Of a stretch of DNA of 59,936 nt, positions 1 through 59,936 are shown piece after piece (position 1 is the first letter of the stretch; every line of letters begins with the position of its first letter). Location: positions 1 to 59,936 of IMG/VR virus record IMGVR_UViG_3300042876_000735, one strand, 5' to 3'. Origin of the DNA: a virus. The notes beneath the pieces were generated by a model. It was not told the origin of the DNA. It searched no databases and saw only the letters and a program-made list of their open reading frames with translations. Position numbers and translations under genes: made by a program.

Positions 1-36
1 GGGGGTGGGGGTGGTAACCCCTGAGACCCCCCTTCT
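1..36. other. G-run/C-run hairpin in the junction control region
   Basis: Two runs of five G separated by one T are followed within 25 bases by runs of four and six C. The stretch can fold into a GC-rich hairpin (GGGGT paired with ACCCC, with outer G/C pairs) or possibly a G-quadruplex. This is very unusual in a genome of this base composition. It lies between the leftward gene block ending at 59140 and the rightward genes starting near 205, so it may be a terminus, packaging or transcription-control site. The function is unknown. Confidence 0.4.
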
Positions 37-48
37 TGTGCTAGCACA
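37..48. promoter_or_regulatory. 12-bp perfect palindrome (possible operator)
   Basis: TGTGCTAGCACA is a perfect inverted repeat just downstream of the G-rich hairpin, in the divergent region between two gene blocks. It has the size and symmetry of a dimeric repressor site. No repressor can be assigned to it. Confidence 0.3.
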
Positions 49-204
49 TATGTCGCCCACCTCTGCTGTTGTTTCACCCCTATTTTCCCAAAATTTATGT
101 AATCCCCCTTTTCTGTCATGTCGTCTGTCTGTTCTACACTGTCTGTCCTGTTGTTTGTGGTTTGGAGTGTGTTATTGTTGTGTGAGTTTTTTTATGGTGA
201 TTTT

Positions 205-555
205 ATGATTGATATTTCTGATGTTCCTTGTAGGGGTTTTGAGTCGTTTATGTACAGTGTGTTTAAGGAGTGTGAGTATGGTAAGAAGTTAACAACCTTT
301 GACATATTTGTTACGTACAGGAATTCTGTTAGCTTTGATGACACACAAGAGAATCTGACTATTTATTTTACTGGTAGTTATGATTGGATAGAGGATGGTG
401 AGCACAAATCTGAGGTTATAAACTTCACTAAGAGTGTTTTGAATCCTATTCCTGGATGGGGTGAGTTTATTAATTTTGCTAAGAAAGAAATATATATTCA
501 AGACTTTGAGAAGGACTTTGATAGGGTTTACAAAGCCTTGAATCCAACTGAATAA
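205..555 (+). CDS. Hypothetical acidic protein
   Basis: A 116-residue protein I do not recognise. The frame is open upstream to an ATG at 118, which would add a hydrophobic leader of about 29 residues. I prefer the ATG at 205, which follows a weak GGTGA, because the upstream stretch is low-complexity CTGT-rich DNA of the control region. The protein is rich in aromatic and acidic residues and has no visible catalytic motif. It is the first gene to the right of the junction region and may be expressed early. If 118 is the true start, it would be a membrane-anchored protein. Confidence 0.45.
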   Translation: MIDISDVPCRGFESFMYSVFKECEYGKKLTTFDIFVTYRNSVSFDDTQENLTIYFTGSYDWIEDGEHKSEVINFTKSVLNPIPGWGEFINFAKKEIYIQDFEKDFDRVYKALNPTE

Positions 556-689
556 TATTCTAGTATTACTGTAGTGGGAGAGGGTTGTTTTCTATTAATT
601 CAATATTGTTATTTTAACTAATCCTTTCGTGACCTTCTCTCATGTTTCCATTAGTTTTCCCTTTATTTTTCTGTGTTCTGTTGTATTGT

Positions 690-793
690 ATTATTAGCAA
701 CCTGGTGTGGTTTTAATAACAGGTTATGATCATCGGTTAAAACAGGTTGCACTAGTGAAAAGGGAGGGGTTCTGTGCTTACCCTCTCTTTTTG
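690..793 (+). ncRNA. Structured leader RNA or sRNA ending in a terminator
   Basis: GCAACCTG at 697-704 is fully complementary to CAGGTTGC at 743-750, and its core can alternatively pair with CAGGTT at 720-725. The choice between pairings is followed by a hairpin (GGGAGGG at 762 with CCCTCTC at 781-787) and a run of T. This looks like an intrinsic terminator 20 bp before the gene at 813. It could be an attenuator or riboswitch-like leader for the gene cluster, or an independent small RNA. The rest of the gap from 556 to 812 is AT/CT-rich with nothing else recognisable. Confidence 0.4.
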
Positions 794-812
794 TAATAAG
801 GTATGAGGAACA

Positions 813-1313
813 GTGATGACTGATGAAGAGCTTAGTAAATTGGTTGAAGAAGGGCTTAAGAAATACCGATGTCTGATGAATATTTCTCGATTTCAAAATT
901 ATGCAGAAAAGTATTTCGGTGAGAAAGAAGGGGAGAGGTTATCTCTGTATAAGGATTATTCTACTGCTTATAAGTTAGTTAGAGAAGTGATGGTAAACCG
1001 AATAAAAGGAGAACTTAATGAGTTTAAGTTCATTAAAATTTGTACACCTGAAATATCTCAAGTATTCATAGATGGATTTAATCATTGGATAGACAAGTAC
1101 TTTTACTTTGTAAAGTCCGATCATACATACCCTTTTATTAGACATGCTAATGATAGTTCTCTCTATGGTATCTACATGGAAGAGGATGAGTTATTTCAAC
1201 TGCTTAAAGGGATTAATGAGTGTTATTTAAACGATATATTCTATGAGGAAAACAAAGAGCTGAAAGAGGCTTTAATTAACCTTGAGAAATTAATAAAAAA
1301 GGACTCAGAATGA
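813..1313 (+). CDS. Small helical protein, tandem family A, copy 1
   Basis: A 166-residue, charged, mainly helical protein of unknown function, the first of three adjacent paralogues. The family shares an N-terminal MT(D/E)E start, a central block around VFIDGFNHWID, a short YPFIR block and a C-terminal EEDELFQLL block. A GAGGAA Shine-Dalgarno precedes the ATG. The stop overlaps the next start in an ATGA arrangement, so the copies are translationally coupled. Tandem duplication of small soluble proteins at a genome end is typical of early host-takeover or anti-defence genes, but that role is only inferred from position. Confidence 0.8.
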   Translation: MMTDEELSKLVEEGLKKYRCLMNISRFQNYAEKYFGEKEGERLSLYKDYSTAYKLVREVMVNRIKGELNEFKFIKICTPEISQVFIDGFNHWIDKYFYFVKSDHTYPFIRHANDSSLYGIYMEEDELFQLLKGINECYLNDIFYEENKELKEALINLEKLIKKDSE

Positions 1314-1852
1314 CTGAAGAAAATAATAAAAAGGTAACAACCCTTTTACGTAAATTATACTGGTATGAGAACAAAGCAGATTTATTCTTTGGAGAGACAG
1401 ACCGTGAGAGGCTGTCTCTCTGTAAGACTTATGCTACTGCCAGTTCGTTAGTCAGTGATCTAATCATGATTCCTATGAATGAGGTTATTAATGAACTTGA
1501 ATGGTTTGTTAAAAATGGTAAGTGTGAAATATCACAAGTATTCTTAGATGGTTTTTATCACTGGTTAGACCTGTATTTCAGGAGATGGGATAAGTCGTAT
1601 CCGTTTATCCGTGAGGCTGATGAGAGCTGTCTGTACGGGATTTACATGGAGGAAGATGATTTATTTCAACTGCTTAGAGAAATTACTGTGCATTATATTT
1701 ATGAGCATAACCATGTGGAAAACAAAGAGCTGAAAGAGCACTTAGATAAGTTAGAAGAGCTTATAAAAAACCCTCAAGTTGTTAAGCCTAAAGTGAATAA
1801 CATAGATAGACTTAATGACCAACTCTATGGGAAGAAGAAAATTGATGACTGA
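1310..1852 (+). CDS. Small helical protein, tandem family A, copy 2
   Basis: A 180-residue paralogue of the preceding protein, with the same VFLDGFYHWLD, YPFIREADES and EEDDLFQLL blocks. It begins by ATGA overlap with copy 1. It carries a longer charged C-terminal tail than copy 1. No enzymatic motif, signal peptide or membrane segment is seen. Function unknown. Confidence 0.8.
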   Translation: MTEENNKKVTTLLRKLYWYENKADLFFGETDRERLSLCKTYATASSLVSDLIMIPMNEVINELEWFVKNGKCEISQVFLDGFYHWLDLYFRRWDKSYPFIREADESCLYGIYMEEDDLFQLLREITVHYIYEHNHVENKELKEHLDKLEELIKNPQVVKPKVNNIDRLNDQLYGKKKIDD

Positions 1853-2396
1853 AGAAGAGCTATCTCAAGATGTTTCAGAACTCTTTAAGAAATTGTTTTG
1901 GCGTCAAAATAAAGCTGAGTTGTGGTTTGGTGGGCCCAATAGCGGCAGTCTAACTTTTTGTAACGATTATTTTACGGCTAGAACGTTATTAGAAGAACTA
2001 GTCATTATTCCTATGCTTGATATTATTAAAGAGCTTCAGAGTCTTGTTAAGTCTGGTAAGTCTAAGAGTTTGCAAGTATTTTTAGATGGTTTTTATCTCT
2101 GGCTAGAACTGTATTTCTCTGATTATGATAAGTATTATCCTTATATCAGACAGATTGAAGATAGCTTTCTGTACCGTCTTTACATAGAGGAAGATGATCT
2201 ATTTCAGTTGCTGAAAAATATTTCATTCGAGTATTCCGTTCTGCACAAGACATCCGATCAAAAAGACCTGATCGAGTATTTAGAAAAACTGAATGAGTTT
2301 GTAAAAAACCCTCAAGTGATTATTGATAAAAATAATGAAATCAATAATCAAAATGTTCAACGTGCTGTAAACTGCTATATAAACAAACAAAAATAA
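1845..2396 (+). CDS. Small helical protein, tandem family A, copy 3
   Basis: A 183-residue third paralogue (VFLDGFYLWLE and EEDDLFQLLKN blocks). The frame is open to an ATG at 1815, but the ATG at 1845 gives MTEEELSQ, aligned with the starts of the two sister proteins, and has a purine-rich GGGAAGAAG upstream. It overlaps the end of copy 2 by 8 bases. The C-terminus is Asn-rich. It is more diverged than copies 1 and 2. Function unknown. Confidence 0.75.
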   Translation: MTEEELSQDVSELFKKLFWRQNKAELWFGGPNSGSLTFCNDYFTARTLLEELVIIPMLDIIKELQSLVKSGKSKSLQVFLDGFYLWLELYFSDYDKYYPYIRQIEDSFLYRLYIEEDDLFQLLKNISFEYSVLHKTSDQKDLIEYLEKLNEFVKNPQVIIDKNNEINNQNVQRAVNCYINKQK

Positions 2397-2468
2397 GCAC
2401 TGCTCTTTTTGCTTTAACTTAAACGGCTGTATGTTATTATTATTCAACAATAACAAAGAAGAACAATA

Positions 2469-2915
2469 ATGAGCAGAAGTTTAAATAAAGTTTTACTAGC
2501 TGGGTTGGTTAGCAGTAACCCAGAATCTAAGAGCTGGGAAGGTGGACGAGTCCTTTCGTTTACACTGAAGACGAGTGAGTTTTGGAACGACAAGAACAGC
2601 GGTGAGACCAAGGAAAAGTCCGAGTCTCACCGCGTTGTTGTATTCAACGACAAGATAATCGATAAGTGGCAGAGCGAGCTTGTTCAGAACGCTCGTGTGT
2701 TTGTAGAGGGTCAGCTTCAAACACGCAAATGGAAAGATAATAACGGGGTTGAGAAGTACATTACTGAGGTGGTTGTTCCTCGGTTTGGTGGTGATATTTT
2801 TGTGTCTGGTGTAGATGAGTCTGCGGGTACTACACAACCTTATTCTAAGCCATCGTACCAGAAGCCGTCATACAAGAAGAACGACTACAACGTTGATGAT
2901 GAGATACCGTTTTAA
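2469..2915 (+). CDS. ssb: Single-stranded DNA-binding protein
   Basis: 148 residues with the bacterial SSB plan. An N-terminal OB-fold (NKVLLAGLVSSNPE, then a strand pattern ending FVEGQLQTRKW) runs over about residues 1-105. A flexible polar linker with repeated PSYQKPSYKK follows, then the acidic tip DDEIPF that docks SSB partner proteins. It binds and protects ssDNA during replication and recombination. The acidic tip implies use of host or phage partners such as the ERF annealing protein encoded at 32735. It has its own AACAATAA-type leader (2440-2468), so it is probably separately promoted. Confidence 0.93.
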   Translation: MSRSLNKVLLAGLVSSNPESKSWEGGRVLSFTLKTSEFWNDKNSGETKEKSESHRVVVFNDKIIDKWQSELVQNARVFVEGQLQTRKWKDNNGVEKYITEVVVPRFGGDIFVSGVDESAGTTQPYSKPSYQKPSYKKNDYNVDDEIPF

Positions 2916-2926
2916 AGGAGTTATGA

Positions 2927-3328
2927 ATGACAGATCCAATCGATCAAGATCCTATTTTAGTACGTGATTCTATAGAAACACTTCATGAGGAGATTACTAG
3001 GTTCAGATATGGTTTTCACATGGGTTTTACTGAAGATCATCTTTTTAAAGAGCTCGTTAAATCTAGAGATAAGATTGAAAATGCATTGAATGATTTACTA
3101 ACTCAACTCCCATCCGAGCGTAAGCGTTTAATGGATATTTGGCCGTTTTTTAAAGATATCGAGGAACATCATATTTATATTTACGAAACAACAAAACAAC
3201 GTTTAGAAGATGTTGGTTTTACTTATTATTTAGTAGATCCTGAATGTGATTCACCTGATTACACAAAAAATCTTCAAGAGGCATATGATGCAAGTTTAGA
3301 CCTTTGGAATAGACTTATTTTTAAATAA
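2927..3328 (+). CDS. Hypothetical helical protein
   Basis: 133 residues, acidic and helical, not recognised. A strong AAGGAG precedes the ATG, 11 bases after the ssb stop, so it is probably co-transcribed with ssb. No membrane segment or catalytic motif is visible. It may be a distant relative of the neighbouring small-protein families but cannot be aligned by eye. Confidence 0.7.
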   Translation: MTDPIDQDPILVRDSIETLHEEITRFRYGFHMGFTEDHLFKELVKSRDKIENALNDLLTQLPSERKRLMDIWPFFKDIEEHHIYIYETTKQRLEDVGFTYYLVDPECDSPDYTKNLQEAYDASLDLWNRLIFK

Positions 3329-3353
3329 ACACTCAAATATTTTGACTACAATA

Positions 3354-3368
3354 CCGTGTTTAACGGTA
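3354..3368. promoter_or_regulatory. Inverted repeat upstream of the family B genes
   Basis: ACCGT and ACGGT flank a 5-base centre, 9 bases after a TTGACT hexamer (3339-3344) that resembles a -35 element. The placement, 35 bp before the start of the 3403 gene, fits an operator inside a promoter. It could also be a small hairpin in the leader. Confidence 0.3.
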
Positions 3369-3402
3369 CTTTAGGTAATAAACTTTACGAAAGAGATGAA
3401 AA

Positions 3403-3810
3403 ATGGAATTTACAAAAGAAGAAGATTTAAGTTTCTACCGAGGGATAATTCATTATTTAAGAAATCTCGAAATAAAAATTACCCTTTTTCGGGATGTTGC
3501 CGAGAAGTTTTACTTCAAAGATATAGAGTCTGCTCAGAACATTTTAGAACGAATGGTTATCGATGATATCCGGAATTACTGTCATGGCATGATTCAGTTT
3601 CATTATGAAATTGTTTTTAGAGAGCCTAATTTCCCAACTGCATTTTATAATTTTTGTAAACACGCAGATAAACTCCCATTCCTTGAGATCCTCGGAAAAG
3701 ATATTTACACATACTCAATTGATGAGGATGAGGTGTATTTGGAATTCGAAAGTGAGTTTATGAAGTTAATGACAACTGCTCAAGAAGAACTTGGGAAAGG
3801 AAGAGAGTAA
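3403..3810 (+). CDS. Small helical protein, family B, copy 1
   Basis: 135 residues. It shares with the next gene a clear layout: a KEE...FY start, a YFKDIESAQNILE block at about residues 40-55, a REP(N/K)F block near the middle and an acidic EDEVYLEFE block near the C-terminus. The general order of blocks resembles family A (813-2396), so the two groups may be distant relatives. Soluble and helical, function unknown. The gene starts a new transcription unit after the inverted repeat at 3354. Confidence 0.75.
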   Translation: MEFTKEEDLSFYRGIIHYLRNLEIKITLFRDVAEKFYFKDIESAQNILERMVIDDIRNYCHGMIQFHYEIVFREPNFPTAFYNFCKHADKLPFLEILGKDIYTYSIDEDEVYLEFESEFMKLMTTAQEELGKGRE

Positions 3811-3811
3811 A

Positions 3812-4234
3812 ATGACTACTACAAAAGAAGAAAAATTTGAATTCTACAATGGGATATTTAGTTTTTTATTGTCAATCGGACATAGCAATACACTACTTCG
3901 TGCTGTTTCTAAGAAGTGTTATTTTAAAGATATGGAGTCTGCTCAGAATATTTTAGAAAAAATTGCTTTTGACGCTATCCACCAGGCCTGGCATAGGATA
4001 TTTTTGTTTTATGATGAAATACAAATAAGAGAGCCAAAGTTCAGGGCTTCATTATATAATTTTGGGGAACATGCTAAACAACTCCCTATAAATGAAATTA
4101 TCTTGAACGAAAAATACACTTATTCTATCGAAGATGATGAAGTGTTTTTAGAATTCGAACGCGAGTTCATTAAATTACTAACGACCGCACGAGAAGTAAT
4201 CATGAAAGCTATCGACGATGTTTCGAAAGAATAA
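3812..4234 (+). CDS. Small helical protein, family B, copy 2
   Basis: 140 residues, paralogue of copy 1 (YFKDMESAQNILE, REPKF and EDDEVFLEFE blocks). The frame is open from 3791, but the ATG at 3812 follows GGAAAGGAAGAG and gives MTTTKEEKFEFYNG, aligned with the start of copy 1. Three bases separate it from the end of copy 1. Function unknown. Confidence 0.75.
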   Translation: MTTTKEEKFEFYNGIFSFLLSIGHSNTLLRAVSKKCYFKDMESAQNILEKIAFDAIHQAWHRIFLFYDEIQIREPKFRASLYNFGEHAKQLPINEIILNEKYTYSIEDDEVFLEFEREFIKLLTTAREVIMKAIDDVSKE

Positions 4235-4655
4235 CAAAAAATCAGATCTTTACAATATTGAAGTTGTTTATGAGATTGTCGACAAGACCAAAAACAACGA
4301 AAAGAAAACGGTAACAGAGAAGATACCTTTAACGATAACGGACAAACAAAAGATTGACCAGTTGAAGAAGTACTACCAGTTGATAACTATATCAAAGGGT
4401 ATCGCGTATCTCCATATTGGATTGTGTATTCTGGGGGCTTGTTTATTTCCTTTCTGTGATATGTCTTGGTTGTTACTATTAGAATCTCTTAATAAGACTC
4501 TTCTTTCAGGTTTGATATTAGTTCTATCTCATTTCTTTAAAAAACATATTGATAAAGAAACAGAGGCGATTGTAGGATTTATAGCCAATCGCCATGTTTG
4601 CTCTAAAGCAATTCTAGAGAACATAGCATGCTCAGAGAATACTAAGCTGAATTAA
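4218..4655 (+). CDS. Two-pass membrane protein
   Basis: 145 residues. A polar N-terminal domain of about 60 residues rich in Lys is followed by two hydrophobic segments (about residues 62-80 and 84-105, including [13 protein letters not shown]) and a charged C-terminal tail. It overlaps the preceding gene by 17 bases, so it is expressed with family B. It has no lysis-gene context and could be an inner-membrane anchored early protein. Function unknown. Confidence 0.65.
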
Positions 4656-4672
4656 CATTAATGGAGAAAAAA

Positions 4673-4960
4673 ATGACATTTAAACCATTGCACGATCGCG
4701 TGCTTGTAGAACGCCAAGAACCTACTGAGAAAACTACTGGTGGGATTTTTATCCCCATCTCAGCAAAAGAAAAACCAGCAGAAGGTAAGGTGATTGCCGT
4801 TGGAGAGGGTATTCGTAAAGAAAACGGTACAATTTTGGCGCTCAACGTAAAAGTAGACGACAAAATCTTGTTTGCTAAATATTGCGGCAATGAAGTGACG
4901 ATTGATGGTAAAGACTACATCATCATGAAAGAGTCAGATATTTTAGGAATTTTAAACTAA
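4673..4960 (+). CDS. groES: Co-chaperonin GroES
   Basis: 95 residues, the usual Cpn10 length. [11 protein letters not shown] opens the protein. The mobile loop reads [11 protein letters not shown], the contact that binds Gro[23 protein letters not shown] and the closing ESDILGIL match the family along the whole length. I chose ATG 4673 over 4661 because GGAGA lies at a good distance and the product then starts like other GroES proteins. It forms the heptameric lid of the folding chamber. It sits 20 bases before groEL in the classic operon order. Confidence 0.95.
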
Positions 4961-4980
4961 TAAACTAGGAGACAATAAGA

Positions 4981-6612
4981 ATGGCTAAAAGAATTTTATT
5001 TGCAGAAAAAGGTCGCGAAAAGATTTTGCGTGGTGCACAAATTTTGGCAGACGCAGTAAAGGTAACGTATGGTCCAAAAGGTCGTAACGTGCTTATTGAA
5101 AAAACAAATGGTTCACCTAAGATTACTAAAGATGGTGTGACAGTTGCTCGTGAGATCGATTTAGAAGATAAGTTCGAGAACTTAGGGGCTCGCACCCTTC
5201 GTGAAGCAGCTATTCGATCTGCCGATCTCACTGGTGACGGTACAACAACTGCTACTGTTTTGGCACAAGCAATTTTGACTGAAGGGCATAAAGTTATTGC
5301 AGCTGGTATGAATCCTATGAATATTAAGCGTGGTATTGATCATGCAGTTGAAGTTGTAGTTGAACACTTAAAGAACAGTGCAAAGAATGTAAGTACTTAC
5401 GAAGAGATCGCTCAAGTTGGTACGATTTCAGCAAATGGTGAGCGCGAGATTGGTGACATGCTCGCACAAGCAATGGAAAAAGTCGGTAAAGACGGTGTGA
5501 TCACAGTTGAAGAAGCAAAATCATTAGCAACTGAATTAGAAGTTGTTGAAGGTATGTGCTTTGACCGTGGGTATTTGTCATCTTACTTTGCAACTAACAC
5601 TGAAAAAATGATATGCGAGTTAGATAATCCATTAGTGTTGATTCATGACAAGAAAATCACTTCATTACAACCTTTGGTTAAAGTTTTGGAAAGCGTATTA
5701 CAATCTAGCCGTTCATTATTGATCATTGCAGAAGATGTTGAAGGTGAAGCGTTAGCTGCTCTTGTATTAAATAGATTGCGCAGTGGATTGCGGGTGGCTG
5801 CTGTTAAGGCCCCAGGTTTTGGTGATCGCCGTAAAGCAATGTTAGAAGATATTGCCGCATTAACAGGTGGTCAATTGATCTCTGAAGAACTGGGTATCAA
5901 ATTAGACGGTGTTACTGTTGATATGCTTGGAACGGCAAAGCGTATCGCTGTATCTAAAGATGAAACAGTGATCGTTGATGGAGGTGGAAATAAAGATGAT
6001 ATCCAAGCACGTTGCAACCAAATTCGCCAACAAATTGAACACAGTGATTCAGAATATGATCGTGAAAAATTACAAGAACGCTTAGCTAAATTAGCAGGCG
6101 GTGTTGCAATCGTTCGTGTGGGTGGTGCAACTGAAGTTGAAGTAAAAGAAAAGAAAGACCGGGTTGAAGATGCTATGCATGCGACACGAGCTGCTGTTGC
6201 CGAAGGTATTGTACCTGGTGGTGGAGTTGCGTTGTTGAATGCTATCCAATCATTAGAGAGTATTCAGTTAGAGCACCAAGAACTACGTGTTGGCGTGGAT
6301 ATTATTCGCAAAGCATTAGAAGCTCCAATTCGTCAGATCTTAATGAATGCGGATATTGAACCATCTGTGATTGTGAATAAAATCACAGAAAATAAAGATG
6401 TTAACCTTGGGTATGACGCTCAAAATAACGAGTATGTTGATATGTTGAAAGCTGGAATTGTAGACCCAGTAAAGGTTGTGCGCTCAGCACTTCAAAATGC
6501 GGCTTCAGTGTCTGGTTTATTAATCACAACAGATGCAATGATTGTAGAAAAAGAAGAACCAAAATCAAATACTGGTAGTCATGGAATGGATCCTGGTATG
6601 ATGGGAATGTAA
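4981..6612 (+). CDS. groEL: Chaperonin GroEL (canonical copy)
   Basis: 543 residues, full length. The ATP site is intact: [20 protein letters not shown], the GDGTTT loop with its Asp, and [14 protein letters not shown] with the hydrolysis Asp. The apical domain is complete and the C-terminus is a short Gly/Met tail (GMDPGMMGM). Together with GroES it should form an active ATP-driven folding machine, probably for phage capsid or tail proteins. GGAGA precedes the ATG and a strong hairpin follows the stop. A full groES-groEL pair is rare in a phage of this size. A second, divergent groEL is at 53404. Confidence 0.96.
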
Positions 6613-6628
6613 TTCTTTTTATCATCTA

Positions 6629-6654
6629 ACAAGCCTCCCAGAAGGGAGGCTTGT
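6629..6654 (+). terminator. Intrinsic terminator of groES-groEL
   Basis: A perfect 11-bp stem (ACAAGCCTCCC with GGGAGGCTTGT) with an AGAA loop is followed by TTCTT. It sits 17 bases after the groEL stop and between convergent genes, so it may act in both directions. Confidence 0.8.
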
Positions 6655-6678
6655 TCTTGAGTTAAAACTATTTCACTT

Positions 6679-6978
6679 TCAATTTGCTTTCTGTTGCTCT
6701 AGATGTAGCTCACGCATGATTTCTTGTCGGAGCTCGATACGCTCTTTTTCTTTCTTTGTTTTATCTCGTTTCTCACCTTCTCCTGTTGAGTGAATCAAAC
6801 CTGTAATAAAGCATGTCAGTACTAATAGGATATAAAACCTTTTTAAAAAGGGATAGGCTATTTTACTTTTTCCAGTAAGATTAAGATCGTCTGCCGAATG
6901 TGCCAATAAGAATAATCCAAACCAGTTTAAGATAAGCACTACAAATACGATTAGTCCGGTTTCAATATATTCGTTCAT
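6679..6978 (-). CDS. Small two-pass membrane protein
   Basis: 99 residues. Two hydrophobic segments (about 7-28 and 45-63) are followed by a strongly charged, Lys/Glu-rich tail of about 33 residues. AGAGG precedes the start, two bases after the upstream gene stops, so the two membrane genes form one leftward unit. The size and charged tail recall holins and other phage membrane proteins, but the endolysin gene is far away (47788), so a holin role is not supported. Confidence 0.6.
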   Translation of the reverse strand: MNEYIETGLIVFVVLILNWFGLFLLAHSADDLNLTGKSKIAYPFLKRFYILLVLTCFITGLIHSTGEGEKRDKTKKEKERIELRQEIMRELHLEQQKAN

Positions 6979-6980
6979 TT

Positions 6981-7265
6981 TTACCTCTTTATTGGAGCTA
7001 CTAATATAGGTGTAATTGGTCTCACACTACTACCACGACACTTATGATAAGACTCATCTTGAGATATGTTGTATGTGAAGAATCCAACTAATGCACTTAC
7101 CATTAAAAGGACTATGATCCATCTTACAATTGAAGCTATTCTCGCTTGGTTATGTGACAACCTATAAAAATAATGGTCAAAGTCTAAGAACGCTAACCTA
7201 AGCATAAACACAACATAAATTATCACTAAACCTGCAGCCACCATATGACTAAAGAAACTATCCAT
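6981..7265 (-). CDS. Small two-pass membrane protein
   Basis: 94 residues with hydrophobic segments at about 8-26 and 47-66, and a basic, Pro-rich C-terminal end. It is first in a two-gene leftward unit with the 6679 gene. A GGAGG and a GGGG lie upstream of the ATG. No family is recognised. It could be a superinfection-exclusion or holin-like protein, which the sequence alone cannot decide. Confidence 0.6.
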   Translation of the reverse strand: MDSFFSHMVAAGLVIIYVVFMLRLAFLDFDHYFYRLSHNQARIASIVRWIIVLLMVSALVGFFTYNISQDESYHKCRGSSVRPITPILVAPIKR

Positions 7266-7384
7266 CTATCACCCCATAATCCTCCTATTATCCCATATAT
7301 AACCTCAAACTGTAGCGTTTTATTAAAATTTTTCAACACAAAACACCTGATTATGCTACTATTACTGGATATTTGGGAGTTATC

Positions 7385-7852
7385 ATGAGCGAAAATAATA
7401 AGAATATTGTTAAAAAACCAAAAAAGCCAATTGTTAAGGTCAAAGAGTCCGAATTCTTGGCTGATTTTAAGAAAAGTGCAGCTGTTTTCTTTCCAGTTTT
7501 CCGAAATGCAGTCATTCCTCCTTTAAAAGTGGGTGTTAATAAGGAAATTAAGTCCATTTTACGCGAAAAAGGTGTTCCAATTAGCTCGGATAAACTCAAT
7601 AAGTTCTTGTTTTTAATTACCTCAACGTTAGAATACAAAAAACAGATTGCAGAGACCGATTCTCGCTTTGATTTAGATGGAAATCCCGCAGGATTAATCA
7701 CTGAGAGTGATAAAAAGGATGCAAGAGAATCTATTCAGTACTATTACTATTTAATAAAGGAGGCAAAAGAAAAAACTAAAAAGAAAAACTCACCTAAAGC
7801 ACCTAAAGCACCTAAAGTCACCTCAAATAAAGGAGTTAAATATGGAAGATAA
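7385..7852 (+). CDS. Basic hypothetical protein
   Basis: 155 residues, Lys-rich, with a low-complexity C-terminal tail of KAPKAPK type that suggests binding to nucleic acid or acidic partners. The frame is open from a TTG at 7373, but ATG 7385 follows GGGAG. A TGCTACTAT element at 7354-7362 could be an extended -10. It overlaps the next gene by 11 bases. With that gene it lies directly before the CRISPR-like array, so read-through could transcribe the array. Function unknown. Confidence 0.65.
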   Translation: MSENNKNIVKKPKKPIVKVKESEFLADFKKSAAVFFPVFRNAVIPPLKVGVNKEIKSILREKGVPISSDKLNKFLFLITSTLEYKKQIAETDSRFDLDGNPAGLITESDKKDARESIQYYYYLIKEAKEKTKKKNSPKAPKAPKVTSNKGVKYGR

Positions 7853-8351
7853 AGAACTTCAAGCATTACAACAATACAAAATCCGAAATCACTTTGAGAA
7901 CCTAGGTCGTGAGCTTGAGAAACTCGTTATGTTCAGCTTAGAACAAACAGCCGAATATACAGGATATTCTGAATATAAATTACAGGATTTCTTCGTAGGA
8001 CAAGGATTAACACCCGAAATATATGTGGACTTAAAGATTAAACTTACGAGTGATGATTATGTTCGACCAGATAGGTTTAGGGTGTGTGGATATAAACCAA
8101 AATTGATCACGACAGATACCGAATATTTAATTACGAAAGATACATTTAACTCTTTAGAGAGTATGATTTTCTGGGATGGTGTTTTTTCTCTTTATGATCA
8201 AGTCGATGTTGAAGTTGTTAGCGAAAAAGAAATTAAAACATATGTTTATACTTCTGAATTTATATACAAATGTATGTCACAATCTCCATTGTTTCTTTCT
8301 GATGAGTTTCAAGCTTATCAAGAATCAAAATCATTCATGAAGAAATATTAG
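7842..8351 (+). CDS. Hypothetical protein next to the array
   Basis: 169 residues, soluble and acidic, no recognised family. The N-terminal half is helical with a EYTGYSEYKLQDFF stretch, and the C-terminal half is richer in beta-type residues. It follows AAAGGAG, which lies inside the upstream gene. The TAG stop touches the first array unit, and the last 10 bases of the gene are part of a 31-bp tandem duplication that runs into the array. Function unknown. A link to the array is possible only by position. Confidence 0.65.
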   Translation: MEDKELQALQQYKIRNHFENLGRELEKLVMFSLEQTAEYTGYSEYKLQDFFVGQGLTPEIYVDLKIKLTSDDYVRPDRFRVCGYKPKLITTDTEYLITKDTFNSLESMIFWDGVFSLYDQVDVEVVSEKEIKTYVYTSEFIYKCMSQSPLFLSDEFQAYQESKSFMKKY

Positions 8352-8396
8352 GGATCTATTACTAACCACAAAGAAATATTATGGATCTACTACTAA
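8340..8396 (+). repeat. 31-bp tandem duplication at the array left edge
   Basis: The stretch starting AAGAAATATTA at 8340 recurs at 8371 with two or three changes, up to the TACTAA at 8365 and 8396. The first copy contains the 3' end and stop of the preceding gene. Array units therefore seem to have grown over the gene end by tandem duplication. Confidence 0.7.
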
Positions 8397-10759
8397 TTAA
8401 TTCAAAAAGGTTCTATTACTTATAGCAATATTTTTGAGCTTTCCAACGGGATATACGAGCTGATTACTATTACTTGGTTGCATCATTGTGAAGTTAGACG
8501 CCCTTATTAAACAACTGTGTTCTATTACTGTTTATTTAGTTTCTGATATACGATTCAAGTAAATCATAGTGTTCTATTACAGTATCATGCACACCACTAT
8601 TTTGTATGGATATACGATATTAGTAAATCATAACGTTCTATTACTCTTTATCGAAAGATAACTTTTTATTTTTGGTATACGTATTCTATTACAGTAGATA
8701 ATTTATTGACACACTTAGTTAGTAAATACGATCTTATAAAACAATAAGGTTCTATTACTATAACGAGTGGCCTGGATCCTCAGGATCTATCACTAATTCT
8801 CTGATTCGGTTACAAAATGTAACCACCTGAAACTGTTAAGGACTATTATTATAAATTCCTTCGATGATTAAAGATTGTGCAAACAGTAGAACACCGTGTA
8901 AAACAACTCTATTACGCTCAATAATTAATTGATTTATTATGTTTATCCACAGAAATTGTGGATAACTATTACTTTTTATTTTTCTAATATGTGAATCTAT
9001 TACCACGATGAATTACAAATATGATTCTTTTACTACAAAGACGCTAAAGCTAGGATTCTATTACTTTATAGCTATTACTATTTGGTTATGGAGTTGTTAG
9101 GTTCTATTACTCATACGCAAGAATTTTTCAAATATATTACAGTATACAACCTTTAAAAAAGATAAAGTTCTATTACACAACTATTTTATTAATTTTCTAT
9201 TACACCCAAGCATTTCTATTACCTAGTTATTTAATTAGTAGTGCAGAATTTTGGTATACGACCCTATAAAATCATAACATTCTATTACTCATTTTAGTGT
9301 CCTTAATAAAAAACATGCGCGAGCTATACAACCTTGTAAAAGAATAAGGATCTATTATTTAATACAGAGATATTTTGGGTATATTACATTATGATTCAAA
9401 AACATTCTATTACTTTAAAAGTACTCGACTGTAAGATTCTATTATGCAGAAAAACTCTTAAGATAAAAACGTTCTATTATCCCCAGTTGTTCGGAAGTCC
9501 TTGTAATCTCTATTACTACATTCTTAATGAGATTCTATTACTAAACTAACTAAGTGTGTCCTTCTTAAATTATAAAGTTCTATTACATAACTGATTTTAT
9601 TGGTTTCTATTATCTAGAAGCTTCTTTTGTCTGGAAACTTATTAAATTATAACGTTCTATTACTCATACGATACCATCAAGTTCAAATCTTTTGATATAC
9701 GATCTTATAAAGACATAAGTTTCTATTACTCCTAATTGATAATAATGAGCGTCTATATCGATTTACGACCTTGTTAAATCATAGATTTCTATTACTTACA
9801 GAATGGAAAAAATGTCCCCGCTGCTGGTATACGATCTTGTTAAATCGTAGTTTTCTATTACAATCAAAACCAAACTGAGTTCGCTTCTGTACTATACGAT
9901 CACGATCTATTACTGGAGCGGCTTAAGAACTATTACTCTACAGTAAAATCACTTGAACTTCTTTTGCTATACGATTTTATTAACTCATAACATTCTATTA
10001 CTGAGACACTACCAGACACTACCCCTATTACTGATCAAGCAAGTGAACTTACTGCCTTTATGATATAGAATCTTATGTTTTAATAATGTTCTATTACAAG
10101 AGATGAGCAAAATAAGGTTCTATTACTGACAAAAAGTAGTCGGATGCCCAATATGGGGTAGACAAACTTATAAAATTATAGGTTTCTATTACAACAAATC
10201 CAAACACACTCTTTTTAGGTAAATGACCATTAAAAACAACTAGTCTCTATTACAGAAAATATCTCAAACAAAATAACGTTCTATTACCACACAAAAGAGA
10301 TACCTATTTTAATACACGGTATACGACCTTCTAATTTAATAACGTTCTATTACATTACGTCAAAGGATTTAGAATCATTGGGTTTCTATTACTCTCTAAT
10401 AGATTCTGTGCGAAGTATATTGGGGGGGCGACCTTATTAAACAATAAAATTCTATTACTTAAGCCAGAGATCTTCTTGTGAAGCTTTAGGATATACGATC
10501 TTGTGATTCGTTAACGTTCTATTACTCATGGCTAGATATTAAGGTATACAACCTTATAAAATCATAACATTCTATTACTTGTACAGCATGTTATAATATA
10601 TGAAAGATGTTATACGACCTTATAAAATCATAGACTTCTATTACCAAACTCAGATATGGTATATGATCTTATAAAATTATAATGTTCTATTATTTCTTGA
10701 CGAGGATCCAGCTCTCTTTCTTTGGAATACAACCTTATGATTTAAAAAGGTTCTATTAC
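8354..10759 (+). CRISPR. Degenerate type II-C-like CRISPR array
   Basis: More than 50 copies of the motif TTCTATTAC (with variants) recur at steps that cluster at about 66 and about 30 bases. Nineteen units carry a full 36-nt repeat: GRTATAC, a 10-nt middle close to GAYCTTATAA, AATCAT, then a 13-nt end close to AACGTTCTATTAC. Full repeats lie at 8545, 8609, 8723, 9141, 9253, 9323, 9694, 9760, 9826, 9966, 10062, 10157, 10318, 10423, 10490, 10543, 10609, 10658 and 10724. Twelve of these follow exactly 30 nt of unique sequence. Other repeats are shortened to 19-31 nt by loss of the middle or 5' part, or to about 10 nt. Some spacers are only 13, 16 or 17 nt. The + strand repeat pairs with the tracrRNA-like gene at 18812. 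Repeats this degenerate, with no cas1 or cas2, argue against active spacer acquisition. An alternative reading as Rep iterons is considered and judged weaker. Confidence 0.8.
8943..8965. promoter_or_regulatory. Paired inverted DnaA boxes (probable origin element)
   Basis: TTATCCACA at 8943-8951 and TGTGGATAA at 8957-8965 are perfect DnaA boxes in inverted orientation, 5 bases apart. DnaA boxes of this form recruit the host initiator at plasmid and chromosomal origins. They lie inside AT-rich array DNA and 2.9 kb before the probable rep gene. This supports an origin here, although only one pair is seen. Confidence 0.6.
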
Positions 10760-10839
10760 TCAGGATGCGTTTGAATATAAAATTTTGGTGGCATTTTTCC
10801 TGTCGCCCTCTCCCATTGGAGTTCGCTTAACAAGCAGAT

Positions 10840-10877
10840 GCCGTAGCCACAGACGGCCTGATTATTTTTGTATTTCT
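10840..10877 (+). terminator. Possible terminator after the array
   Basis: GCCGT (10840-10844) can pair with ACGGC (10853-10857), with CAG and CTG as outer arms. T-rich DNA follows. It lies 80 bases after the last array unit, in the direction of crRNA transcription. The remaining gap to 10980 is AT-rich with a short ATTAAC/GTTAAT inverted repeat and no gene. Confidence 0.4.
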
Positions 10878-10980
10878 TTTTTAACTATGTGATCCAACCA
10901 GTTATAGAAAACAACAACAACTATAACGAAACTTATATTATTAACTTAACGTTGTTAATATACCGTTTACTTTTATTTAA

Positions 10981-11535
10981 TCAATCGGTATTTTGGCTAG
11001 CGTTGATTTCCTGCCACACCTTTTTAATCTCTCTCACTCGGACAGGACTCATCACTAATATTTTCGAGATCTTTTGAGCAGTAAACCCTTCATCTAACAA
11101 TCTCATCACTTCAGATATGTTGTTTAATGTTTTTTCAGTAGGACCCTTCGGGCGACCACATGGTATTTTTTTCTGCCCAATTTTACGGTGATGCTCGACA
11201 TGGCTAACGAGTAAATCACAAAACTTTGGGAGTAAGTTGATTACTTCTTCTTCTTCTGGTTTTACGTTCAAGAAGGAGAGAGTTGCACCTCGTTTTACTA
11301 TGCGGCGGATGAACTTAAAGAAAATAGTTAAGTTATAGGGCATGCTGTTGAAATCGTGCAACACTACCTTATCATGTTTTTCAATAAATTTTATCATATC
11401 AAAAAACTGTTTTTTGGTAGTCTGCTTAGGGCAGAAATCTGCATACAACAAGTCGCATCCAGCCAATGTTAACGCGGTTTTTGCATTGTTGAACGCCTCT
11501 TCGTTCCACCGTTCCCAAACATATCCAATCTTCAT
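10981..11535 (-). CDS. Serine-recombinase-like protein without catalytic residues
   Basis: 184 residues. The N-terminal 95 residues follow the resolvase fold (IGYV at 3-6, AGCDLLYAD near 30, a strand KVVLHD and a helix before RGATLSFLN). The catalytic Ser of the IGYVRVS motif is replaced (IGYVWERW) and the Arg-rich active-site motif LDRLxRS reads HDFNSMPYN. The C-terminal part keeps GRPKG and a helix-turn-helix (about 150-178). I infer a DNA-binding protein that cannot recombine, perhaps a regulator of the adjacent replication region. An intact relative is at 56030. GGGG upstream serves as the ribosome site. Confidence 0.65.
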   Translation of the reverse strand: MKIGYVWERWNEEAFNNAKTALTLAGCDLLYADFCPKQTTKKQFFDMIKFIEKHDKVVLHDFNSMPYNLTIFFKFIRRIVKRGATLSFLNVKPEEEEVINLLPKFCDLLVSHVEHHRKIGQKKIPCGRPKGPTEKTLNNISEVMRLLDEGFTAQKISKILVMSPVRVREIKKVWQEINASQNTD

Positions 11536-11740
11536 ATTATTATGCCCCTAGTTAAAAAAAACATATTAGCTATGCAAACAGTGATTGACAAGGAATCATA
11601 GCAACGATAGAGTTTTTGAATACCTTTAAGAGAATTACACCTCATATAAGAAGGTTTTAAAAAACAATAAAAAAAGATTTAATAAAAGACATAGCTGGGA
11701 CGCCGTTTAATATGCAAAACACTTTTAGAATTTCAATAAG

Positions 11741-11843
11741 AGAAAAAAAAGAGGACTTTTTCAAGTCCCCTACTGTTTTGAATTCTATCTGGTCCGCCAA
11801 GATTTTGAAAGAATCAATAACCCCCAGAGAAGGGAGGTCTATC
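11741..11843 (-). ncRNA. Predicted antisense (countertranscript) RNA over the rep leader
   Basis: On the minus strand TTGCGC (11878-11873), a 17-bp spacer and TATTAT (11855-11850) form a plausible sigma70 promoter inside the start of rep. The transcript would begin near 11843 and cover the rep ribosome site. It would end at the hairpin GGACTT/AAGTCC (11768-11753) followed by eight T (minus strand, down to 11741). A transcript of about 100 nt complementary to a rep leader is the classic plasmid copy-number control. The rest of the 11536-11845 gap has no other clear element. Confidence 0.5.
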
Positions 11844-11845
11844 AA

Positions 11846-12943
11846 ATGAATAATATCCCCAAATGTAATTACGCGCAACAGAAAAAGTTTAAGTGGTTTC
11901 AGTCCGAAATCTTAACTGACTCAAACCTCACTACTTCTCAGAAGGAAATCCTAGTATTTTTACAACTGATTCAAATCGGTGGGATAGTCCCTTTGTGTTC
12001 TTTGATTTCTCGGTGGTCACAAAAACCCAATAGTTCTAAGGTTATTCCTCCTTCTCAGCTTAAGGTACATCTGCGCTTTCTTGAGAAAGGTGGCTATATC
12101 AAACGGCTTAAAGAGTATAAAAAATATACAGCCATAGAGGTGTTGTATAATAATCACAGTGATAAAAAAATCACTTATGTAGATGCAACAATTCCTAAAG
12201 ACATCACACTCTCAATGTCAGATATCTATAACTTCTGTGTTCGTCAAACTCTCGAAACCAAAGAACGCTCTTGGCAGTCGTATATGTCAGTTAAAATAGG
12301 TCAGTCTCGTAACACTTTCGCGAAGTATACAAAGCGTTTACAGATTCATGGTTATCTGGATCGCTCCTCCGTAAAATTCAAAGATTACCGAATTAACCGT
12401 TATTCAATTAATAAGAACTACTTACTTTTGTTTAAACGTAAAGCCACGGTTTATAAGGCTCAAACGCAAAAGGATGATTTTTGTGCACATGTTTTTTTAA
12501 TTAACATTAAAAATAAAACCTTAAAGAGTTACCAAAAAGATTTTTCAGAAAAAGAGAGGTTTTCTTGGAATCTCCCAGGGTACAAGAAGGGCTTAGCAGA
12601 GAAGTTCTCCAGGATGAAAGATCCCGAAATTAGGTTCATGCGAAAATACGTTCGATCTATCCTAGAAAAACGAGGAGTGCTGCCGCGAGTTTACAACTTC
12701 GACAGCTTGTTCGATAAGCTGCTGTTTGATCGGCTGCCCAAAAACGAGAAGATCTTGTTCGAGAATGTCTTTCATTTCTGCTCGTATCTCGCTGGAATGA
12801 TGACAAATCTGGTCAACGGATCAAAGAAAAAAGATTTTGTGAACGTGAATATTCCCAAGTTAGCTGCCCCATTTATGCCGCTGCTGAAGAAAACTTGTTT
12901 ACAACATACTGCTCCTCCCTTAAGATGGGATGACCAGTATTAA
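11846..12943 (+). CDS. Probable replication initiator (winged-helix protein)
   Basis: 365 residues, basic. The N-terminal region (about 10-115) and the next (about 120-200) each look like a winged-helix unit (LKVHLRFLEKGGYIKRLKEYKKYTAIEVLY; SRNTFAKYTKRLQIHGYLDRS). This two-domain layout recalls plasmid Rep proteins. The C-terminal third is helical and basic. GGGAGG lies 7 bases before the ATG, inside the region covered by the predicted antisense RNA. With DnaA boxes nearby and no phage polymerase, a Rep role is the best reading. No Rep family can be named, and a transcription regulator is the alternative. Confidence 0.5.
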   Translation: MNNIPKCNYAQQKKFKWFQSEILTDSNLTTSQKEILVFLQLIQIGGIVPLCSLISRWSQKPNSSKVIPPSQLKVHLRFLEKGGYIKRLKEYKKYTAIEVLYNNHSDKKITYVDATIPKDITLSMSDIYNFCVRQTLETKERSWQSYMSVKIGQSRNTFAKYTKRLQIHGYLDRSSVKFKDYRINRYSINKNYLLLFKRKATVYKAQTQKDDFCAHVFLINIKNKTLKSYQKDFSEKERFSWNLPGYKKGLAEKFSRMKDPEIRFMRKYVRSILEKRGVLPRVYNFDSLFDKLLFDRLPKNEKILFENVFHFCSYLAGMMTNLVNGSKKKDFVNVNIPKLAAPFMPLLKKTCLQHTAPPLRWDDQY

Positions 12944-13000
12944 AACCAATCGGTTTAGTTTTAATGCTCTCAAGTAAATTGCTAGAAAAAGAAAAACAAA

Positions 13001-13321
13001 ATGCAAGAACACTTACTTCAACTCGTTATGATTGGTCGAGTTTACGAAGCACCATTCAAATCCTACGGGCAAGATCAAACCTGTTTCTTTAATATCCCTG
13101 TTTGCGTAGACCAGAAAAGCGGGGTGCCTGCCCGAATCACTGTTACGTGTAAAATGGATAATGCACATCAATTTATGGACTTTACTCCGAAAATAGACGA
13201 TATAATCGGAGTAAAGTCTGACATGGTGATGACTGAAAACAACATTAAGAACGGTCCTCTGGTTCCTCAGGGTATTTTATCCAACCCCGAAAAACACAAA
13301 GTGAGAAAAATTGATGTTTGA
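13001..13321 (+). CDS. Small OB-fold-like protein (SSB or PriB type)
   Basis: 106 residues. LLQLVMIGRVYEAP, followed by CFFNIPVCV and ITVTCKM, has the strand spacing of an SSB/PriB OB-fold, but there is no acidic SSB tip. It lies 57 bases after rep and overlaps the next gene by 8 bases. This suggests a helper of replication restart or ssDNA handling. The assignment rests on pattern only. Confidence 0.4.
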   Translation: MQEHLLQLVMIGRVYEAPFKSYGQDQTCFFNIPVCVDQKSGVPARITVTCKMDNAHQFMDFTPKIDDIIGVKSDMVMTENNIKNGPLVPQGILSNPEKHKVRKIDV

Positions 13322-13772
13322 GGATATCATCGAAGTCTTAGCGAAGAACCCAGATATGACGACTCGATCTGTCGATAGTTTAATCGAACGTATTGGTGAG
13401 ATAACCATACTTAAAGACTTACTCGTACGACATGGAACAACTACTCAAAAAAGACACGGTAAAGTTTTGTTCTTCAAATTCTTCTTTAAAGACAAACATT
13501 TATGTCGGTTGAACTTCATTTTCCCAATAGAAAAGAGTGGAATGCTCTTCAAGCTATGGCGCATTAATCCAAAAGCTCCAATCTCTACTAAAGATCTCAT
13601 GACCGCAAAACATTGGAAACTTTACAAGATGATGAAAGAGCTTGGTGAAAAAATTATTGAAAAAAAATCAGAACATTACGAAGGATGCGTCTATCCAATC
13701 GTTGAGAAAAGGCTAGATGGCTCCATTGTTTTTAGTACCTATCGTCTTCAGAAGATTGTCTGTCCCCGTTAG
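13314..13772 (+). CDS. Hypothetical protein of the replication operon
   Basis: 152 residues, basic, not recognised. It starts within the 3' end of the OB-fold gene (ATG 13314), which suggests coupled translation. It has a helical N-terminus, a Phe/Lys-rich middle (KVLFFKFFFKDKHLC) and a helical Lys-rich part. The 3' end overlaps the terL 3' end on the other strand by 41 bases. Function unknown. Confidence 0.65.
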   Translation: MFEDIIEVLAKNPDMTTRSVDSLIERIGEITILKDLLVRHGTTTQKRHGKVLFFKFFFKDKHLCRLNFIFPIEKSGMLFKLWRINPKAPISTKDLMTAKHWKLYKMMKELGEKIIEKKSEHYEGCVYPIVEKRLDGSIVFSTYRLQKIVCPR

Positions 13773-15477
13773 TGGGTATAGGGATCCTTATATCATCGGT
13801 ATAATCTGTTGTAGAATATTCGTCCCGAAGCTTCTCCACCATGCTTGAAAAGTTCTTATGCTGGAATTCATCATTCGTTTGAATAAAGTTATGGGTTGTT
13901 AAGTAATCCACAGTCATCGAAAACGTATCCACAATATCTCTAGCAGCTTCTACGTTGTGAGGGAAGTTACAACAGGCTTTGATAAATCGATCTGCAATAG
14001 AATGAGGCCTAGACATATCATATCGGTCTGGCATTACCCAGATTCTACCAGACTCAACCATTGGAGTTGTTAAACGAGCACGCAAGACTTTACCATCCTC
14101 ATTCTTACCGTACATGCGGGTTCCTAAACGCGGAGGAATATAGGGGAGGGCATTTATACTTAACTTGCGCAAATGCTGCACCAGAGATAACCCGTTTGCC
14201 TTACCTTCAATTAATAAAATATCTACAGGAGCATGCCCGTGGTGTGGTTGGGTTTTATCAGTATCATGAATGTTGTAGTATAAGCGTGCGATCATTTTTG
14301 CTAACTCGTTCCACTCTTCTTTGCCATGCCAAGAGTTTAAGAACATTAAATTATGAACGCCATCTTTCTTGAATACTCCCCAAGATGTACAGGCAGAATA
14401 ACTCGCAGTCGCCGTAACGGTGATGGCTGTATCCCAACTCTGTATAACGAAATCAAACTTCGGAGGCATTGGATGAGGCCAGATCTTAAACCAGTCTCGG
14501 CTGAAGACTCCACCTTTATCTGGAACTGGTAAACACTGATAAAGCGAAGAAAACTTAACCGCACTCATCGTCTTTTTAGTTCTCTCTACTTCACGCTTAG
14601 AATATCTGTGAGGGTTAATATATTCGCCATCTTCTGTCCTAGGATCTTGCCAGAATATCTTGTTAGATCCTGGTAAATATGTCACACATTTTCTAGAAGA
14701 GTCGTATTCAAACGGCATTTCAACGCTAATTAAATCATCAAACCCCTTAGATTTAATATGCGAATAAAAATCATTAGAAGCTACCCGGTGCTGGTTCACC
14801 ACAAATATAGTTTTTTCTGGGTCATTTTGACGGTGAATAAACACGTTATCAAACAGTTCATTCGTGTGATCCAGTAAGCTTGGTTTATCTGCGTCTACGA
14901 TATTGTTGGGGTCATCGAACATAATTATAGTTCCACCTTGACCCGTGTTGTGTCCCTCTAGGCTGTTTGCAATTCGTTCACCTGAAAGATTATTAGCTGT
15001 TTTGTGTTTGTTTGTTTCGATCAAGAAGAACATATCCCCAAACACTTGTTGGAAAGGTTCACTCATGATTAAGCGTTGCATGTACGCGTTGTCACGCTTT
15101 GCAACTTGATCAGAATAAGAGGTCGCTAAAATACGTTCTTTTGGGTTATTTATCCATGTCCAAGCGGGCCACATGACATTAATGAAGGTAGACTTAGCTT
15201 CACGTGGTGGGGCAGTAAACAGAAAGAATTTATACCATCTATGATAGAGGGCATACAGATGCTCTTTAAGTGCATCAAATGTGTAGCCAGGAATCAGTGG
15301 TGTAGAAGTACTCGCATAAGGCCAGAAATCTTTATAAAAAAGACCAAGATCTTTTTGATATGTTTCTCGTAATTCTAAGATAATAGGTTCAACTGCACCA
15401 TTTAATAGTCGGTCGATCCCGTTATAGGTCGACTTGAGGCGTTTAACCTCTTTGTTGAGGGTATAAAGAAGGGACAT
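13732..15477 (-). CDS. terL: Terminase large subunit
   Basis: 581 residues. The ATPase domain has a Walker A variant APPREAKST at about 89-97, a coupling motif region with ATSYSDQVAKRDN, and the Walker B IIMFDDPN. The C-terminal RNase H-like nuclease begins with VIQSWDTA, whose Asp is a metal ligand, and continues with DILLIEGKANG. It pumps DNA into the prohead and cuts it. Its leader carries the AT-rich TTAATAATAATAAC element shared by late genes (15481-15510). A terminator separates it from cas9. No small terminase is recognised; the HTH protein at 36172 is a candidate. Confidence 0.93.
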   Translation of the reverse strand: MSLLYTLNKEVKRLKSTYNGIDRLLNGAVEPIILELRETYQKDLGLFYKDFWPYASTSTPLIPGYTFDALKEHLYALYHRWYKFFLFTAPPREAKSTFINVMWPAWTWINNPKERILATSYSDQVAKRDNAYMQRLIMSEPFQQVFGDMFFLIETNKHKTANNLSGERIANSLEGHNTGQGGTIIMFDDPNNIVDADKPSLLDHTNELFDNVFIHRQNDPEKTIFVVNQHRVASNDFYSHIKSKGFDDLISVEMPFEYDSSRKCVTYLPGSNKIFWQDPRTEDGEYINPHRYSKREVERTKKTMSAVKFSSLYQCLPVPDKGGVFSRDWFKIWPHPMPPKFDFVIQSWDTAITVTATASYSACTSWGVFKKDGVHNLMFLNSWHGKEEWNELAKMIARLYYNIHDTDKTQPHHGHAPVDILLIEGKANGLSLVQHLRKLSINALPYIPPRLGTRMYGKNEDGKVLRARLTTPMVESGRIWVMPDRYDMSRPHSIADRFIKACCNFPHNVEAARDIVDTFSMTVDYLTTHNFIQTNDEFQHKNFSSMVEKLRDEYSTTDYTDDIRIPIPTNGDRQSSEDDRY

Positions 15478-15525
15478 ACATTTTTGTTATTATTATTAAT
15501 TAAATTGATTGTATTCGATTTAAAT

Positions 15526-15553
15526 GAAAAAAAACAGGGGGCTTACACCCCCA
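15526..15553 (-). terminator. Intrinsic terminator of cas9
   Basis: On the minus strand TTGGGGG, a 6-base loop and CCCCCTG form a stem followed by eight T. It lies 36 bases after the cas9 stop and before terL, so cas9 is a single-gene transcript. Confidence 0.85.
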
Positions 15554-15588
15554 ATAACTTTTTGTTTGATATTATGAACTTTTTAGGC

Positions 15589-18500
15589 TCATGAGCGTAC
15601 TTTAACTCGTTTTTGATTTAAAGTAAATGGGACACGTTTAGGAGCCGTTACAAAAGTTTTCTGTCCAAAAATAGAGTAGTTCTCGATTTGGATATGCGAG
15701 AATGACGGCATCGAAAACGTTTTATCCTCATAGTAGAAGCTTTCTTCGACTCCATCCTCGTAGACTTTCTTTGTAATGTTCTTCATCATGATTGCTGAAT
15801 TCGAGCGGTTGATCGTGTTAAAAAAGCCCTCTACCACCGTTTTGAAATTACCCTTCTCATCCATTTTCTTAAGAATAATCTTACAGTTCTTAAAGAGCGA
15901 TCCTTTGAACTCAAACGATGAATCTAATGGTGCAACATGGCGTCCATCAATGATGATATTTGGTAAACGGTTTTTAATGGCATCCATCGCATATATAGGA
16001 CAAATATACAGTTTGAAATCTTTCGAAAAGACATCTACTCGGACTAGATCTCCATTAGCCGCTACACCATTGGATTTAAAGATACCACTTCGCATATCAA
16101 TGAAGATCTCAACCCCGTAAATCCTAACTGGCATGTTAAATTTACCAGGAACAAATATTGGATCGATAAACGCTTTTTCACCTTTGTCGTTATGGGCTTC
16201 TAACCGAGCTTTGATTTCCGCAACAATTGGAACCATTTTCGGATGATCAGCTGCCACAATCTTATCAATATGAAGAAGTCTTAAGTTTTCCAATCTAACG
16301 AATTGGCGAACCTTGTTTTCTTTGTTTTCACACAACTCAGGATCAAGAACAAAGTTTTCATGTTCTTCGTAGATCTCTTTCATAATAGGTGGTAAGCGAT
16401 ATAAGGTTTCACCATGAAGCTCACCTTTAACCTTAGCGCAAATCATTCGGTTTAATTTAGCCTTAGATAATGCCTCTTTAATTTTATCTGCAAAGCTTAA
16501 AAATGGCATCGGAACAGACTCAAGTTGCTCATCAGCTTTTAAGGCGTTCGAAATATTTTCTACTATATTACGAGAAGCATATGTCAATAAAATTGCTTCT
16601 AAAATCTTCTCAGTAGAATCAATTTTCTCACCATCACCATCCACAGCTTGAATATCATGTAGATTCCAAAAACTCTTTAAAGATGAAAGGAGTTGTTTCG
16701 GGATTGCGTGCACTCGATTCTTGTCGAATAAATATTGAGTTAAGTGCTCTTTGAACCGTTTATTAATATAACGAGAGTCGTTTATATGGCGGCTCTTGAG
16801 CTCTTCTTCGTTAATCTCTTCACATAATAATTTTTCGATCTTGCGCTTTCGAATCTGTTTATCTTCATACATTTTGTTGAGCTCGCTTACGAAACCTTTC
16901 CAATAATCATCGTTATCTTTAGAGATCTCATAGAGCGTCTTATTCTTCTTTTTAGCTAAAACCTCTGCATATACCAAAGCTTTGTTGTCAAAAGAATCGT
17001 CAAACGAACGAGAGTATGGAATGATATGTGTGACTGCAACTTTGTTACTAATTAACAAATTTTCTGGGATTGGTTTGTTTGTAAATAAGCACTTCTTATT
17101 TTGAAGTAACCACAGCTTACCTTTTGTAATAAAATGGTCGGAAACATTTTCAATGCCAAGCTGTAAGAATATCTCGCGGACTTCATCGTTAATCTGTTGA
17201 TTAACTTTGTTCCGACTTACCATTTTTCTACGGTCAGACATAGACTTACCCAGTTCTTTTGAAGAAGTAATAAAAACATCATCAATTGGATATTCATTCA
17301 TAATTGAATTCAAAAGTTTACGTGCTTCGGCGTTCACCCTATCTACTACTGGGTTCTTTGTCGATTCAAACGGTGGGAGCTTTTTAACATGGGCTGAGGT
17401 TAATTCATTCTTAAAATATTCTTCATAGATATCTCGATAAGTATAACCTTCTTGTAGGTGTTGGATAAAAAAGTTCATCGCTTTAATTGAGAGAGAAGAC
17501 GTGCCAGAAAATTGAGTTAACGCTGATAGTTTTTCAACAATGTCGAAAAGATCTTCTCTTTGTCCGTGGATACACCCAAACTCCTCAAACAAAGAAATGA
17601 TCTTTTCTCTCAGATCATCATAATCAAAAATGAATGACAAAAGAAAGATTAATTTATCGTAAAATTGAATCGCCACGGCATTATCTAAAATTTGATCTGG
17701 ATGTTTCTTATCGAGAGGGAACTTAAAATCAGGAATAGAATTCACAATAGGCTGCAACGCATGGAATGATGAGAACTCAAAAAACGCAGAGCTAGTGCCA
17801 TTCTCCTCTAGATTTATTTTGTATTCCTCAGTTATTTTTAATATTTTTCTCAAGCGATTCCAGCTCACCTTCTTTACTTGGAAAACATCAAATATGATAG
17901 TTCTTACATGCTCAAGGGTGATTTGAAACTCTTCATAGCTGGGTTTATACCGTACGATACGTAGCGAGTTAATCTTCTGTAGGAGGTTAAAAATATTTGT
18001 GGTGAAAGAGTGTTTTGGGGCTCTCTTTTCTTCTGGATAAATGGAACAGTTACCAATCATCTGTTCGACAGCTTTGAGGGGACGCTGCCAAAACAAGATT
18101 GATTTAATTTTTTCAGCAGATTCTGGTGTTAAAAAATCAGACTTTAAATTTAGTTGTGAACTTACAATTTGATCATATTCATTTATGAGCATTTCGCGTG
18201 TTGGGAATGATATAAAGTTTCCATTACGGTTACGCTTAATGGGGTTGTTTTTTAAGTATTCTGCATAAGTACGCGCAGATGATTGAGAGAGTTGTTCTTT
18301 TGTTTTATTCATTAAATCTAAAAACAAACCCTTCTTGTCGTCATCTTCATTATTTAGACGATTAGATGAATAACCACGTGTGTTAGAAATGTGACACACG
18401 ACAGATGCAAACTCAGATATGGTAAGTTTTTCGTCTAATGCTTTGACACGAACATTCCATGCATCACGCATCAATCCAGCAAAAAGGGGAGACTCTTTAA

Positions 18501-18738
18501 ACTGAAACGCTTTATACATATACTGCTTTAATCGTAATAATCTGCGTTTCGTTCTCTTCAAAAGTAGGCGTTTACGTCGTGCCTGCGCGCGGGGCATATT
18601 AAGGCTTTCCCCAGTTTTGGGGTTCTCTGCGGGTGTGAAATAATGAATCCCACTAATCTTGATTGGATCAGTGCTATTAGACTGGTCCACAACCGAATAT
18701 GCGATAAATGATGGTGCTAAATTTAAACCTAAATACAT
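15589..18738 (-). CDS. cas9: Catalytically dead type II-C Cas9
   Basis: 1049 residues, close to the 1082 of Neisseria Cas9, with the same order of blocks. RuvC-I is at 1-18. The Arg-rich bridge helix is at 49-74, after NPKTGESLNM. A helical recognition lobe follows. RuvC-II lies near 480-500, HNH at 550-600 (CLFTNKP to NKALV) and RuvC-III near 705-720. The C-terminal WED/PAM region contains MVRVDVF-like LVRVDVFSK and ARLEAHNDKGEKAF. The active sites are altered: RuvC D to N6, E to T491, H to K711, D to E714; HNH D to T570 and the catalytic Asn to L594, with His571 kept. The frame is otherwise intact, so selection has kept RNA-guided binding but probably not cleavage. It has its own promoter and terminator, a divergent tracrRNA and a CRISPR-like array, but no cas1, cas2 or csn2. 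I infer an RNA-guided repressor. Confidence 0.93.
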   Translation of the reverse strand: MYLGLNLAPSFIAYSVVDQSNSTDPIKISGIHYFTPAENPKTGESLNMPRAQARRKRLLLKRTKRRLLRLKQYMYKAFQFKESPLFAGLMRDAWNVRVKALDEKLTISEFASVVCHISNTRGYSSNRLNNEDDDKKGLFLDLMNKTKEQLSQSSARTYAEYLKNNPIKRNRNGNFISFPTREMLINEYDQIVSSQLNLKSDFLTPESAEKIKSILFWQRPLKAVEQMIGNCSIYPEEKRAPKHSFTTNIFNLLQKINSLRIVRYKPSYEEFQITLEHVRTIIFDVFQVKKVSWNRLRKILKITEEYKINLEENGTSSAFFEFSSFHALQPIVNSIPDFKFPLDKKHPDQILDNAVAIQFYDKLIFLLSFIFDYDDLREKIISLFEEFGCIHGQREDLFDIVEKLSALTQFSGTSSLSIKAMNFFIQHLQEGYTYRDIYEEYFKNELTSAHVKKLPPFESTKNPVVDRVNAEARKLLNSIMNEYPIDDVFITSSKELGKSMSDRRKMVSRNKVNQQINDEVREIFLQLGIENVSDHFITKGKLWLLQNKKCLFTNKPIPENLLISNKVAVTHIIPYSRSFDDSFDNKALVYAEVLAKKKNKTLYEISKDNDDYWKGFVSELNKMYEDKQIRKRKIEKLLCEEINEEELKSRHINDSRYINKRFKEHLTQYLFDKNRVHAIPKQLLSSLKSFWNLHDIQAVDGDGEKIDSTEKILEAILLTYASRNIVENISNALKADEQLESVPMPFLSFADKIKEALSKAKLNRMICAKVKGELHGETLYRLPPIMKEIYEEHENFVLDPELCENKENKVRQFVRLENLRLLHIDKIVAADHPKMVPIVAEIKARLEAHNDKGEKAFIDPIFVPGKFNMPVRIYGVEIFIDMRSGIFKSNGVAANGDLVRVDVFSKDFKLYICPIYAMDAIKNRLPNIIIDGRHVAPLDSSFEFKGSLFKNCKIILKKMDEKGNFKTVVEGFFNTINRSNSAIMMKNITKKVYEDGVEESFYYEDKTFSMPSFSHIQIENYSIFGQKTFVTAPKRVPFTLNQKRVKVRS

Positions 18739-18766
18739 GCTCTTCTTTCTTTCAAAAATTTTAAAT

Positions 18767-18794
18767 ATTATAAACCAGTTGCTTCTTATATCAA
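18767..18794 (-). promoter_or_regulatory. cas9 promoter
   Basis: On the minus strand TTGATA (18794-18789), a 16-bp spacer and a perfect TATAAT (18772-18767) precede the cas9 ATG by 28 bases. It overlaps the tracrRNA promoter that runs the other way, so RNA polymerase cannot use both at once. Confidence 0.7.
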
Positions 18795-18807
18795 AAAAGT
18801 TTATAAA
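18779..18807 (+). promoter_or_regulatory. tracrRNA promoter
   Basis: TTGCTT (18779-18784), a 17-bp spacer and TATAAA (18802-18807) predict a start near 18812-18815. That is exactly where complementarity to the CRISPR repeat begins. The element lies within the cas9 promoter spacer on the opposite strand. Confidence 0.65.
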
Positions 18808-18811
18808 GATT

Positions 18812-18900
18812 ATGATTATTATGTATATCTATTAAAACTGCCTTCAGAAATGATTGAGCGGGTAAAGCTCTGGACCGATTCATTCGGTCCATCTTTTATT
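18812..18900 (+). ncRNA. tracrRNA-like RNA
   Basis: The 5' part is an anti-repeat. ATGATT (18812-18817) pairs with AATCAT of the repeat, TTAT (18819-18822) with ATAA after one bulged A, and GTATATC (18823-18829) with GATATAC at the repeat start. Six repeat bases are left as the bulge. Then comes a small TCA-GAAA-TGA hairpin, a stem GAGC/GCTC (18857-18871), the sequence GCTCTG that also ends the Neisseria tracrRNA nexus, and a terminator (GGACCGA with TCGGTCC) followed by ATCTTTT. This is the order of elements in type II-C tracrRNAs, and it lies divergent to cas9. Confidence 0.8.
18873..18900 (+). terminator. Terminator of the tracrRNA-like RNA
   Basis: GGACCGA and TCGGTCC form a 7-bp stem with a 5-base loop, followed by ATCTTTTATTTT. 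It ends the small RNA before the promoter of the next gene. Confidence 0.75.
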
Positions 18901-18928
18901 TTGAGCTTTGATTTTTCAGTTGTTTGTT

Positions 18929-18934
18929 TATAAT
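18929..18934 (+). promoter_or_regulatory. Late-type promoter with AATAA leader
   Basis: TTTATAATTAA followed by a leader of AATAA and AACAATAA units precedes the gene at 18967. The same combination recurs before the genes at 37427, 49038, 52869 and 53404, with AT-rich variants before others. Confidence 0.6.
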
Positions 18935-18966
18935 TAAGACATAATAAAAACAATAAGAAGAACGAT

Positions 18967-19557
18967 ATGTCAAAATTATCCAAAGAATCAAAGAACTACT
19001 CTTCTGATCTAGCTCCTAGCACACACGACTATGAAATTAAATTAGATGCTCCCCAAAAAACAGATATCCGAGGTACTCTTCAAGATGAAGCCATGGAACT
19101 CTCTCATGAAGAGCGATTCAAAATACTAGCTACTACCATCTCTCGTTTAGCTCCAGGAATTTATGTCGAGCCCATTGAATACCGTCCATTAGGATTAAGT
19201 GAAACTATTCCAAATAGTATTTTCACGTTCTTTTTCCATGTCCCCTACAATATTCCGATCACTCAATATAATCTCGTTTCGCAAAATGTATTGCTCAAAA
19301 GATCATTCATTGGGTTGATTGTAGAGCCACCAAAATATGAATACATCCGTGAAGTTCCGGATTCAAATGTTGATTTAACAAGGTTCCAAGTTTGGAAACG
19401 AGATATGGCTCGTCACCCAGTTTATAAACAATATATGGATTTCTGTGAGAAATATAACTGGTATATGTTTTCTGAGTTGTATGAGCATCAGTTCTTTTCA
19501 TACATTAATCAGTTGATTAAATTCAACGGTAAGGTTGCAGGCACGTCTGGATATTAG
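18967..19557 (+). CDS. Hypothetical protein
   Basis: 196 residues, soluble. The N-terminal 45 residues are polar and probably disordered. The rest is rich in Tyr, Phe and Pro with mixed predicted structure (FFFHVPYNIPITQYN). Not recognised. It starts a rightward unit with a clear promoter and leader and is followed 3 bases later by the 19560 gene. It could be a small-terminase or head-assembly factor by position, but nothing in the sequence proves this. Confidence 0.7.
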   Translation: MSKLSKESKNYSSDLAPSTHDYEIKLDAPQKTDIRGTLQDEAMELSHEERFKILATTISRLAPGIYVEPIEYRPLGLSETIPNSIFTFFFHVPYNIPITQYNLVSQNVLLKRSFIGLIVEPPKYEYIREVPDSNVDLTRFQVWKRDMARHPVYKQYMDFCEKYNWYMFSELYEHQFFSYINQLIKFNGKVAGTSGY

Positions 19558-19559
19558 GC

Positions 19560-19970
19560 ATGACGCTCTCTAAGGATGTGTTGATTCAACAAGCGAAGCT
19601 TCGGTACGATCGCGAAAAAAAGTTCGAAGAAGCCGACTTGTCCTTTATGGTCAATATATCTACTATGACGCAACTTGCTAATGCCTATAAGAAATCTTTT
19701 AATTTATTGGCTCAAAAAAAGATAACACCACGTGGACTCAAGGATATTTTAGAGTGCTTAGCAGAATATCTAAAGATTATTGAAAAGATGGAAATCACAG
19801 TTGTTGTGAATGAAATCGAAAGCCTTAAAACAAGCGCCCGAGAAATTTGTACTACCCACTCGTTACCCCCGAACATTAGAGAAGGGGTTAACGACGTAGT
19901 AGTAAAACCTAACCTAGATTTTTACGAAAGCGCAATGAAGAGAATCCAAGACTCTAACGATGAGTCTTAG
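19560..19970 (+). CDS. Helical hypothetical protein
   Basis: 136 residues, almost entirely helical and charged, with no aromatic-rich or membrane segment. It follows the 18967 gene with almost no gap, so the two are one unit. The size and helicity would suit a small terminase or a scaffold-like oligomer, but there is no recognisable DNA-binding motif. Function unknown. Confidence 0.7.
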   Translation: MTLSKDVLIQQAKLRYDREKKFEEADLSFMVNISTMTQLANAYKKSFNLLAQKKITPRGLKDILECLAEYLKIIEKMEITVVVNEIESLKTSAREICTTHSLPPNIREGVNDVVVKPNLDFYESAMKRIQDSNDES

Positions 19971-20094
19971 GTTTATGGAATTTCCGCTTGGATGGATGAC
20001 ACACATTCCCAACCTTGAATTCTTTTTTAACGCTGTAATTCTTTAAATGAAAACGAGCTTTTCTAATAAGACGTTTTATGAAATTTAGTATCAT
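19954..20094 (-). CDS. Small basic protein
   Basis: 46 residues, very basic (many Lys and Arg, two His-Lys-Pro type stretches near the end). The start ATG at 20094 has GAGG about 10 bases upstream. It overlaps the end of the rightward gene by 17 bases and the leftward gene before it by 32 bases. Possibly a nucleic-acid binding peptide. It is too short for certainty. Confidence 0.35.
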   Translation of the reverse strand: MILNFIKRLIRKARFHLKNYSVKKEFKVGNVCHPSKRKFHKPKTHR

Positions 20095-20242
20095 TGTACA
20101 AAGTCCTCAACCTATATAAATTAAACCGATGTTGATAGTTTTTCTTAGATTTTCTAATCCTATAGGTGCGATACAAACGCTCCCCCATATAAAAAGAAAT
20201 CAAACCGCTTAAGAAAACTAAGGTTATTATTATTATGTTCAT
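20063..20242 (-). CDS. Small single-pass membrane protein
   Basis: 59 residues. Residues 2-18 are hydrophobic (IIIITLVFLSGLISF) and are followed by a basic, Arg/Tyr-rich tail, so it should insert with the tail in the cytoplasm. GGAAAA lies 7 bases before the ATG. It could be a spanin or holin-like peptide, but it is far from the endolysin. Function unknown. Confidence 0.5.
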   Translation of the reverse strand: MNIIIITLVFLSGLISFYMGERLYRTYRIRKSKKNYQHRFNLYRLRTLYNDTKFHKTSY

Positions 20243-20661
20243 GATCGTTTTCCATTTTTACCAAGAGTAGTTTAGACACAAAATACGAAATAGATAAAGT
20301 TTTTTGTTGCGTGCACCATTCCTAATTGTATACCCTATTTATGCAAACAGTGTTTTCAAACAAAAGTATTTTTCGCGTTTTTGCGGTGCAACTTTTTTAC
20401 AAACATGAATGCTCTCTCTTGTCTGACAAAAGGATGATAAGTTGGTTTGAAATAAAGATAAGAACAATAATAATCACTTCAAATCAATCTGAACCATCCT
20501 TCTTTTTTTCACGTTGTACCCTCACTCCAAAAATCCTAAAATAGAATAAATAAAAAAACTTGCCGCAGTGGTGCGGTGAATGCTCGAGAGCGACTTCAAG
20601 TCTGGGCCGAGAAGATTTTAAAAATCAACCTTAACAATAATAACAATAAAAGGTTTTAAAA
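20243..20661 (+). promoter_or_regulatory. Long leader region before the capsid genes
   Basis: There is no convincing gene here; the 72-codon frame at 20326 has poor coding character. Near 20572-20625 a more GC-rich stretch can form small stems (GCCGC with GCGGT, and CTCGAGAG). It ends in AACAATAATAACAATAA just before the capsid operon. It probably holds the promoter and a structured 5' leader of the head genes. Confidence 0.35.
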
Positions 20662-21480
20662 ATGGCAGAATTATCCCCTAATGGATTTGTTCAACAGATG
20701 TCTTGGAGCTCCTCATCTATGGCGCAAGCGGGCATTGTTGAATTTCCTTACCCTCCTTTTTTACACGGCTTTGCTAACGATGTAGCAATTACGACACCAG
20801 TTGATAAATTCGGATATGCTTTACCATCAACAACAACGCCATATGATGCAAGCTTATACGGATTTATCTTCCCTTATCCAATCAGTACGACTAATGCCGA
20901 TTTTACATTTTATCCAGTAATTGGAGTAATAACTGGATTTAAATACCAACCTCTAAGTCAAAATGGAGTGGTAATTAGTGCATCAAATTATCTTAAAGAT
21001 ACTCCATTAATGCCTGGAACAGGTGTAACAGCATTAGTTCAAACAGATTTGCAGAATATTTATAAGGTGCAAGCGACCGGAGATACTCCAATCCCAACAT
21101 CTCAATTCCCAAGCGGATATTCAGCAGATGTTACAGGTGTTCCATCTATCTTCTTATTTTCCAATGGATTAATTACAGCAGCCAAAACATATACAATCAC
21201 AGCTCCTCCACTAATAGCTCCACAAATTGCAAATTATAGTTTTGCAGAAGGCGATAAATCTTTTGGTGGTGTATCTAATATGTCTATTACTCTCGATGAT
21301 GGTGTAGGTAGTGGTCCAGGTCCAGTAAGTAATTTCGGTGCTCCAGCAAACATTATGGGAGTTGCCCCTGGATCAATTTGGTCTGCACCTGATGTATCCG
21401 TTGTAGAAACGAATCCTTATCTATATGTGAGACTACAAAGTGGTATGTGGGCGTATGTAAATGCAATGATTTACGTTTAA
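20662..21480 (+). CDS. Putative virion protein before the capsid gene
   Basis: 272 residues, rich in Pro, Gly, Ser and Thr with beta-type patterns and no charged coiled coil. It lies 46 bases before the capsid gene and has the composition of decoration or minor head proteins. It is not a typical scaffold or protease. It starts the head transcript after an AACAATAA leader with AAAGG as ribosome site. Exact role unknown. Confidence 0.6.
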   Translation: MAELSPNGFVQQMSWSSSSMAQAGIVEFPYPPFLHGFANDVAITTPVDKFGYALPSTTTPYDASLYGFIFPYPISTTNADFTFYPVIGVITGFKYQPLSQNGVVISASNYLKDTPLMPGTGVTALVQTDLQNIYKVQATGDTPIPTSQFPSGYSADVTGVPSIFLFSNGLITAAKTYTITAPPLIAPQIANYSFAEGDKSFGGVSNMSITLDDGVGSGPGPVSNFGAPANIMGVAPGSIWSAPDVSVVETNPYLYVRLQSGMWAYVNAMIYV

Positions 21481-21526
21481 AAAAAAAACGTTCCTAAAAA
21501 AAAGAACAATAACAAGGAATTAAAAA

Positions 21527-22453
21527 ATGCAAACTATCAATACCTCACAAACTATGATGCTGTTACAACCAGGTTTAATGTCTGTAACAGACGTTTACCC
21601 TACAGTAAAAAAAGAATTCGAAACATTTTTCGAGCATCAAACAACTCAACGTGCGTATGAAATCACAGCGGAAATGCAGATGATGGGCGCAGCGCAAATA
21701 ACCCAAGAAGGTGCATCATCCTACTCTGATACGATTTCTCAAAATGGTCAAAAAGTCTTTACGATTAAAAAAGCCACCTTGATGATCGCGCCAACTCAAG
21801 AAATGTTAGCGGATAACCTCTACAAAGAAATGCAAGTGCCTCAATTTGGTACTGCCTTTATGCAATCCCACATTCAACGTCAAAACTTAGAAGCCTTTAA
21901 GATTTTGAATGAAGGTTGGAATTCAACAAATGTAGGCTGGGACAACCAACCATATTTTTCTGAATTGCATCCAATCCAAGGTGACGTTCAATCAAATACA
22001 TTGCCAATCAACTCGCCATTGCATGAGTTATCAATTAACCAATTGATTTCCAGAATGATGTACATGAAAGGGCCAAACGGCTTCCCAATTATCGTGAAGC
22101 AAGCTGGAAAGCTAATTGTGTCTCCTCCAATGTCAATGCAAGCATATACGTTGTTAAAATCTCCAACACGTGTAGGAACTGCATCATTCGAGTTAAACGC
22201 AATTAACGGTATGGGATTCTTCAAAGATAACGATTTTGAAATTAACCACTTCATTATACCGAATGGTTATTTCTTTAGATCTTCAGTTAAAGGTGCTCGA
22301 TGGTTAGAACGTGAAAGTTTGAAAACATTACAAACTCCAGATTCAGCGAACTGGACTCTGCAAATCTCATCCATGATGCGTTATGTGTTCAACTTCGATA
22401 ACTGGCGTTCAGCGTTTGCTGCGAAAGCTCCAATGGTTCAGGGAACAGACTAG
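21527..22453 (+). CDS. Major capsid protein
   Basis: 308 residues. The plan fits HK97-fold capsid proteins of the Mu gpT-like group: a helical start, then FTIKKATLMIAPTQEMLADNLYKEM, a long domain with KQAGKLIVSPPMSMQAYTLL, and a C-terminal part ending near FNFDNW. It has its own short leader with GAACAATAACAAGG, as expected for a highly made protein. It is probably a client of the phage GroEL/GroES. Confidence 0.75.
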   Translation: MQTINTSQTMMLLQPGLMSVTDVYPTVKKEFETFFEHQTTQRAYEITAEMQMMGAAQITQEGASSYSDTISQNGQKVFTIKKATLMIAPTQEMLADNLYKEMQVPQFGTAFMQSHIQRQNLEAFKILNEGWNSTNVGWDNQPYFSELHPIQGDVQSNTLPINSPLHELSINQLISRMMYMKGPNGFPIIVKQAGKLIVSPPMSMQAYTLLKSPTRVGTASFELNAINGMGFFKDNDFEINHFIIPNGYFFRSSVKGARWLERESLKTLQTPDSANWTLQISSMMRYVFNFDNWRSAFAAKAPMVQGTD

Positions 22454-22465
22454 AAAGGGTTAATT

Positions 22466-23353
22466 ATGCCTATCTCAGCTAGTATTGATGCAGTTACCTC
22501 CTCTGCTTATGTCCTGGGTACACAATATCCCACCGGCTTAAGAGCGGGGAACTTTCAAAGCGAAGGGTCAACCGTCGCACGGGGAATTGGGGTAGGCTTA
22601 ACTTCCCCATATTCCTTTGATTTTGCTGTACTCTTAGAGCCATTTATCGTTCAAACGTTTAGTGGACCAGGATATTTTTCTTTAACGAAAAATTACAGCG
22701 GACTTGAAGTTGTATCTCGTGGTGATCGAGTTGTGAATCTTAATGTGCCGAGATGTATTCAATCTCAAAGCACGGTAGCTCACACTGTCACAGTTTCTGG
22801 ATATGAATTTTACGACAGGAAAATGCTGACTAAAGCTTCGAGTGTTAATGTATCTGGCGAACAAACTGCACAAGTTGTTCGTCCATATAAAGGAATCACA
22901 GCTGTCTATATTGAGGCGGATACTTATCCTGTAACAATTAGCCTCTTTGCGAATGGTATTTTTGATGTGCCTTTTACAAATAATGGAGATGAATACTTTT
23001 CATTTTGGGTAACGGATCAAAAGGGACCTTTGATGTATGCACCACCAGCTACAGCCTTACCTTATGGAGCTCAATGGTCATTCCAAAATGATACTGTTCC
23101 CTCTCCTAATCCTGCATTACCTCAAAATGCAACGACTACACTTTTAAGGCCTGTTTTTAATTTTAATCATTATGTTAACGACCGACCTGAAATTGAAACG
23201 CCATTAACGATTTGGATGATCTCGGACAACTTAGGATGGAATTATGATGTACAACCTTTCTTATCCCAGACTCAACCGTATCCGAATGGTGATATCCGTA
23301 ATGTAATTGGTGCCGATCCCTATAATGTGGGATGGGTAGACTGGCAGGGTTAA
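22466..23353 (+). CDS. Virion protein, W-terminal family, copy 1
   Basis: 295 residues, beta-rich and Pro/Thr-rich. It is the first of three tandem paralogues directly after the capsid gene that share an RxG(N/T)F or GxIxxP-like opening, an internal SGY(E/D)xY block and a C-terminal W-x2-W-x-G end (GWVDWQG). Such proteins could form capsid decorations or vertex spikes. No known family is recognised. Confidence 0.65.
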   Translation: MPISASIDAVTSSAYVLGTQYPTGLRAGNFQSEGSTVARGIGVGLTSPYSFDFAVLLEPFIVQTFSGPGYFSLTKNYSGLEVVSRGDRVVNLNVPRCIQSQSTVAHTVTVSGYEFYDRKMLTKASSVNVSGEQTAQVVRPYKGITAVYIEADTYPVTISLFANGIFDVPFTNNGDEYFSFWVTDQKGPLMYAPPATALPYGAQWSFQNDTVPSPNPALPQNATTTLLRPVFNFNHYVNDRPEIETPLTIWMISDNLGWNYDVQPFLSQTQPYPNGDIRNVIGADPYNVGWVDWQG

Positions 23354-23355
23354 AA

Positions 23356-24297
23356 ATGTCATTAGCAAACAATATTGATCAAATATTAAAAACGAATACT
23401 TTAAGTGGTACAAACTTCCCAGATGGCGTTCGAGTAGGCACGTTTGATATGCCAAACATTAATGCTGTCGGAATTCCAACCGGCTTAGTGTATCCGTCAA
23501 AAATTGAAATGTCTGCTTCGTATCCCGTTGCGACAATTGCCACTTTATCTGTATCTCAACCAACTCAATTACCTTTAGGTCCCTCAGTAGGGGCTAATAG
23601 TAAAATTATCCGAATGGCAGATACAGGTGAGTTTGGCGTTCAATTAGACTCACCGCGTGGACTGTGTTTTGCATCTTCGGATGCAACTTTGCAGGGAACG
23701 ATTTATATCTCTGGTTATGATAGATATTGGAAAAAGATTGCCTTCACCAAAGAAATTGGGGCTATTCCAACCTTCGACATTCCTTGTGGTATATTTGTTG
23801 TAACTAATATTAGTTTCACACCAGTTTCTGTCGCACCTTCAAGTAGCCTTACAATTTTCACCTCGGCGTTTGCTGAGCTTCCATTAACTGATTATGGTTG
23901 GCAATCAAACACAATATTCATGGGATATACTTTGGATGGTACAGCCAAAGCTCCTCCATTTACAGCTGAGTATGGAAACAGTAGTACTACATTTTATTAT
24001 TATCAAAATAATATTGTCTATATTGCGGCAGCTTGGGATACGCCTGTTTCTGCAAGTTCCCCTCCACGTCCATTAGTTGCATTCTCTCCCGTTTCTAATA
24101 GTTCACAAACTTCGGTGGCAGTTAAATCGAGAGTGTTGCAAGTTTGTTATGGGTTTAATTCAACAGTTGGTTCTTTGAACAGATTTTCAACTACCTGCAA
24201 TTATTCTTCAGATGGAAAAGTTGTTTATGGAGCAACTCAAGAAGCCGTATATGGGCGAGCGAATAATACAATTGGCTGGAAAGGGTGGGTCGGATAA
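23356..24297 (+). CDS. Virion protein, W-terminal family, copy 2
   Basis: 313 residues. ATG 23356 gives MSLANNIDQILKTNT, aligned with the start of copy 3; the longer frame from 23332 would overlap copy 1. It has GVRVGTFDMPN, SGYDRYWKK and ends GWKGWVG. Beta-rich, with no signal peptide. Its stop overlaps the next start in a TAATG arrangement. Probable decoration or spike component. Confidence 0.65.
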   Translation: MSLANNIDQILKTNTLSGTNFPDGVRVGTFDMPNINAVGIPTGLVYPSKIEMSASYPVATIATLSVSQPTQLPLGPSVGANSKIIRMADTGEFGVQLDSPRGLCFASSDATLQGTIYISGYDRYWKKIAFTKEIGAIPTFDIPCGIFVVTNISFTPVSVAPSSSLTIFTSAFAELPLTDYGWQSNTIFMGYTLDGTAKAPPFTAEYGNSSTTFYYYQNNIVYIAAAWDTPVSASSPPRPLVAFSPVSNSSQTSVAVKSRVLQVCYGFNSTVGSLNRFSTTCNYSSDGKVVYGATQEAVYGRANNTIGWKGWVG

Positions 24298-25349
24298 TGA
24301 CCTTTTATAGTAATATCGATTCAATTTTACAATCAAACAGTCCGAAGGGTACAAATGTTCCTTCAAATATAACGGGTGGAGAAATTACTCTCCCTCATGA
24401 GGATGGAATTAATCCGGGTGCGGGAATTGGCGTAGCGTATCCCGTTTCAATGTATGTCTCTACAGGTCAATATTTGGGATTGCCTGCAACTACAACTGGT
24501 AATGATTATACTATAGCTGCAGGAGCATACAATTACCTACCTCTCGAAGGGTTTATTACTCCTGTGTTAACTGGGTTTACTTTACCAGGAGGAGGTAGTC
24601 CTAAATATGCAGAAGTTATTGATTATGGAGAGGGAGACAAACGCTTAGTCTTTGTTACTCCTTCATCATTGGTTATCACTACAAATCCAGTTACAGATAC
24701 TCAAATCGATCTGGAAATGATTATTTCTGGTTATGACCAATATGGTAACCCAATGACGATAAATGAAACGTCTCTTTCAACTGCCAATGAAGATAAATTT
24801 TATTTCATGCCAAGGTGTATGAAATCAATTACGTCCATTCTAGCAACGAATACAACTAACGCGGACATTACTATCACTATCGGAATTTGTGGGCGAGTTG
24901 AGTTGCCTTATTACAACTTAGGTAAAAGCTGCAACATTATGGTGTCAAATCTAGGGTTTTATAATTCAGAATCCTTTACTGGGATGGTGAACACTGTAAT
25001 GAGTTCCACGGCACCTTATGGTCGTGTTTTGAATGGATTTCAGATTATCAATCCACCAGCTTCATTTAATTTTAACGATTTAACGATAACGCCATTAACC
25101 GCAAATTCTGGGACGGTTCGTCCAATAATTGATTTAAATACATTCGCAAAAGATGTGCTTAAAAATACTACATTTGATCAGTTCCAAGATGGCGGAATTT
25201 TATCCTGTATTCAAAATGTTTATGGTGAAGGTTCTGTGCTACCAAACTATTGGTTAAACAGTGGCGGAAATATCACACAAACAAATAGCAAAGCTTTGGT
25301 TCTTGGACCAGCACAGTGGAGTTCCAATTGGACTCCATGGCAAGGATGA
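24297..25349 (+). CDS. Virion protein, W-terminal family, copy 3
   Basis: 350 residues. It starts MTFYSNIDSILQSN like copy 2, has SGYDQYGNP in the middle and ends NWTPWQG. It is the longest copy. The overlap TAATG with copy 2 implies coupled translation. The three diverged copies may assemble as a hetero-oligomer on the particle. Confidence 0.65.
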   Translation: MTFYSNIDSILQSNSPKGTNVPSNITGGEITLPHEDGINPGAGIGVAYPVSMYVSTGQYLGLPATTTGNDYTIAAGAYNYLPLEGFITPVLTGFTLPGGGSPKYAEVIDYGEGDKRLVFVTPSSLVITTNPVTDTQIDLEMIISGYDQYGNPMTINETSLSTANEDKFYFMPRCMKSITSILATNTTNADITITIGICGRVELPYYNLGKSCNIMVSNLGFYNSESFTGMVNTVMSSTAPYGRVLNGFQIINPPASFNFNDLTITPLTANSGTVRPIIDLNTFAKDVLKNTTFDQFQDGGILSCIQNVYGEGSVLPNYWLNSGGNITQTNSKALVLGPAQWSSNWTPWQG

Positions 25350-25362
25350 GGAGTGATAAAAA

Positions 25363-26049
25363 ATGTCATCTAATTATTATGAGAGTTGGACGTACACCTT
25401 AGGGGCGTCCACAACTAACTCAATTTTCAGTAATTTGAGTGTTTTAAAAACTCCTACGTCTGCACTCGAGGGTGTTGAATTACTCAAAAACCCTATTTAT
25501 GCCGAGCCTACTAGTAATAGCTACGCAAATCACAATTTCAGAAAAATAGTGATTACTTTAGCTGCACCAGCTGTTGAAGATGAGGAATATATCATCAGAG
25601 GATATATCTACAACGGAACAATAGTTGAAGAGTCTGTCTTTATTCTAGCTGGAAGTAGTACAGCGAATTCAAGTTATTACTATTCGGAATTACTCAGTAT
25701 TAAAGCATTTCCTAACTCCGTTGATTGGACTGGTATCAGTTTTGGAATTCAAGGTGGATATACGCCATGGGTTTTAAGCAACTCAGCTAAAACTACTCAT
25801 ATGGCGTTTTTCCAACCTGCACTGGCAGCGACATTTACTGTGTATGGTCGAATAAGTCAGTTAATGAACAAAGATGTAAACGCTTTAAAATTAAGGGAAT
25901 TTCCTATCGATGCGAATCTAAATGCAATTACAGCCAATCCAGCTTACCCGATCTACAATCAGCTTGGTATTGGTATGTTGCGAGGGTTTGTAGCCGATGG
26001 AAGTACTGGATATGTGACGTGGCAGGCTGGTCTGCAAATGTGGTTATAG
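25363..26049 (+). CDS. Putative virion protein
   Basis: 228 residues, beta-rich, without charged coiled coils. It follows the W-terminal family by 13 bases and also ends in aromatic residues (TWQAGLQMWL), so it may be a remote relative. Probable minor head or decoration protein. Confidence 0.55.
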   Translation: MSSNYYESWTYTLGASTTNSIFSNLSVLKTPTSALEGVELLKNPIYAEPTSNSYANHNFRKIVITLAAPAVEDEEYIIRGYIYNGTIVEESVFILAGSSTANSSYYYSELLSIKAFPNSVDWTGISFGIQGGYTPWVLSNSAKTTHMAFFQPALAATFTVYGRISQLMNKDVNALKLREFPIDANLNAITANPAYPIYNQLGIGMLRGFVADGSTGYVTWQAGLQMWL

Positions 26050-26058
26050 GAGAGCTAA

Positions 26059-26430
26059 ATGTCTAAATATTTTGATTATTCGAATGATGGTCCATCAAAG
26101 TTTGATAAGGACTTGTATAAGAAAATTAACGATGGTTTCGAACATAATACACGCGATTTTAAAGATGTATTTGAATATAAAAAAGGTGGGTGTGTTGGAG
26201 AATATGCTGATGGTGAAGATGTAATTGAAGGCGTTCCTCATAAAAAAGGAATGGATATCAAAATCAAGCACCCAGGTGCCCTTCATAAAGAACTAGGTAT
26301 TCCAGAAAACAAAAAAATACCTACTAAGAAAATAGACTCTGAGCTCTCGAAAGCGAAGAAAGATGATGATACCACTCTCGAAAAGAGATTGGTTTTTGCT
26401 AAAAATGCACGTAAGTGGAACCATGACTAA
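26059..26430 (+). CDS. Small charged hypothetical protein
   Basis: 123 residues, very rich in Lys and Asp/Glu, probably partly disordered. GGAGAG lies before the ATG. Its stop overlaps the next start (TAATG). The stretch GVPHKKGMDIKIKHPGALHKELGI is suggestive of a small structural domain, but no family is named. By position it is a virion or assembly protein. Confidence 0.6.
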   Translation: MSKYFDYSNDGPSKFDKDLYKKINDGFEHNTRDFKDVFEYKKGGCVGEYADGEDVIEGVPHKKGMDIKIKHPGALHKELGIPENKKIPTKKIDSELSKAKKDDDTTLEKRLVFAKNARKWNHD

Positions 26431-27542
26431 TGGCATTATTGGCTCCCACATATTCTTTTAATCGGATTACGGCTCGTCAACTTATCGATGAAGCATACCT
26501 GATGTGTGGGGTGCCTCCTGAACAAATTGATTCCAAATTAGTTGATACAGCTTTGTTTGGGATCAATATGGTTATTAGCAAATGGATTAACTCTGGAGTA
26601 CTCCAATTTAATGAAGTTCAAACTTTGGTTAAGCTTCAGAATTATATTACACGCTATACCTTACCTACTCAGTTTTATGATGTTTATGATTTTAACTTAG
26701 CAACTCTCGGCAGAAGACGTGCAGGAATTTCATATTCGAACGGTGGAGGAATAGCCGCGAATGCCTTTGATGGAGATATCACTACTGCCTGTACGCAAAC
26801 TATCCAAAACGGGATTATTGGGATTAACTTTGCCGCAGCTCCACTCAATGATCCTATTCGTGTAGACTTCATTGGTATTCTATCCAATATAGATACTTAT
26901 TATAATCTAGTTCTAGAGGGTTCCATGGACGGCTTATCTTGGACTACATTATGGTCTATGAAACGCCCATATTTCTTTAACGGCTTTCAATCAGAGCTTT
27001 CTACACTTTGGTTTCAAGTTGATCAGCCACAGAATGTTAAGTTTTTGCAAATACGTGAAGTGGGTGGAAATATTCTAAATATTCGAGAACTCTATTTCGA
27101 GCAATATGTGAATAGCATTTATAGGACTGGGATTGGGCGTTCAACATTTATGCAAATGGCTAATCGAGATAACCCATCATCTCCAACACTATTTTCTCTG
27201 GAAAAGGGCGCAACTAATATCACAATAAATACATATCAAGCTCCCAGTAACATTCCTGAGAATCAAGACTATTCACCGAATGCAAGTTTCCAGAATTTCA
27301 TACTGATGCGAGCTGTGGAATACCCATTCGATGTAAATTATTTAAGTGATGTCATCAATATTAACCGATTATTTATACCAGCGTTGATGTATGGATTAGC
27401 AGCCCAATTATCATTGCGTGTTCAGCAAAAAGACTTATTCGGAATGTACGAGTCAAAAGCCAATGAAGAGCTAATGTTGGCTCGTCAAAACAACGTTGAT
27501 CTTGGTGGCGTATCCGTTCAGAAAAATTCGTATTCTGCCTAG
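26430..27542 (+). CDS. Head-tail connector protein with inserted discoidin-like domain
   Basis: 370 residues. The helical N-terminus (TARQLIDEAYLMCGV to WINSGVLQF) and the C-terminal helical part match adaptor proteins of short-tailed phages. Between about 105 and 225 lies a beta domain with AFDGD, a hydrophobic VDFIGIL strand, GSMDGLSWTTLWS and KFLQIREVGG, the pattern of F5/8 type C (discoidin) domains. These bind sugars or surfaces. The insertion may place a carbohydrate-binding module at the neck. Confidence 0.65.
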   Translation: MALLAPTYSFNRITARQLIDEAYLMCGVPPEQIDSKLVDTALFGINMVISKWINSGVLQFNEVQTLVKLQNYITRYTLPTQFYDVYDFNLATLGRRRAGISYSNGGGIAANAFDGDITTACTQTIQNGIIGINFAAAPLNDPIRVDFIGILSNIDTYYNLVLEGSMDGLSWTTLWSMKRPYFFNGFQSELSTLWFQVDQPQNVKFLQIREVGGNILNIRELYFEQYVNSIYRTGIGRSTFMQMANRDNPSSPTLFSLEKGATNITINTYQAPSNIPENQDYSPNASFQNFILMRAVEYPFDVNYLSDVININRLFIPALMYGLAAQLSLRVQQKDLFGMYESKANEELMLARQNNVDLGGVSVQKNSYSA

Positions 27543-27589
27543 AAGCCTCACTTCAAAACATATAAAATAAAGAAAAACGGATAATAATA

Positions 27590-27895
27590 ATGAGCTATTC
27601 CATGTTCGGTCCGACTGCAATCGCAGTCACAATGGACGATTTCTCACCAGCTGGACGTTGCGATCTTACTGGCTTAATTTTTCTCCATAAAGATTTAGAA
27701 CCAGTACTCCAGTGGAGTGGAAATACTCTCGTAGATACAGGATTATTAGCTGAAAAATCACACAATGATGAGCCTAATCCATTCTTTAAAACACCGCGAA
27801 CATTTAAAGATCCACGTCCTCAATTGAATGCTCGACCTTATCCAGAAGCATATACACCCCCGGATATTCCATATCCTGGTCCTCCTAAAAACTGA
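27590..27895 (+). CDS. Small Pro-rich protein
   Basis: 101 residues. A compact N-terminal half (DFSPAGRCDLTGLIFLHK) is followed by a Pro-rich tail ending YPGPPKN. An ATAATAATAATG leader precedes it. It is probably a small virion protein binding through its Pro-rich tail. Not recognised. Confidence 0.55.
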   Translation: MSYSMFGPTAIAVTMDDFSPAGRCDLTGLIFLHKDLEPVLQWSGNTLVDTGLLAEKSHNDEPNPFFKTPRTFKDPRPQLNARPYPEAYTPPDIPYPGPPKN

Positions 27896-27903
27896 GGTAT
27901 TAA

Positions 27904-28617
27904 ATGGCATTCTTTAACAATTATTACACTAAACATACGTTTACAACGACAAGTCCAGAAACATTAACTATACAAATTACTGATTTGACCAATGGTGATG
28001 CAACTCTAGTTCCAGTAATCCAAGATATATATGTCTCATGCACTACTTATGTTTCAACAGGTGTATCTCCTTTATTCGGATTAGTAAAAGGCGGTAATGC
28101 AGTAAACCTGTCTTTCGGCAGTCATCTTACTTTAAACCAATCTGTATGTATTACAGAAATTTTACCAATAAGCTTAAGTGGATTTGCACTTACTGATGGC
28201 CTATTCTTTTCAATGAGTGCAGGCGTAGGAGAAGTGGCAGTAGTTTCTGTTAATTACCAATTAATACCTGCAACTCATCCTGTGTTAGAAGCAGTAAATT
28301 TTTTGGGGACGTCTCAAGCACTCAATCAAAATACGGAAACATTAATTTTTCAGAATGGTTTATCTATCCCAATTTTAATCAAAACAATTTGGATAGCCAA
28401 TGCTAATACTGATGTTGTGTATTTAACATGTGGAAATAATAACGGTACCACACCAAATCCTCGTGTTTTATCTACTGGAACAACAACACTGCCTTATCAA
28501 TCTATATCTGAAGTTAACTTAATTGTACCACCAAACTATGCGATTCGAGCGCTTCAAACAAGCAGTGCTTCTCCTCTTAATGTTGATATTTCGTTACAAT
28601 ATGAGTTTGTATCATGA
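27904..28617 (+). CDS. Putative virion protein (two beta domains)
   Basis: 237 residues, beta-rich. The two halves look related: each has a T-rich start, a stretch of hydrophobic strands and an L-type end (near residues 1-120 and 125-237), so it may be an internal duplication. It overlaps the adaptor gene by 4 bases (ATGA). Probable tail or neck protein. Confidence 0.5.
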   Translation: MAFFNNYYTKHTFTTTSPETLTIQITDLTNGDATLVPVIQDIYVSCTTYVSTGVSPLFGLVKGGNAVNLSFGSHLTLNQSVCITEILPISLSGFALTDGLFFSMSAGVGEVAVVSVNYQLIPATHPVLEAVNFLGTSQALNQNTETLIFQNGLSIPILIKTIWIANANTDVVYLTCGNNNGTTPNPRVLSTGTTTLPYQSISEVNLIVPPNYAIRALQTSSASPLNVDISLQYEFVS

Positions 28618-29273
28618 TCCCATTAGTCTCTTATGATGGCTTACAAGATTATATGATCAAAGAATCGGCACGTCCGAACGATCAAGATATGATTGATCAA
28701 ATACCTAACTTTATTTTGATGGCGCAGTTAAAGCTATCTCGTGACTTAGATATTTTTGGCACACAAAAAATATTAACTGGGATTTGGCCTCAAGCTCAAA
28801 ACACTCTCACAATGCCAAATCTGTATGTCAGAAGTATTTCTTTAACACTGTATGATCCCCGGTATTCGAATGAGGCTCATGTTTTAAAAATTAGAACTAA
28901 CGAATACGCTCAAAGAGTCGTGGACACAAATGAAATATTTGGTATCCCATCTGACTATTCAGAATATAATGTGAACACTCTTTTTGTTGCACCCACACCA
29001 ATTAACTTAGCTCCAGATTATCTAGGATTCGGATTTCAACTTATTTATCACGAATTGTTTGCACCTTTATCTTCTGTGAACCAACAAAACTATTTCACAC
29101 AACGTTTGATGGATGTGTTGAAATCAGCAGCAATGTATTATCTGTATGTCTTCTTAAAAGATGATTATTACATTGGATATTACAAAAATGAAATGATGGA
29201 AGGTATTAACTCAGTGAAGGCTCAGGACGAGAGAAACAAGACAGACAGATCCGCAAATTCAACTTTAAATTAA
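28614..29273 (+). CDS. Tail adaptor protein
   Basis: 219 residues. The layout matches the adaptor family of short-tailed phages (SU10 and P22 gp4-like): an N-terminal helix pair with QIPNFILMAQLKLSRDLDI, a beta insert, LIYHELFAPLS and a C-terminal helical part with ALYYLYVFL-like MYYLYVFLKDD. It should form the ring below the portal. It overlaps the previous gene by 4 bases. Confidence 0.7.
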   Translation: MIPLVSYDGLQDYMIKESARPNDQDMIDQIPNFILMAQLKLSRDLDIFGTQKILTGIWPQAQNTLTMPNLYVRSISLTLYDPRYSNEAHVLKIRTNEYAQRVVDTNEIFGIPSDYSEYNVNTLFVAPTPINLAPDYLGFGFQLIYHELFAPLSSVNQQNYFTQRLMDVLKSAAMYYLYVFLKDDYYIGYYKNEMMEGINSVKAQDERNKTDRSANSTLN

Positions 29274-29275
29274 TT

Positions 29276-29347
29276 AGGCGCATTAAGAGAGTCGAACTCT
29301 TATTCCCTCCTCAAAAGCAGGTTCTTACCATTAGTAGAAATGCGCCC
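29276..29347 (-). tRNA. tRNA-like element (possible Gln, UUG)
   Basis: On the minus strand GGCGCAT and ATGCGCC can form an acceptor stem. AAGAG-TTCGACT-CTCTT forms a normal T-arm. CCTGC, loop TTTTGAG, GAGGG gives an anticodon arm with TTG and one mismatch, and ATGGTA lies in the D-loop. Spacing deviates: the D-stem is 3-4 bp, the variable loop is short and one extra base lies before the acceptor. No CCA is encoded. It may be a degenerate or tRNA-mimic element. Confidence 0.45.
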
Positions 29348-29360
29348 AGAGATAATATAT

Positions 29361-29747
29361 CTAATCCAGTTTTGTTTTTACAAGTCCCAATTTATTAAGA
29401 AATTTTACACCATCTTCTAAAGAACGAGCAATTTCATAAGGTATCTTAAGGTCGTCACATTTTTTCTGAAAAATAAGCTGATTTTCGGATTGCTTACCTT
29501 TTGCTGTTTTAAACTCTAAACATGCGCACCCATTCTCCCAAAGGAAAATGTAATCGGCTACTCCATTTTTTTTCCCAATTTTTTTTAAAAGATTCCCAAA
29601 TATAGGGTTCTTGTTATTGGCTATCTCATTGGGCACATGAAAATAAATAAACTTAAAGTCCTCTAAATAAGAAATCCGATCTAAAAAATCTACAAACTGC
29701 ATGCAAATCTGATTCTCGGTCAGGTTATTATTATTGTTCACTGACAT
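29361..29747 (-). CDS. VRR-NUC domain nuclease
   Basis: 128 residues, the size of a stand-alone VRR-NUC protein. GVADYIFLW (metal-binding Asp), CLEFKTAKGKQSENQ (the E-x-K pair) and CDDLKIPYEIARS match the family from end to end. Such nucleases act on structured DNA such as junctions and flaps. It may work with the ERF protein and SSB in recombination or packaging. It is a single minus-strand gene inside the tail genes. Confidence 0.8.
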   Translation of the reverse strand: MSVNNNNNLTENQICMQFVDFLDRISYLEDFKFIYFHVPNEIANNKNPIFGNLLKKIGKKNGVADYIFLWENGCACLEFKTAKGKQSENQLIFQKKCDDLKIPYEIARSLEDGVKFLNKLGLVKTKLD

Positions 29748-29767
29748 TAAAAAATCTAAAATAAAAC

Positions 29768-29773
29768 TATAAT
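29768..29773 (+). promoter_or_regulatory. Probable promoter before the 29792 gene
   Basis: TATAAT within ACTATAATAATAATAAGAA, the AT-rich leader type found before many late genes of this phage. It lies in the gap between divergent genes. Confidence 0.5.
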
Positions 29774-29791
29774 AATAATAAGAATAATTTT

Positions 29792-30775
29792 ATGACTTTC
29801 CAACCATATTCGTTTGTGAATAACGGAATCGTTCCAGCGTTTGCTTATTACAATGAGCTTAATTTAACTGCGTTGACGCCTGTAATTCAGTTATATTTTC
29901 CACAGTCGTTTACCTCTTCTCAGAATTATCTCGCAGCGACAAATATTGTAACTGCCACGATCTCCGGTGGAGATATCATATTACCTGATCCCACATATGG
30001 CGCACCTGGGAACGCAGCAATATTCGTAAATTTGTCAGCAAACTCTTTTGATATAGTTGAGTTTGGTGGAACCCCTCAGCTTACAGTGGCAGCTGGCACA
30101 GCGTGGCAGATGATACTTAGAGGAGATGGAACATGGCTTGCAACTCAATTAGGAGCTACTACTTCTTCGGCTAACGCCAGTGCATTAGCTGGTTATGGTT
30201 TAGCTGTTCAACTTGATTCACCGCCTAAGCTTGAAACAAACATTAATGTAATTGTAAAGAACTCCAACTTTATTCCCGATCAAACTATGCGAGCCTCATC
30301 AATTAACTGGACGGGGGGAAATCAAACAATCACGTTACCTCTCGCTGCCGTGATGGGAAATGGGTACTACTTTTATATAAAATGTGTTTCAAATTCTATT
30401 CTAACGCTTCAAACAATTCCCCCCGAGCGTATTGATGGGCAACTAAATTTAGTTATCAGCAATAACGAGTCATGCATCATTTATTCGGATGGAGTTAATT
30501 ATTTCACTAATGGACTTGGAAATTTAGCTGTCGGTGTCGGGGTAAAAATTACTAACAATGGTATTCAAGTTGTTGACGGAAGTGCTACTACCCCCTCAAT
30601 AGCTTTTATTAATAATCCAAACACAGGTATTTATTCTACGGGGAACACTATTGATTTTACAATTAATGGTACCCAAGGACTTGAAATTAATAACGAAGGT
30701 GTAAACGTCGTTGTGGGTGCCGTTATGTGGCAGAACATCCCGTATGCATATTTACGAAATTTGTTTGGAACCTAA
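29792..30775 (+). CDS. Tail fibre or appendage protein
   Basis: 327 residues, beta-rich. The C-terminal third has INNPNTGIYSTGNTIDF and NGTQGLEIN, a motif common in phage fibres and spikes just before trimerising tips. The N-terminal two thirds contain repeated strands with LPDPTYG-like and ITLPLAA-like blocks. It lies between the adaptor and nozzle genes, so it may attach to the tail. Confidence 0.6.
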   Translation: MTFQPYSFVNNGIVPAFAYYNELNLTALTPVIQLYFPQSFTSSQNYLAATNIVTATISGGDIILPDPTYGAPGNAAIFVNLSANSFDIVEFGGTPQLTVAAGTAWQMILRGDGTWLATQLGATTSSANASALAGYGLAVQLDSPPKLETNINVIVKNSNFIPDQTMRASSINWTGGNQTITLPLAAVMGNGYYFYIKCVSNSILTLQTIPPERIDGQLNLVISNNESCIIYSDGVNYFTNGLGNLAVGVGVKITNNGIQVVDGSATTPSIAFINNPNTGIYSTGNTIDFTINGTQGLEINNEGVNVVVGAVMWQNIPYAYLRNLFGT

Positions 30776-30778
30776 ATA

Positions 30779-32314
30779 ATGGAAGGTTCAACCAAATTTG
30801 GGTATTACATTCAACCCTTTGATTCAAATCCAGGGGTTTCAAAAGATACAACTATTTATGATTCCGAAACATTTATTGATTCCCAACATACTCGATTTTT
30901 TGCAGGACGTGCTCGAAAAATGGGAGGTTACGAAAAAGTTATTAGTGGAAACAATCATATCGTTCGCGCACTCTATTCGGTTGCTATTAATGATTTTACT
31001 CGCGTTTTTATTTTCAGAGATACTGGGGTTTCTCATATCGATTTTCTTGCTAATGGTAGCATTACAGGTGAAGTTGATCGGACTCCAGTTGGTTGGGTGC
31101 CACCTGCCCCTGGCACCCCATCCTTAACATTTTCAGTTGATTCTTTAACTACCGTTAGCACCTCTGGTGGAAGTTTTTCATCAGCAGTTGCTGTATTTTT
31201 TGTTGCTCCTCCTAATAGTCAAAACCCATCCCAAACACAAGAAGCACAGGTTTATTATGTAGATGCCGCTTCTAATCAACCATTCAATCCTATAAACGTT
31301 ATGTGTTCAGGAGGGTTAATTGTTTTTGCTCCTTATCTCATGGTATATGGAAATGATGGGGTGATTCGATATTCAAGTGCAACTGACTTTACTGTTTTCC
31401 CAGCTGCTTCTAATAATGTGGTTTCTTCTACTAAAATTCTCGCATGTAAACGCTATAGAGGAGGGTCAATTTTAGCTTGGACAATCGATAGTTTGTACAC
31501 CATTGCGAGAGATACAACTAACCCATCTCGATTTACCTCAGTTACAACATCTCCAAAAATTTCTTTGTTGTCGCCATCATCCATAATCGAAGGACACGAC
31601 AACAGTTTTTATTGGGTAGGGAATGAGCAATTTTATGTATATAACGGTGTGACACAAACCCTCCCAAACTCTCTCAATAGATTGCAATTCTTTGCTAATC
31701 TTAACAAGAAATACAAAGGTAAAGTGTGGGGAATGTATACGGGTAACTTTCAAGAACTTTGGTGGTTCTCCCCCGAAAATGAAAACACTGAATGCAATAG
31801 GTTGTATGGATGTTCTTTAGCTGAAAAAGCTTGGTTTGATTCAAATTTACCCCGTTCGTGTGGGCTAGAACGAGATTATTTAGATTATCCATTGCTAGCA
31901 GATACGCAGCCAAATATCTATTCTGTATCCAGTACTTTTTCTGTGTGGCAGCATGAGAAAGGATTTAACATAGTCGACAACGGGATGAGTTATCCACTTA
32001 CTGCTTATTTTCAAACTCGGTTATTTACAGCGTTCGACAAAAACCCGCAAGTTAACTTGGAAATGATTTTGCGCAAAATGGAGGTGGACGTGAATCAAAT
32101 GGGAGATATGCAGATCCAAATAATCACCTATAATTTTCCTAAATCTGACCCTTACGAATCTCAAATTTACACATTAACAGCATCCCAAAAACAAATAGAT
32201 TTAAACATTCAAGGTCGATACGTTTCCTTCAAGTTTATTTCTAATGATATGAATGGATTCTTTCAAATGGGTAAAAACCAAGTCAATTACCAACTTGGTG
32301 GTGCTCGTCCATAA
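30779..32314 (+). CDS. Tail nozzle-like protein
   Basis: 511 residues. It has repeated beta-propeller-like blades (SGNNHIVRALYSVA, LMVYGNDGVIRYS, LAWTIDSLYTIARD, FYWVGNEQFYVYNG, QELWWFSPENENTECNRLYGCS) as in nozzle proteins of short-tailed phages such as P22 gp10 and T7 gp12. It should cap the adaptor ring and form the exit channel. Its start is 4 bases after the preceding fibre gene. Confidence 0.7.
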   Translation: MEGSTKFGYYIQPFDSNPGVSKDTTIYDSETFIDSQHTRFFAGRARKMGGYEKVISGNNHIVRALYSVAINDFTRVFIFRDTGVSHIDFLANGSITGEVDRTPVGWVPPAPGTPSLTFSVDSLTTVSTSGGSFSSAVAVFFVAPPNSQNPSQTQEAQVYYVDAASNQPFNPINVMCSGGLIVFAPYLMVYGNDGVIRYSSATDFTVFPAASNNVVSSTKILACKRYRGGSILAWTIDSLYTIARDTTNPSRFTSVTTSPKISLLSPSSIIEGHDNSFYWVGNEQFYVYNGVTQTLPNSLNRLQFFANLNKKYKGKVWGMYTGNFQELWWFSPENENTECNRLYGCSLAEKAWFDSNLPRSCGLERDYLDYPLLADTQPNIYSVSSTFSVWQHEKGFNIVDNGMSYPLTAYFQTRLFTAFDKNPQVNLEMILRKMEVDVNQMGDMQIQIITYNFPKSDPYESQIYTLTASQKQIDLNIQGRYVSFKFISNDMNGFFQMGKNQVNYQLGGARP

Positions 32315-32390
32315 TTTTAGATGAGATCTAGATCAGCCACTTTAAATTATGTAAACTATTAACAATAAGAACAATAAAAGGATTTTCAAA

Positions 32391-32714
32391 ATGGCTGAAA
32401 AAGGCTGGGGCATGTACGACGGCGAAACTTACGAGACTACACTTGAAAATTTCGCAAAAAAGCATGAAATGACTACTTCTGAATTTATTAATGGACGTAC
32501 TTCAAGAGCAGCTTTTGCTACTGGTGGGAACGTTGATGAGGTATCTTCTGTTCCTGATTGGGCACAAGGTGCTCAACAACGGAATACAGGCGGTGAAGTA
32601 TCATTCGAATGGGGTGGTGGATCAGATAATTATCGAGTAAAACGTAAAAACGGTGGAACCGTTGAATTCGGTAATAAAATTAAAAGTTTTCTTAATGGTA
32701 TGAAGGCTGATTAA
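32391..32714 (+). CDS. Small Gly-rich protein
   Basis: 107 residues. A helical N-terminus (TTLENFAKKHEMTTSEFI) is followed by Gly-rich, positively charged sequence and a short helix. It has an AACAATAAGAACAATAAAAGG leader, so it is probably strongly expressed. Not recognised; it may be a small virion or DNA-condensing protein. Confidence 0.55.
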   Translation: MAEKGWGMYDGETYETTLENFAKKHEMTTSEFINGRTSRAAFATGGNVDEVSSVPDWAQGAQQRNTGGEVSFEWGGGSDNYRVKRKNGGTVEFGNKIKSFLNGMKAD

Positions 32715-32734
32715 GTCTAACAAGGGGCAGAACC

Positions 32735-33421
32735 ATGACAGAAAATTTAGAACACGCCACAGACGGCGGACATATCCACTATGCCAAACGTAAAGTAATT
32801 GAAGAGATCGCCGTTGATGGCATCCCAAAAGATGTAACGGTTGCTTTCAAGGAACGGCAATATAAGGGGCGCTCTACGGAAGCAATTGTTAAAAAAATAA
32901 GCTCATTATTCCCGAAATATTCCATCACAATCTCGTGTGATTTTCAGAAATATGAGTTGGTAAAAATACCACGCCAACATGGAGACGAGTACCGTTATCT
33001 TGTGTTTGTGACATATACCTTAATCTCCGATAAAGATAAATCAACGATCTCATCAACAATGATTGGTGATGCAGCCGCATCTGGTGATCGTGGCTTACAA
33101 TCAGCTCTCACTATCTGTTATAAGAACTTTCTTTCCCAGACGTTTTGTATCGCCGAAGGGCAAGATGACGACCATGTTGAGCAAAAGGCGGCTGCTAAAC
33201 GACAAGAAAACAAAGATGAAGAAATAAAAGAGCGGGCAATCAAAGTTCGAGATGATCTAAAGAATCGACTTGGATCGATTGAGTTTCCGAATGAAAAACA
33301 AGAGATGTATGAAAAGGAATTCTTTAATAAGGTAAACAATCCAAAGTTTCCTGACAATATTAAGAAAGAATGCTTATCATTCCTTGAAACGGTGGGTGTT
33401 AGAAACTCTATTGTAATTTAA
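32735..33421 (+). CDS. erf: ERF-family single-strand annealing protein
   Basis: 228 residues. KYELVKIPR, a strand FVTYTLIS and the core TMIGDAAASGDRGLQSALTICYKNFLSQTFCIAEGQDDDH correspond to the ERF family G-D-A...S-G-D...A...Y..L.Q.F block. The C-terminal part is charged and helical. ERF proteins anneal ssDNA during recombination and circularisation. With SSB (2469) and VRR-NUC (29361) it forms a minimal recombination set. Confidence 0.8.
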   Translation: MTENLEHATDGGHIHYAKRKVIEEIAVDGIPKDVTVAFKERQYKGRSTEAIVKKISSLFPKYSITISCDFQKYELVKIPRQHGDEYRYLVFVTYTLISDKDKSTISSTMIGDAAASGDRGLQSALTICYKNFLSQTFCIAEGQDDDHVEQKAAAKRQENKDEEIKERAIKVRDDLKNRLGSIEFPNEKQEMYEKEFFNKVNNPKFPDNIKKECLSFLETVGVRNSIVI

Positions 33422-33436
33422 TATTGAGCATTAAAA

Positions 33437-33664
33437 ATGAAATATCCACATTCACCCTATAAAAATATTTTCACAACTGAGGTTAATAAAGAAATTGAGA
33501 ACCTTAAAAACGTCCTTGTGAAAGAACGTGAAATGGCCCACGTTCATCAACTCCAGGGAAAGATTGTGGGGCTAACTATGGCACTAAAGTTTGCTGAGGA
33601 TATTGAGTATCAGACTGCTCAAAACTTTTACGGGCCTGCAAAAATTTTCTCGGCAGAAAATTGA
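33437..33664 (+). CDS. Small helical protein
   Basis: 75 residues, with a coiled-coil-like centre (EIENLKNVLVKEREMAHVHQLQGKI). It follows erf by 15 bases and overlaps the next gene by one base (TGATG). Possibly an accessory factor of recombination. Function unknown. Confidence 0.5.
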   Translation: MKYPHSPYKNIFTTEVNKEIENLKNVLVKEREMAHVHQLQGKIVGLTMALKFAEDIEYQTAQNFYGPAKIFSAEN

Positions 33665-33915
33665 TGGCAGCCAATTCCCCCATTGTTTTACCTTTTGGTA
33701 TATCATTCGAAGATTGGGGGAAACGGCTAATTGAAACTTTTCCAGATTTAAACATTCCCCTCCCACCAGATCAAAAATATTGGTGGGATTGGGGAAGGTT
33801 TCTAATGAACATTCCAGAATTTTATCAAGCTCCAGTTCCGGATAAAAAAATTTATCCGAAAGAGGAGGAGTGGGTTGAATGGGCTATCTTTTTTATACAG
33901 GTGGTGCAGCCATAG
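33664..33915 (+). CDS. Small Trp-rich protein
   Basis: 83 residues with seven Trp (KYWWDWGRFLMN; EEEWVEWAIFFIQ), acidic and Pro-rich. The ATG at 33664 overlaps the preceding TGA. The 3' end overlaps the portal 3' end on the other strand by 23 bases. The Trp/Pro pattern suggests a small protein-binding domain. Function unknown. Confidence 0.5.
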   Translation: MAANSPIVLPFGISFEDWGKRLIETFPDLNIPLPPDQKYWWDWGRFLMNIPEFYQAPVPDKKIYPKEEEWVEWAIFFIQVVQP

Positions 33916-36115
33916 TCATGTCTTTGTCCGTATATTGCTCAATATGATAGTCTTCTAAATCGGGTAATGGTAAATCAGGTAATTCCATTCCAGTGTCAGC
34001 TTTTAGTTTAGCGCCATCAACAATATATTTTCTCAATGCTTGATCCATATTAGCTATCTCGATATTCTTTTGTTTTGTCACTTCTCCTTTTTCTTTAATA
34101 AGTTCAAACCGCATTTTGATTTCCGATAATAATCGCTCGTTCTGAATTTTTAATTGAGAAAGAGTAAAGTCATTTTGAGCTTTCTTTAAATCTAATTCAT
34201 GTTTATTAGCTTCAGCTTGTGCCTTGTTATTAACATCCTTTTCAAGAAGTTGCTGTTGAGCTTGTTGAGCTTGAGCTTGTTGTTGCTGTTGCTGTGCAGC
34301 CGCTTCTTGAGCTTGTTGTTGCTGTTGTTGCACAACTTGTTCGGGCAAGAGAATTTCGTCAATATTATCAATTTTCATGATTTGGTAGAGACGTTTATAT
34401 ACAGCTGTAAGGTTGTGAAGTTGTGGCGATTGTAAGGCTGAGTCTAGAATACTTTGCATACGCACAAGTTGAGATGCAGAGTTAGACATGGACGGATCCA
34501 ATGCCGAAATAATACTAATAAGTGGCGAATATACAACACCATATGTTAACTGTGGAACTTGAGGAATAATCGGTTTGTTTGCCCATTCTTCTCGGAGTAA
34601 TTTGTGCAAAATTTTAAACATCTGGTTAATACCAAATTGAAAATGTTGCAACACAACTGACATTGGTTTGTTTTCTTTGTCCATTAAAGCTAATAAAAAG
34701 TTACCTTGAACGTTTGCTGGCATATTCTCAAAACGCACCGTAGAAATACCCGCAACTCGGTTAATTAGCTCACGTAAATCACTCCAAAATTCTTTATACA
34801 TTCCATCAGGTTGTTGAAATGGGATATTGAAAAGAGATTCTTTTATGTCTGTGGCTGGCGCAGCAATTTGGTTTATTTGACCATACTTAAGGTCAATTGA
34901 GGATTGTTGAGGTGCCAAGTTTTGAGACATGATTAGCGTCGGAGCATTCGCAAGGGATAAAGAGTTCGTTAAGTCTCTAATAATATTTGTAGCTGTATTG
35001 TGTAAACCAATACACAGCTGCCCAAGTCCTAACCCCCAGAAATTGTCACCCTCATTGAACGTCAATTGAAACATAGTTTGACGTTTTTCGATTCCATTTT
35101 CGGTTAGTTCCCAGCAGGGGTCGTACGCCATAATTGTACCAGTCTCAATATGAGTATGAACTGTGTATGGATAATAAGTATAGTTCGCTTCATCATTATC
35201 ACTTAAAAGTTCTGGATCTTGGTTATTAGCAGGACATTCCCAAATTTGGGTTTCAACAAAACGATATTTCTTTAAAGTATCCGATTTAGAAGTAATATCA
35301 TCTATACCAGAAATCGCCTTTTCTAGAGTTTTTACAGGAATACTATTTTGGTCATTAAAATCATTATCATCTGGGATATCAACCGTTCTGAAAATCCCCT
35401 TAGCCATATATATATTTAGCTCTTCTTCAGTTAATTCGTATACATGTCCAATAAAGCGTGCCGTTTCAAGAGAAGGTTCATCATCTCCGATTAAGATATT
35501 TTCTGGGTTTATCATGCGAACAACAGGACGATTCAAAATCGGATCCATGTATACTTTACAAATAGCTGATCCCGTTAAAAACGCAGACCCAATAGCTTTC
35601 TCCAGTTCTTTAATCCAATCAGACCATTCTCGGTTCAGCTTATTATTAATATCCTCCTCGATAATTTGAGCGTAATTATCAAGCTGCTCAAGTTGTTTAT
35701 TACCTTCTGGAATAGTATTTATTAAAGATCTGTGAGGGATATCAGTCGTCGCAATTTTAAAAGGGGGAAACAGTTCAGCAGTGAATTCGTTCTTTAACTG
35801 TAGCCACGTTTGTAAGAAGGTTGCGTCAACCAAATTACTTTGCTGTGGCTGGGTCATAGATTTATTCAGATATTGAGTTAACCCCAATGCGTTCATGGAG
35901 GAACGAATGATATCAATAAATCGTTTCCGAATAGCATATTCGTCTTCGGTACGTTGTTTCAATTCTTGCCCAAAACTTGTGAGATACTTAGGACTGAGTA
36001 TTTCTGCTAAGTTCTCGGGTTGATTGACAGTAGTTGGTTCACTACTTAGCATTGGTTGGGAGGGAGCAAATACGTTTGCGCCAGGAATATTCCCTGGAAA
36101 AGGAGCTTGATTCAT
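33893..36115 (-). CDS. Portal protein
   Basis: 740 residues, the large portal type of short-tailed phages. The N-terminal wing domain, a region with VYMDPILNRPVVRMINPENILIGDDE, the FNEGDNFWGLGLGQLCIGLHNTATNII block and the helical stem (ISTVRFENMPANVQGNFLLALMD) are in family order. The C-terminal 160 residues are a Gln/Ala-rich coiled coil with runs of Q (about 590-625), like the barrel extension of P22 portal. It is the only large head gene on the minus strand in this section. Confidence 0.85.
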   Translation of the reverse strand: MNQAPFPGNIPGANVFAPSQPMLSSEPTTVNQPENLAEILSPKYLTSFGQELKQRTEDEYAIRKRFIDIIRSSMNALGLTQYLNKSMTQPQQSNLVDATFLQTWLQLKNEFTAELFPPFKIATTDIPHRSLINTIPEGNKQLEQLDNYAQIIEEDINNKLNREWSDWIKELEKAIGSAFLTGSAICKVYMDPILNRPVVRMINPENILIGDDEPSLETARFIGHVYELTEEELNIYMAKGIFRTVDIPDDNDFNDQNSIPVKTLEKAISGIDDITSKSDTLKKYRFVETQIWECPANNQDPELLSDNDEANYTYYPYTVHTHIETGTIMAYDPCWELTENGIEKRQTMFQLTFNEGDNFWGLGLGQLCIGLHNTATNIIRDLTNSLSLANAPTLIMSQNLAPQQSSIDLKYGQINQIAAPATDIKESLFNIPFQQPDGMYKEFWSDLRELINRVAGISTVRFENMPANVQGNFLLALMDKENKPMSVVLQHFQFGINQMFKILHKLLREEWANKPIIPQVPQLTYGVVYSPLISIISALDPSMSNSASQLVRMQSILDSALQSPQLHNLTAVYKRLYQIMKIDNIDEILLPEQVVQQQQQQAQEAAAQQQQQQAQAQQAQQQLLEKDVNNKAQAEANKHELDLKKAQNDFTLSQLKIQNERLLSEIKMRFELIKEKGEVTKQKNIEIANMDQALRKYIVDGAKLKADTGMELPDLPLPDLEDYHIEQYTDKDMTMAAPPV

Positions 36116-36171
36116 GTGTTTTTTCTTATTATTATTAAACTATATAACAATAATAAGAAAAAAAATCCGAC
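36116..36171. promoter_or_regulatory. Divergent promoter region between portal and HTH gene
   Basis: ACTATATAACAATAATAAG faces right and, on the other strand, TTATATAGTTTAATAATAATAAG faces left. Both carry the AATAATAAG leader typical of late genes here. The two promoters share one 56-bp gap. Confidence 0.5.
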
Positions 36172-36492
36172 ATGTCTAACTCAACCGAAGAAAATTCTGA
36201 GGATATAGCAGAAAAAATTCTGCCGTTACTTCTTACAACTCCAGAGGCGGCTGCTTACCTCGGAGTTCCAACAAATTTCATGCGTTATCAGCGCGATCGA
36301 TTCACATATTTACAACCTGGCGGTAAATACGGACAGCTTATGTTTGTTCGGAAATCACTTGAAGAGTTCGTAGAAAAAAACGCAATCAAACCATCAGAAA
36401 ACAAGAAAAAGGATAAGAAAAAGAATGATATTCCCTGTGATTCAAAAGGATGTGGAAGCGGGGATTTATCATCCGCTGCCGTTTTGGAATAA
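36172..36492 (+). CDS. HTH protein (excisionase-like fold), possible small terminase
   Basis: 106 residues. Residues 18-65 contain LLTTPEAAAYLGVP, then R-x-R and FVRKSLEEFV, the pattern of the helix-turn-helix 17 (excisionase/MerR-like) family. The tail is Lys-rich. It overlaps the next gene by 68 bases. DNA binding is likely. It could be the small terminase, given the lack of another candidate, or a late regulator. Confidence 0.55.
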   Translation: MSNSTEENSEDIAEKILPLLLTTPEAAAYLGVPTNFMRYQRDRFTYLQPGGKYGQLMFVRKSLEEFVEKNAIKPSENKKKDKKKNDIPCDSKGCGSGDLSSAAVLE

Positions 36493-36910
36493 AGACAACT
36501 GGCGTAATCGTAATCGCAAAGAGTGGACTGACGAGGAGAAATCACAACTATTAATAGATCATTTCGGTAGTGATGGATATGAACCAGCAAACTATAAAGT
36601 CTGTTTAATCGAGTTCGATCCAACAGATAGAACATATTTCCTAGATGAGAACGGCGAAAAACAATACATGAAAGATGTGGACTTAGATGTTCGCACCACA
36701 TGGCATGTCGGGCAAATCGTAGCTATGGGTATTAACGCTTTTTCAAGTGATCGTTTTCCTACGGGTGCTATCGCTTCTTATGGTGATTTTGTTCAATTCG
36801 AGGGTTCTGCGGCTCAGCGAATACGTTTCATGAATTATCCAATGGTTGTAATTGACGATACCAATATTGTAGCGCTACTCCGTGATCCCGAGGAAACAAT
36901 TAATGGCTGA
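36425..36910 (+). CDS. GroES-like head protein, copy 1
   Basis: 161 residues. The second half has VGQIVAMGINAFSSDRFPTGA, then SYGDFVQF and VVIDDTNIVALLRDPEE. This is the Cpn10-like order seen in phage GroES-fold head proteins (VGKV..MG...RFP.G....GDWV.F ... DD.I.A...DP). The N-terminal part (GIYHPLPFWNKDNWRNRNR) is specific to this pair. It may modulate GroEL or be a head component with a GroES fold. The start inside the preceding gene is supported by alignment with copy 2. Confidence 0.5.
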   Translation: MIFPVIQKDVEAGIYHPLPFWNKDNWRNRNRKEWTDEEKSQLLIDHFGSDGYEPANYKVCLIEFDPTDRTYFLDENGEKQYMKDVDLDVRTTWHVGQIVAMGINAFSSDRFPTGAIASYGDFVQFEGSAAQRIRFMNYPMVVIDDTNIVALLRDPEETING

Positions 36911-37382
36911 CATTACTTCAATTTTTCCCGTGATGAATCGAGAGTGTAAAAATGGAATATTTGAACCTTTATCTCATTGGTCAAAGGAAAATTGGAGGAA
37001 TAGAAACAGACGCAACTGGACGTGCGAAGAACTTAAAAATTTATTTTCTGATCATGCCGATATTGATGATAGAGAGTTAAGTAAAAATTATATTTTACTT
37101 TATAATTTTCCACGCTCAGCCTCCGAAAAGGATGGAGATTTATTAAACACAACCCGTTTTGTAAAAGATACGATTTTTATCGGTAAAATTATTAAAATGG
37201 GAAACTATGCATTCGATAAAGGAACATTCCCCACAGGGGCGATCGCATCCTATGGAGATTGGGTGCATTATGATTTAATGAAATCAGTTGAAAAATATGG
37301 AGCGAATAAGCAATTAGTCTTGATCAAAGATACCGATATTATCGGACTTGCACGTGATCCATTAGAGTTTAATTACTTTTAA
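36903..37382 (+). CDS. GroES-like head protein, copy 2
   Basis: 159 residues, paralogue of copy 1 (GIFEPLSHWSKENWRNRNRR, IGKIIKMGNYAFDKGTFPTG, SYGDWVHY, IKDTDIIGLARDP). ATG 36903 follows GAGGAAA and overlaps the end of copy 1 by 8 bases. The FPTGAIASYGD block is identical in both. Two such proteins beside a true GroES and two GroELs make chaperonin biology a theme of this phage. Confidence 0.5.
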   Translation: MADITSIFPVMNRECKNGIFEPLSHWSKENWRNRNRRNWTCEELKNLFSDHADIDDRELSKNYILLYNFPRSASEKDGDLLNTTRFVKDTIFIGKIIKMGNYAFDKGTFPTGAIASYGDWVHYDLMKSVEKYGANKQLVLIKDTDIIGLARDPLEFNYF

Positions 37383-37393
37383 AAAAAAATAGC

Positions 37394-37399
37394 TATAAT
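37394..37399 (+). promoter_or_regulatory. Late-type promoter before the scaffold gene
   Basis: CTATAATTAATTAATAAG followed by AAAAATAAGG precedes the gene at 37427. It matches the TTTATAATTAA and AATAA-leader pattern of other late genes. Confidence 0.55.
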
Positions 37400-37426
37400 T
37401 AATTAATAAGAAAAATAAGGACTAAA

Positions 37427-38356
37427 ATGGCAAATCCAGATTACTCACCAGGTGGACTTTTAGAACAATTACAAAATTTGTCTAATCCCTATGGTCCAGC
37501 AGACACCTCACAAAAAGATTATAATGAACCTGACGTCGCAATGGAGGATAACACTCAGGTTCGACAACCCTCTAAACCCTCTCAAAATGCACGTTTGAAA
37601 AAGAAGCTAGATGAGAAACAAAAGATAATTCAAGAGTTGGAATATCAGCTCTACAACGAAAAAGCCAAACGTGTTGATAGAGAGGAAAAATATACCGACT
37701 TACTTTCTACAAATATACATTGGGCAAAAACAGCTGCCGAACGTGAAAATGATTTATCTTCTAAAACAGAAGCTGAGAAATATATTTCAGATTTGCAAAC
37801 ACAGAAACTTCAAACTCTTCGCGAGAAAGAACAGTTAGCGAATTATCAACCAATGTATTCTGAATCGGTGGCAGATCCAGAAGCAAAATCAAATTATGAA
37901 GAATTTTTAGAACGCAACCCAATCGTCAACCTGAATGACCCGAACAACCCTAATTATTCTCCTGAAGCCTTCAAAATAATGGAAAATTTATCCTCTAAGC
38001 TGTCGGTTAGATATAAAATGGAGGGGAGGGGTGAAGATGAGTTTTCACCAACTTACTTTAAGGATCTCGAAAACATGTTTAAAAACGAACTGGGATATCA
38101 AACATCCCCACAATCTTCTGGGCAACGCTCCAGAAATATTTCAACTCCTGTTTCTTCTTCTCGTGCACCACATCCCAGAGGTGGTTCACAAGAACCTCAA
38201 TTTGGTGAAGTCGAATTAAAAGTGATTCAAAGTTTCTTGGATCATGCGCAAGACGACACACACAAAGAAGCAATTAAAAAACGATATATTGAGGCTAAAA
38301 AAAGAAATTACATTGATCAAAATATCAACTTACCAGTTTACAGCACTGAATTTTAA
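37427..38356 (+). CDS. Putative scaffold protein
   Basis: 309 residues. A disordered acidic start leads to a long charged coiled coil (about 60-150, LKKKLDEKQKIIQELEYQLYNEK). Then comes a helical part and a basic C-terminal end (KKRYIEAKKRNYI). This layout and its position after the portal and HTH genes suit a capsid assembly scaffold, whose basic tail binds the coat protein. It has no sequence motif that proves it. Confidence 0.55.
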   Translation: MANPDYSPGGLLEQLQNLSNPYGPADTSQKDYNEPDVAMEDNTQVRQPSKPSQNARLKKKLDEKQKIIQELEYQLYNEKAKRVDREEKYTDLLSTNIHWAKTAAERENDLSSKTEAEKYISDLQTQKLQTLREKEQLANYQPMYSESVADPEAKSNYEEFLERNPIVNLNDPNNPNYSPEAFKIMENLSSKLSVRYKMEGRGEDEFSPTYFKDLENMFKNELGYQTSPQSSGQRSRNISTPVSSSRAPHPRGGSQEPQFGEVELKVIQSFLDHAQDDTHKEAIKKRYIEAKKRNYIDQNINLPVYSTEF

Positions 38357-38367
38357 GGAAAAAAATT

Positions 38368-38943
38368 ATGTATGAATACACCGATGACGAAATTAACAAA
38401 TATCTAAGAAATAGCCCGCATAGAGATAGCAGTGCTCGTATCCAAAGACGAACATCAGTTTTCTCATCCAAAAAACCATCTAACGTGACATCACGCGAGA
38501 TTGATTTAGCATTTAAACCTCATAACATGGAATATGGTTACGTAAAATATTGGAGTCCGTCTGAGGGATCTTGCCTTGAAAATGTGGAGTGGCATAAATC
38601 AGAAGGGTTTACATATGTTCTAAAAATTCGTCACCAAGAGCTTACAAATGTGTCCGAATCAACTCAGAACTCTTTCCGAGAAGTCCGTGAAACGGGTCGT
38701 TCTCCAGAGGCTGTTAGCTTATGTGACTTTGATCACGATTTAATTAAAAAAAATGGATTAGTGTTGATGGAGCGGGACAAGGAAACTCAATATAACTATG
38801 AATTTAGGGTTCAAGCCCCAGTAATGGAACGACAAAAACAGGCAGATCCTATTCATTTTAATGCGGTTAAACAACCGTTTGGAATGAAGTTAGATATTGG
38901 TGTTGACGAGGATAATTCAATCCAATATGCTAATTATGTCTAA
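38368..38943 (+). CDS. Putative head protein
   Basis: 191 residues. It has a polar basic start (NSPHRDSSARIQRRTS) and a mixed alpha/beta body with no membrane segment. It follows the scaffold candidate by 11 bases and is closed by a strong terminator at 38990. It may be a head-completion or minor capsid protein. Not recognised. Confidence 0.55.
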   Translation: MYEYTDDEINKYLRNSPHRDSSARIQRRTSVFSSKKPSNVTSREIDLAFKPHNMEYGYVKYWSPSEGSCLENVEWHKSEGFTYVLKIRHQELTNVSESTQNSFREVRETGRSPEAVSLCDFDHDLIKKNGLVLMERDKETQYNYEFRVQAPVMERQKQADPIHFNAVKQPFGMKLDIGVDEDNSIQYANYV

Positions 38944-38989
38944 ACGCTAAATACCAAATATTTTACTTTTTTTTATTCATTTATTTTTT

Positions 38990-39011
38990 AAAAGCCCCTT
39001 CGGGGGCTTTT
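38990..39011 (+). terminator. Intrinsic terminator with UUCG loop
   Basis: AAAAGCCCC and GGGGCTTTT form a 9-bp stem closed by TTCG, with T-rich DNA after it. It ends the 37427-38943 transcript. Confidence 0.85.
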
Positions 39012-39081
39012 ACTTTTCCTAGCACCTTCGCTTCAAAATCGCTAAAATTATCATAATAAGAACAATAAGAAAGCTTTTAAA

Positions 39082-40404
39082 ATGCACTCTCCTTTTGCTG
39101 ATAACAGTGAGATGATCATAGCTCATTTCAGCCCATCCGAAATTCACGAGCTAAATCGATTACAAGGGGGTCCTGTAATTGATGAAAAAACATCTCTCCC
39201 CTCATTTATGCCCCTCTTGAAAATGCTGCAACATCCTGGAGTACATGGAAATATTGAATCTTTGCGTCAATATGCTACTCCCAAACATTCTGAAGGGGTG
39301 GCTAAATTTATCGAAGGTAGTGGTAGATTTGGCGACTCCAAAGCTGCTGTTTTACCTCGAGTAGTAGGCGATATTTTTGACCACTTCTTAAATGATGGTA
39401 AGCCAAGCATCAATCCTCACACGGGTAAGAGAGAATATTTCCTTGGAGGATTGCTCTCAGGTTTGTCAAATATTTTTAATACTGTAACATCTCCAATTAG
39501 GAGCGTTGTTAACTCAGTCGCATCTCCTGTTATGAACGCCTTAAAGCCAATTGGTGGTCAACTCTTATCTGGAGTTGCTCCCATGTTAGGGGGTCTAGCT
39601 CAACAAGGGATTTCTCAACTTGGTAATGCAGCTGGACGTCAGTTCGGGATGGGTAACATTGGCGATCAACTAGGTTCAGCTGTTGGGGGTGTTGTAAACA
39701 ACATGGCAACTCAAGCTGGAAATACATGGGCTGGAGGAGGAAATCTTGATCCATTAAATACTGCCAGAGAGGGTATTTCTCAATTGGGTAGTGCAGTTGC
39801 TCCAATCGCTCAACAAGCAGCCTCTCAGTTCGCTCCTCAATTGGGTGGAATGGCCGAGAGTGCATTAAATGGTGCAGCTGAAGGATTGGGTCTCCCTTTC
39901 CCAGTGGGTGCAGCTTTAGGCGGACTGGTTAATAATGGTGTTCAATCACTGACAAACTGGGGAGGTGAACAAGCTAATAAATTCCTAGGTAATCTTGGTA
40001 ATAGCGAAGCTCAACCTCAACTCTCTCAACTGCCAGAAAGTGCCGCTCGTGCAGCTATTGGTGGAATGGCTCCGACGATGAATGATTTTTACGGAAATTC
40101 TCCAGTGGGAGCTGGTCTGAGTAATGCAATGTCTGGGTATGGTGGAGGAATGTCGCCAGGTGAAGCAGCTAATTACGGTGTTGATCAAGGAATTAACCAA
40201 ATTCAAAATCCAGCCGCTCAATATTTAGCGCGTGGAGGCTACAACACATATCAAAACATGAATAATGGCGCTAATGCTGGCGATGCGATTAATTCAGGAT
40301 TCAATTCAATTAATCCAGAATTGTTTAATAACGCTAGAAATTATGGGGTTCGCAAATTTAACGAAACTGCTAATCAGAACTTCAATCGCAGAGCCGCAAT
40401 ATAG
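39082..40404 (+). CDS. Gly/Ala-rich internal virion protein
   Basis: 440 residues. After a short N-terminal domain (about 1-120) comes a long Gly/Ala/Asn/Gln-rich part with repeated LGG and QLG patterns and weakly hydrophobic helices (VAPMLGGLAQQGISQLG). Such sequence is typical of ejection proteins that enter membranes. It starts the internal virion gene block with its own AATAAGAACAATAAG leader. Confidence 0.55.
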   Translation: MHSPFADNSEMIIAHFSPSEIHELNRLQGGPVIDEKTSLPSFMPLLKMLQHPGVHGNIESLRQYATPKHSEGVAKFIEGSGRFGDSKAAVLPRVVGDIFDHFLNDGKPSINPHTGKREYFLGGLLSGLSNIFNTVTSPIRSVVNSVASPVMNALKPIGGQLLSGVAPMLGGLAQQGISQLGNAAGRQFGMGNIGDQLGSAVGGVVNNMATQAGNTWAGGGNLDPLNTAREGISQLGSAVAPIAQQAASQFAPQLGGMAESALNGAAEGLGLPFPVGAALGGLVNNGVQSLTNWGGEQANKFLGNLGNSEAQPQLSQLPESAARAAIGGMAPTMNDFYGNSPVGAGLSNAMSGYGGGMSPGEAANYGVDQGINQIQNPAAQYLARGGYNTYQNMNNGANAGDAINSGFNSINPELFNNARNYGVRKFNETANQNFNRRAAI

Positions 40405-40413
40405 GAAAAAAAG

Positions 40414-41961
40414 ATGAATCCAGAACAAGAAATGACCGAATTAAACGAACTTAGTGACGATGATATTTTAGTCCATATGAATCGCCAAGAGGTTGAAACT
40501 TTATCGGCACTTCAGCCTTCTGGAGTGACACGCGATAACCCTTGGAATATCCCCGAATTTCATGAACTGAGTGATTTGCTCGAAAGTGATCCTCAGGTGA
40601 AAGATGTCTTATCGGAGGCAATGAAAGAATTTACCTCATCAAATAAATATGGAAAAGAAGAGCTCGCTGATGAGGGTAGGCGCGAACTCCCTCCTTTACC
40701 TCAGTTAGAAGATAATCGCGAAGCTGAGTCAGGTGAAGCTGAAGCTCTTGGTGAGATGGGAACAAACGGGGATACCGAAATAGTTCTGATGCCAAAATCT
40801 TTGTTTGAGTTTCTCTGGGATAACGTTCCAGACGAATATAGAGAGGTAAACGAACATACGGGATTCCCACAATTCGGGTTTTGGTCTGGATTATTGGGTG
40901 TTGTAGGAGGAACATTAGGTTCATTAATACCAGGTGTTGGTCCAATAGCTGGTCCCATGATTGGTTCGGCTCTAGGTGGATTAGGTGGAGGTGCAATTGA
41001 TTACATTAACCGTCCTCGTAACGCTCCTATGAACATCAAACGTTATAATCCCGAAGATGAGGAATATGATGAAGATGATGAAGAGTTAATTCGCGAGATA
41101 GAAAAAGAGCCAGACTTTAATTTTTTAGAAGAACTACTCCTTAAAGGAATGGGGAATGGAATTGGCGGATTTTCCCCAGAAAAAGGAATAATGGAGATGT
41201 TAGGTCTTGGTGGTAAATCTGCACCTGGTGGGAGCCATGAAGATAAACGCAAGATACTAGCCGCAACTTTGAACGAACGCCGAAACCAAAGAAAATATTT
41301 CAAGAATCAACAAAAAGCCCATGTGATGGATTATTTGGGTAAGCTTGGAAATCATAGAGAATATATGATGTCCCATCATCCAATTTTAACTCAAAAAGGT
41401 AATACCTATAAGCAACACGACCCATATTTGCAAAATATGGAGATGATAAAAAACTATCTCAATCCAAAAACGAACACAGTTAAGTTGGTTGATAATTTTC
41501 TAGAGAATTTACCGCGTTATAAAGATGGCGGAGAGATTAAAAAACGTCACCTCAATCCTATTAAAAAATCAAAATATATTGATGGTGATGAAAGCGGACA
41601 AGCTGACAATGTGATGGTGGATGTTCCGGTTCATTCGTATGTAATTGATGCTTCTACAGTAAGCCAAATTGGTGATGGTTCATCTAATAATGGTGCAAAA
41701 AGGTTAAGAGATTATTTCGAAAAAATCCCATCTATTCTTTTAGAAGAGCGCACAATGATACCCTGTGCATTATCGGCTGGAGAGTATGTAATAAGCCCCG
41801 ATAAAGTAAATGGTCTTGGGGATGGAAATGTTAAAAAAGGTATTAAAATCTTAAAAAAATTTGTGAAGAACTTACGTGATCATAAAGATATGAATGTTGA
41901 GTCTATCCCAAAGCCGACTAAAGATTTAGGGTTCTACTTTAAGAAAAGCGGGGTGAGATAA
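40414..41961 (+). CDS. Internal virion protein
   Basis: 515 residues. A charged N-terminal part is followed by a Gly-rich hydrophobic stretch (about 155-200, FWSGLLGVVGGTLGSLIPGVGPI) that could insert in a membrane, and a very acidic segment (EDEEYDEDDEE). The C-terminal part contains two related VxxLSAGEYV(I/V)- and MVDVPVHSYVIDA-like blocks. It is probably ejected with the DNA and acts in membrane passage. Confidence 0.55.
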   Translation: MNPEQEMTELNELSDDDILVHMNRQEVETLSALQPSGVTRDNPWNIPEFHELSDLLESDPQVKDVLSEAMKEFTSSNKYGKEELADEGRRELPPLPQLEDNREAESGEAEALGEMGTNGDTEIVLMPKSLFEFLWDNVPDEYREVNEHTGFPQFGFWSGLLGVVGGTLGSLIPGVGPIAGPMIGSALGGLGGGAIDYINRPRNAPMNIKRYNPEDEEYDEDDEELIREIEKEPDFNFLEELLLKGMGNGIGGFSPEKGIMEMLGLGGKSAPGGSHEDKRKILAATLNERRNQRKYFKNQQKAHVMDYLGKLGNHREYMMSHHPILTQKGNTYKQHDPYLQNMEMIKNYLNPKTNTVKLVDNFLENLPRYKDGGEIKKRHLNPIKKSKYIDGDESGQADNVMVDVPVHSYVIDASTVSQIGDGSSNNGAKRLRDYFEKIPSILLEERTMIPCALSAGEYVISPDKVNGLGDGNVKKGIKILKKFVKNLRDHKDMNVESIPKPTKDLGFYFKKSGVR

Positions 41962-41962
41962 A

Positions 41963-44641
41963 ATGCCTATGATGAATAAAGAAGAAATAAAAAATTTAAT
42001 TACAGATTTGTTTTCTGGATCATTAAGTCCCACTGAAAAATTAGATTTAGAACAAAAAATAGAACGAAAAATTACTCCTTTAAAAGAACGGAATTTAGCT
42101 ATTGGAGAAAAATATTTAGATGATCCGTCACTTTTTAAATATGTTGCTCCATTATTGTTTTTTTTACCATCTACTGATAATCCTCAGCAAATTATGGATC
42201 GTGCTTCATATATAGCAGAATCATTAAATAATGGTATTAATTTAGATTATGGGTGGGCTAAGGATTGGAATGGTAAACCTTCAACAGAAGAAGGTAGACC
42301 AGGATGGCAAAATCGTCATAATGATGCCTTTGGTAATTTAGCTAAAGGGATTATAGAAGCAGGATTCCCAGCCAATTATACTAATCGTCTTTTGAGAGAA
42401 CTTTTAAAAGATAATCCACAAAATGTTGAAAAAATACATCAATTTCGTCAAAAAGTTGTGGATAGACTGCCAGAACGATTAACGTCTAAAGACGAACAAG
42501 ATATTGCCGACCGTATTAAAGAGTCTATTTCTGCTTCAAAAGAAGCAGAAAAAAAACATGTTACTATTCCTGAACAACCAGTTACGCAAACAACTGAAAT
42601 TCCACCACGAAAGACTGCTCCTCGTATTCCAGAAAATGTGCTTTCCCCTAATCTGCAACCAATTTTGCAAAAAGCTAAAGAGCAGCTTACAGGTTCTACT
42701 AAATCCTCTCCTCCCGCACAATCTTCTCAATCTGTTCCTTTATCCCGAGAACAGAATATCTATAAATTAGTTGGGGAGATCGCCTCAAATTATAGGAGAA
42801 TTAAAAAAGAATTTCCCGATAATTGGCATCCTAAGTGGGCAGAATTTACACAATCATTCCTTAACCCGACTGCTAGTCAAGATCATTTTACGGCTTGGTC
42901 TACGTTTGCTACGCTAAAAAGTAATGAGGAATCTGAATTGGCAGACAGATATGATCGAGGTGAAATTGGTAACGCTCCAGTTCAAAATCAGTCCACTCCT
43001 GGCTCACAATTTACTACTCCTCGGAATCCAGCCACTTCCAATCCTATAGAGAGACAACCTGTTCGAGAAGCATTACAACAAACAAGTGTGGGCGCAGCTC
43101 CAGCTGCAAGACAAGCAGGCGTAACCCAACTCGAAAGAGAGATGGCAGATACTGAAGCACATCAAACTAGAAGAGCCGTAGAGAGGGTTAAAGACGAGGG
43201 GAGAGCTCACAGACAAGGAGAAACATATGCTGATATCCAAGAAAGAGCAAAATTAGCAAACGAAGCTGCAAATCAAATTAGAGAATCTAAAACACTAACT
43301 CCAGAAGCTTTGGCTCAAATTCCCGTGGGATCCACGCTTCATGCACAGCTGACAAATCCTTTGATACCAGGAACAGCTGCCGCTGAAGATCCTCATTTGG
43401 CTGAAGAATTGCGAAAAGCTGAAATTCAGTCTTCTGCTTCTTTACCGACAGCATATAGAAATTTCCAAGATGAATATTTGTCAGGAGAACCCACTGGACA
43501 AAGACCTGAAAATGTAGATGCGCAAGCATTCTTAAAACATTCGGCGGCTGAAGCATTACAAAAGTATATCAATAATCCATGGCCTATTCTTGCGGACGAA
43601 AAAGCTATTCCAAAGCCCACTGAAGAAGAAGCGGGAATGCACGATAGAATTAATAATTATTTAGATTCTCTGCATGATTTAACTGATCCTCAAAAATTAG
43701 CTGAGTATGCAAAGCGAAGTCAAGAATATGAAAATTTATCTGCAGCCAAATTAGCAGACTTAACCAGCTCTGATCGTGCATTCAATAGAGCAAATCCTTA
43801 TCTTAAGAGAGGAGTGGCTGAGGACAGCCCAGAGGATATAACACGTTCAGTTGACACCCATTATGGTGACTATATCAAAAGTATTCATGATGAAGCCTTA
43901 GAACAATTCAAACGTGAAGCAGAAAATCGCCAGAAAGATTTTAATTTAAATTTAGAACGCTCCTTTATGGGACCGAATTGGTTCGGAGGCGCGCGCCGAG
44001 AAGCCGAAGAACGATTTAAAAACGAAGAGTTAAATCGCTACCATCAATTCGATCTTAATCTATATAGGAAAATAAACGATCTAAAATCCCGTTTACGTCA
44101 AGAAGAAGCTCAGCGAATGGAAAGAATACACGACCGAGCTCTCCAAGGAGCTGGGCTAGCGGCTAAACTCACTAATGAGGAGTCTGCAGCTCAAATGGCT
44201 GCAGCTAACAACTTGAATACAATGAATCAAGGACAGCGCAATGAAAAACTAGCAGGAATGGGTGTGCGTTTAGCTCAAGCAGAAGCAAAAACTAATCGAG
44301 AAAAGATAATCAAAATGCTAATGAAACAAGATTTTGAAAACTCTAACCGAGAAAGAATAGATACATTATTAAAAACACTGAACAGCGGATCTCCTCCTAT
44401 GATGGAGGCTCCAAGTATGGGATCAATTCCAGTCCAACAACCTATGTCTTCTGGATACGGTATTGCTCAAGGCGTTAATGCAGCCAATAATGCAGCTAAT
44501 CAACTTCCTGCGCAGCCTAATTCTTTCAGCCAAACTATTGGAAACGCTGTTAATAATTCTACCCAATCATTAATCGGACAGCAAAACGCATTTAATCAAA
44601 ACTTACAAAACTTTAATCTTTTAAGAGGAGGGCGCCGATGA
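41963..44641 (+). CDS. Large helical internal virion protein
   Basis: 892 residues, mostly helical with many coiled-coil stretches (for example 380-450 and 640-790, rich in E, R, Q, A) and a polar Gln/Asn/Pro-rich end. The large size and helical composition fit the core/ejection proteins of short-tailed phages (compare T7 gp15 and gp16). It overlaps the next gene by 4 bases. No lytic domain is visible. Confidence 0.6.
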   Translation: MPMMNKEEIKNLITDLFSGSLSPTEKLDLEQKIERKITPLKERNLAIGEKYLDDPSLFKYVAPLLFFLPSTDNPQQIMDRASYIAESLNNGINLDYGWAKDWNGKPSTEEGRPGWQNRHNDAFGNLAKGIIEAGFPANYTNRLLRELLKDNPQNVEKIHQFRQKVVDRLPERLTSKDEQDIADRIKESISASKEAEKKHVTIPEQPVTQTTEIPPRKTAPRIPENVLSPNLQPILQKAKEQLTGSTKSSPPAQSSQSVPLSREQNIYKLVGEIASNYRRIKKEFPDNWHPKWAEFTQSFLNPTASQDHFTAWSTFATLKSNEESELADRYDRGEIGNAPVQNQSTPGSQFTTPRNPATSNPIERQPVREALQQTSVGAAPAARQAGVTQLEREMADTEAHQTRRAVERVKDEGRAHRQGETYADIQERAKLANEAANQIRESKTLTPEALAQIPVGSTLHAQLTNPLIPGTAAAEDPHLAEELRKAEIQSSASLPTAYRNFQDEYLSGEPTGQRPENVDAQAFLKHSAAEALQKYINNPWPILADEKAIPKPTEEEAGMHDRINNYLDSLHDLTDPQKLAEYAKRSQEYENLSAAKLADLTSSDRAFNRANPYLKRGVAEDSPEDITRSVDTHYGDYIKSIHDEALEQFKREAENRQKDFNLNLERSFMGPNWFGGARREAEERFKNEELNRYHQFDLNLYRKINDLKSRLRQEEAQRMERIHDRALQGAGLAAKLTNEESAAQMAAANNLNTMNQGQRNEKLAGMGVRLAQAEAKTNREKIIKMLMKQDFENSNRERIDTLLKTLNSGSPPMMEAPSMGSIPVQQPMSSGYGIAQGVNAANNAANQLPAQPNSFSQTIGNAVNNSTQSLIGQQNAFNQNLQNFNLLRGGRR

Positions 44642-45522
44642 AGGGGATAGCACAAACAATGCTCGATCAAACATTGCAAAATTATTTAAATGGCTCTCAA
44701 AACCAAATGAATAACATTCAGCAATATGCTCAAAGTATCAATCCTATGCAGGCATATAATGCTTCGTATGGACAAGCTATGACGCAGGGAGGGAACTTCG
44801 GACCATCAACCGCAGAGAAGTATGGACAAGCTGTTAACCAAGGTTTGAAATCTTATAAAGAATCTAAGAAAGATATTCTTACCGCTCAAGAAGCTGAGCA
44901 AACTATGCAAGAAAAAATGGTTAACACCTTGATGTTGGTGGAACAGTATAAGTCTGGAAAAGCTAATAAAGAACGCGAATTAGATCTAAAGGAAAAACAT
45001 CTTCAAAATGAAAGCCAATATCAAAAAGGAATGCTTGGAGTGCATCAGGGTGAGTTGGACGTAAAAAGAGGTCAATTGGATGTTAACCGAGGCGAGTTAG
45101 ATGTAAAGAATAGAGCTGCTACTATGAAAGAGTCGATGCTTCCTCCACAAATTCAAAAAAAAATAGATGCGTTTAATAAAAAAACCAAAGAAGCATCTTT
45201 AGCCTCTAGAATATTAGAAAAAGCGAAAAGTAATCCAAATTTATCTCAAGGAGAGCATCAAACTATTAATAAACAGCTACCTCCTTCTTTTAGATATGCT
45301 GGCGATCCAAGTAATGTTGTTAGTGAATGGATGGGTAAGAAATATGATTATGCAAAACCTCTTTTATTAGCTCATAGGCATTCCATAGAAATTGAAGAAG
45401 CTGGAAAAGAAGCAAACAAGATGTTAAAAAGTGGTATCCCAATCCAAGAAGTTATCGATTTCATAGATCAATTTGATTTAGGTGGGATTGAAGATACTCC
45501 TCCTCAACAAGAGGGAGCGTAA
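44638..45522 (+). CDS. Internal virion protein with short tandem repeats
   Basis: 294 residues, helical. Around residues 133-160 a short unit of the type GELDVKRGQLDVNRGELDV is repeated three to four times, after a KEKHLQNE coiled coil. It is rich in Q and N at the start. ATGA overlap with the preceding gene. It probably belongs to the ejection complex. Confidence 0.55.
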   Translation: MKGIAQTMLDQTLQNYLNGSQNQMNNIQQYAQSINPMQAYNASYGQAMTQGGNFGPSTAEKYGQAVNQGLKSYKESKKDILTAQEAEQTMQEKMVNTLMLVEQYKSGKANKERELDLKEKHLQNESQYQKGMLGVHQGELDVKRGQLDVNRGELDVKNRAATMKESMLPPQIQKKIDAFNKKTKEASLASRILEKAKSNPNLSQGEHQTINKQLPPSFRYAGDPSNVVSEWMGKKYDYAKPLLLAHRHSIEIEEAGKEANKMLKSGIPIQEVIDFIDQFDLGGIEDTPPQQEGA

Positions 45523-45524
45523 AA

Positions 45525-47819
45525 ATGAGAATTCCTCATCATACTCAAATTTCTAACACTGCTCAACGTTCAGGACGACATTTAAGAAATTTGACCGCCG
45601 CGATCGGGAACGTGTTAGATACTCCCACTCAACTTATTGATTTTTTAGGTTCCTCACTCGGGTATACTTTCTTTCAAGATCCAAAAACAATTCAAGCTGC
45701 TCGAAAATTTTTAACAGGAATTTATGACAAAATAACCGATTCCAAATATAAAGCGGCTAACAAATATGAAGATTTTGAAAATTCGATAGTAGAAGGGGCT
45801 CTCTCGGCAGCTATTCCAACTCCTGCAAGAATTAAAAAGTTAACCGATGTTATAAATAACCCGCTAATAAAAGGGGCAGCTAAAGCAGTTCCAAATAGCG
45901 TAAAAGAATTAGTAAAAAATACACCAATCTTAGATAAAATCTCGGATAAAACTGGAAAGTTTTTAAAGGGGGTGGCACGTCCAGGTGAGGGAGGAGCCTG
46001 GGAGGGATTAAGGGGAGGAATTTTATCAGGCGCGCAAGAAAAATTAAGCGAAGCAATTCCTCAAGATTCTGCTTTCGGTAGAGCTTTAACCGTTTTAGGT
46101 ATACCATTGACTGCATCTGGGGCGAAATTAACCGCAAATAAATTCAAGGAAAGTATTTTACACCCTCATCTAGACCCAAAAAAAATAGAACTATTTAAAA
46201 AACTTAATTTGAATCCTTCTTTAGATGCTTTACTTGGTGAGGGAGAGGTGCCTGAGACATTTAGGCAGTTATCTAGTTCTATGGCGCAAACTCCTATGGG
46301 CGCTGGTTTGAGAACTCATCAAAATGCCGAAAGCGATAAGATAGTAAAACTTTTAAAGGTACGCGAAAAGGGAAATAAAAACTTAAATGATGCTGTTTCT
46401 GGAGTAGCAGAGGATATTCTTTCTAAAGTTACCCAACATTTTGATGAGACTCAACCGCTCCTTGATAATATCCTAAATCAGACAAGGAAACTTCAGTCCG
46501 AACATAAAAAAAGTGCTCCTACTCCCACTAAAAATCCTGAACAAAAAATGAATTTTACTCCTCAGCAATATGCCGAGTTAATAAATCTATCACCCAAAGA
46601 TCGAGAATTATATATTAACAATTTATCTAACGGCGTAAGGGAAACTCCACCTGAATATATTCAGGTAGGTAAAAATCAGATTCCTCTGGCTGCCGAAAAT
46701 GATCCTCGGCTCGGTAACTCCGATTATATTCGTCCCAAAGAAACAATGGATGTATATCAAGATCTACGCAGAAATAATGTTCCTAATGATTTAATGAACA
46801 AATTTGTTGAGTCTGTCATTGAACACAATGGTGCTTTGCCGATTGAGCTTTTAAGGGATTATTCAAAAGAATTCAACTTAGCTCGAAACGAAGCTGGATA
46901 TGGTAAAAAATATGATCGTACAGAAATCGATCGTGTGCGCAATGCTACCACAAATGATATAAAAACGGGACTAGATAAAATTGATCCATCCCAAAAATTA
47001 TCACATGATTATCAAACATTTTTAGATAAACATTCAGAGTTTTTTAAAGAAATACCCCCTCATGTTTCAGAAGAGATAAGAGAACTTATTAAAAACAAAG
47101 AGACTAAAAAATTAGAGAATCGTTTCAAAAAAGATATCGAAAACCTTACAAGCTCCACAGCTTCTGAAGAAGGAGGGCTAAACGGAGGAAATAGAATTGA
47201 TAACTCTTCCATCTCGTTGTTAAACAAAGTATCTCCAGAGACATCAAAAACATATTTAAATGAATTGTTGTATTCTATGGGGCATCAACCAAATCAAAAC
47301 AAGTTCAATCCTTCCAACCTTCACAATAAAGTATCAAGGATGGATCAGAACGCGTTAGATTTTTTAAATAATTTGTTTAAGGAACACTCACCAAACTCTA
47401 ATTATGATTTCAAAGATGTGATGGATGCCGTTCGAGAGTCTAAAGCTTTACAAGCATATAACAATGCCTCGGGAACTACTCCAGCAGCTCAAACATTAAG
47501 AATGACTGATTGGATAAAACCTAGTAAATGGCCAGAAGCCATTTCCAATCTGTCTAAGAAATTTTTGATAGATAATACTTTTTATAACAAAGAAGGTACT
47601 GGCGAATTGTTAAGAAAAAAGGGAGTTGGAGACTTATTTGATCCCGACATTCAATCAAATATTTTTAGACTAATGAACCGAGGGAAACCTTCATTTTTTA
47701 ATTCGGACGAAGAAGACGCTAATACCCCTCAAATTGATATTCACGAAGAAGCTCGTAAAAAAGTTCAAGAACTAAGAAAGAGAATTCATGAAAAGTATAA
47801 AACTCCTGAAGAACAATAA
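45525..47819 (+). CDS. Large internal virion protein
   Basis: 764 residues, helical and charged. The first 220 residues contain weakly hydrophobic stretches (LIDFLGSSLGYTFF; AAIPTPARIKK). The rest is long helices with many Lys and Asn. It is the last of five consecutive large genes of the ejection type. The endolysin gene starts inside its 3' end, so virion and lysis genes are coupled. Confidence 0.55.
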   Translation: MRIPHHTQISNTAQRSGRHLRNLTAAIGNVLDTPTQLIDFLGSSLGYTFFQDPKTIQAARKFLTGIYDKITDSKYKAANKYEDFENSIVEGALSAAIPTPARIKKLTDVINNPLIKGAAKAVPNSVKELVKNTPILDKISDKTGKFLKGVARPGEGGAWEGLRGGILSGAQEKLSEAIPQDSAFGRALTVLGIPLTASGAKLTANKFKESILHPHLDPKKIELFKKLNLNPSLDALLGEGEVPETFRQLSSSMAQTPMGAGLRTHQNAESDKIVKLLKVREKGNKNLNDAVSGVAEDILSKVTQHFDETQPLLDNILNQTRKLQSEHKKSAPTPTKNPEQKMNFTPQQYAELINLSPKDRELYINNLSNGVRETPPEYIQVGKNQIPLAAENDPRLGNSDYIRPKETMDVYQDLRRNNVPNDLMNKFVESVIEHNGALPIELLRDYSKEFNLARNEAGYGKKYDRTEIDRVRNATTNDIKTGLDKIDPSQKLSHDYQTFLDKHSEFFKEIPPHVSEEIRELIKNKETKKLENRFKKDIENLTSSTASEEGGLNGGNRIDNSSISLLNKVSPETSKTYLNELLYSMGHQPNQNKFNPSNLHNKVSRMDQNALDFLNNLFKEHSPNSNYDFKDVMDAVRESKALQAYNNASGTTPAAQTLRMTDWIKPSKWPEAISNLSKKFLIDNTFYNKEGTGELLRKKGVGDLFDPDIQSNIFRLMNRGKPSFFNSDEEDANTPQIDIHEEARKKVQELRKRIHEKYKTPEEQ

Positions 47820-48411
47820 AGCTACCATTTTTATATGGTTGGGTGTAATTACATTTTATTTAGTGGTCAAATATAATTTTATAGATAAACCCTCAGATAT
47901 TTCGCCTAATAAAACATTTAACCATGCTTTTGAATTTGTAATAAAAAACGAGGGGGGCTATGTTTTAGATCCAGACGACAAAGGAGGGGAAACATTTGCA
48001 GGCATATCAAAGAAAACCTATCCAGATTTAGATATTCAAAACCTTAAACTAAACGACATTAAAGAAATTTATCACCGAGATTTTTGGGAAAACTCGTTTG
48101 TGTCTAAAATACAACACCCCGAAATTGCCATTAAGTTTTTCGACTTATCTGTCCTTACCGGAGTTAAACAAGCCTCTCTCATCTTTCAACGTTGTATCAT
48201 AGCTGCTGGTCAGCAAATAATATTAGACGGTGAAGTAGGAGAGCAAACACTGAACGCATTTAATAAGATAAAAAATTATGAAGGATTTATCTGGCTGATG
48301 CGAGCTGAATCGATTGCATTCTTTTATCAAATCCTTGATCACAGTCCATCACAAAAAAAGTTCTTATTAGGATGGATAGCAAGAGTGTTTAGAACACCAA
48401 AACTATCTTAG
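47788..48411 (+). CDS. Endolysin, GH108 family, with N-terminal membrane anchor
   Basis: 207 residues. Residues 12-30 form a single membrane segment (signal-anchor type). Then comes the GH108 muramidase domain with EGGY (the catalytic Glu), DPDDKGGETFAGISKKTYP and YHRDFW, and a C-terminal PG_binding_3-like part ending FLLGWIARV. It cleaves the peptidoglycan sugar chain. The anchor suggests delivery by the Sec system and release at lysis. No holin lies next to it. Confidence 0.85.
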   Translation: MKSIKLLKNNKATIFIWLGVITFYLVVKYNFIDKPSDISPNKTFNHAFEFVIKNEGGYVLDPDDKGGETFAGISKKTYPDLDIQNLKLNDIKEIYHRDFWENSFVSKIQHPEIAIKFFDLSVLTGVKQASLIFQRCIIAAGQQIILDGEVGEQTLNAFNKIKNYEGFIWLMRAESIAFFYQILDHSPSQKKFLLGWIARVFRTPKLS

Positions 48412-48980
48412 TGAGTTACAGCTGGTAGTTCCAAAGGAGGGTCAAGTTCAGGTGCAAATAATCTTTGTGGAACACCTAAGCTTTTCAAAATCTTGAGTTG
48501 ATCTAGATAAAAATCATGTGCAGCATTTTTAGATTCTTTGGCTAACCAAATAAATGCACCAGTAGCTACGTTAAAGACAATCGTTAGGACATTCGCAAAC
48601 ATGGGACTGATGATATCAGCAGCTCCTAATGACGAAATTAAAATACCAGATAAAGTTGTGCATCCCGCAAGAAGCGTCCAACTCATCATCATCACACTAC
48701 AGCATGTTGAAACACTTTCGAGTGTTTTTTGTTTCTGTTTCAATTCAACAACGTATTCCTTTAGAAACTGCTCACGATCAAAGATCTCTTCTAATCGAAC
48801 CTGAGAAATAGCACCAATACTATTTGTTGAATTTGCTTTAGGCATTTCACGTGGAGTTAAAGAGATAGGTTCTGTTCTGCCATGATGGACATGAATTGTG
48901 TCGTGGGTTTCCTCAGACGCTATAACTGGAGATAACGTAAAAGCAAAAAGAAGACGAATGATCTTTTGGATTTTTTGCAT
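48408..48980 (-). CDS. Exported membrane protein, possible lysis or exclusion factor
   Basis: 190 residues. A signal peptide (about 1-21, ending in VIAS) precedes a His-rich segment (HDTIHVHHGRTE). Then comes a coiled-coil region and two hydrophobic segments (about 94-115 and 125-146), with a Pro-rich end. It is convergent with the endolysin and overlaps it by 4 bases. A holin, spanin-like or superinfection role is possible. Nothing decisive is seen. Confidence 0.55.
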   Translation of the reverse strand: MQKIQKIIRLLFAFTLSPVIASEETHDTIHVHHGRTEPISLTPREMPKANSTNSIGAISQVRLEEIFDREQFLKEYVVELKQKQKTLESVSTCCSVMMMSWTLLAGCTTLSGILISSLGAADIISPMFANVLTIVFNVATGAFIWLAKESKNAAHDFYLDQLKILKSLGVPQRLFAPELDPPLELPAVTH

Positions 48981-49001
48981 GATAGGTCACCTTGGAAATA
49001 C

Positions 49002-49007
49002 TATAAT
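49002..49007 (+). promoter_or_regulatory. Late-type promoter before the tail spike genes
   Basis: ACTATAATCAATTATAAC is followed by AATAATAATAAGG and the start at 49038. It matches the late leader pattern. Confidence 0.5.
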
Positions 49008-49037
49008 CAATTATAACAATAATAATAAGGCTTAACC

Positions 49038-50870
49038 ATGGATTTAACGCTTCCGATCCCCCAAACCATAGGGTATGAATACGGTGCAGCAGCTGATGGA
49101 GTACTTGTTGGGCAAGTAAACCATGTCAATGCAGGTGCGCAGGCATATTATACTTATGCTCATCAAGTTTTATACGCCGCAACTGAACAAGACGACTCGC
49201 CTGTATCCCCAAGTGTCATTTGGACTGCAGTCGAAGATAATTTTAATTCTACTATTTTAACAAATACTTCCCCATTTGCGCCCGCTGCTGGTGCTACCGC
49301 ATATGGATTATTATATTTAGCCGTGCGTCCTGGAATTACAGGATTTACTTTTAACGTACTAACTCCCGGGGTTGGTTCATTTACAGTTGAAGCAGACTAT
49401 TCAACTGCAACTGGATATTCTCCTTTAACGAGTGCTGTGTTTTCAACAAACTTCATGAAAACAGGCGACTTAAACACATTAAAATTTACTGCTCCAACTG
49501 ATTGGGCGACAACTACTATTGGCGTTCCTACACCAGCTCAAAAATGGATTCGCTTAAAAATTCATACTGGAGGAACTATTTCAGTTCAACCAGTAGTGGA
49601 CAGAGTTTGGGAAAATTCTGCTACTCCTACAATCTCTTCTGGCGGTCATTCTGATCCACCTTTTTACAACCCTTACAATAATTTATTACCTATTACAGGG
49701 GATAAGCTTTATTTATCTACTCCGTATATTCCTTATACATTGCAACTTACTTATACACGTCCAATGGAAAGCGGTTCGGTCAACTACGTTTACTCGAAAG
49801 CTGATGGGACATTTGGAACGTTGACCCCTGTGTGGGATACAACTGTTGGTTTAACGCAAGGTAACTTTATTATGTATACCGCCCATACTCTTGAAGGTGC
49901 AGGTGGCTCTTCCGCGGCTACAACAGCCCAAGGAATTTTAGGGGATGGTCTTGCATACTTGCAAAATATTTATTTACCAGGTGGTGCGTATGGAGAAGTA
50001 TCGCTCGGATTTTCTACAGCTAACGATTTCACCGCGCCGATTACTTCTTTGCAAGCAAACGCTAATGGCGGAGATCCTAAATATGCAATTTTAGTTAATG
50101 GAGTTGTAGACTTTTTAACGGATGTTACGCCCGTAGTCGGAGACTATATGCAAATTCTTCGCTATGATGGAAAAATTTACTATTTTGTTAATGGAATCAA
50201 CGTTGCTCCAAACTATACTCCGATAGTAAACCACGATTTGTTGTATTTAGGAGTTTGGTCATCCGGGTCAACTGTTCGAGCGGACTTTATTACTTTCTGT
50301 GATTGGACAAATCGTACAGCAGAGCCCTTAGCTATAACATGGAATGTGATTGGAACATTTTTCACCGACACGCCTGTAGCTACGGGTAATTATTTCATTA
50401 CTGATAATTATATTAGTTTCCTCCCTCCTGCAGATTTTGCTCCATTAACTGCTCTACAATCCCCGACAGGACAAGCAGGCTATGTAATTGGACTTATCAC
50501 AAATATGGGTGGATCGCCTGGTGTTCCAACAACATGGATAACTCCATTAACATTAAATTTTGAAAAATTCTTAACATTAAACGCCCCTGGAAATATTTAC
50601 TTCCCAACTGGTCAACAGGCTTCAGTTCAGACATTTAATATGGATTTGGCGACTCCAGAAGGGATTGCTTCAAACACAAGTTTCTTTGTAATTATGCAAA
50701 CCGCTTCAACTCCACAAATTCGTTATATCGAATGCGATATTCCGAATGTTGGAAATATTTGGAATAGGACATTTACAAGATCTGGAATTTCATCCGTGAT
50801 CGTACAACAAGTTAAAGGAGATGCGGCTTCTGTTGTCGGCGCTCCTTCCTTTTTATACTTAGGGAGTTAA
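49038..50870 (+). CDS. Tail fibre or spike protein
   Basis: 610 residues, beta-rich with many Gly, Thr, Pro and aromatic residues. The centre (about 300-430) has the pattern of a lectin-like beta sandwich (GDGLAYLQNIYLPGG; IYYFVNGINVAPNYTP). It lies 2 bases before a fibre gene with an S74-type end. I infer a receptor-binding role. No catalytic motif is seen. Confidence 0.6.
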   Translation: MDLTLPIPQTIGYEYGAAADGVLVGQVNHVNAGAQAYYTYAHQVLYAATEQDDSPVSPSVIWTAVEDNFNSTILTNTSPFAPAAGATAYGLLYLAVRPGITGFTFNVLTPGVGSFTVEADYSTATGYSPLTSAVFSTNFMKTGDLNTLKFTAPTDWATTTIGVPTPAQKWIRLKIHTGGTISVQPVVDRVWENSATPTISSGGHSDPPFYNPYNNLLPITGDKLYLSTPYIPYTLQLTYTRPMESGSVNYVYSKADGTFGTLTPVWDTTVGLTQGNFIMYTAHTLEGAGGSSAATTAQGILGDGLAYLQNIYLPGGAYGEVSLGFSTANDFTAPITSLQANANGGDPKYAILVNGVVDFLTDVTPVVGDYMQILRYDGKIYYFVNGINVAPNYTPIVNHDLLYLGVWSSGSTVRADFITFCDWTNRTAEPLAITWNVIGTFFTDTPVATGNYFITDNYISFLPPADFAPLTALQSPTGQAGYVIGLITNMGGSPGVPTTWITPLTLNFEKFLTLNAPGNIYFPTGQQASVQTFNMDLATPEGIASNTSFFVIMQTASTPQIRYIECDIPNVGNIWNRTFTRSGISSVIVQQVKGDAASVVGAPSFLYLGS

Positions 50871-50872
50871 GA

Positions 50873-52156
50873 ATGGCTAATTATTTAAAAACCGAAACTT
50901 TAACGCGTGCAGAATACGCAGCGCTGCAAAATCAAATTGATCAACACGTATTTTATTTCTTTTCCGATCCATTGCCAGGAGGATCATTCGGCGCGTTTGG
51001 TGGAAACTCGATTCAGGCTGCTGGGGGTGGAGGGGGAGGAGGCACAACTCAAACCTATCTAACCACCTCCAATGAAACAGCAACATTACCTAATTCAGTT
51101 TCTTTAGGGGGTGTTGCCCCCGACAATATTCCATATGTTGTCACTGGATTAAACACAACTGGTGTTGCAACTGTCTCTAGTTCCCAGTTAGTTGCTCAAG
51201 GTGTAATGTTTTACGACGGCGCAACCCTTGCGCCTTCTTTTGCAATTACAACTCCAGGAGATAATTTTACTGTAACTACTGGTGGCGGGGATATTTTGTT
51301 GTATCCTACCAACTTCAGTGTATCTTCTACTGGTATTTGTCAAGTTACGACGGCTAGTGGATTTCCAATCAATCTTACCACTTCAAACGCCTCAATTAAT
51401 ATGGTTGCAGGTCTCACGTCTGCTTTGTATTTAGACAATACATTGGGAAATTCCATGCAGGGTAATTTTAATATTAATGGAACTCTTAATGTCTTAAACA
51501 ACAACACCTATTTAACTGGATCAGCAGAAAATACTATTTCTGTGCAGTTTAACCAGGTAGCAATCACGGGTAATAATTTAATTTTGCAAGGAGGAGCACC
51601 TAACGCAGCAGTTTATATGAAAACTGCGGGTTCTGAAGCCTCGATTCAAACATGGATGGGAGCGGGAGGAGCTACAGGTACTATTAGTGAAGTTGCTTCC
51701 CTCAAAGAGGTTTCAGTAGATACTATGCATCTTACTGCTACGGGAACAATTCAAAATACAGCTGACACATGGTCTCTCTCGGCGTTCCAAACACAGTTTT
51801 TAGGAGCGACCATTTTTATGTCTTCCCTTCCTAGTGGTACGGGTTTAACCATGGTGTGGGACAGTGGTCAACTTAAAACACAGGTATCAGCTTTAAAATA
51901 TAAAGAAAACGTAGCTCCTTTAGCAATCGACACAGCTGAAGTGTATAAAATTCAACCTGTTACCTTTAATTTTAAGGATACTGGACAAGCTGCATGGGGT
52001 GTGATCGCTGATCATACCCCAGAATCTTTGGATTGTTTAGTTGTTCGTGATAAAGAAGGAGAAGTGTTGTCCTTTGCGTATGATAAACTAGCTCTGGTAT
52101 TGCTTGAAGAAATGAAACGATTAAAGACACGAATTGAAGTGTTAGAGGCAAAATAA
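50873..52156 (+). CDS. Tail fibre with C-terminal S74 chaperone domain
   Basis: 427 residues. The N-terminal half is beta-rich and Gly/Thr-rich (with a GGGGGGG run near 56-62). From about 340 to the end, SALKYKENVAPL, YKIQPVTFNFKD, WGVIAD and KLALVLLEEMKRLKTRIEVLEAK are the S74 intramolecular chaperone (endosialidase-type) features. It folds the trimer and normally cuts itself off at a Ser before the domain (here the S of VSALKYKEN). Confidence 0.85.
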   Translation: MANYLKTETLTRAEYAALQNQIDQHVFYFFSDPLPGGSFGAFGGNSIQAAGGGGGGGTTQTYLTTSNETATLPNSVSLGGVAPDNIPYVVTGLNTTGVATVSSSQLVAQGVMFYDGATLAPSFAITTPGDNFTVTTGGGDILLYPTNFSVSSTGICQVTTASGFPINLTTSNASINMVAGLTSALYLDNTLGNSMQGNFNINGTLNVLNNNTYLTGSAENTISVQFNQVAITGNNLILQGGAPNAAVYMKTAGSEASIQTWMGAGGATGTISEVASLKEVSVDTMHLTATGTIQNTADTWSLSAFQTQFLGATIFMSSLPSGTGLTMVWDSGQLKTQVSALKYKENVAPLAIDTAEVYKIQPVTFNFKDTGQAAWGVIADHTPESLDCLVVRDKEGEVLSFAYDKLALVLLEEMKRLKTRIEVLEAK

Positions 52157-52248
52157 AATTAGGGATGCGATTGAACATTCTAGTGTACAAATAAAAGAAG
52201 TAACAGGACGCACCCCCAATGATGGGATACCATACTGAACGTTTTTTT

Positions 52249-52581
52249 TCAAATATTAAAAATCTTCCACGCCAAGAGTCCTACGCATGTTCTAAGTTTC
52301 AAAATATCGGGTGAACATTCAATCGTCGCAGATTCTAGGTGATCCAGAATACCGCCATCCTCTATTAAAGCTTCCAGAGCAGGGAGTTCTTGTAAGAGTA
52401 TTTTTCTGAAAGAGTTAGGCGAACAAAACCGCCCCTTTTGGTTACACTTTTCCAAATCATCTGCTATTTCTTTCAGAATTTTAGATATTTCTAACTCCGA
52501 ATATGCTTCGGCATGACGCAGGAGGTCGCAAGTATGATGTATGTAGAAATGTAAATTGGTGGAACGGTTTTGAACGTTCAT
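52249..52581 (-). CDS. Hypothetical helical protein
   Basis: 110 residues with several Cys (four in the set CDLL, KCNQ, RFCSP, ECSP) and a helical pattern. It reads left and is alone. Its upstream region contains the right arm-left arm inverted repeat at 52591-52703. Not recognised; it may be a small host-interaction protein. Confidence 0.5.
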   Translation of the reverse strand: MNVQNRSTNLHFYIHHTCDLLRHAEAYSELEISKILKEIADDLEKCNQKGRFCSPNSFRKILLQELPALEALIEDGGILDHLESATIECSPDILKLRTCVGLLAWKIFNI

Positions 52582-52590
52582 TTTACCCTC

Positions 52591-52703
52591 AATTTCTTAT
52601 GTTGCGAAGATATGGTGCAATAAAACTATAGTGATGGCAAATAAAAATTTCATAAAAAATATGAGATGCCCCAAGGCTAAAATGATATTGCAACATAAGA
52701 AAT
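52591..52703. repeat. 15-bp perfect inverted repeats 83 bp apart
   Basis: AATTTCTTATGTTGC at 52591-52605 recurs as its exact reverse complement at 52689-52703. No gene lies between them. The arms could be ends of a miniature element, a recombinase site for the phage resolvase, or operators of the minus gene at 52249. The flanking gap to 52868 holds a run of nine G (near 52754) and the promoter of the next gene. Confidence 0.5.
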
Positions 52704-52842
52704 TAGTGGGACATCCCAATCATAAGATAACACACCCGAATAGCAGTTGTGAAGGGGGGGGGTAAGCTTGCTCAAACCGCCTTTAACTGTCCTATGAGCA
52801 CCTCTAAAACAAATAGCTTTGGGTTTCACATTTCGTTGTTTA

Positions 52843-52848
52843 TAATTA
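52843..52848 (+). promoter_or_regulatory. Late-type promoter before the Panacea-like gene
   Basis: TTGTTTATAATTAATAAAA is followed by AACAATAAAAC. A TTGGGT hexamer lies 16 bases upstream of TATAAT as a possible -35. Confidence 0.6.
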
Positions 52849-52868
52849 ATAAAAAACAATAAAACATA

Positions 52869-53333
52869 GTGCTTAATCCTTATTTCATTTTAAATTTATT
52901 TCTCGCTCGTTCTCATCCATATTCTCTGGCGCACATCATGCGCCACATGCTCATCATGGAGTGCCTTCACCGAAAAACCAAAGATGGTCGACCATTATTT
53001 GATGAGAAGTTTGCTTTTACTACCAATGGAGTTGAGTGTGTAAGATTACGTAAATCTTTAAAACGCATTTGCAAAAATGTCTCAACCTTAATCACGCCTG
53101 CGATCATGAATAACTTAGCAGAAGTTTCTGATTATCAACAATATGCACCTTTCGACATCCACTATATTGAAAAATATTTGACATTCTTAGATCATTTCTC
53201 GTTTGTTGATATTTGTATGGTTATCCAAAGATCAGAAACATTCAGACGAAATCACGACCCAGATACTCCATATGTTTTAAAAGCTCATAATTTTTTAGAC
53301 TTAGCAGATGAGCTTGAAAACTCAACGTATTAA
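52869..53333 (+). CDS. Panacea-like (DUF4065) protein
   Basis: 154 residues. A helical start with LAHIMRHMLIMECLHRKT is followed by RPLFDEKFAFTTNGVECVRLRKSLKRI, which resembles the core of Panacea domains (PLF.E...A...GPV...). These act as antitoxins or protein adaptors. The start used is a GTG at 52869 with a poor ribosome site; an internal ATG (52938) is an alternative. It precedes groEL copy 2. The assignment rests on a short pattern. Confidence 0.4.
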   Translation: MLNPYFILNLFLARSHPYSLAHIMRHMLIMECLHRKTKDGRPLFDEKFAFTTNGVECVRLRKSLKRICKNVSTLITPAIMNNLAEVSDYQQYAPFDIHYIEKYLTFLDHFSFVDICMVIQRSETFRRNHDPDTPYVLKAHNFLDLADELENSTY

Positions 53334-53365
53334 AGAAAATTACTTTGCTTTAAAATGCAATGGTT

Positions 53366-53371
53366 TATAAT
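53366..53371 (+). promoter_or_regulatory. Promoter of groEL copy 2
   Basis: GGTTTATAATTAATCACTAAT is preceded by TTGCTT at 15 bases and followed by AAAAACAAAAAAGG. It is the late-type promoter, whereas groES-groEL copy 1 lacks this element. The two chaperonins are thus probably expressed at different times. Confidence 0.6.
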
Positions 53372-53403
53372 TAATCACTAATAAAAACAAAAAAGGATAA
53401 AAA

Positions 53404-55068
53404 ATGACGGCTAAACTCTATCAATTTGGCGAAGAAGCCAAGCAATCAATCTTAGCGGGTGCGGAATTACTCTATAAAAGCGTAGGTTCTACCTTTGGAC
53501 CACGTGGTTCAAACGTTCTCATTCAAAAAGTTACTGGCGAACCAAAAATTACAAAAGACGGTGTGAGTGTTGCACGTGAAAATGATATTAAAGATTACTT
53601 TTTAGATATGGGATTACGCTCGCTTAAAGAAGTCTCAGTTCAGACTGTTGATCGAGTTGGTGATGGTACAACTGGAGCTGTAATTTTTGCGTATCATCTT
53701 TTGAAAAACGGATTTGCATCTAACCTTACCCCCTTACAGATAGACAAACTAGTTGACTACTCAAACTACTGCGTAGACTTACTCAATACATTAAAAATTG
53801 ATATTTCCGAGAAGCATGATTTGTTAGGAGCAGTTGCTAAAACGTCTGCTAACGGTGATGAAGAAGTTGAAGCAATTATTAAGGAGGGGTTAAAGTTCTT
53901 AGGAGCGGATGGTAACTTCTTATTAGAAGAGAGTAAGAATAAAGAGACTCATATTCTTGCAAGTGAGGGCGTTTATCTTCCTGTCGGTTTAACCTCTCCG
54001 TTTTATGCTAACACCCCTGGAAAAGTTGTTTGCGAATTAGAAAATCCAGTAATCATTCTGACTGATCAGAAGATTAATTTCTTTGACGAGATAAAATATC
54101 TCATTAAACATATTCAGAGTGATGCAGAAAAACAACACCGTCCTATCGTCATTATTTGCAATGATATTAGCTTTGAGGCGGAGGCAGGGTTGGTAGCGAA
54201 CATTAAATCCGAAGGCAAGTATTTCAAATTTGCATGTATATCTATGGCGAAAATGTTGCAAGAAGGACACGCTCAAAAAGTAGATTTGTTTGAAGACTTA
54301 CATAAGGTATTTGGAGGTAATTTAATTTCTAAGTCTCAAGGGTTAAACTTAGGAGCGACTTCAGCTAAACTTGCAGCTAAATCAAACAATACAGGTTCAT
54401 GTAAGAAAATTCTAATCACAATGTCTAAGACGATAATCGTTCCTGATGAAGATCGATTAGATCAAATTAGAGCGTATTCAGAAAACATTAAAGATTTAGC
54501 TGAAAAAGCTCAAGACGAAGTAGAGAAAAAATATCATCAACGAAGGCTAGCACGCTTATCTGATGGAGTAGCTGTGATTTCAGTTGGTGGGTATTCCGAT
54601 CAATCAGCTAAAGAAAAGAAAGATCGTGTTGAAGACGCGATTTGTGCTGTTCAGTCAGCCCGTAAGCACGGGGTGTTTCCTGGTGGGTGTTCGGTCTATC
54701 GTTATTTGCTGAAAAAAGTTACTGAGCGGTTTGCGAATGAAGACTGTCAATCCTTAGCGGTGTTCATTGAAGCTTTAAACTCCATGACTGAGAAATTATA
54801 TAAGGGCTTACCTGAGGAAATGATTCCAAACTTCCCAGAATCAGATGATCCATTAAAATGGACAGGGCACAACTTAAAGAAAGTCAAAACTGGGAAAGAA
54901 CCAGTGGTTCGAGTATGGGATGAAGGAGTGATTGAGGCAGCGTTTGTTTCTATTGAGACCATCCGTAATGGAGTGGACGTTGTAAAGCTGTTGCTTAACA
55001 CGGACACAATCATAGTGTATGACATAGAAGAGATGCGGAGGAGTACACCAGGGTACGTGAGCGCATAA
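53404..55068 (+). CDS. Divergent chaperonin GroEL, copy 2
   Basis: 554 residues. ATP-site parts are kept: STFGPRGSNV, KDGVSVAREN, VGDGTT and KDRVEDAICAV. The nucleotide loop GGG reads GGC (PGGCSV), the apical domain is strongly changed, about 50 extra residues lie near 460-500, and there is no Gly/Met tail. It resembles the chaperonins of giant phages more than bacterial GroEL. No second GroES is next to it. It may be specialised for a phage client, or mix with GroEL subunits. Confidence 0.9.
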   Translation: MTAKLYQFGEEAKQSILAGAELLYKSVGSTFGPRGSNVLIQKVTGEPKITKDGVSVARENDIKDYFLDMGLRSLKEVSVQTVDRVGDGTTGAVIFAYHLLKNGFASNLTPLQIDKLVDYSNYCVDLLNTLKIDISEKHDLLGAVAKTSANGDEEVEAIIKEGLKFLGADGNFLLEESKNKETHILASEGVYLPVGLTSPFYANTPGKVVCELENPVIILTDQKINFFDEIKYLIKHIQSDAEKQHRPIVIICNDISFEAEAGLVANIKSEGKYFKFACISMAKMLQEGHAQKVDLFEDLHKVFGGNLISKSQGLNLGATSAKLAAKSNNTGSCKKILITMSKTIIVPDEDRLDQIRAYSENIKDLAEKAQDEVEKKYHQRRLARLSDGVAVISVGGYSDQSAKEKKDRVEDAICAVQSARKHGVFPGGCSVYRYLLKKVTERFANEDCQSLAVFIEALNSMTEKLYKGLPEEMIPNFPESDDPLKWTGHNLKKVKTGKEPVVRVWDEGVIEAAFVSIETIRNGVDVVKLLLNTDTIIVYDIEEMRRSTPGYVSA

Positions 55069-55076
55069 ATAAACAA

Positions 55077-55099
55077 CCCCATCATTGTTGGTGATGGGG
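55077..55099. terminator. Hairpin after groEL copy 2
   Basis: CCCCATCA and TGATGGGG form an 8-bp stem with a 7-base loop. The rightward side lacks a T run. The leftward side is followed by TTGTTTATTT, so it may end transcripts from the left-reading block. Confidence 0.55.
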
Positions 55100-55168
55100 A
55101 GAATAGGAAATTTATGAAATTATAAAAAACTAATTAAGACCATAACTTATGAAAATAATTATTTCAAC

Positions 55169-55528
55169 TTAAATCTCTTCTTCTATGCTAGCTAATAAAT
55201 AGTTTGTCCTGATCCGATTTAGGTTAGCTACCTTTTCTCGATAAGTTAAGGTGAGTTGATGCAACCGAAACAATATCTCATTTTTGCGAGGGGCTTCTTT
55301 TAATCCTAATGTGCTCATCAGTCTTTGTTCACGTCCCACCAAAAATAACTTAGTTTCAAACATTTGAATTTGACCATCTAGATTATCTAAGTATGTATCT
55401 TTCTTACGTATCAATAATGTATTCAGGTCGATCTCATCAAAGGTGGCAGGAGCATCAGGGACAATTGGGGCAGTTGGGTAGGATGCAAATAGGGAGGGTA
55501 TTAAAATAAAAGCTAAGAGTTTGCGCAT
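55169..55528 (-). CDS. Small secreted or periplasmic protein
   Basis: 119 residues. The start at 55528 follows AAGGAAAAG and gives a typical signal peptide (MRKLLAFILIPSLFASYP). The longer frame to 55561 would add 11 polar residues. The mature part is helical and charged (LDGQIQMFETKLFLVGREQ) and could be coiled coil. It may be a periplasmic lysis accessory or exclusion factor. Function unknown. Confidence 0.6.
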   Translation of the reverse strand: MRKLLAFILIPSLFASYPTAPIVPDAPATFDEIDLNTLLIRKKDTYLDNLDGQIQMFETKLFLVGREQRLMSTLGLKEAPRKNEILFRLHQLTLTYREKVANLNRIRTNYLLASIEEEI

Positions 55529-55635
55529 TTCTTTTCCTTTTGTGTTGAAAATAATCTGCATTAGATATTATCATATAACTGTATAAGTGAAAGAATTTGT
55601 GAACTTCTTTTTTATATTTTTTTATATGTCATATT

Positions 55636-55670
55636 AAGAGCCTTGTTTTGGTTTTCAAGGCTCTTTTTTT
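55636..55670 (+). terminator. Strong intrinsic terminator
   Basis: AAGAGCCTTG pairs with CAAGGCTCTT around a 10-base loop and is followed by seven T. It is oriented to the right, so it would stop read-through from the groEL copy 2 side before it enters the minus-strand block ending at 55675. Confidence 0.8.
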
Positions 55671-55674
55671 ATTC

Positions 55675-56058
55675 TCAGAACTCATTTAAAAGAGTATTCA
55701 AACGTAAGATATAACTACTATATTTCTCTAGTTGTTTTTGGGTATGGGAGGTTCTGTAACCATTCTTCAAGCTAATGGTTTTACTGCTGTACGTTTCTGC
55801 GCGAGGTGTAATATCAATGATAGTATCACGCATTGAAGTTACCTCCTTTAAGTACTTCTTAAGTAGTAAACTTTTTTGCATAGAAATCTCAATAGAGTTT
55901 GAAGTATTTATTAGCGCAGCAATGAGTTGGTTAAGGGCATCAACAGCTTTACAAATATCACTTTTGACGCCCGAAATAACACTCTCTTTATCTGGTGAAT
56001 AGTGGCATTCTCTCATTCTTTCAATTGAGTCAATTGCTTTCCAAATTTGTTCGTTCAT
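55675..56058 (-). CDS. Small helical protein
   Basis: 127 residues, helical and charged, with a KVxxVxDALNQL-like coiled region. It resembles the general style of the minus-strand block proteins (helices, Ile/Leu/Thr-rich). Its start overlaps the resolvase 3' end by 29 bases. Function unknown. Confidence 0.6.
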   Translation of the reverse strand: MNEQIWKAIDSIERMRECHYSPDKESVISGVKSDICKAVDALNQLIAALINTSNSIEISMQKSLLLKKYLKEVTSMRDTIIDITPRAETYSSKTISLKNGYRTSHTQKQLEKYSSYILRLNTLLNEF

Positions 56059-56623
56059 TATTATTCTTTCTTAAGTATTTTAAAATTGTTGATCGACTTA
56101 CTTTGTAATATCTAGCAATATAAGATACATTGCCAAACTCTTCATACATTTTTTGTATATCTTGTGCAATTTGAGGTGAGAACTTAGGTTTGCGTCCTTT
56201 GTATGCTCCCCTCAGTTTAGCTTTAGCAATCCCTTCATCACGTTGACGAGCAGCTAAGCTTCTAAAGAACTGTGCAACCACTCCAAAGATTTGAACAACA
56301 AGATCATTAAATGGATCTTCTTTACCTGTAATCGTTAGCTTCTCCATTCTGAAGTGGATTGTCACACTTTTTTGACGCAGCGTTTTAATGATTTGCAAGA
56401 GATCTTCAATACTACGAGCAAGACGATCTATGGAGTCGACAAACAACTCATCACCTGGACGCAGGATATAGGTGATGAGGTTCTGAAGCACTGGACGGTC
56501 AGACATATTTGCACCAGACATTTTCTCTTCAAAGATGTGGTCTAGTTCAAGACCGTCTAATTGTCGGGATGTGTTTTGTTCAAGCGTAGATACACGGATG
56601 TATCCGATTTTTTTAGGTTTCAT
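56030..56623 (-). CDS. Serine resolvase (active type)
   Basis: 197 residues. The N-terminal catalytic domain has IGYIRVST (catalytic Ser), ELFVDSIDRLARS (active-site Arg residues) and the long helix with RSLAARQRDEGIAKAK. GAYKGRKPK and a C-terminal HTH (YKVSRSTILKYLRK) follow. It resembles Tn3/plasmid resolvases of about 190 residues. It probably resolves genome dimers in the plasmid state. AGGAAA precedes the start. A dead relative is at 10981. Confidence 0.93.
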   Translation of the reverse strand: MKPKKIGYIRVSTLEQNTSRQLDGLELDHIFEEKMSGANMSDRPVLQNLITYILRPGDELFVDSIDRLARSIEDLLQIIKTLRQKSVTIHFRMEKLTITGKEDPFNDLVVQIFGVVAQFFRSLAARQRDEGIAKAKLRGAYKGRKPKFSPQIAQDIQKMYEEFGNVSYIARYYKVSRSTILKYLRKNNNERTNLESN

Positions 56624-56706
56624 AATTTCATTTCCTGTTAGTTAGTTTTGCACAACTAAAGCAAAGTGCGTTTTACTTTAGTCGTGCGTAAAGTTAAATT
56701 AGTTTT

Positions 56707-57114
56707 TTATTGGTCGTTGTTATCTAAAAACTTCATCAATTCTTGTAGATTATTCAGAGTAGTATTTAATTGCTGACTATATCGTATAACCCTGGCGTCT
56801 AGATAGTTCAGTTCATAAGCTCCCACCAATGTTAAAAAAACATTCTCCATTTGCTCCCGAGCTAAATTGATTGCGTTCACTATCATTTGAATGGTTTTCT
56901 GCCGTAATTTAAAAGAAACATTCATCTCTTTCATTGGTTCCATTTTTAAGACTAACTGTGGAAAATCTTTCAGTTTTGGGATTGTGATCTCCTTTAGATA
57001 GTCTTCATCGTACCCGGAGGATTGCCAATCTTTTATTAAGTTCGATAGTATGTGACCTTTCTTAAAAAGATCTTCAGCTAGGAGCTTGAATTTATCTCTT
57101 GTTAAATTAGTCAT
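56707..57114 (-). CDS. Small helical protein
   Basis: 135 residues, helical, with a heptad-like central region (SFKLRQKTIQMIVNAINLAREQMENVFL). It overlaps the gene at 57107 by 8 bases and reads left in the same block. No family recognised. It could interact with the other small helical proteins of this block. Confidence 0.65.
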   Translation of the reverse strand: MTNLTRDKFKLLAEDLFKKGHILSNLIKDWQSSGYDEDYLKEITIPKLKDFPQLVLKMEPMKEMNVSFKLRQKTIQMIVNAINLAREQMENVFLTLVGAYELNYLDARVIRYSQQLNTTLNNLQELMKFLDNNDQ

Positions 57115-57415
57115 GATTTGTTTCCTTTTCCTCTGGTGTATGCGTTAGCAAAATCATCAACATATCGTATTCACCAATGCATTTAGTAGCCCACGAAACT
57201 CTGCCAATAGTTTCTTCTTGTTTTGTGAATTCCAAAACGTCCATGATAAAGATAGTTATGCATCCCAAAAACACTGGAGGTAGATCAGCTTTTAAATGTT
57301 CTAGTTTCTCTATCATTTGGTGTAGTTCGCTTAGAGCTTCACTTGAACCATTCCCTATCAACCTCACAGTTTTCATCAGTAAGTGCGTTAATTCATCTTT
57401 AGTTGATTTCTTCAT
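57107..57415 (-). CDS. Small helical protein, family C, copy 1
   Basis: 102 residues. It shares DELTHLLMKT, then LIGNGS, a KLEHLKADLPPVF block, an ITIF segment and a KCIGEYDMLMILLTH block with the N-terminal part of the 57541 gene. It is rich in Leu, Thr and Ile. AAGGAAGT precedes the start, as for its neighbours. Function unknown. Confidence 0.7.
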   Translation of the reverse strand: MKKSTKDELTHLLMKTVRLIGNGSSEALSELHQMIEKLEHLKADLPPVFLGCITIFIMDVLEFTKQEETIGRVSWATKCIGEYDMLMILLTHTPEEKETNHD

Positions 57416-57540
57416 AATGTTACTTCCTTTTTATTTTCATTTAAATCAACGCATACAGCGTTTTGGTCTTCTTACCACACACACCTACCTAAAAAGTGTT
57501 TAGATAGGGTGTACAGTAATAAAAATAGTGTTAAAATCGA

Positions 57541-58401
57541 TTATAGTTCTTCGATTAGTTTCGTCTTTAGCCTGTCAGTCATTTCAGGTGACAAACCTAC
57601 GATCTCAATCCTATCTAACTCAGGAGTAGATTCAGATGGTTCTTCTTCTGGTTCTTCCCATTTGAAATGATACCCTCCCTTCTGCTGCTTCATCATACTT
57701 TCTGCAAGGTGTAATGCTTGGAGTTGTTGGATACGAGATTCAAGTATGCTTTCTTTCAAGTCTTCAAGCTCGTATTCTTCATGCTCATCAAACCCAAGTG
57801 GGAAAGAGGTAATTTCTTGTAGAGCATAGCCCAACTCATCTACCCACTGTTGAGGGTTAACGATCTGTTCCAAGTCCATTGAGATAAAGCTAACTAATCC
57901 TTGTGGGATTCCAATCAACTCAGATCTGTCGGGTGTGTTTACCTCAACCCAATCAACCGTAGAGAAAATAGTTGTGTCATCTCCCTCTTTGTAGTTTTGA
58001 ATGTAATTCTCGAGCGTATCAATATACCGCTGAAGCGTATGCCCTAGCTGTGCTACGTTTTGCTCGAATCGTTTAATGTATGTACTTTTCATAGTTTTAC
58101 TTCCTTTTCCTTCATTTATTTGATTATGCTTTAAGAGAACAGTTAGAACATTGAATTCTCCTAAACATCTTGATGCAGATACCAGCTGTGTGTTCTTATC
58201 TGTTTCAGCACTGAACGCCTTAACATGTTTATTGAACATAGTTATGGCTTCCGCAAACAGTGGAGGCAGATCAGCTTTCAAGTTTTCTAGCTTCTCTAGC
58301 TGGTTCTCTATTTCTTTCTTTGCTTTACATGACCCTACAGCGATTAACTTCGCAGTTTTAACCAGTAAGTGGGTTAATTCATTTCTAGTTGTGTTATTCA
58401 T
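57541..58401 (-). CDS. Family C protein fused to a C-terminal domain, with a likely internal start
   Basis: 286 residues. Residues 1-98 are a paralogue of the 57107 protein (NELTHLLVKT, NLKADLPPLF, CLGEFNVLTVLLKH). The rest (about 104-286) is a separate acidic domain beginning MKSTYIKRFEQN. Just before it the DNA reads AAGGAAAAGGAAGT, a strong ribosome site of the kind that starts other genes of this block, and an ATG follows at 58092. The frame has lost the stop that would separate two genes. Both the full protein and a 183-residue C-terminal product may be made. Confidence 0.65.
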   Translation of the reverse strand: MNNTTRNELTHLLVKTAKLIAVGSCKAKKEIENQLEKLENLKADLPPLFAEAITMFNKHVKAFSAETDKNTQLVSASRCLGEFNVLTVLLKHNQINEGKGSKTMKSTYIKRFEQNVAQLGHTLQRYIDTLENYIQNYKEGDDTTIFSTVDWVEVNTPDRSELIGIPQGLVSFISMDLEQIVNPQQWVDELGYALQEITSFPLGFDEHEEYELEDLKESILESRIQQLQALHLAESMMKQQKGGYHFKWEEPEEEPSESTPELDRIEIVGLSPEMTDRLKTKLIEEL

Positions 58402-58403
58402 AA

Positions 58404-58736
58404 TTACTTTCCTTCCATTAGTGTTGCGAACATAGAGTACTGACCTCTAAACTCAAGTGTGTATTCCCATAATGTGGCAGCCTTAGGCTTGAAGTTCATC
58501 CTGCTACAAACTTGATACGTGTTCTCAAAGTCCCGAATCATCCTTAACATAACCATGTATAGTGGGGTGAACTCATCGCTCGGGTTTCTTTCAATCCACT
58601 CTCTCATTCTTTCGCTAGCATCCCATACATTACCCCATCTGATACTGCTAAACCTCTTCTCTTGAGTGAACCACACTGTAGCTCCTACAAACTCATCACA
58701 CACGGTTAGGACTTTTTTCATCTCTGCTTTTTTCAT
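58404..58736 (-). CDS. Hypothetical small protein
   Basis: 110 residues. ATG 58736 is placed relative to GGAAGGGA as in the neighbouring genes; 58742 is an alternative. It is rich in aromatic and charged residues (FVGATVWFTQEKRFSSIRWGN). It overlaps nothing and lies 3 bases before the 57541 gene start. Not recognised. Confidence 0.65.
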   Translation of the reverse strand: MKKAEMKKVLTVCDEFVGATVWFTQEKRFSSIRWGNVWDASERMREWIERNPSDEFTPLYMVMLRMIRDFENTYQVCSRMNFKPKAATLWEYTLEFRGQYSMFATLMEGK

Positions 58737-58750
58737 AATCATGTCCCTTC

Positions 58751-59140
58751 CTACGCTGCTCTTTTGGCTAAACGACAAAACATACTCTCAAGCTCATCAC
58801 TCAAGTTACTTAGAACTCTAAACAAGTCCTTCAAGCGTCCTATCATAGACAAAGGTTGCATTCTGTAATATTCAACCACACTCATCACACCTCTGTACTT
58901 AGCTGCTAAGTTCAAAAGAACTGTCTCGCTTTCATATTGATGGATTAACATAGTGATAGTTCTAAACGCTCTTGCGTTGCATACGTACATGTCATCAATG
59001 TAAAGCTCACACTTATCAGTATTGCCTCGCTCAAGTTCCTTTCGGTTTAACTCTAAACGTTTGATTACTTCAAAGACTGAACTACGCACACACGCATATT
59101 CTATTCGTAGATTGTTTAATTGTTTTAGATTTGTATTCAT
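58751..59140 (-). CDS. Small helical protein
   Basis: 129 residues, helical. It is the first gene of the left-reading block and should be expressed early from the junction region. AGAAGGAAGTAAATT precedes the ATG. Several Cys are seen (CELYIDDMYVCN). No family recognised. Anti-defence or host-takeover function is possible by position only. Confidence 0.65.
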   Translation of the reverse strand: MNTNLKQLNNLRIEYACVRSSVFEVIKRLELNRKELERGNTDKCELYIDDMYVCNARAFRTITMLIHQYESETVLLNLAAKYRGVMSVVEYYRMQPLSMIGRLKDLFRVLSNLSDELESMFCRLAKRAA

Positions 59141-59809
59141 AATTTACTTCCTTCTATTTGTACAACTTCAGCCTAACAAGGATTTAAACCCATTACAAAT
59201 AAAATTATCTTTATACACTCCACGCAAACACTCATCTTTTCAACACACTGATATAAAAAGATTATAAAGACTTACAGACAACACAACACACACAAACCAT
59301 ATAAACAATCACGACAGCTATACACACCATCCACAGACAGAGCACCTACATTCAAACTACATAACACTCACACAACAGAACAGACAGACGACTGATACAC
59401 ACACGACAGTACAGACGATACATAACAGACTGAAAACTTGAACAGACAGAGTTTACAGACGATAGGTGAAAACGAGAAGGGTAGATGGAAATGTGAAGGA
59501 ATATGGAGAGATGTGACAATGAAAACGAGAGAGAACAAGAAAATCATTATTTCTATATATACATGTAAGCTTAGACGACTCCTTGCACCTCTGTGTTGCA
59601 ATACCTTTCTCATTTCTCACCAGCTTAGCTCTGCATAGCTATGTCTCTTAGGGTATACCTTAACTAATCACTACTGATCTCAGTGTTTAACTGTACAGTT
59701 AGAGTTGGTTTGTTAATTAATATACACATGTCAGTTGGGTTCTTAGATCCTATGTTACAGTTATCATTGTGTTAGTTTCTTTTGCTAAGCCTAACCATAA
59801 CGCCAACAA
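59141..59809. promoter_or_regulatory. Divergent control region of the circle junction
   Basis: No convincing gene; frames here are short and low in complexity. From 59270 to 59460 the strand is rich in short ACAGAC/ACACAC units. Across the junction (118-165) the complementary kind, CTGTCTGT, occurs. The region holds palindromes and the G-run hairpin. It separates leftward and rightward small-gene blocks, so it should contain early promoters in both directions. It may also hold a packaging or origin site. Confidence 0.4.
59688..59701. promoter_or_regulatory. 14-bp perfect palindrome (possible operator)
   Basis: TAACTGTACAGTTA is a perfect inverted repeat in the divergent region, the size of a repressor dimer site. 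No repressor gene is assigned. Confidence 0.4.
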
Positions 59810-59936
59810 GGGGGTGGGGGTGGTAACCCCTGAGACCCCCCTTCTTGTGCTAGCACATATGTCGCCCACCTCTGCTGTTGTTTCACCCCTATTTTCCCAA
59901 AATTTATGTAATCCCCCTTTTCTGTCATGTCGTCTG
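59810..59936. repeat. Terminal direct repeat, right copy
   Basis: Exact copy of bases 1-127. One of the two copies should be removed when the genome is circularised. Confidence 0.95.

What the first reader, a model, noticed from the sequence alone, without database searches (positions are those of the whole stretch)
15589..18738. A phage-borne Cas9 with its catalytic residues replaced (natural dead Cas9)
The 1049-residue protein aligns with Neisseria-type Cas9 from RuvC-I to the PAM-interacting end. RuvC D, E, H and D are now N6, T491, K711 and E714. The HNH Asp and Asn are T570 and L594, and only His571 remains. The frame is fully open, with a bridge helix, its own promoter and a terminator. 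A decayed gene would show stops or frameshifts, so selection for RNA-guided binding without cutting is the simplest reading. Natural dead Cas9s are, to my knowledge, little described.
Basis: partly seen in the sequence, partly recalled or inferred. Interest (0 to 1): 0.97.

Follow-up and report, generated by a model that had tools for sequence, protein, structure and literature searches.

The report
Phage's natural dead Cas9 with guides
A bacteriophage carries a full-length Cas9 whose DNA-cutting residues have nearly all been replaced, together with a likely tracrRNA and a worn CRISPR array of its own, and a second, unrelated phage shows the same combination, so phages appear to have turned Cas9 at least twice from a DNA cutter into a probable RNA-guided DNA binder (binding and targets not yet shown).

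Summary
Confirmed and extended. The 1049-aa protein at 15589-18738 (minus strand) is a full-length type II-C Cas9. Seven of eight catalytic-site columns that are near-invariant in 83 other Cas9s are replaced (D6N, E491T, D570T, N594L, H710E, H711K, D714E); only His571 remains. The frame is open, with promoter and terminator, and the predicted fold is Nme1/ThermoCas9-like. The record looks like a complete phage genome (127-nt identical ends) without cas1 or cas2. A 2.4-kb gene-free stretch (8341-10760) is a degenerate II-C array: 22 full 36-nt repeats, no two identical, with 30-nt spacers in the 36+30=66 geometry of Neisseria. A candidate tracrRNA (18808-18895) lies divergently upstream of cas9; with Watson-Crick pairs only it is the best anti-repeat site in the genome outside the array. 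A second phage contig, in a distant Cas9 clade, independently shows the same set: dead Cas9, divergent tracrRNA, degenerate array. Some 100 other Cas9s checked are essentially intact. Best reading: a natural phage CRISPRi, binding targets through guides without cutting. Targets were not found, no RNA or binding was measured, and no close relative exists for dN/dS. Novelty: new variant of a known kind.

The parts
15589..18738 (-). cas9, 1049 aa, type II-C fold, catalytic residues replaced (N6, T491, T570, H571 kept, L594, E710, K711, E714)
18767..18794 (-). cas9 promoter TTGATA-16-TATAAT (11 of 12)
15537..15552 (-). cas9 intrinsic terminator GGGGGTGTAAGCCCCC followed by a T run
18808..18895 (+). 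candidate tracrRNA, divergent from cas9: anti-repeat upper stem TTATGATT (18810-18817) and lower stem GTATATC (18823-18829), nexus-like GAGCGGGTAAAGCTC, terminator
   Evidence: best non-array site in the window when only Watson-Crick pairs are counted; 85% of repeat/anti-repeat pair cells formed over 22 repeats, 28-49% when slid
18871..18891 (+). terminator hairpin TGGACCGATTCATTCGGTCCA with T-rich tail, end of the candidate tracrRNA
8341..10760 (+). degenerate type II-C CRISPR array: about 50 repeat 3' cores (TTCTATTAC and variants), 22 with the full 36-nt repeat (consensus GGTATACGATCTTATAAAATCATAACGTTCTATTAC), many exactly 30 nt beyond the previous core
10840..10857 (+). intrinsic terminator GCCGTAGCCACAGACGGC just after the array, favouring the + strand as array direction
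8943..8965 (.). DnaA-box palindrome TTATCCACA-GAAAT-TGTGGATAA inside the array stretch (origin-like; not a CRISPR part)
13732..15477 (-). terminase large subunit, next to cas9 (context)
4661..6612 (+). host-derived groES-groEL; points to the host lineage (context)

Best explanation
This is a phage-encoded, naturally nuclease-dead type II-C Cas9 that works as an RNA-guided DNA binder (a natural CRISPRi). Shown by sequence: the dead active sites, the retained Cas9 fold and bridge helix, a degenerate spacer array, and a candidate tracrRNA complementary to the repeats. Inferred: each spacer is transcribed from a -10-like element at the 3' end of the preceding repeat (TTCTATTAC), as in C. jejuni and N. 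meningitidis; the repeat 5' part pairs with the tracrRNA and host RNase III trims the duplex; dead Cas9 loads the guides, opens R-loops at PAM-flanked targets in host, rival or phage DNA and blocks transcription or replication there without breaking DNA. Because no cas1/cas2 is present, the guides are fixed and inherited, which explains why the repeats have drifted apart.
For: Seven of eight catalytic columns replaced, while 59 of 90 near-invariant columns and the open 1049-codon frame are kept. AF2 pLDDT 79; Foldseek best matches ThermoCas9/Nme1Cas9, TM about 0.7. Array: 66-nt period = 36+30; 22 full repeats, none identical (mean 71%), 3' nine bases 96% identical, 5' part 63%, spacers 30% (background); all 31 TTCTATTAC in the genome lie in it. 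tracrRNA: best non-array site with Watson-Crick pairs and free gap; repeat positions 2 and 25 vary mostly between A and G, both pairing with U; own terminator. No Cas1/Cas2 match in a genome with 127-nt identical ends. Independent second case L165: RuvC-I D->T, HNH D->S and N->A, divergent tracrRNA (duplex -40 kcal/mol), degenerate array with about 30-nt spacers even where repeats shrank to about 22 nt, in a different clade. Six other virus Cas9s are intact at all eight sites and a seventh wherever it could be read; the 83 reference Cas9s are intact apart from rare single deviations; arrays seen near intact Cas9s are regular. Repeat-borne crRNA promoters in II-C systems: PMC3656092.
Against: No protospacer found in phages, plasmids, the phage itself, related phages or a genome of the predicted host lineage above chance. 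About half of the repeat cores have lost the tracrRNA-pairing 5' part. 24 of 82 non-catalytic near-invariant residues are changed too, and the protein has the longest branch in the tree. With wobble pairs counted, one site in a gene scores slightly higher than the tracrRNA, and by duplex energy alone it is not outstanding. Repeat positions that pair with the tracrRNA are not clearly more conserved than unpaired ones. No close relative, so no dN/dS. No RNA or binding data.
Confidence: 0.6

Rival explanations
1. A decaying CRISPR-Cas9 system picked up by the phage: the nuclease died and array and protein are drifting without function.
For: Repeats are degenerate and many truncated; no cas1/cas2; no targets; 24 of 82 non-catalytic conserved residues also changed; long branch.
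Against: 1049 codons without a stop or frameshift after so much divergence, strong promoter and terminator, a tracrRNA still matching 85% of pair cells, 30-nt spacing kept in many units, 7 of 8 catalytic residues changed versus 24 of 82 others, and an independent second case with the same set.
Confidence: 0.18
2. An anti-CRISPR decoy: dead Cas9 soaks up host crRNA:tracrRNA or shields targets from the host's own Cas9.
For: Dead active sites with a retained RNA-binding surface would suit a dominant negative; phages are known to use RNA-based decoys (own knowledge).
Against: It has its own candidate tracrRNA and many distinct spacers, which a decoy does not need; no Cas9 was found in the three held genomes of the predicted host order.
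Confidence: 0.08
3. Variant of the best explanation: the dead Cas9 is aimed at rival phages or plasmids (superinfection exclusion by binding, not cutting) rather than at host genes. This shares the mechanism and is counted inside the best explanation's confidence.
For: Phage-borne CRISPR systems often target competitors (own knowledge); the same parts would serve.
Against: No protospacers above chance in 50,697 phage and 72,556 plasmid records or in three TerL-related phages; these collections may simply lack this phage's competitors.
Confidence: 0.2
4. The repeat stretch is not a CRISPR array but an iteron-like replication or partition element (it holds a DnaA-box palindrome), and the Cas9-like protein binds it or is unrelated.
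For: DnaA-box palindrome at 8943-8965 and an operator-like palindrome at 8808-8824 inside the stretch; unequal spacing of many cores.
Against: 66-nt period equal to 36+30, spacers unrelated to one another, complementarity to an RNA gene beside cas9, terminator after the array; the L165 array beside its dead Cas9 has the same geometry.
Confidence: 0.06

Closest known systems
Type II-C CRISPR-Cas9 (Neisseria meningitidis, Campylobacter jejuni, Geobacillus)
   Same: Cas9 fold and domain order, 36-nt repeats with 30-nt spacers, -10-like 3' end of each repeat (PMC3656092), a tracrRNA with an anti-repeat and terminator
   Different: RuvC and HNH residues replaced, no cas1/cas2, repeats all different from one another, carried by a phage
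TldR, TnpB-like nuclease-dead repressors carried by phages (PMC13418256)
   Same: Phage-encoded RNA-guided nuclease with lost catalytic residues and apparently kept guide and DNA binding
   Different: TnpB lineage (own knowledge: one guide per protein); here Cas9 lineage with a tracrRNA and about 20 potential guides
Engineered dCas9 / CRISPRi
   Same: Loss of both nuclease active sites; predicted guided blocking of DNA
   Different: Natural; seven catalytic-site positions changed rather than two
Dead Cas9 of phage contig IMGVR_UViG_3300047170_000189 (L165), found here
   Same: Dead RuvC-I and HNH, divergent tracrRNA upstream, degenerate array, no cas1/cas2 seen
   Different: 25-27% identical, different Cas9 clade and repeat sequence, keeps RuvC-II Glu and RuvC-III Asp; contig is a fragment

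Membership tests
Cas9 protein family (TIGR01865) | Full-length match to the family model over the curated cut-off | tested here: met
   408 bits versus cut-off 100, residues 2-1022
Cas9 protein family (TIGR01865) | RuvC and HNH catalytic residues (nuclease function) | tested here: not met
   7 of 8 catalytic columns replaced; so a Cas9 homologue, not a Cas9 nuclease
Cas9 protein family (TIGR01865) | Arg-rich bridge helix | tested here: met
   Arg50, 54, 57, 62, 66 kept; Arg51 and Arg58 lost; helix 48-78 in the model
Type II-C CRISPR-Cas system | CRISPR array of repeats and unique spacers | tested here: met
   36+30 geometry and unrelated spacers, but repeats only 71% alike
Type II-C CRISPR-Cas system | tracrRNA complementary to the repeat | tested here: met
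   by sequence and predicted pairing only
Type II-C CRISPR-Cas system | cas1 and cas2 (adaptation) | tested here: not met
   no match in the whole phage record; so not a complete adaptive system
Natural RNA-guided repressor (TldR-like function) | Guide matches a promoter or gene that it represses | tested here: inconclusive
   no target above chance
Natural RNA-guided repressor (TldR-like function) | Guide-dependent DNA binding without cleavage | not testable with these tools
   needs biochemistry

The most novel reading that the evidence does not exclude
At least twice, phages (probably of alphaproteobacteria) have independently converted a type II-C CRISPR-Cas9 system into a fixed, multi-guide RNA-guided DNA-binding system: dead Cas9, own tracrRNA, an array of about 20 inherited guides and no adaptation genes, used to silence a set of genes during infection.
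Probability: 0.42. Interest if true: 0.96.

Novelty: new variant of a known kind. Interest (0 to 1): 0.92.

Why it matters
Dead Cas9 is a laboratory invention; a natural one, with its own multi-guide array, would show that evolution reached CRISPRi from Cas9 as it did from TnpB (TldR). It would mean phages can carry fixed RNA-guided regulons, and it offers ready-made DNA binders. The recurrence in two distant clades turns an oddity into a class that can be searched for: Cas9s lacking catalytic residues beside degenerate arrays without cas1/cas2.

Tried and rejected
Close relatives of the protein: none in viral contigs or GTDB genomes with P0001 alone; best identity about 29%. Exact search of viral contigs for the repeat: none. 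Further viral scans for other dead Cas9s returned only L165 again. Viral structure library: no full-length Cas9. Protospacers: phages and plasmids (some plasmid matches are to the DnaA boxes), the phage itself (no excess; one 17-nt match to the cas9 coding region, weak), a 1.36-Mb genome of the predicted host lineage (3'-anchored seeds not clearly above offset controls), that order's other genomes, related phages, and for L165 phages, plasmids and alphaproteobacterial genomes. tracrRNA was first sought by duplex energy, where chance sites win; then tested by pair geometry. The minus-strand RNA at 10755-10960 and the plus-strand hairpins after the array were considered as tracrRNA and rejected: folds not significant and no anti-repeat better than shuffles. 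Reverse reading of the array (repeat GTAATAGAA...) rejected because the terminator and the tracrRNA fit the plus strand. Rfam: nothing. L205, L207 and L210 matches to array pieces judged chance or operator-like.

Full report
WHAT IS THERE. The reported interval holds one long open frame on the minus strand, 15589..18738, 1049 aa. It matches the Cas9 family model end to end (cas_Csn1, E=1e-121) and solved Cas9s (ThermoCas9 6e-83, Nme1Cas9 about 1e-82). In an alignment with 83 Cas9s from bacterial contigs, two plasmids and one phage record the catalytic columns read N6 (82/82 D elsewhere), T491 (83/83 E), T570 (82/83 D), H571 (83/83 H), L594 (83/83 N), E710, K711 and E714 (83/83 D). P0001 keeps 59 of 90 near-invariant columns, among them five bridge-helix arginines; the catalytic ones are lost preferentially (7 of 8; p=0.002). 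AlphaFold2 with a 40-sequence alignment gives mean pLDDT 79, and Foldseek places the model on ThermoCas9 and Nme1Cas9 (TM about 0.7). Cas9 has a promoter with 11 of 12 consensus bases and a strong terminator.

THE CARRIER. The record is a virus contig with terminase, portal and tail genes and an exact 127-nt direct repeat at its ends, so it is probably a complete genome. Phages related by terminase (48% and less) lack Cas9. Its groES-groEL operon is 84% identical in DNA to that of a small alphaproteobacterial genome (G120; GroEL 91%, next lineage 68-69%), which points to the host lineage. The three held genomes of that order carry no Cas9.

THE GUIDES. Between 8341 and 10760 there is a gene-free stretch with about 50 copies of a core CTATTA(C); all 31 exact TTCTATTAC in the genome lie there. 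Twenty-two copies carry a full 36-nt repeat (consensus GGTATACGATCTTATAAAATCATAACGTTCTATTAC). The commonest distance between cores is 66 (13 times), that is 36+30, the geometry of Neisseria (own knowledge), and most full repeats start 28-31 nt after the preceding core. No two full repeats are identical; their mean identity is 71%, the 3' nine bases are 96% alike, the 5' part 63%, and the spacers 30%, which is background. An intrinsic terminator follows on the plus strand. In C. jejuni, and similarly in N. meningitidis, each crRNA starts from a -10 box in the 3' end of the preceding repeat, at about position five of the spacer (PMC3656092). That would explain why this part is conserved even in truncated copies; it is inferred here, not shown.

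THE TRACRRNA. Divergently upstream of cas9, 18808-18895 on the plus strand, lies GATTATGATTATTATGTATATC followed by a nexus-like hairpin and a terminator. TTATGATT and GTATATC pair with the repeat's AATCATAA and G(A/G)TATAC. Over 22 repeats 85% of pair cells are standard pairs, against 28-49% when slid; repeat positions 2 and 25 vary mainly between A and G, both of which pair with U. With the gap left free and Watson-Crick pairs only, this is the best site of the genome outside the array itself; with wobble pairs one genic site scores slightly higher. The site was picked by eye before it was tested, so the ranking with a free gap is the fair figure; by duplex energy alone it does not stand out. 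No cas1 or cas2 family match exists in the record.

A SECOND CASE. A search of viral contigs with a broad alignment returned eight Cas9 loci. Six of the others have all eight catalytic columns intact, and a seventh has them wherever the column could be read. The eighth, L165, lies on a contig with terminase and portal genes and has RuvC-I Asp->Thr, HNH Asp->Ser and Asn->Ala and the first RuvC-III His->Phe. A divergent RNA gene upstream of it pairs with its repeats (-40 kcal/mol) and ends in a strong hairpin. Its array is degenerate: repeats of 36 nt and internally deleted ones of about 22 nt, with spacers staying near 30 nt. L165 groups with an intact alphaproteobacterial Cas9 (support 0.99), far from P0001, so the two losses are independent. 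Where an array could be seen near intact Cas9s, its repeats were regular. Further readable alphaproteobacterial Cas9s were intact apart from conservative or single deviations (Asp->Glu in HNH, one His->Asp).

HOW IT PROBABLY WORKS. Shown by sequence: dead active sites, kept fold, array, complementary RNA gene, no adaptation genes. Inferred: transcription of guides from repeat-borne promoters, pairing with tracrRNA, loading, and blocking of target DNA. Targets were sought in phages, plasmids, the phage itself, related phages and the host lineage without a result above chance. One 17-nt match joins an array unit to the cas9 coding region in the orientation that would block cas9 transcription, but one of 30 shuffles reached that length.

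LIMITS. No relative above about 29% identity was found, so dN/dS is not available; the open frame after loss of seven catalytic residues is the main sign of selection. About half of the repeat cores can no longer pair with the tracrRNA. A decaying system is not excluded (0.18). Literature searches of open papers for a natural dead Cas9 found none; the nearest described thing is TldR (PMC13418256). Most subscription papers and preprints were not searchable, so priority is not claimed.

Noticed in passing
window 53404-55068 (+): A second, divergent GroEL-like chaperonin (phrog_5725; about 30% identical to the host lineage's GroEL) besides the host-derived groES-groEL at 4661-6612.
   Followed up: partly
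window 1-127 and 59810-59936: Exact 127-nt direct terminal repeat: the record is probably a complete, circularly assembled phage genome.
   Followed up: yes
window 8808-8824: Palindrome GGTTACAAAATGTAACC inside the array stretch; 25 of 27 bases around it recur in genome G224 (L205 1505-1531) near a LuxR-like gene: possibly a shared operator.
   Followed up: partly
window 8943-8965: Perfect DnaA-box palindrome (TTATCCACA and TGTGGATAA), origin-like, inside the array stretch.
   Followed up: partly
window 10645-10661 and 18408-18424: 17-nt exact match between an array unit with a 13-nt spacer and the cas9 coding region; possible self-regulating guide, not significant (one of 30 shuffles reached 17).
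   Followed up: partly
L165:9600-9798: Part of the L165 array is in inverted orientation relative to the rest.
   Followed up: no
window 56030-56623 (-) and 10981-11535 (-): A resolvase-type serine recombinase and a partial DNA-invertase-like protein, the latter next to the array; no integrase was noticed.
   Followed up: no
window 29276-29346 (-): A phage tRNA-Gln (anticodon ttg).
   Followed up: no
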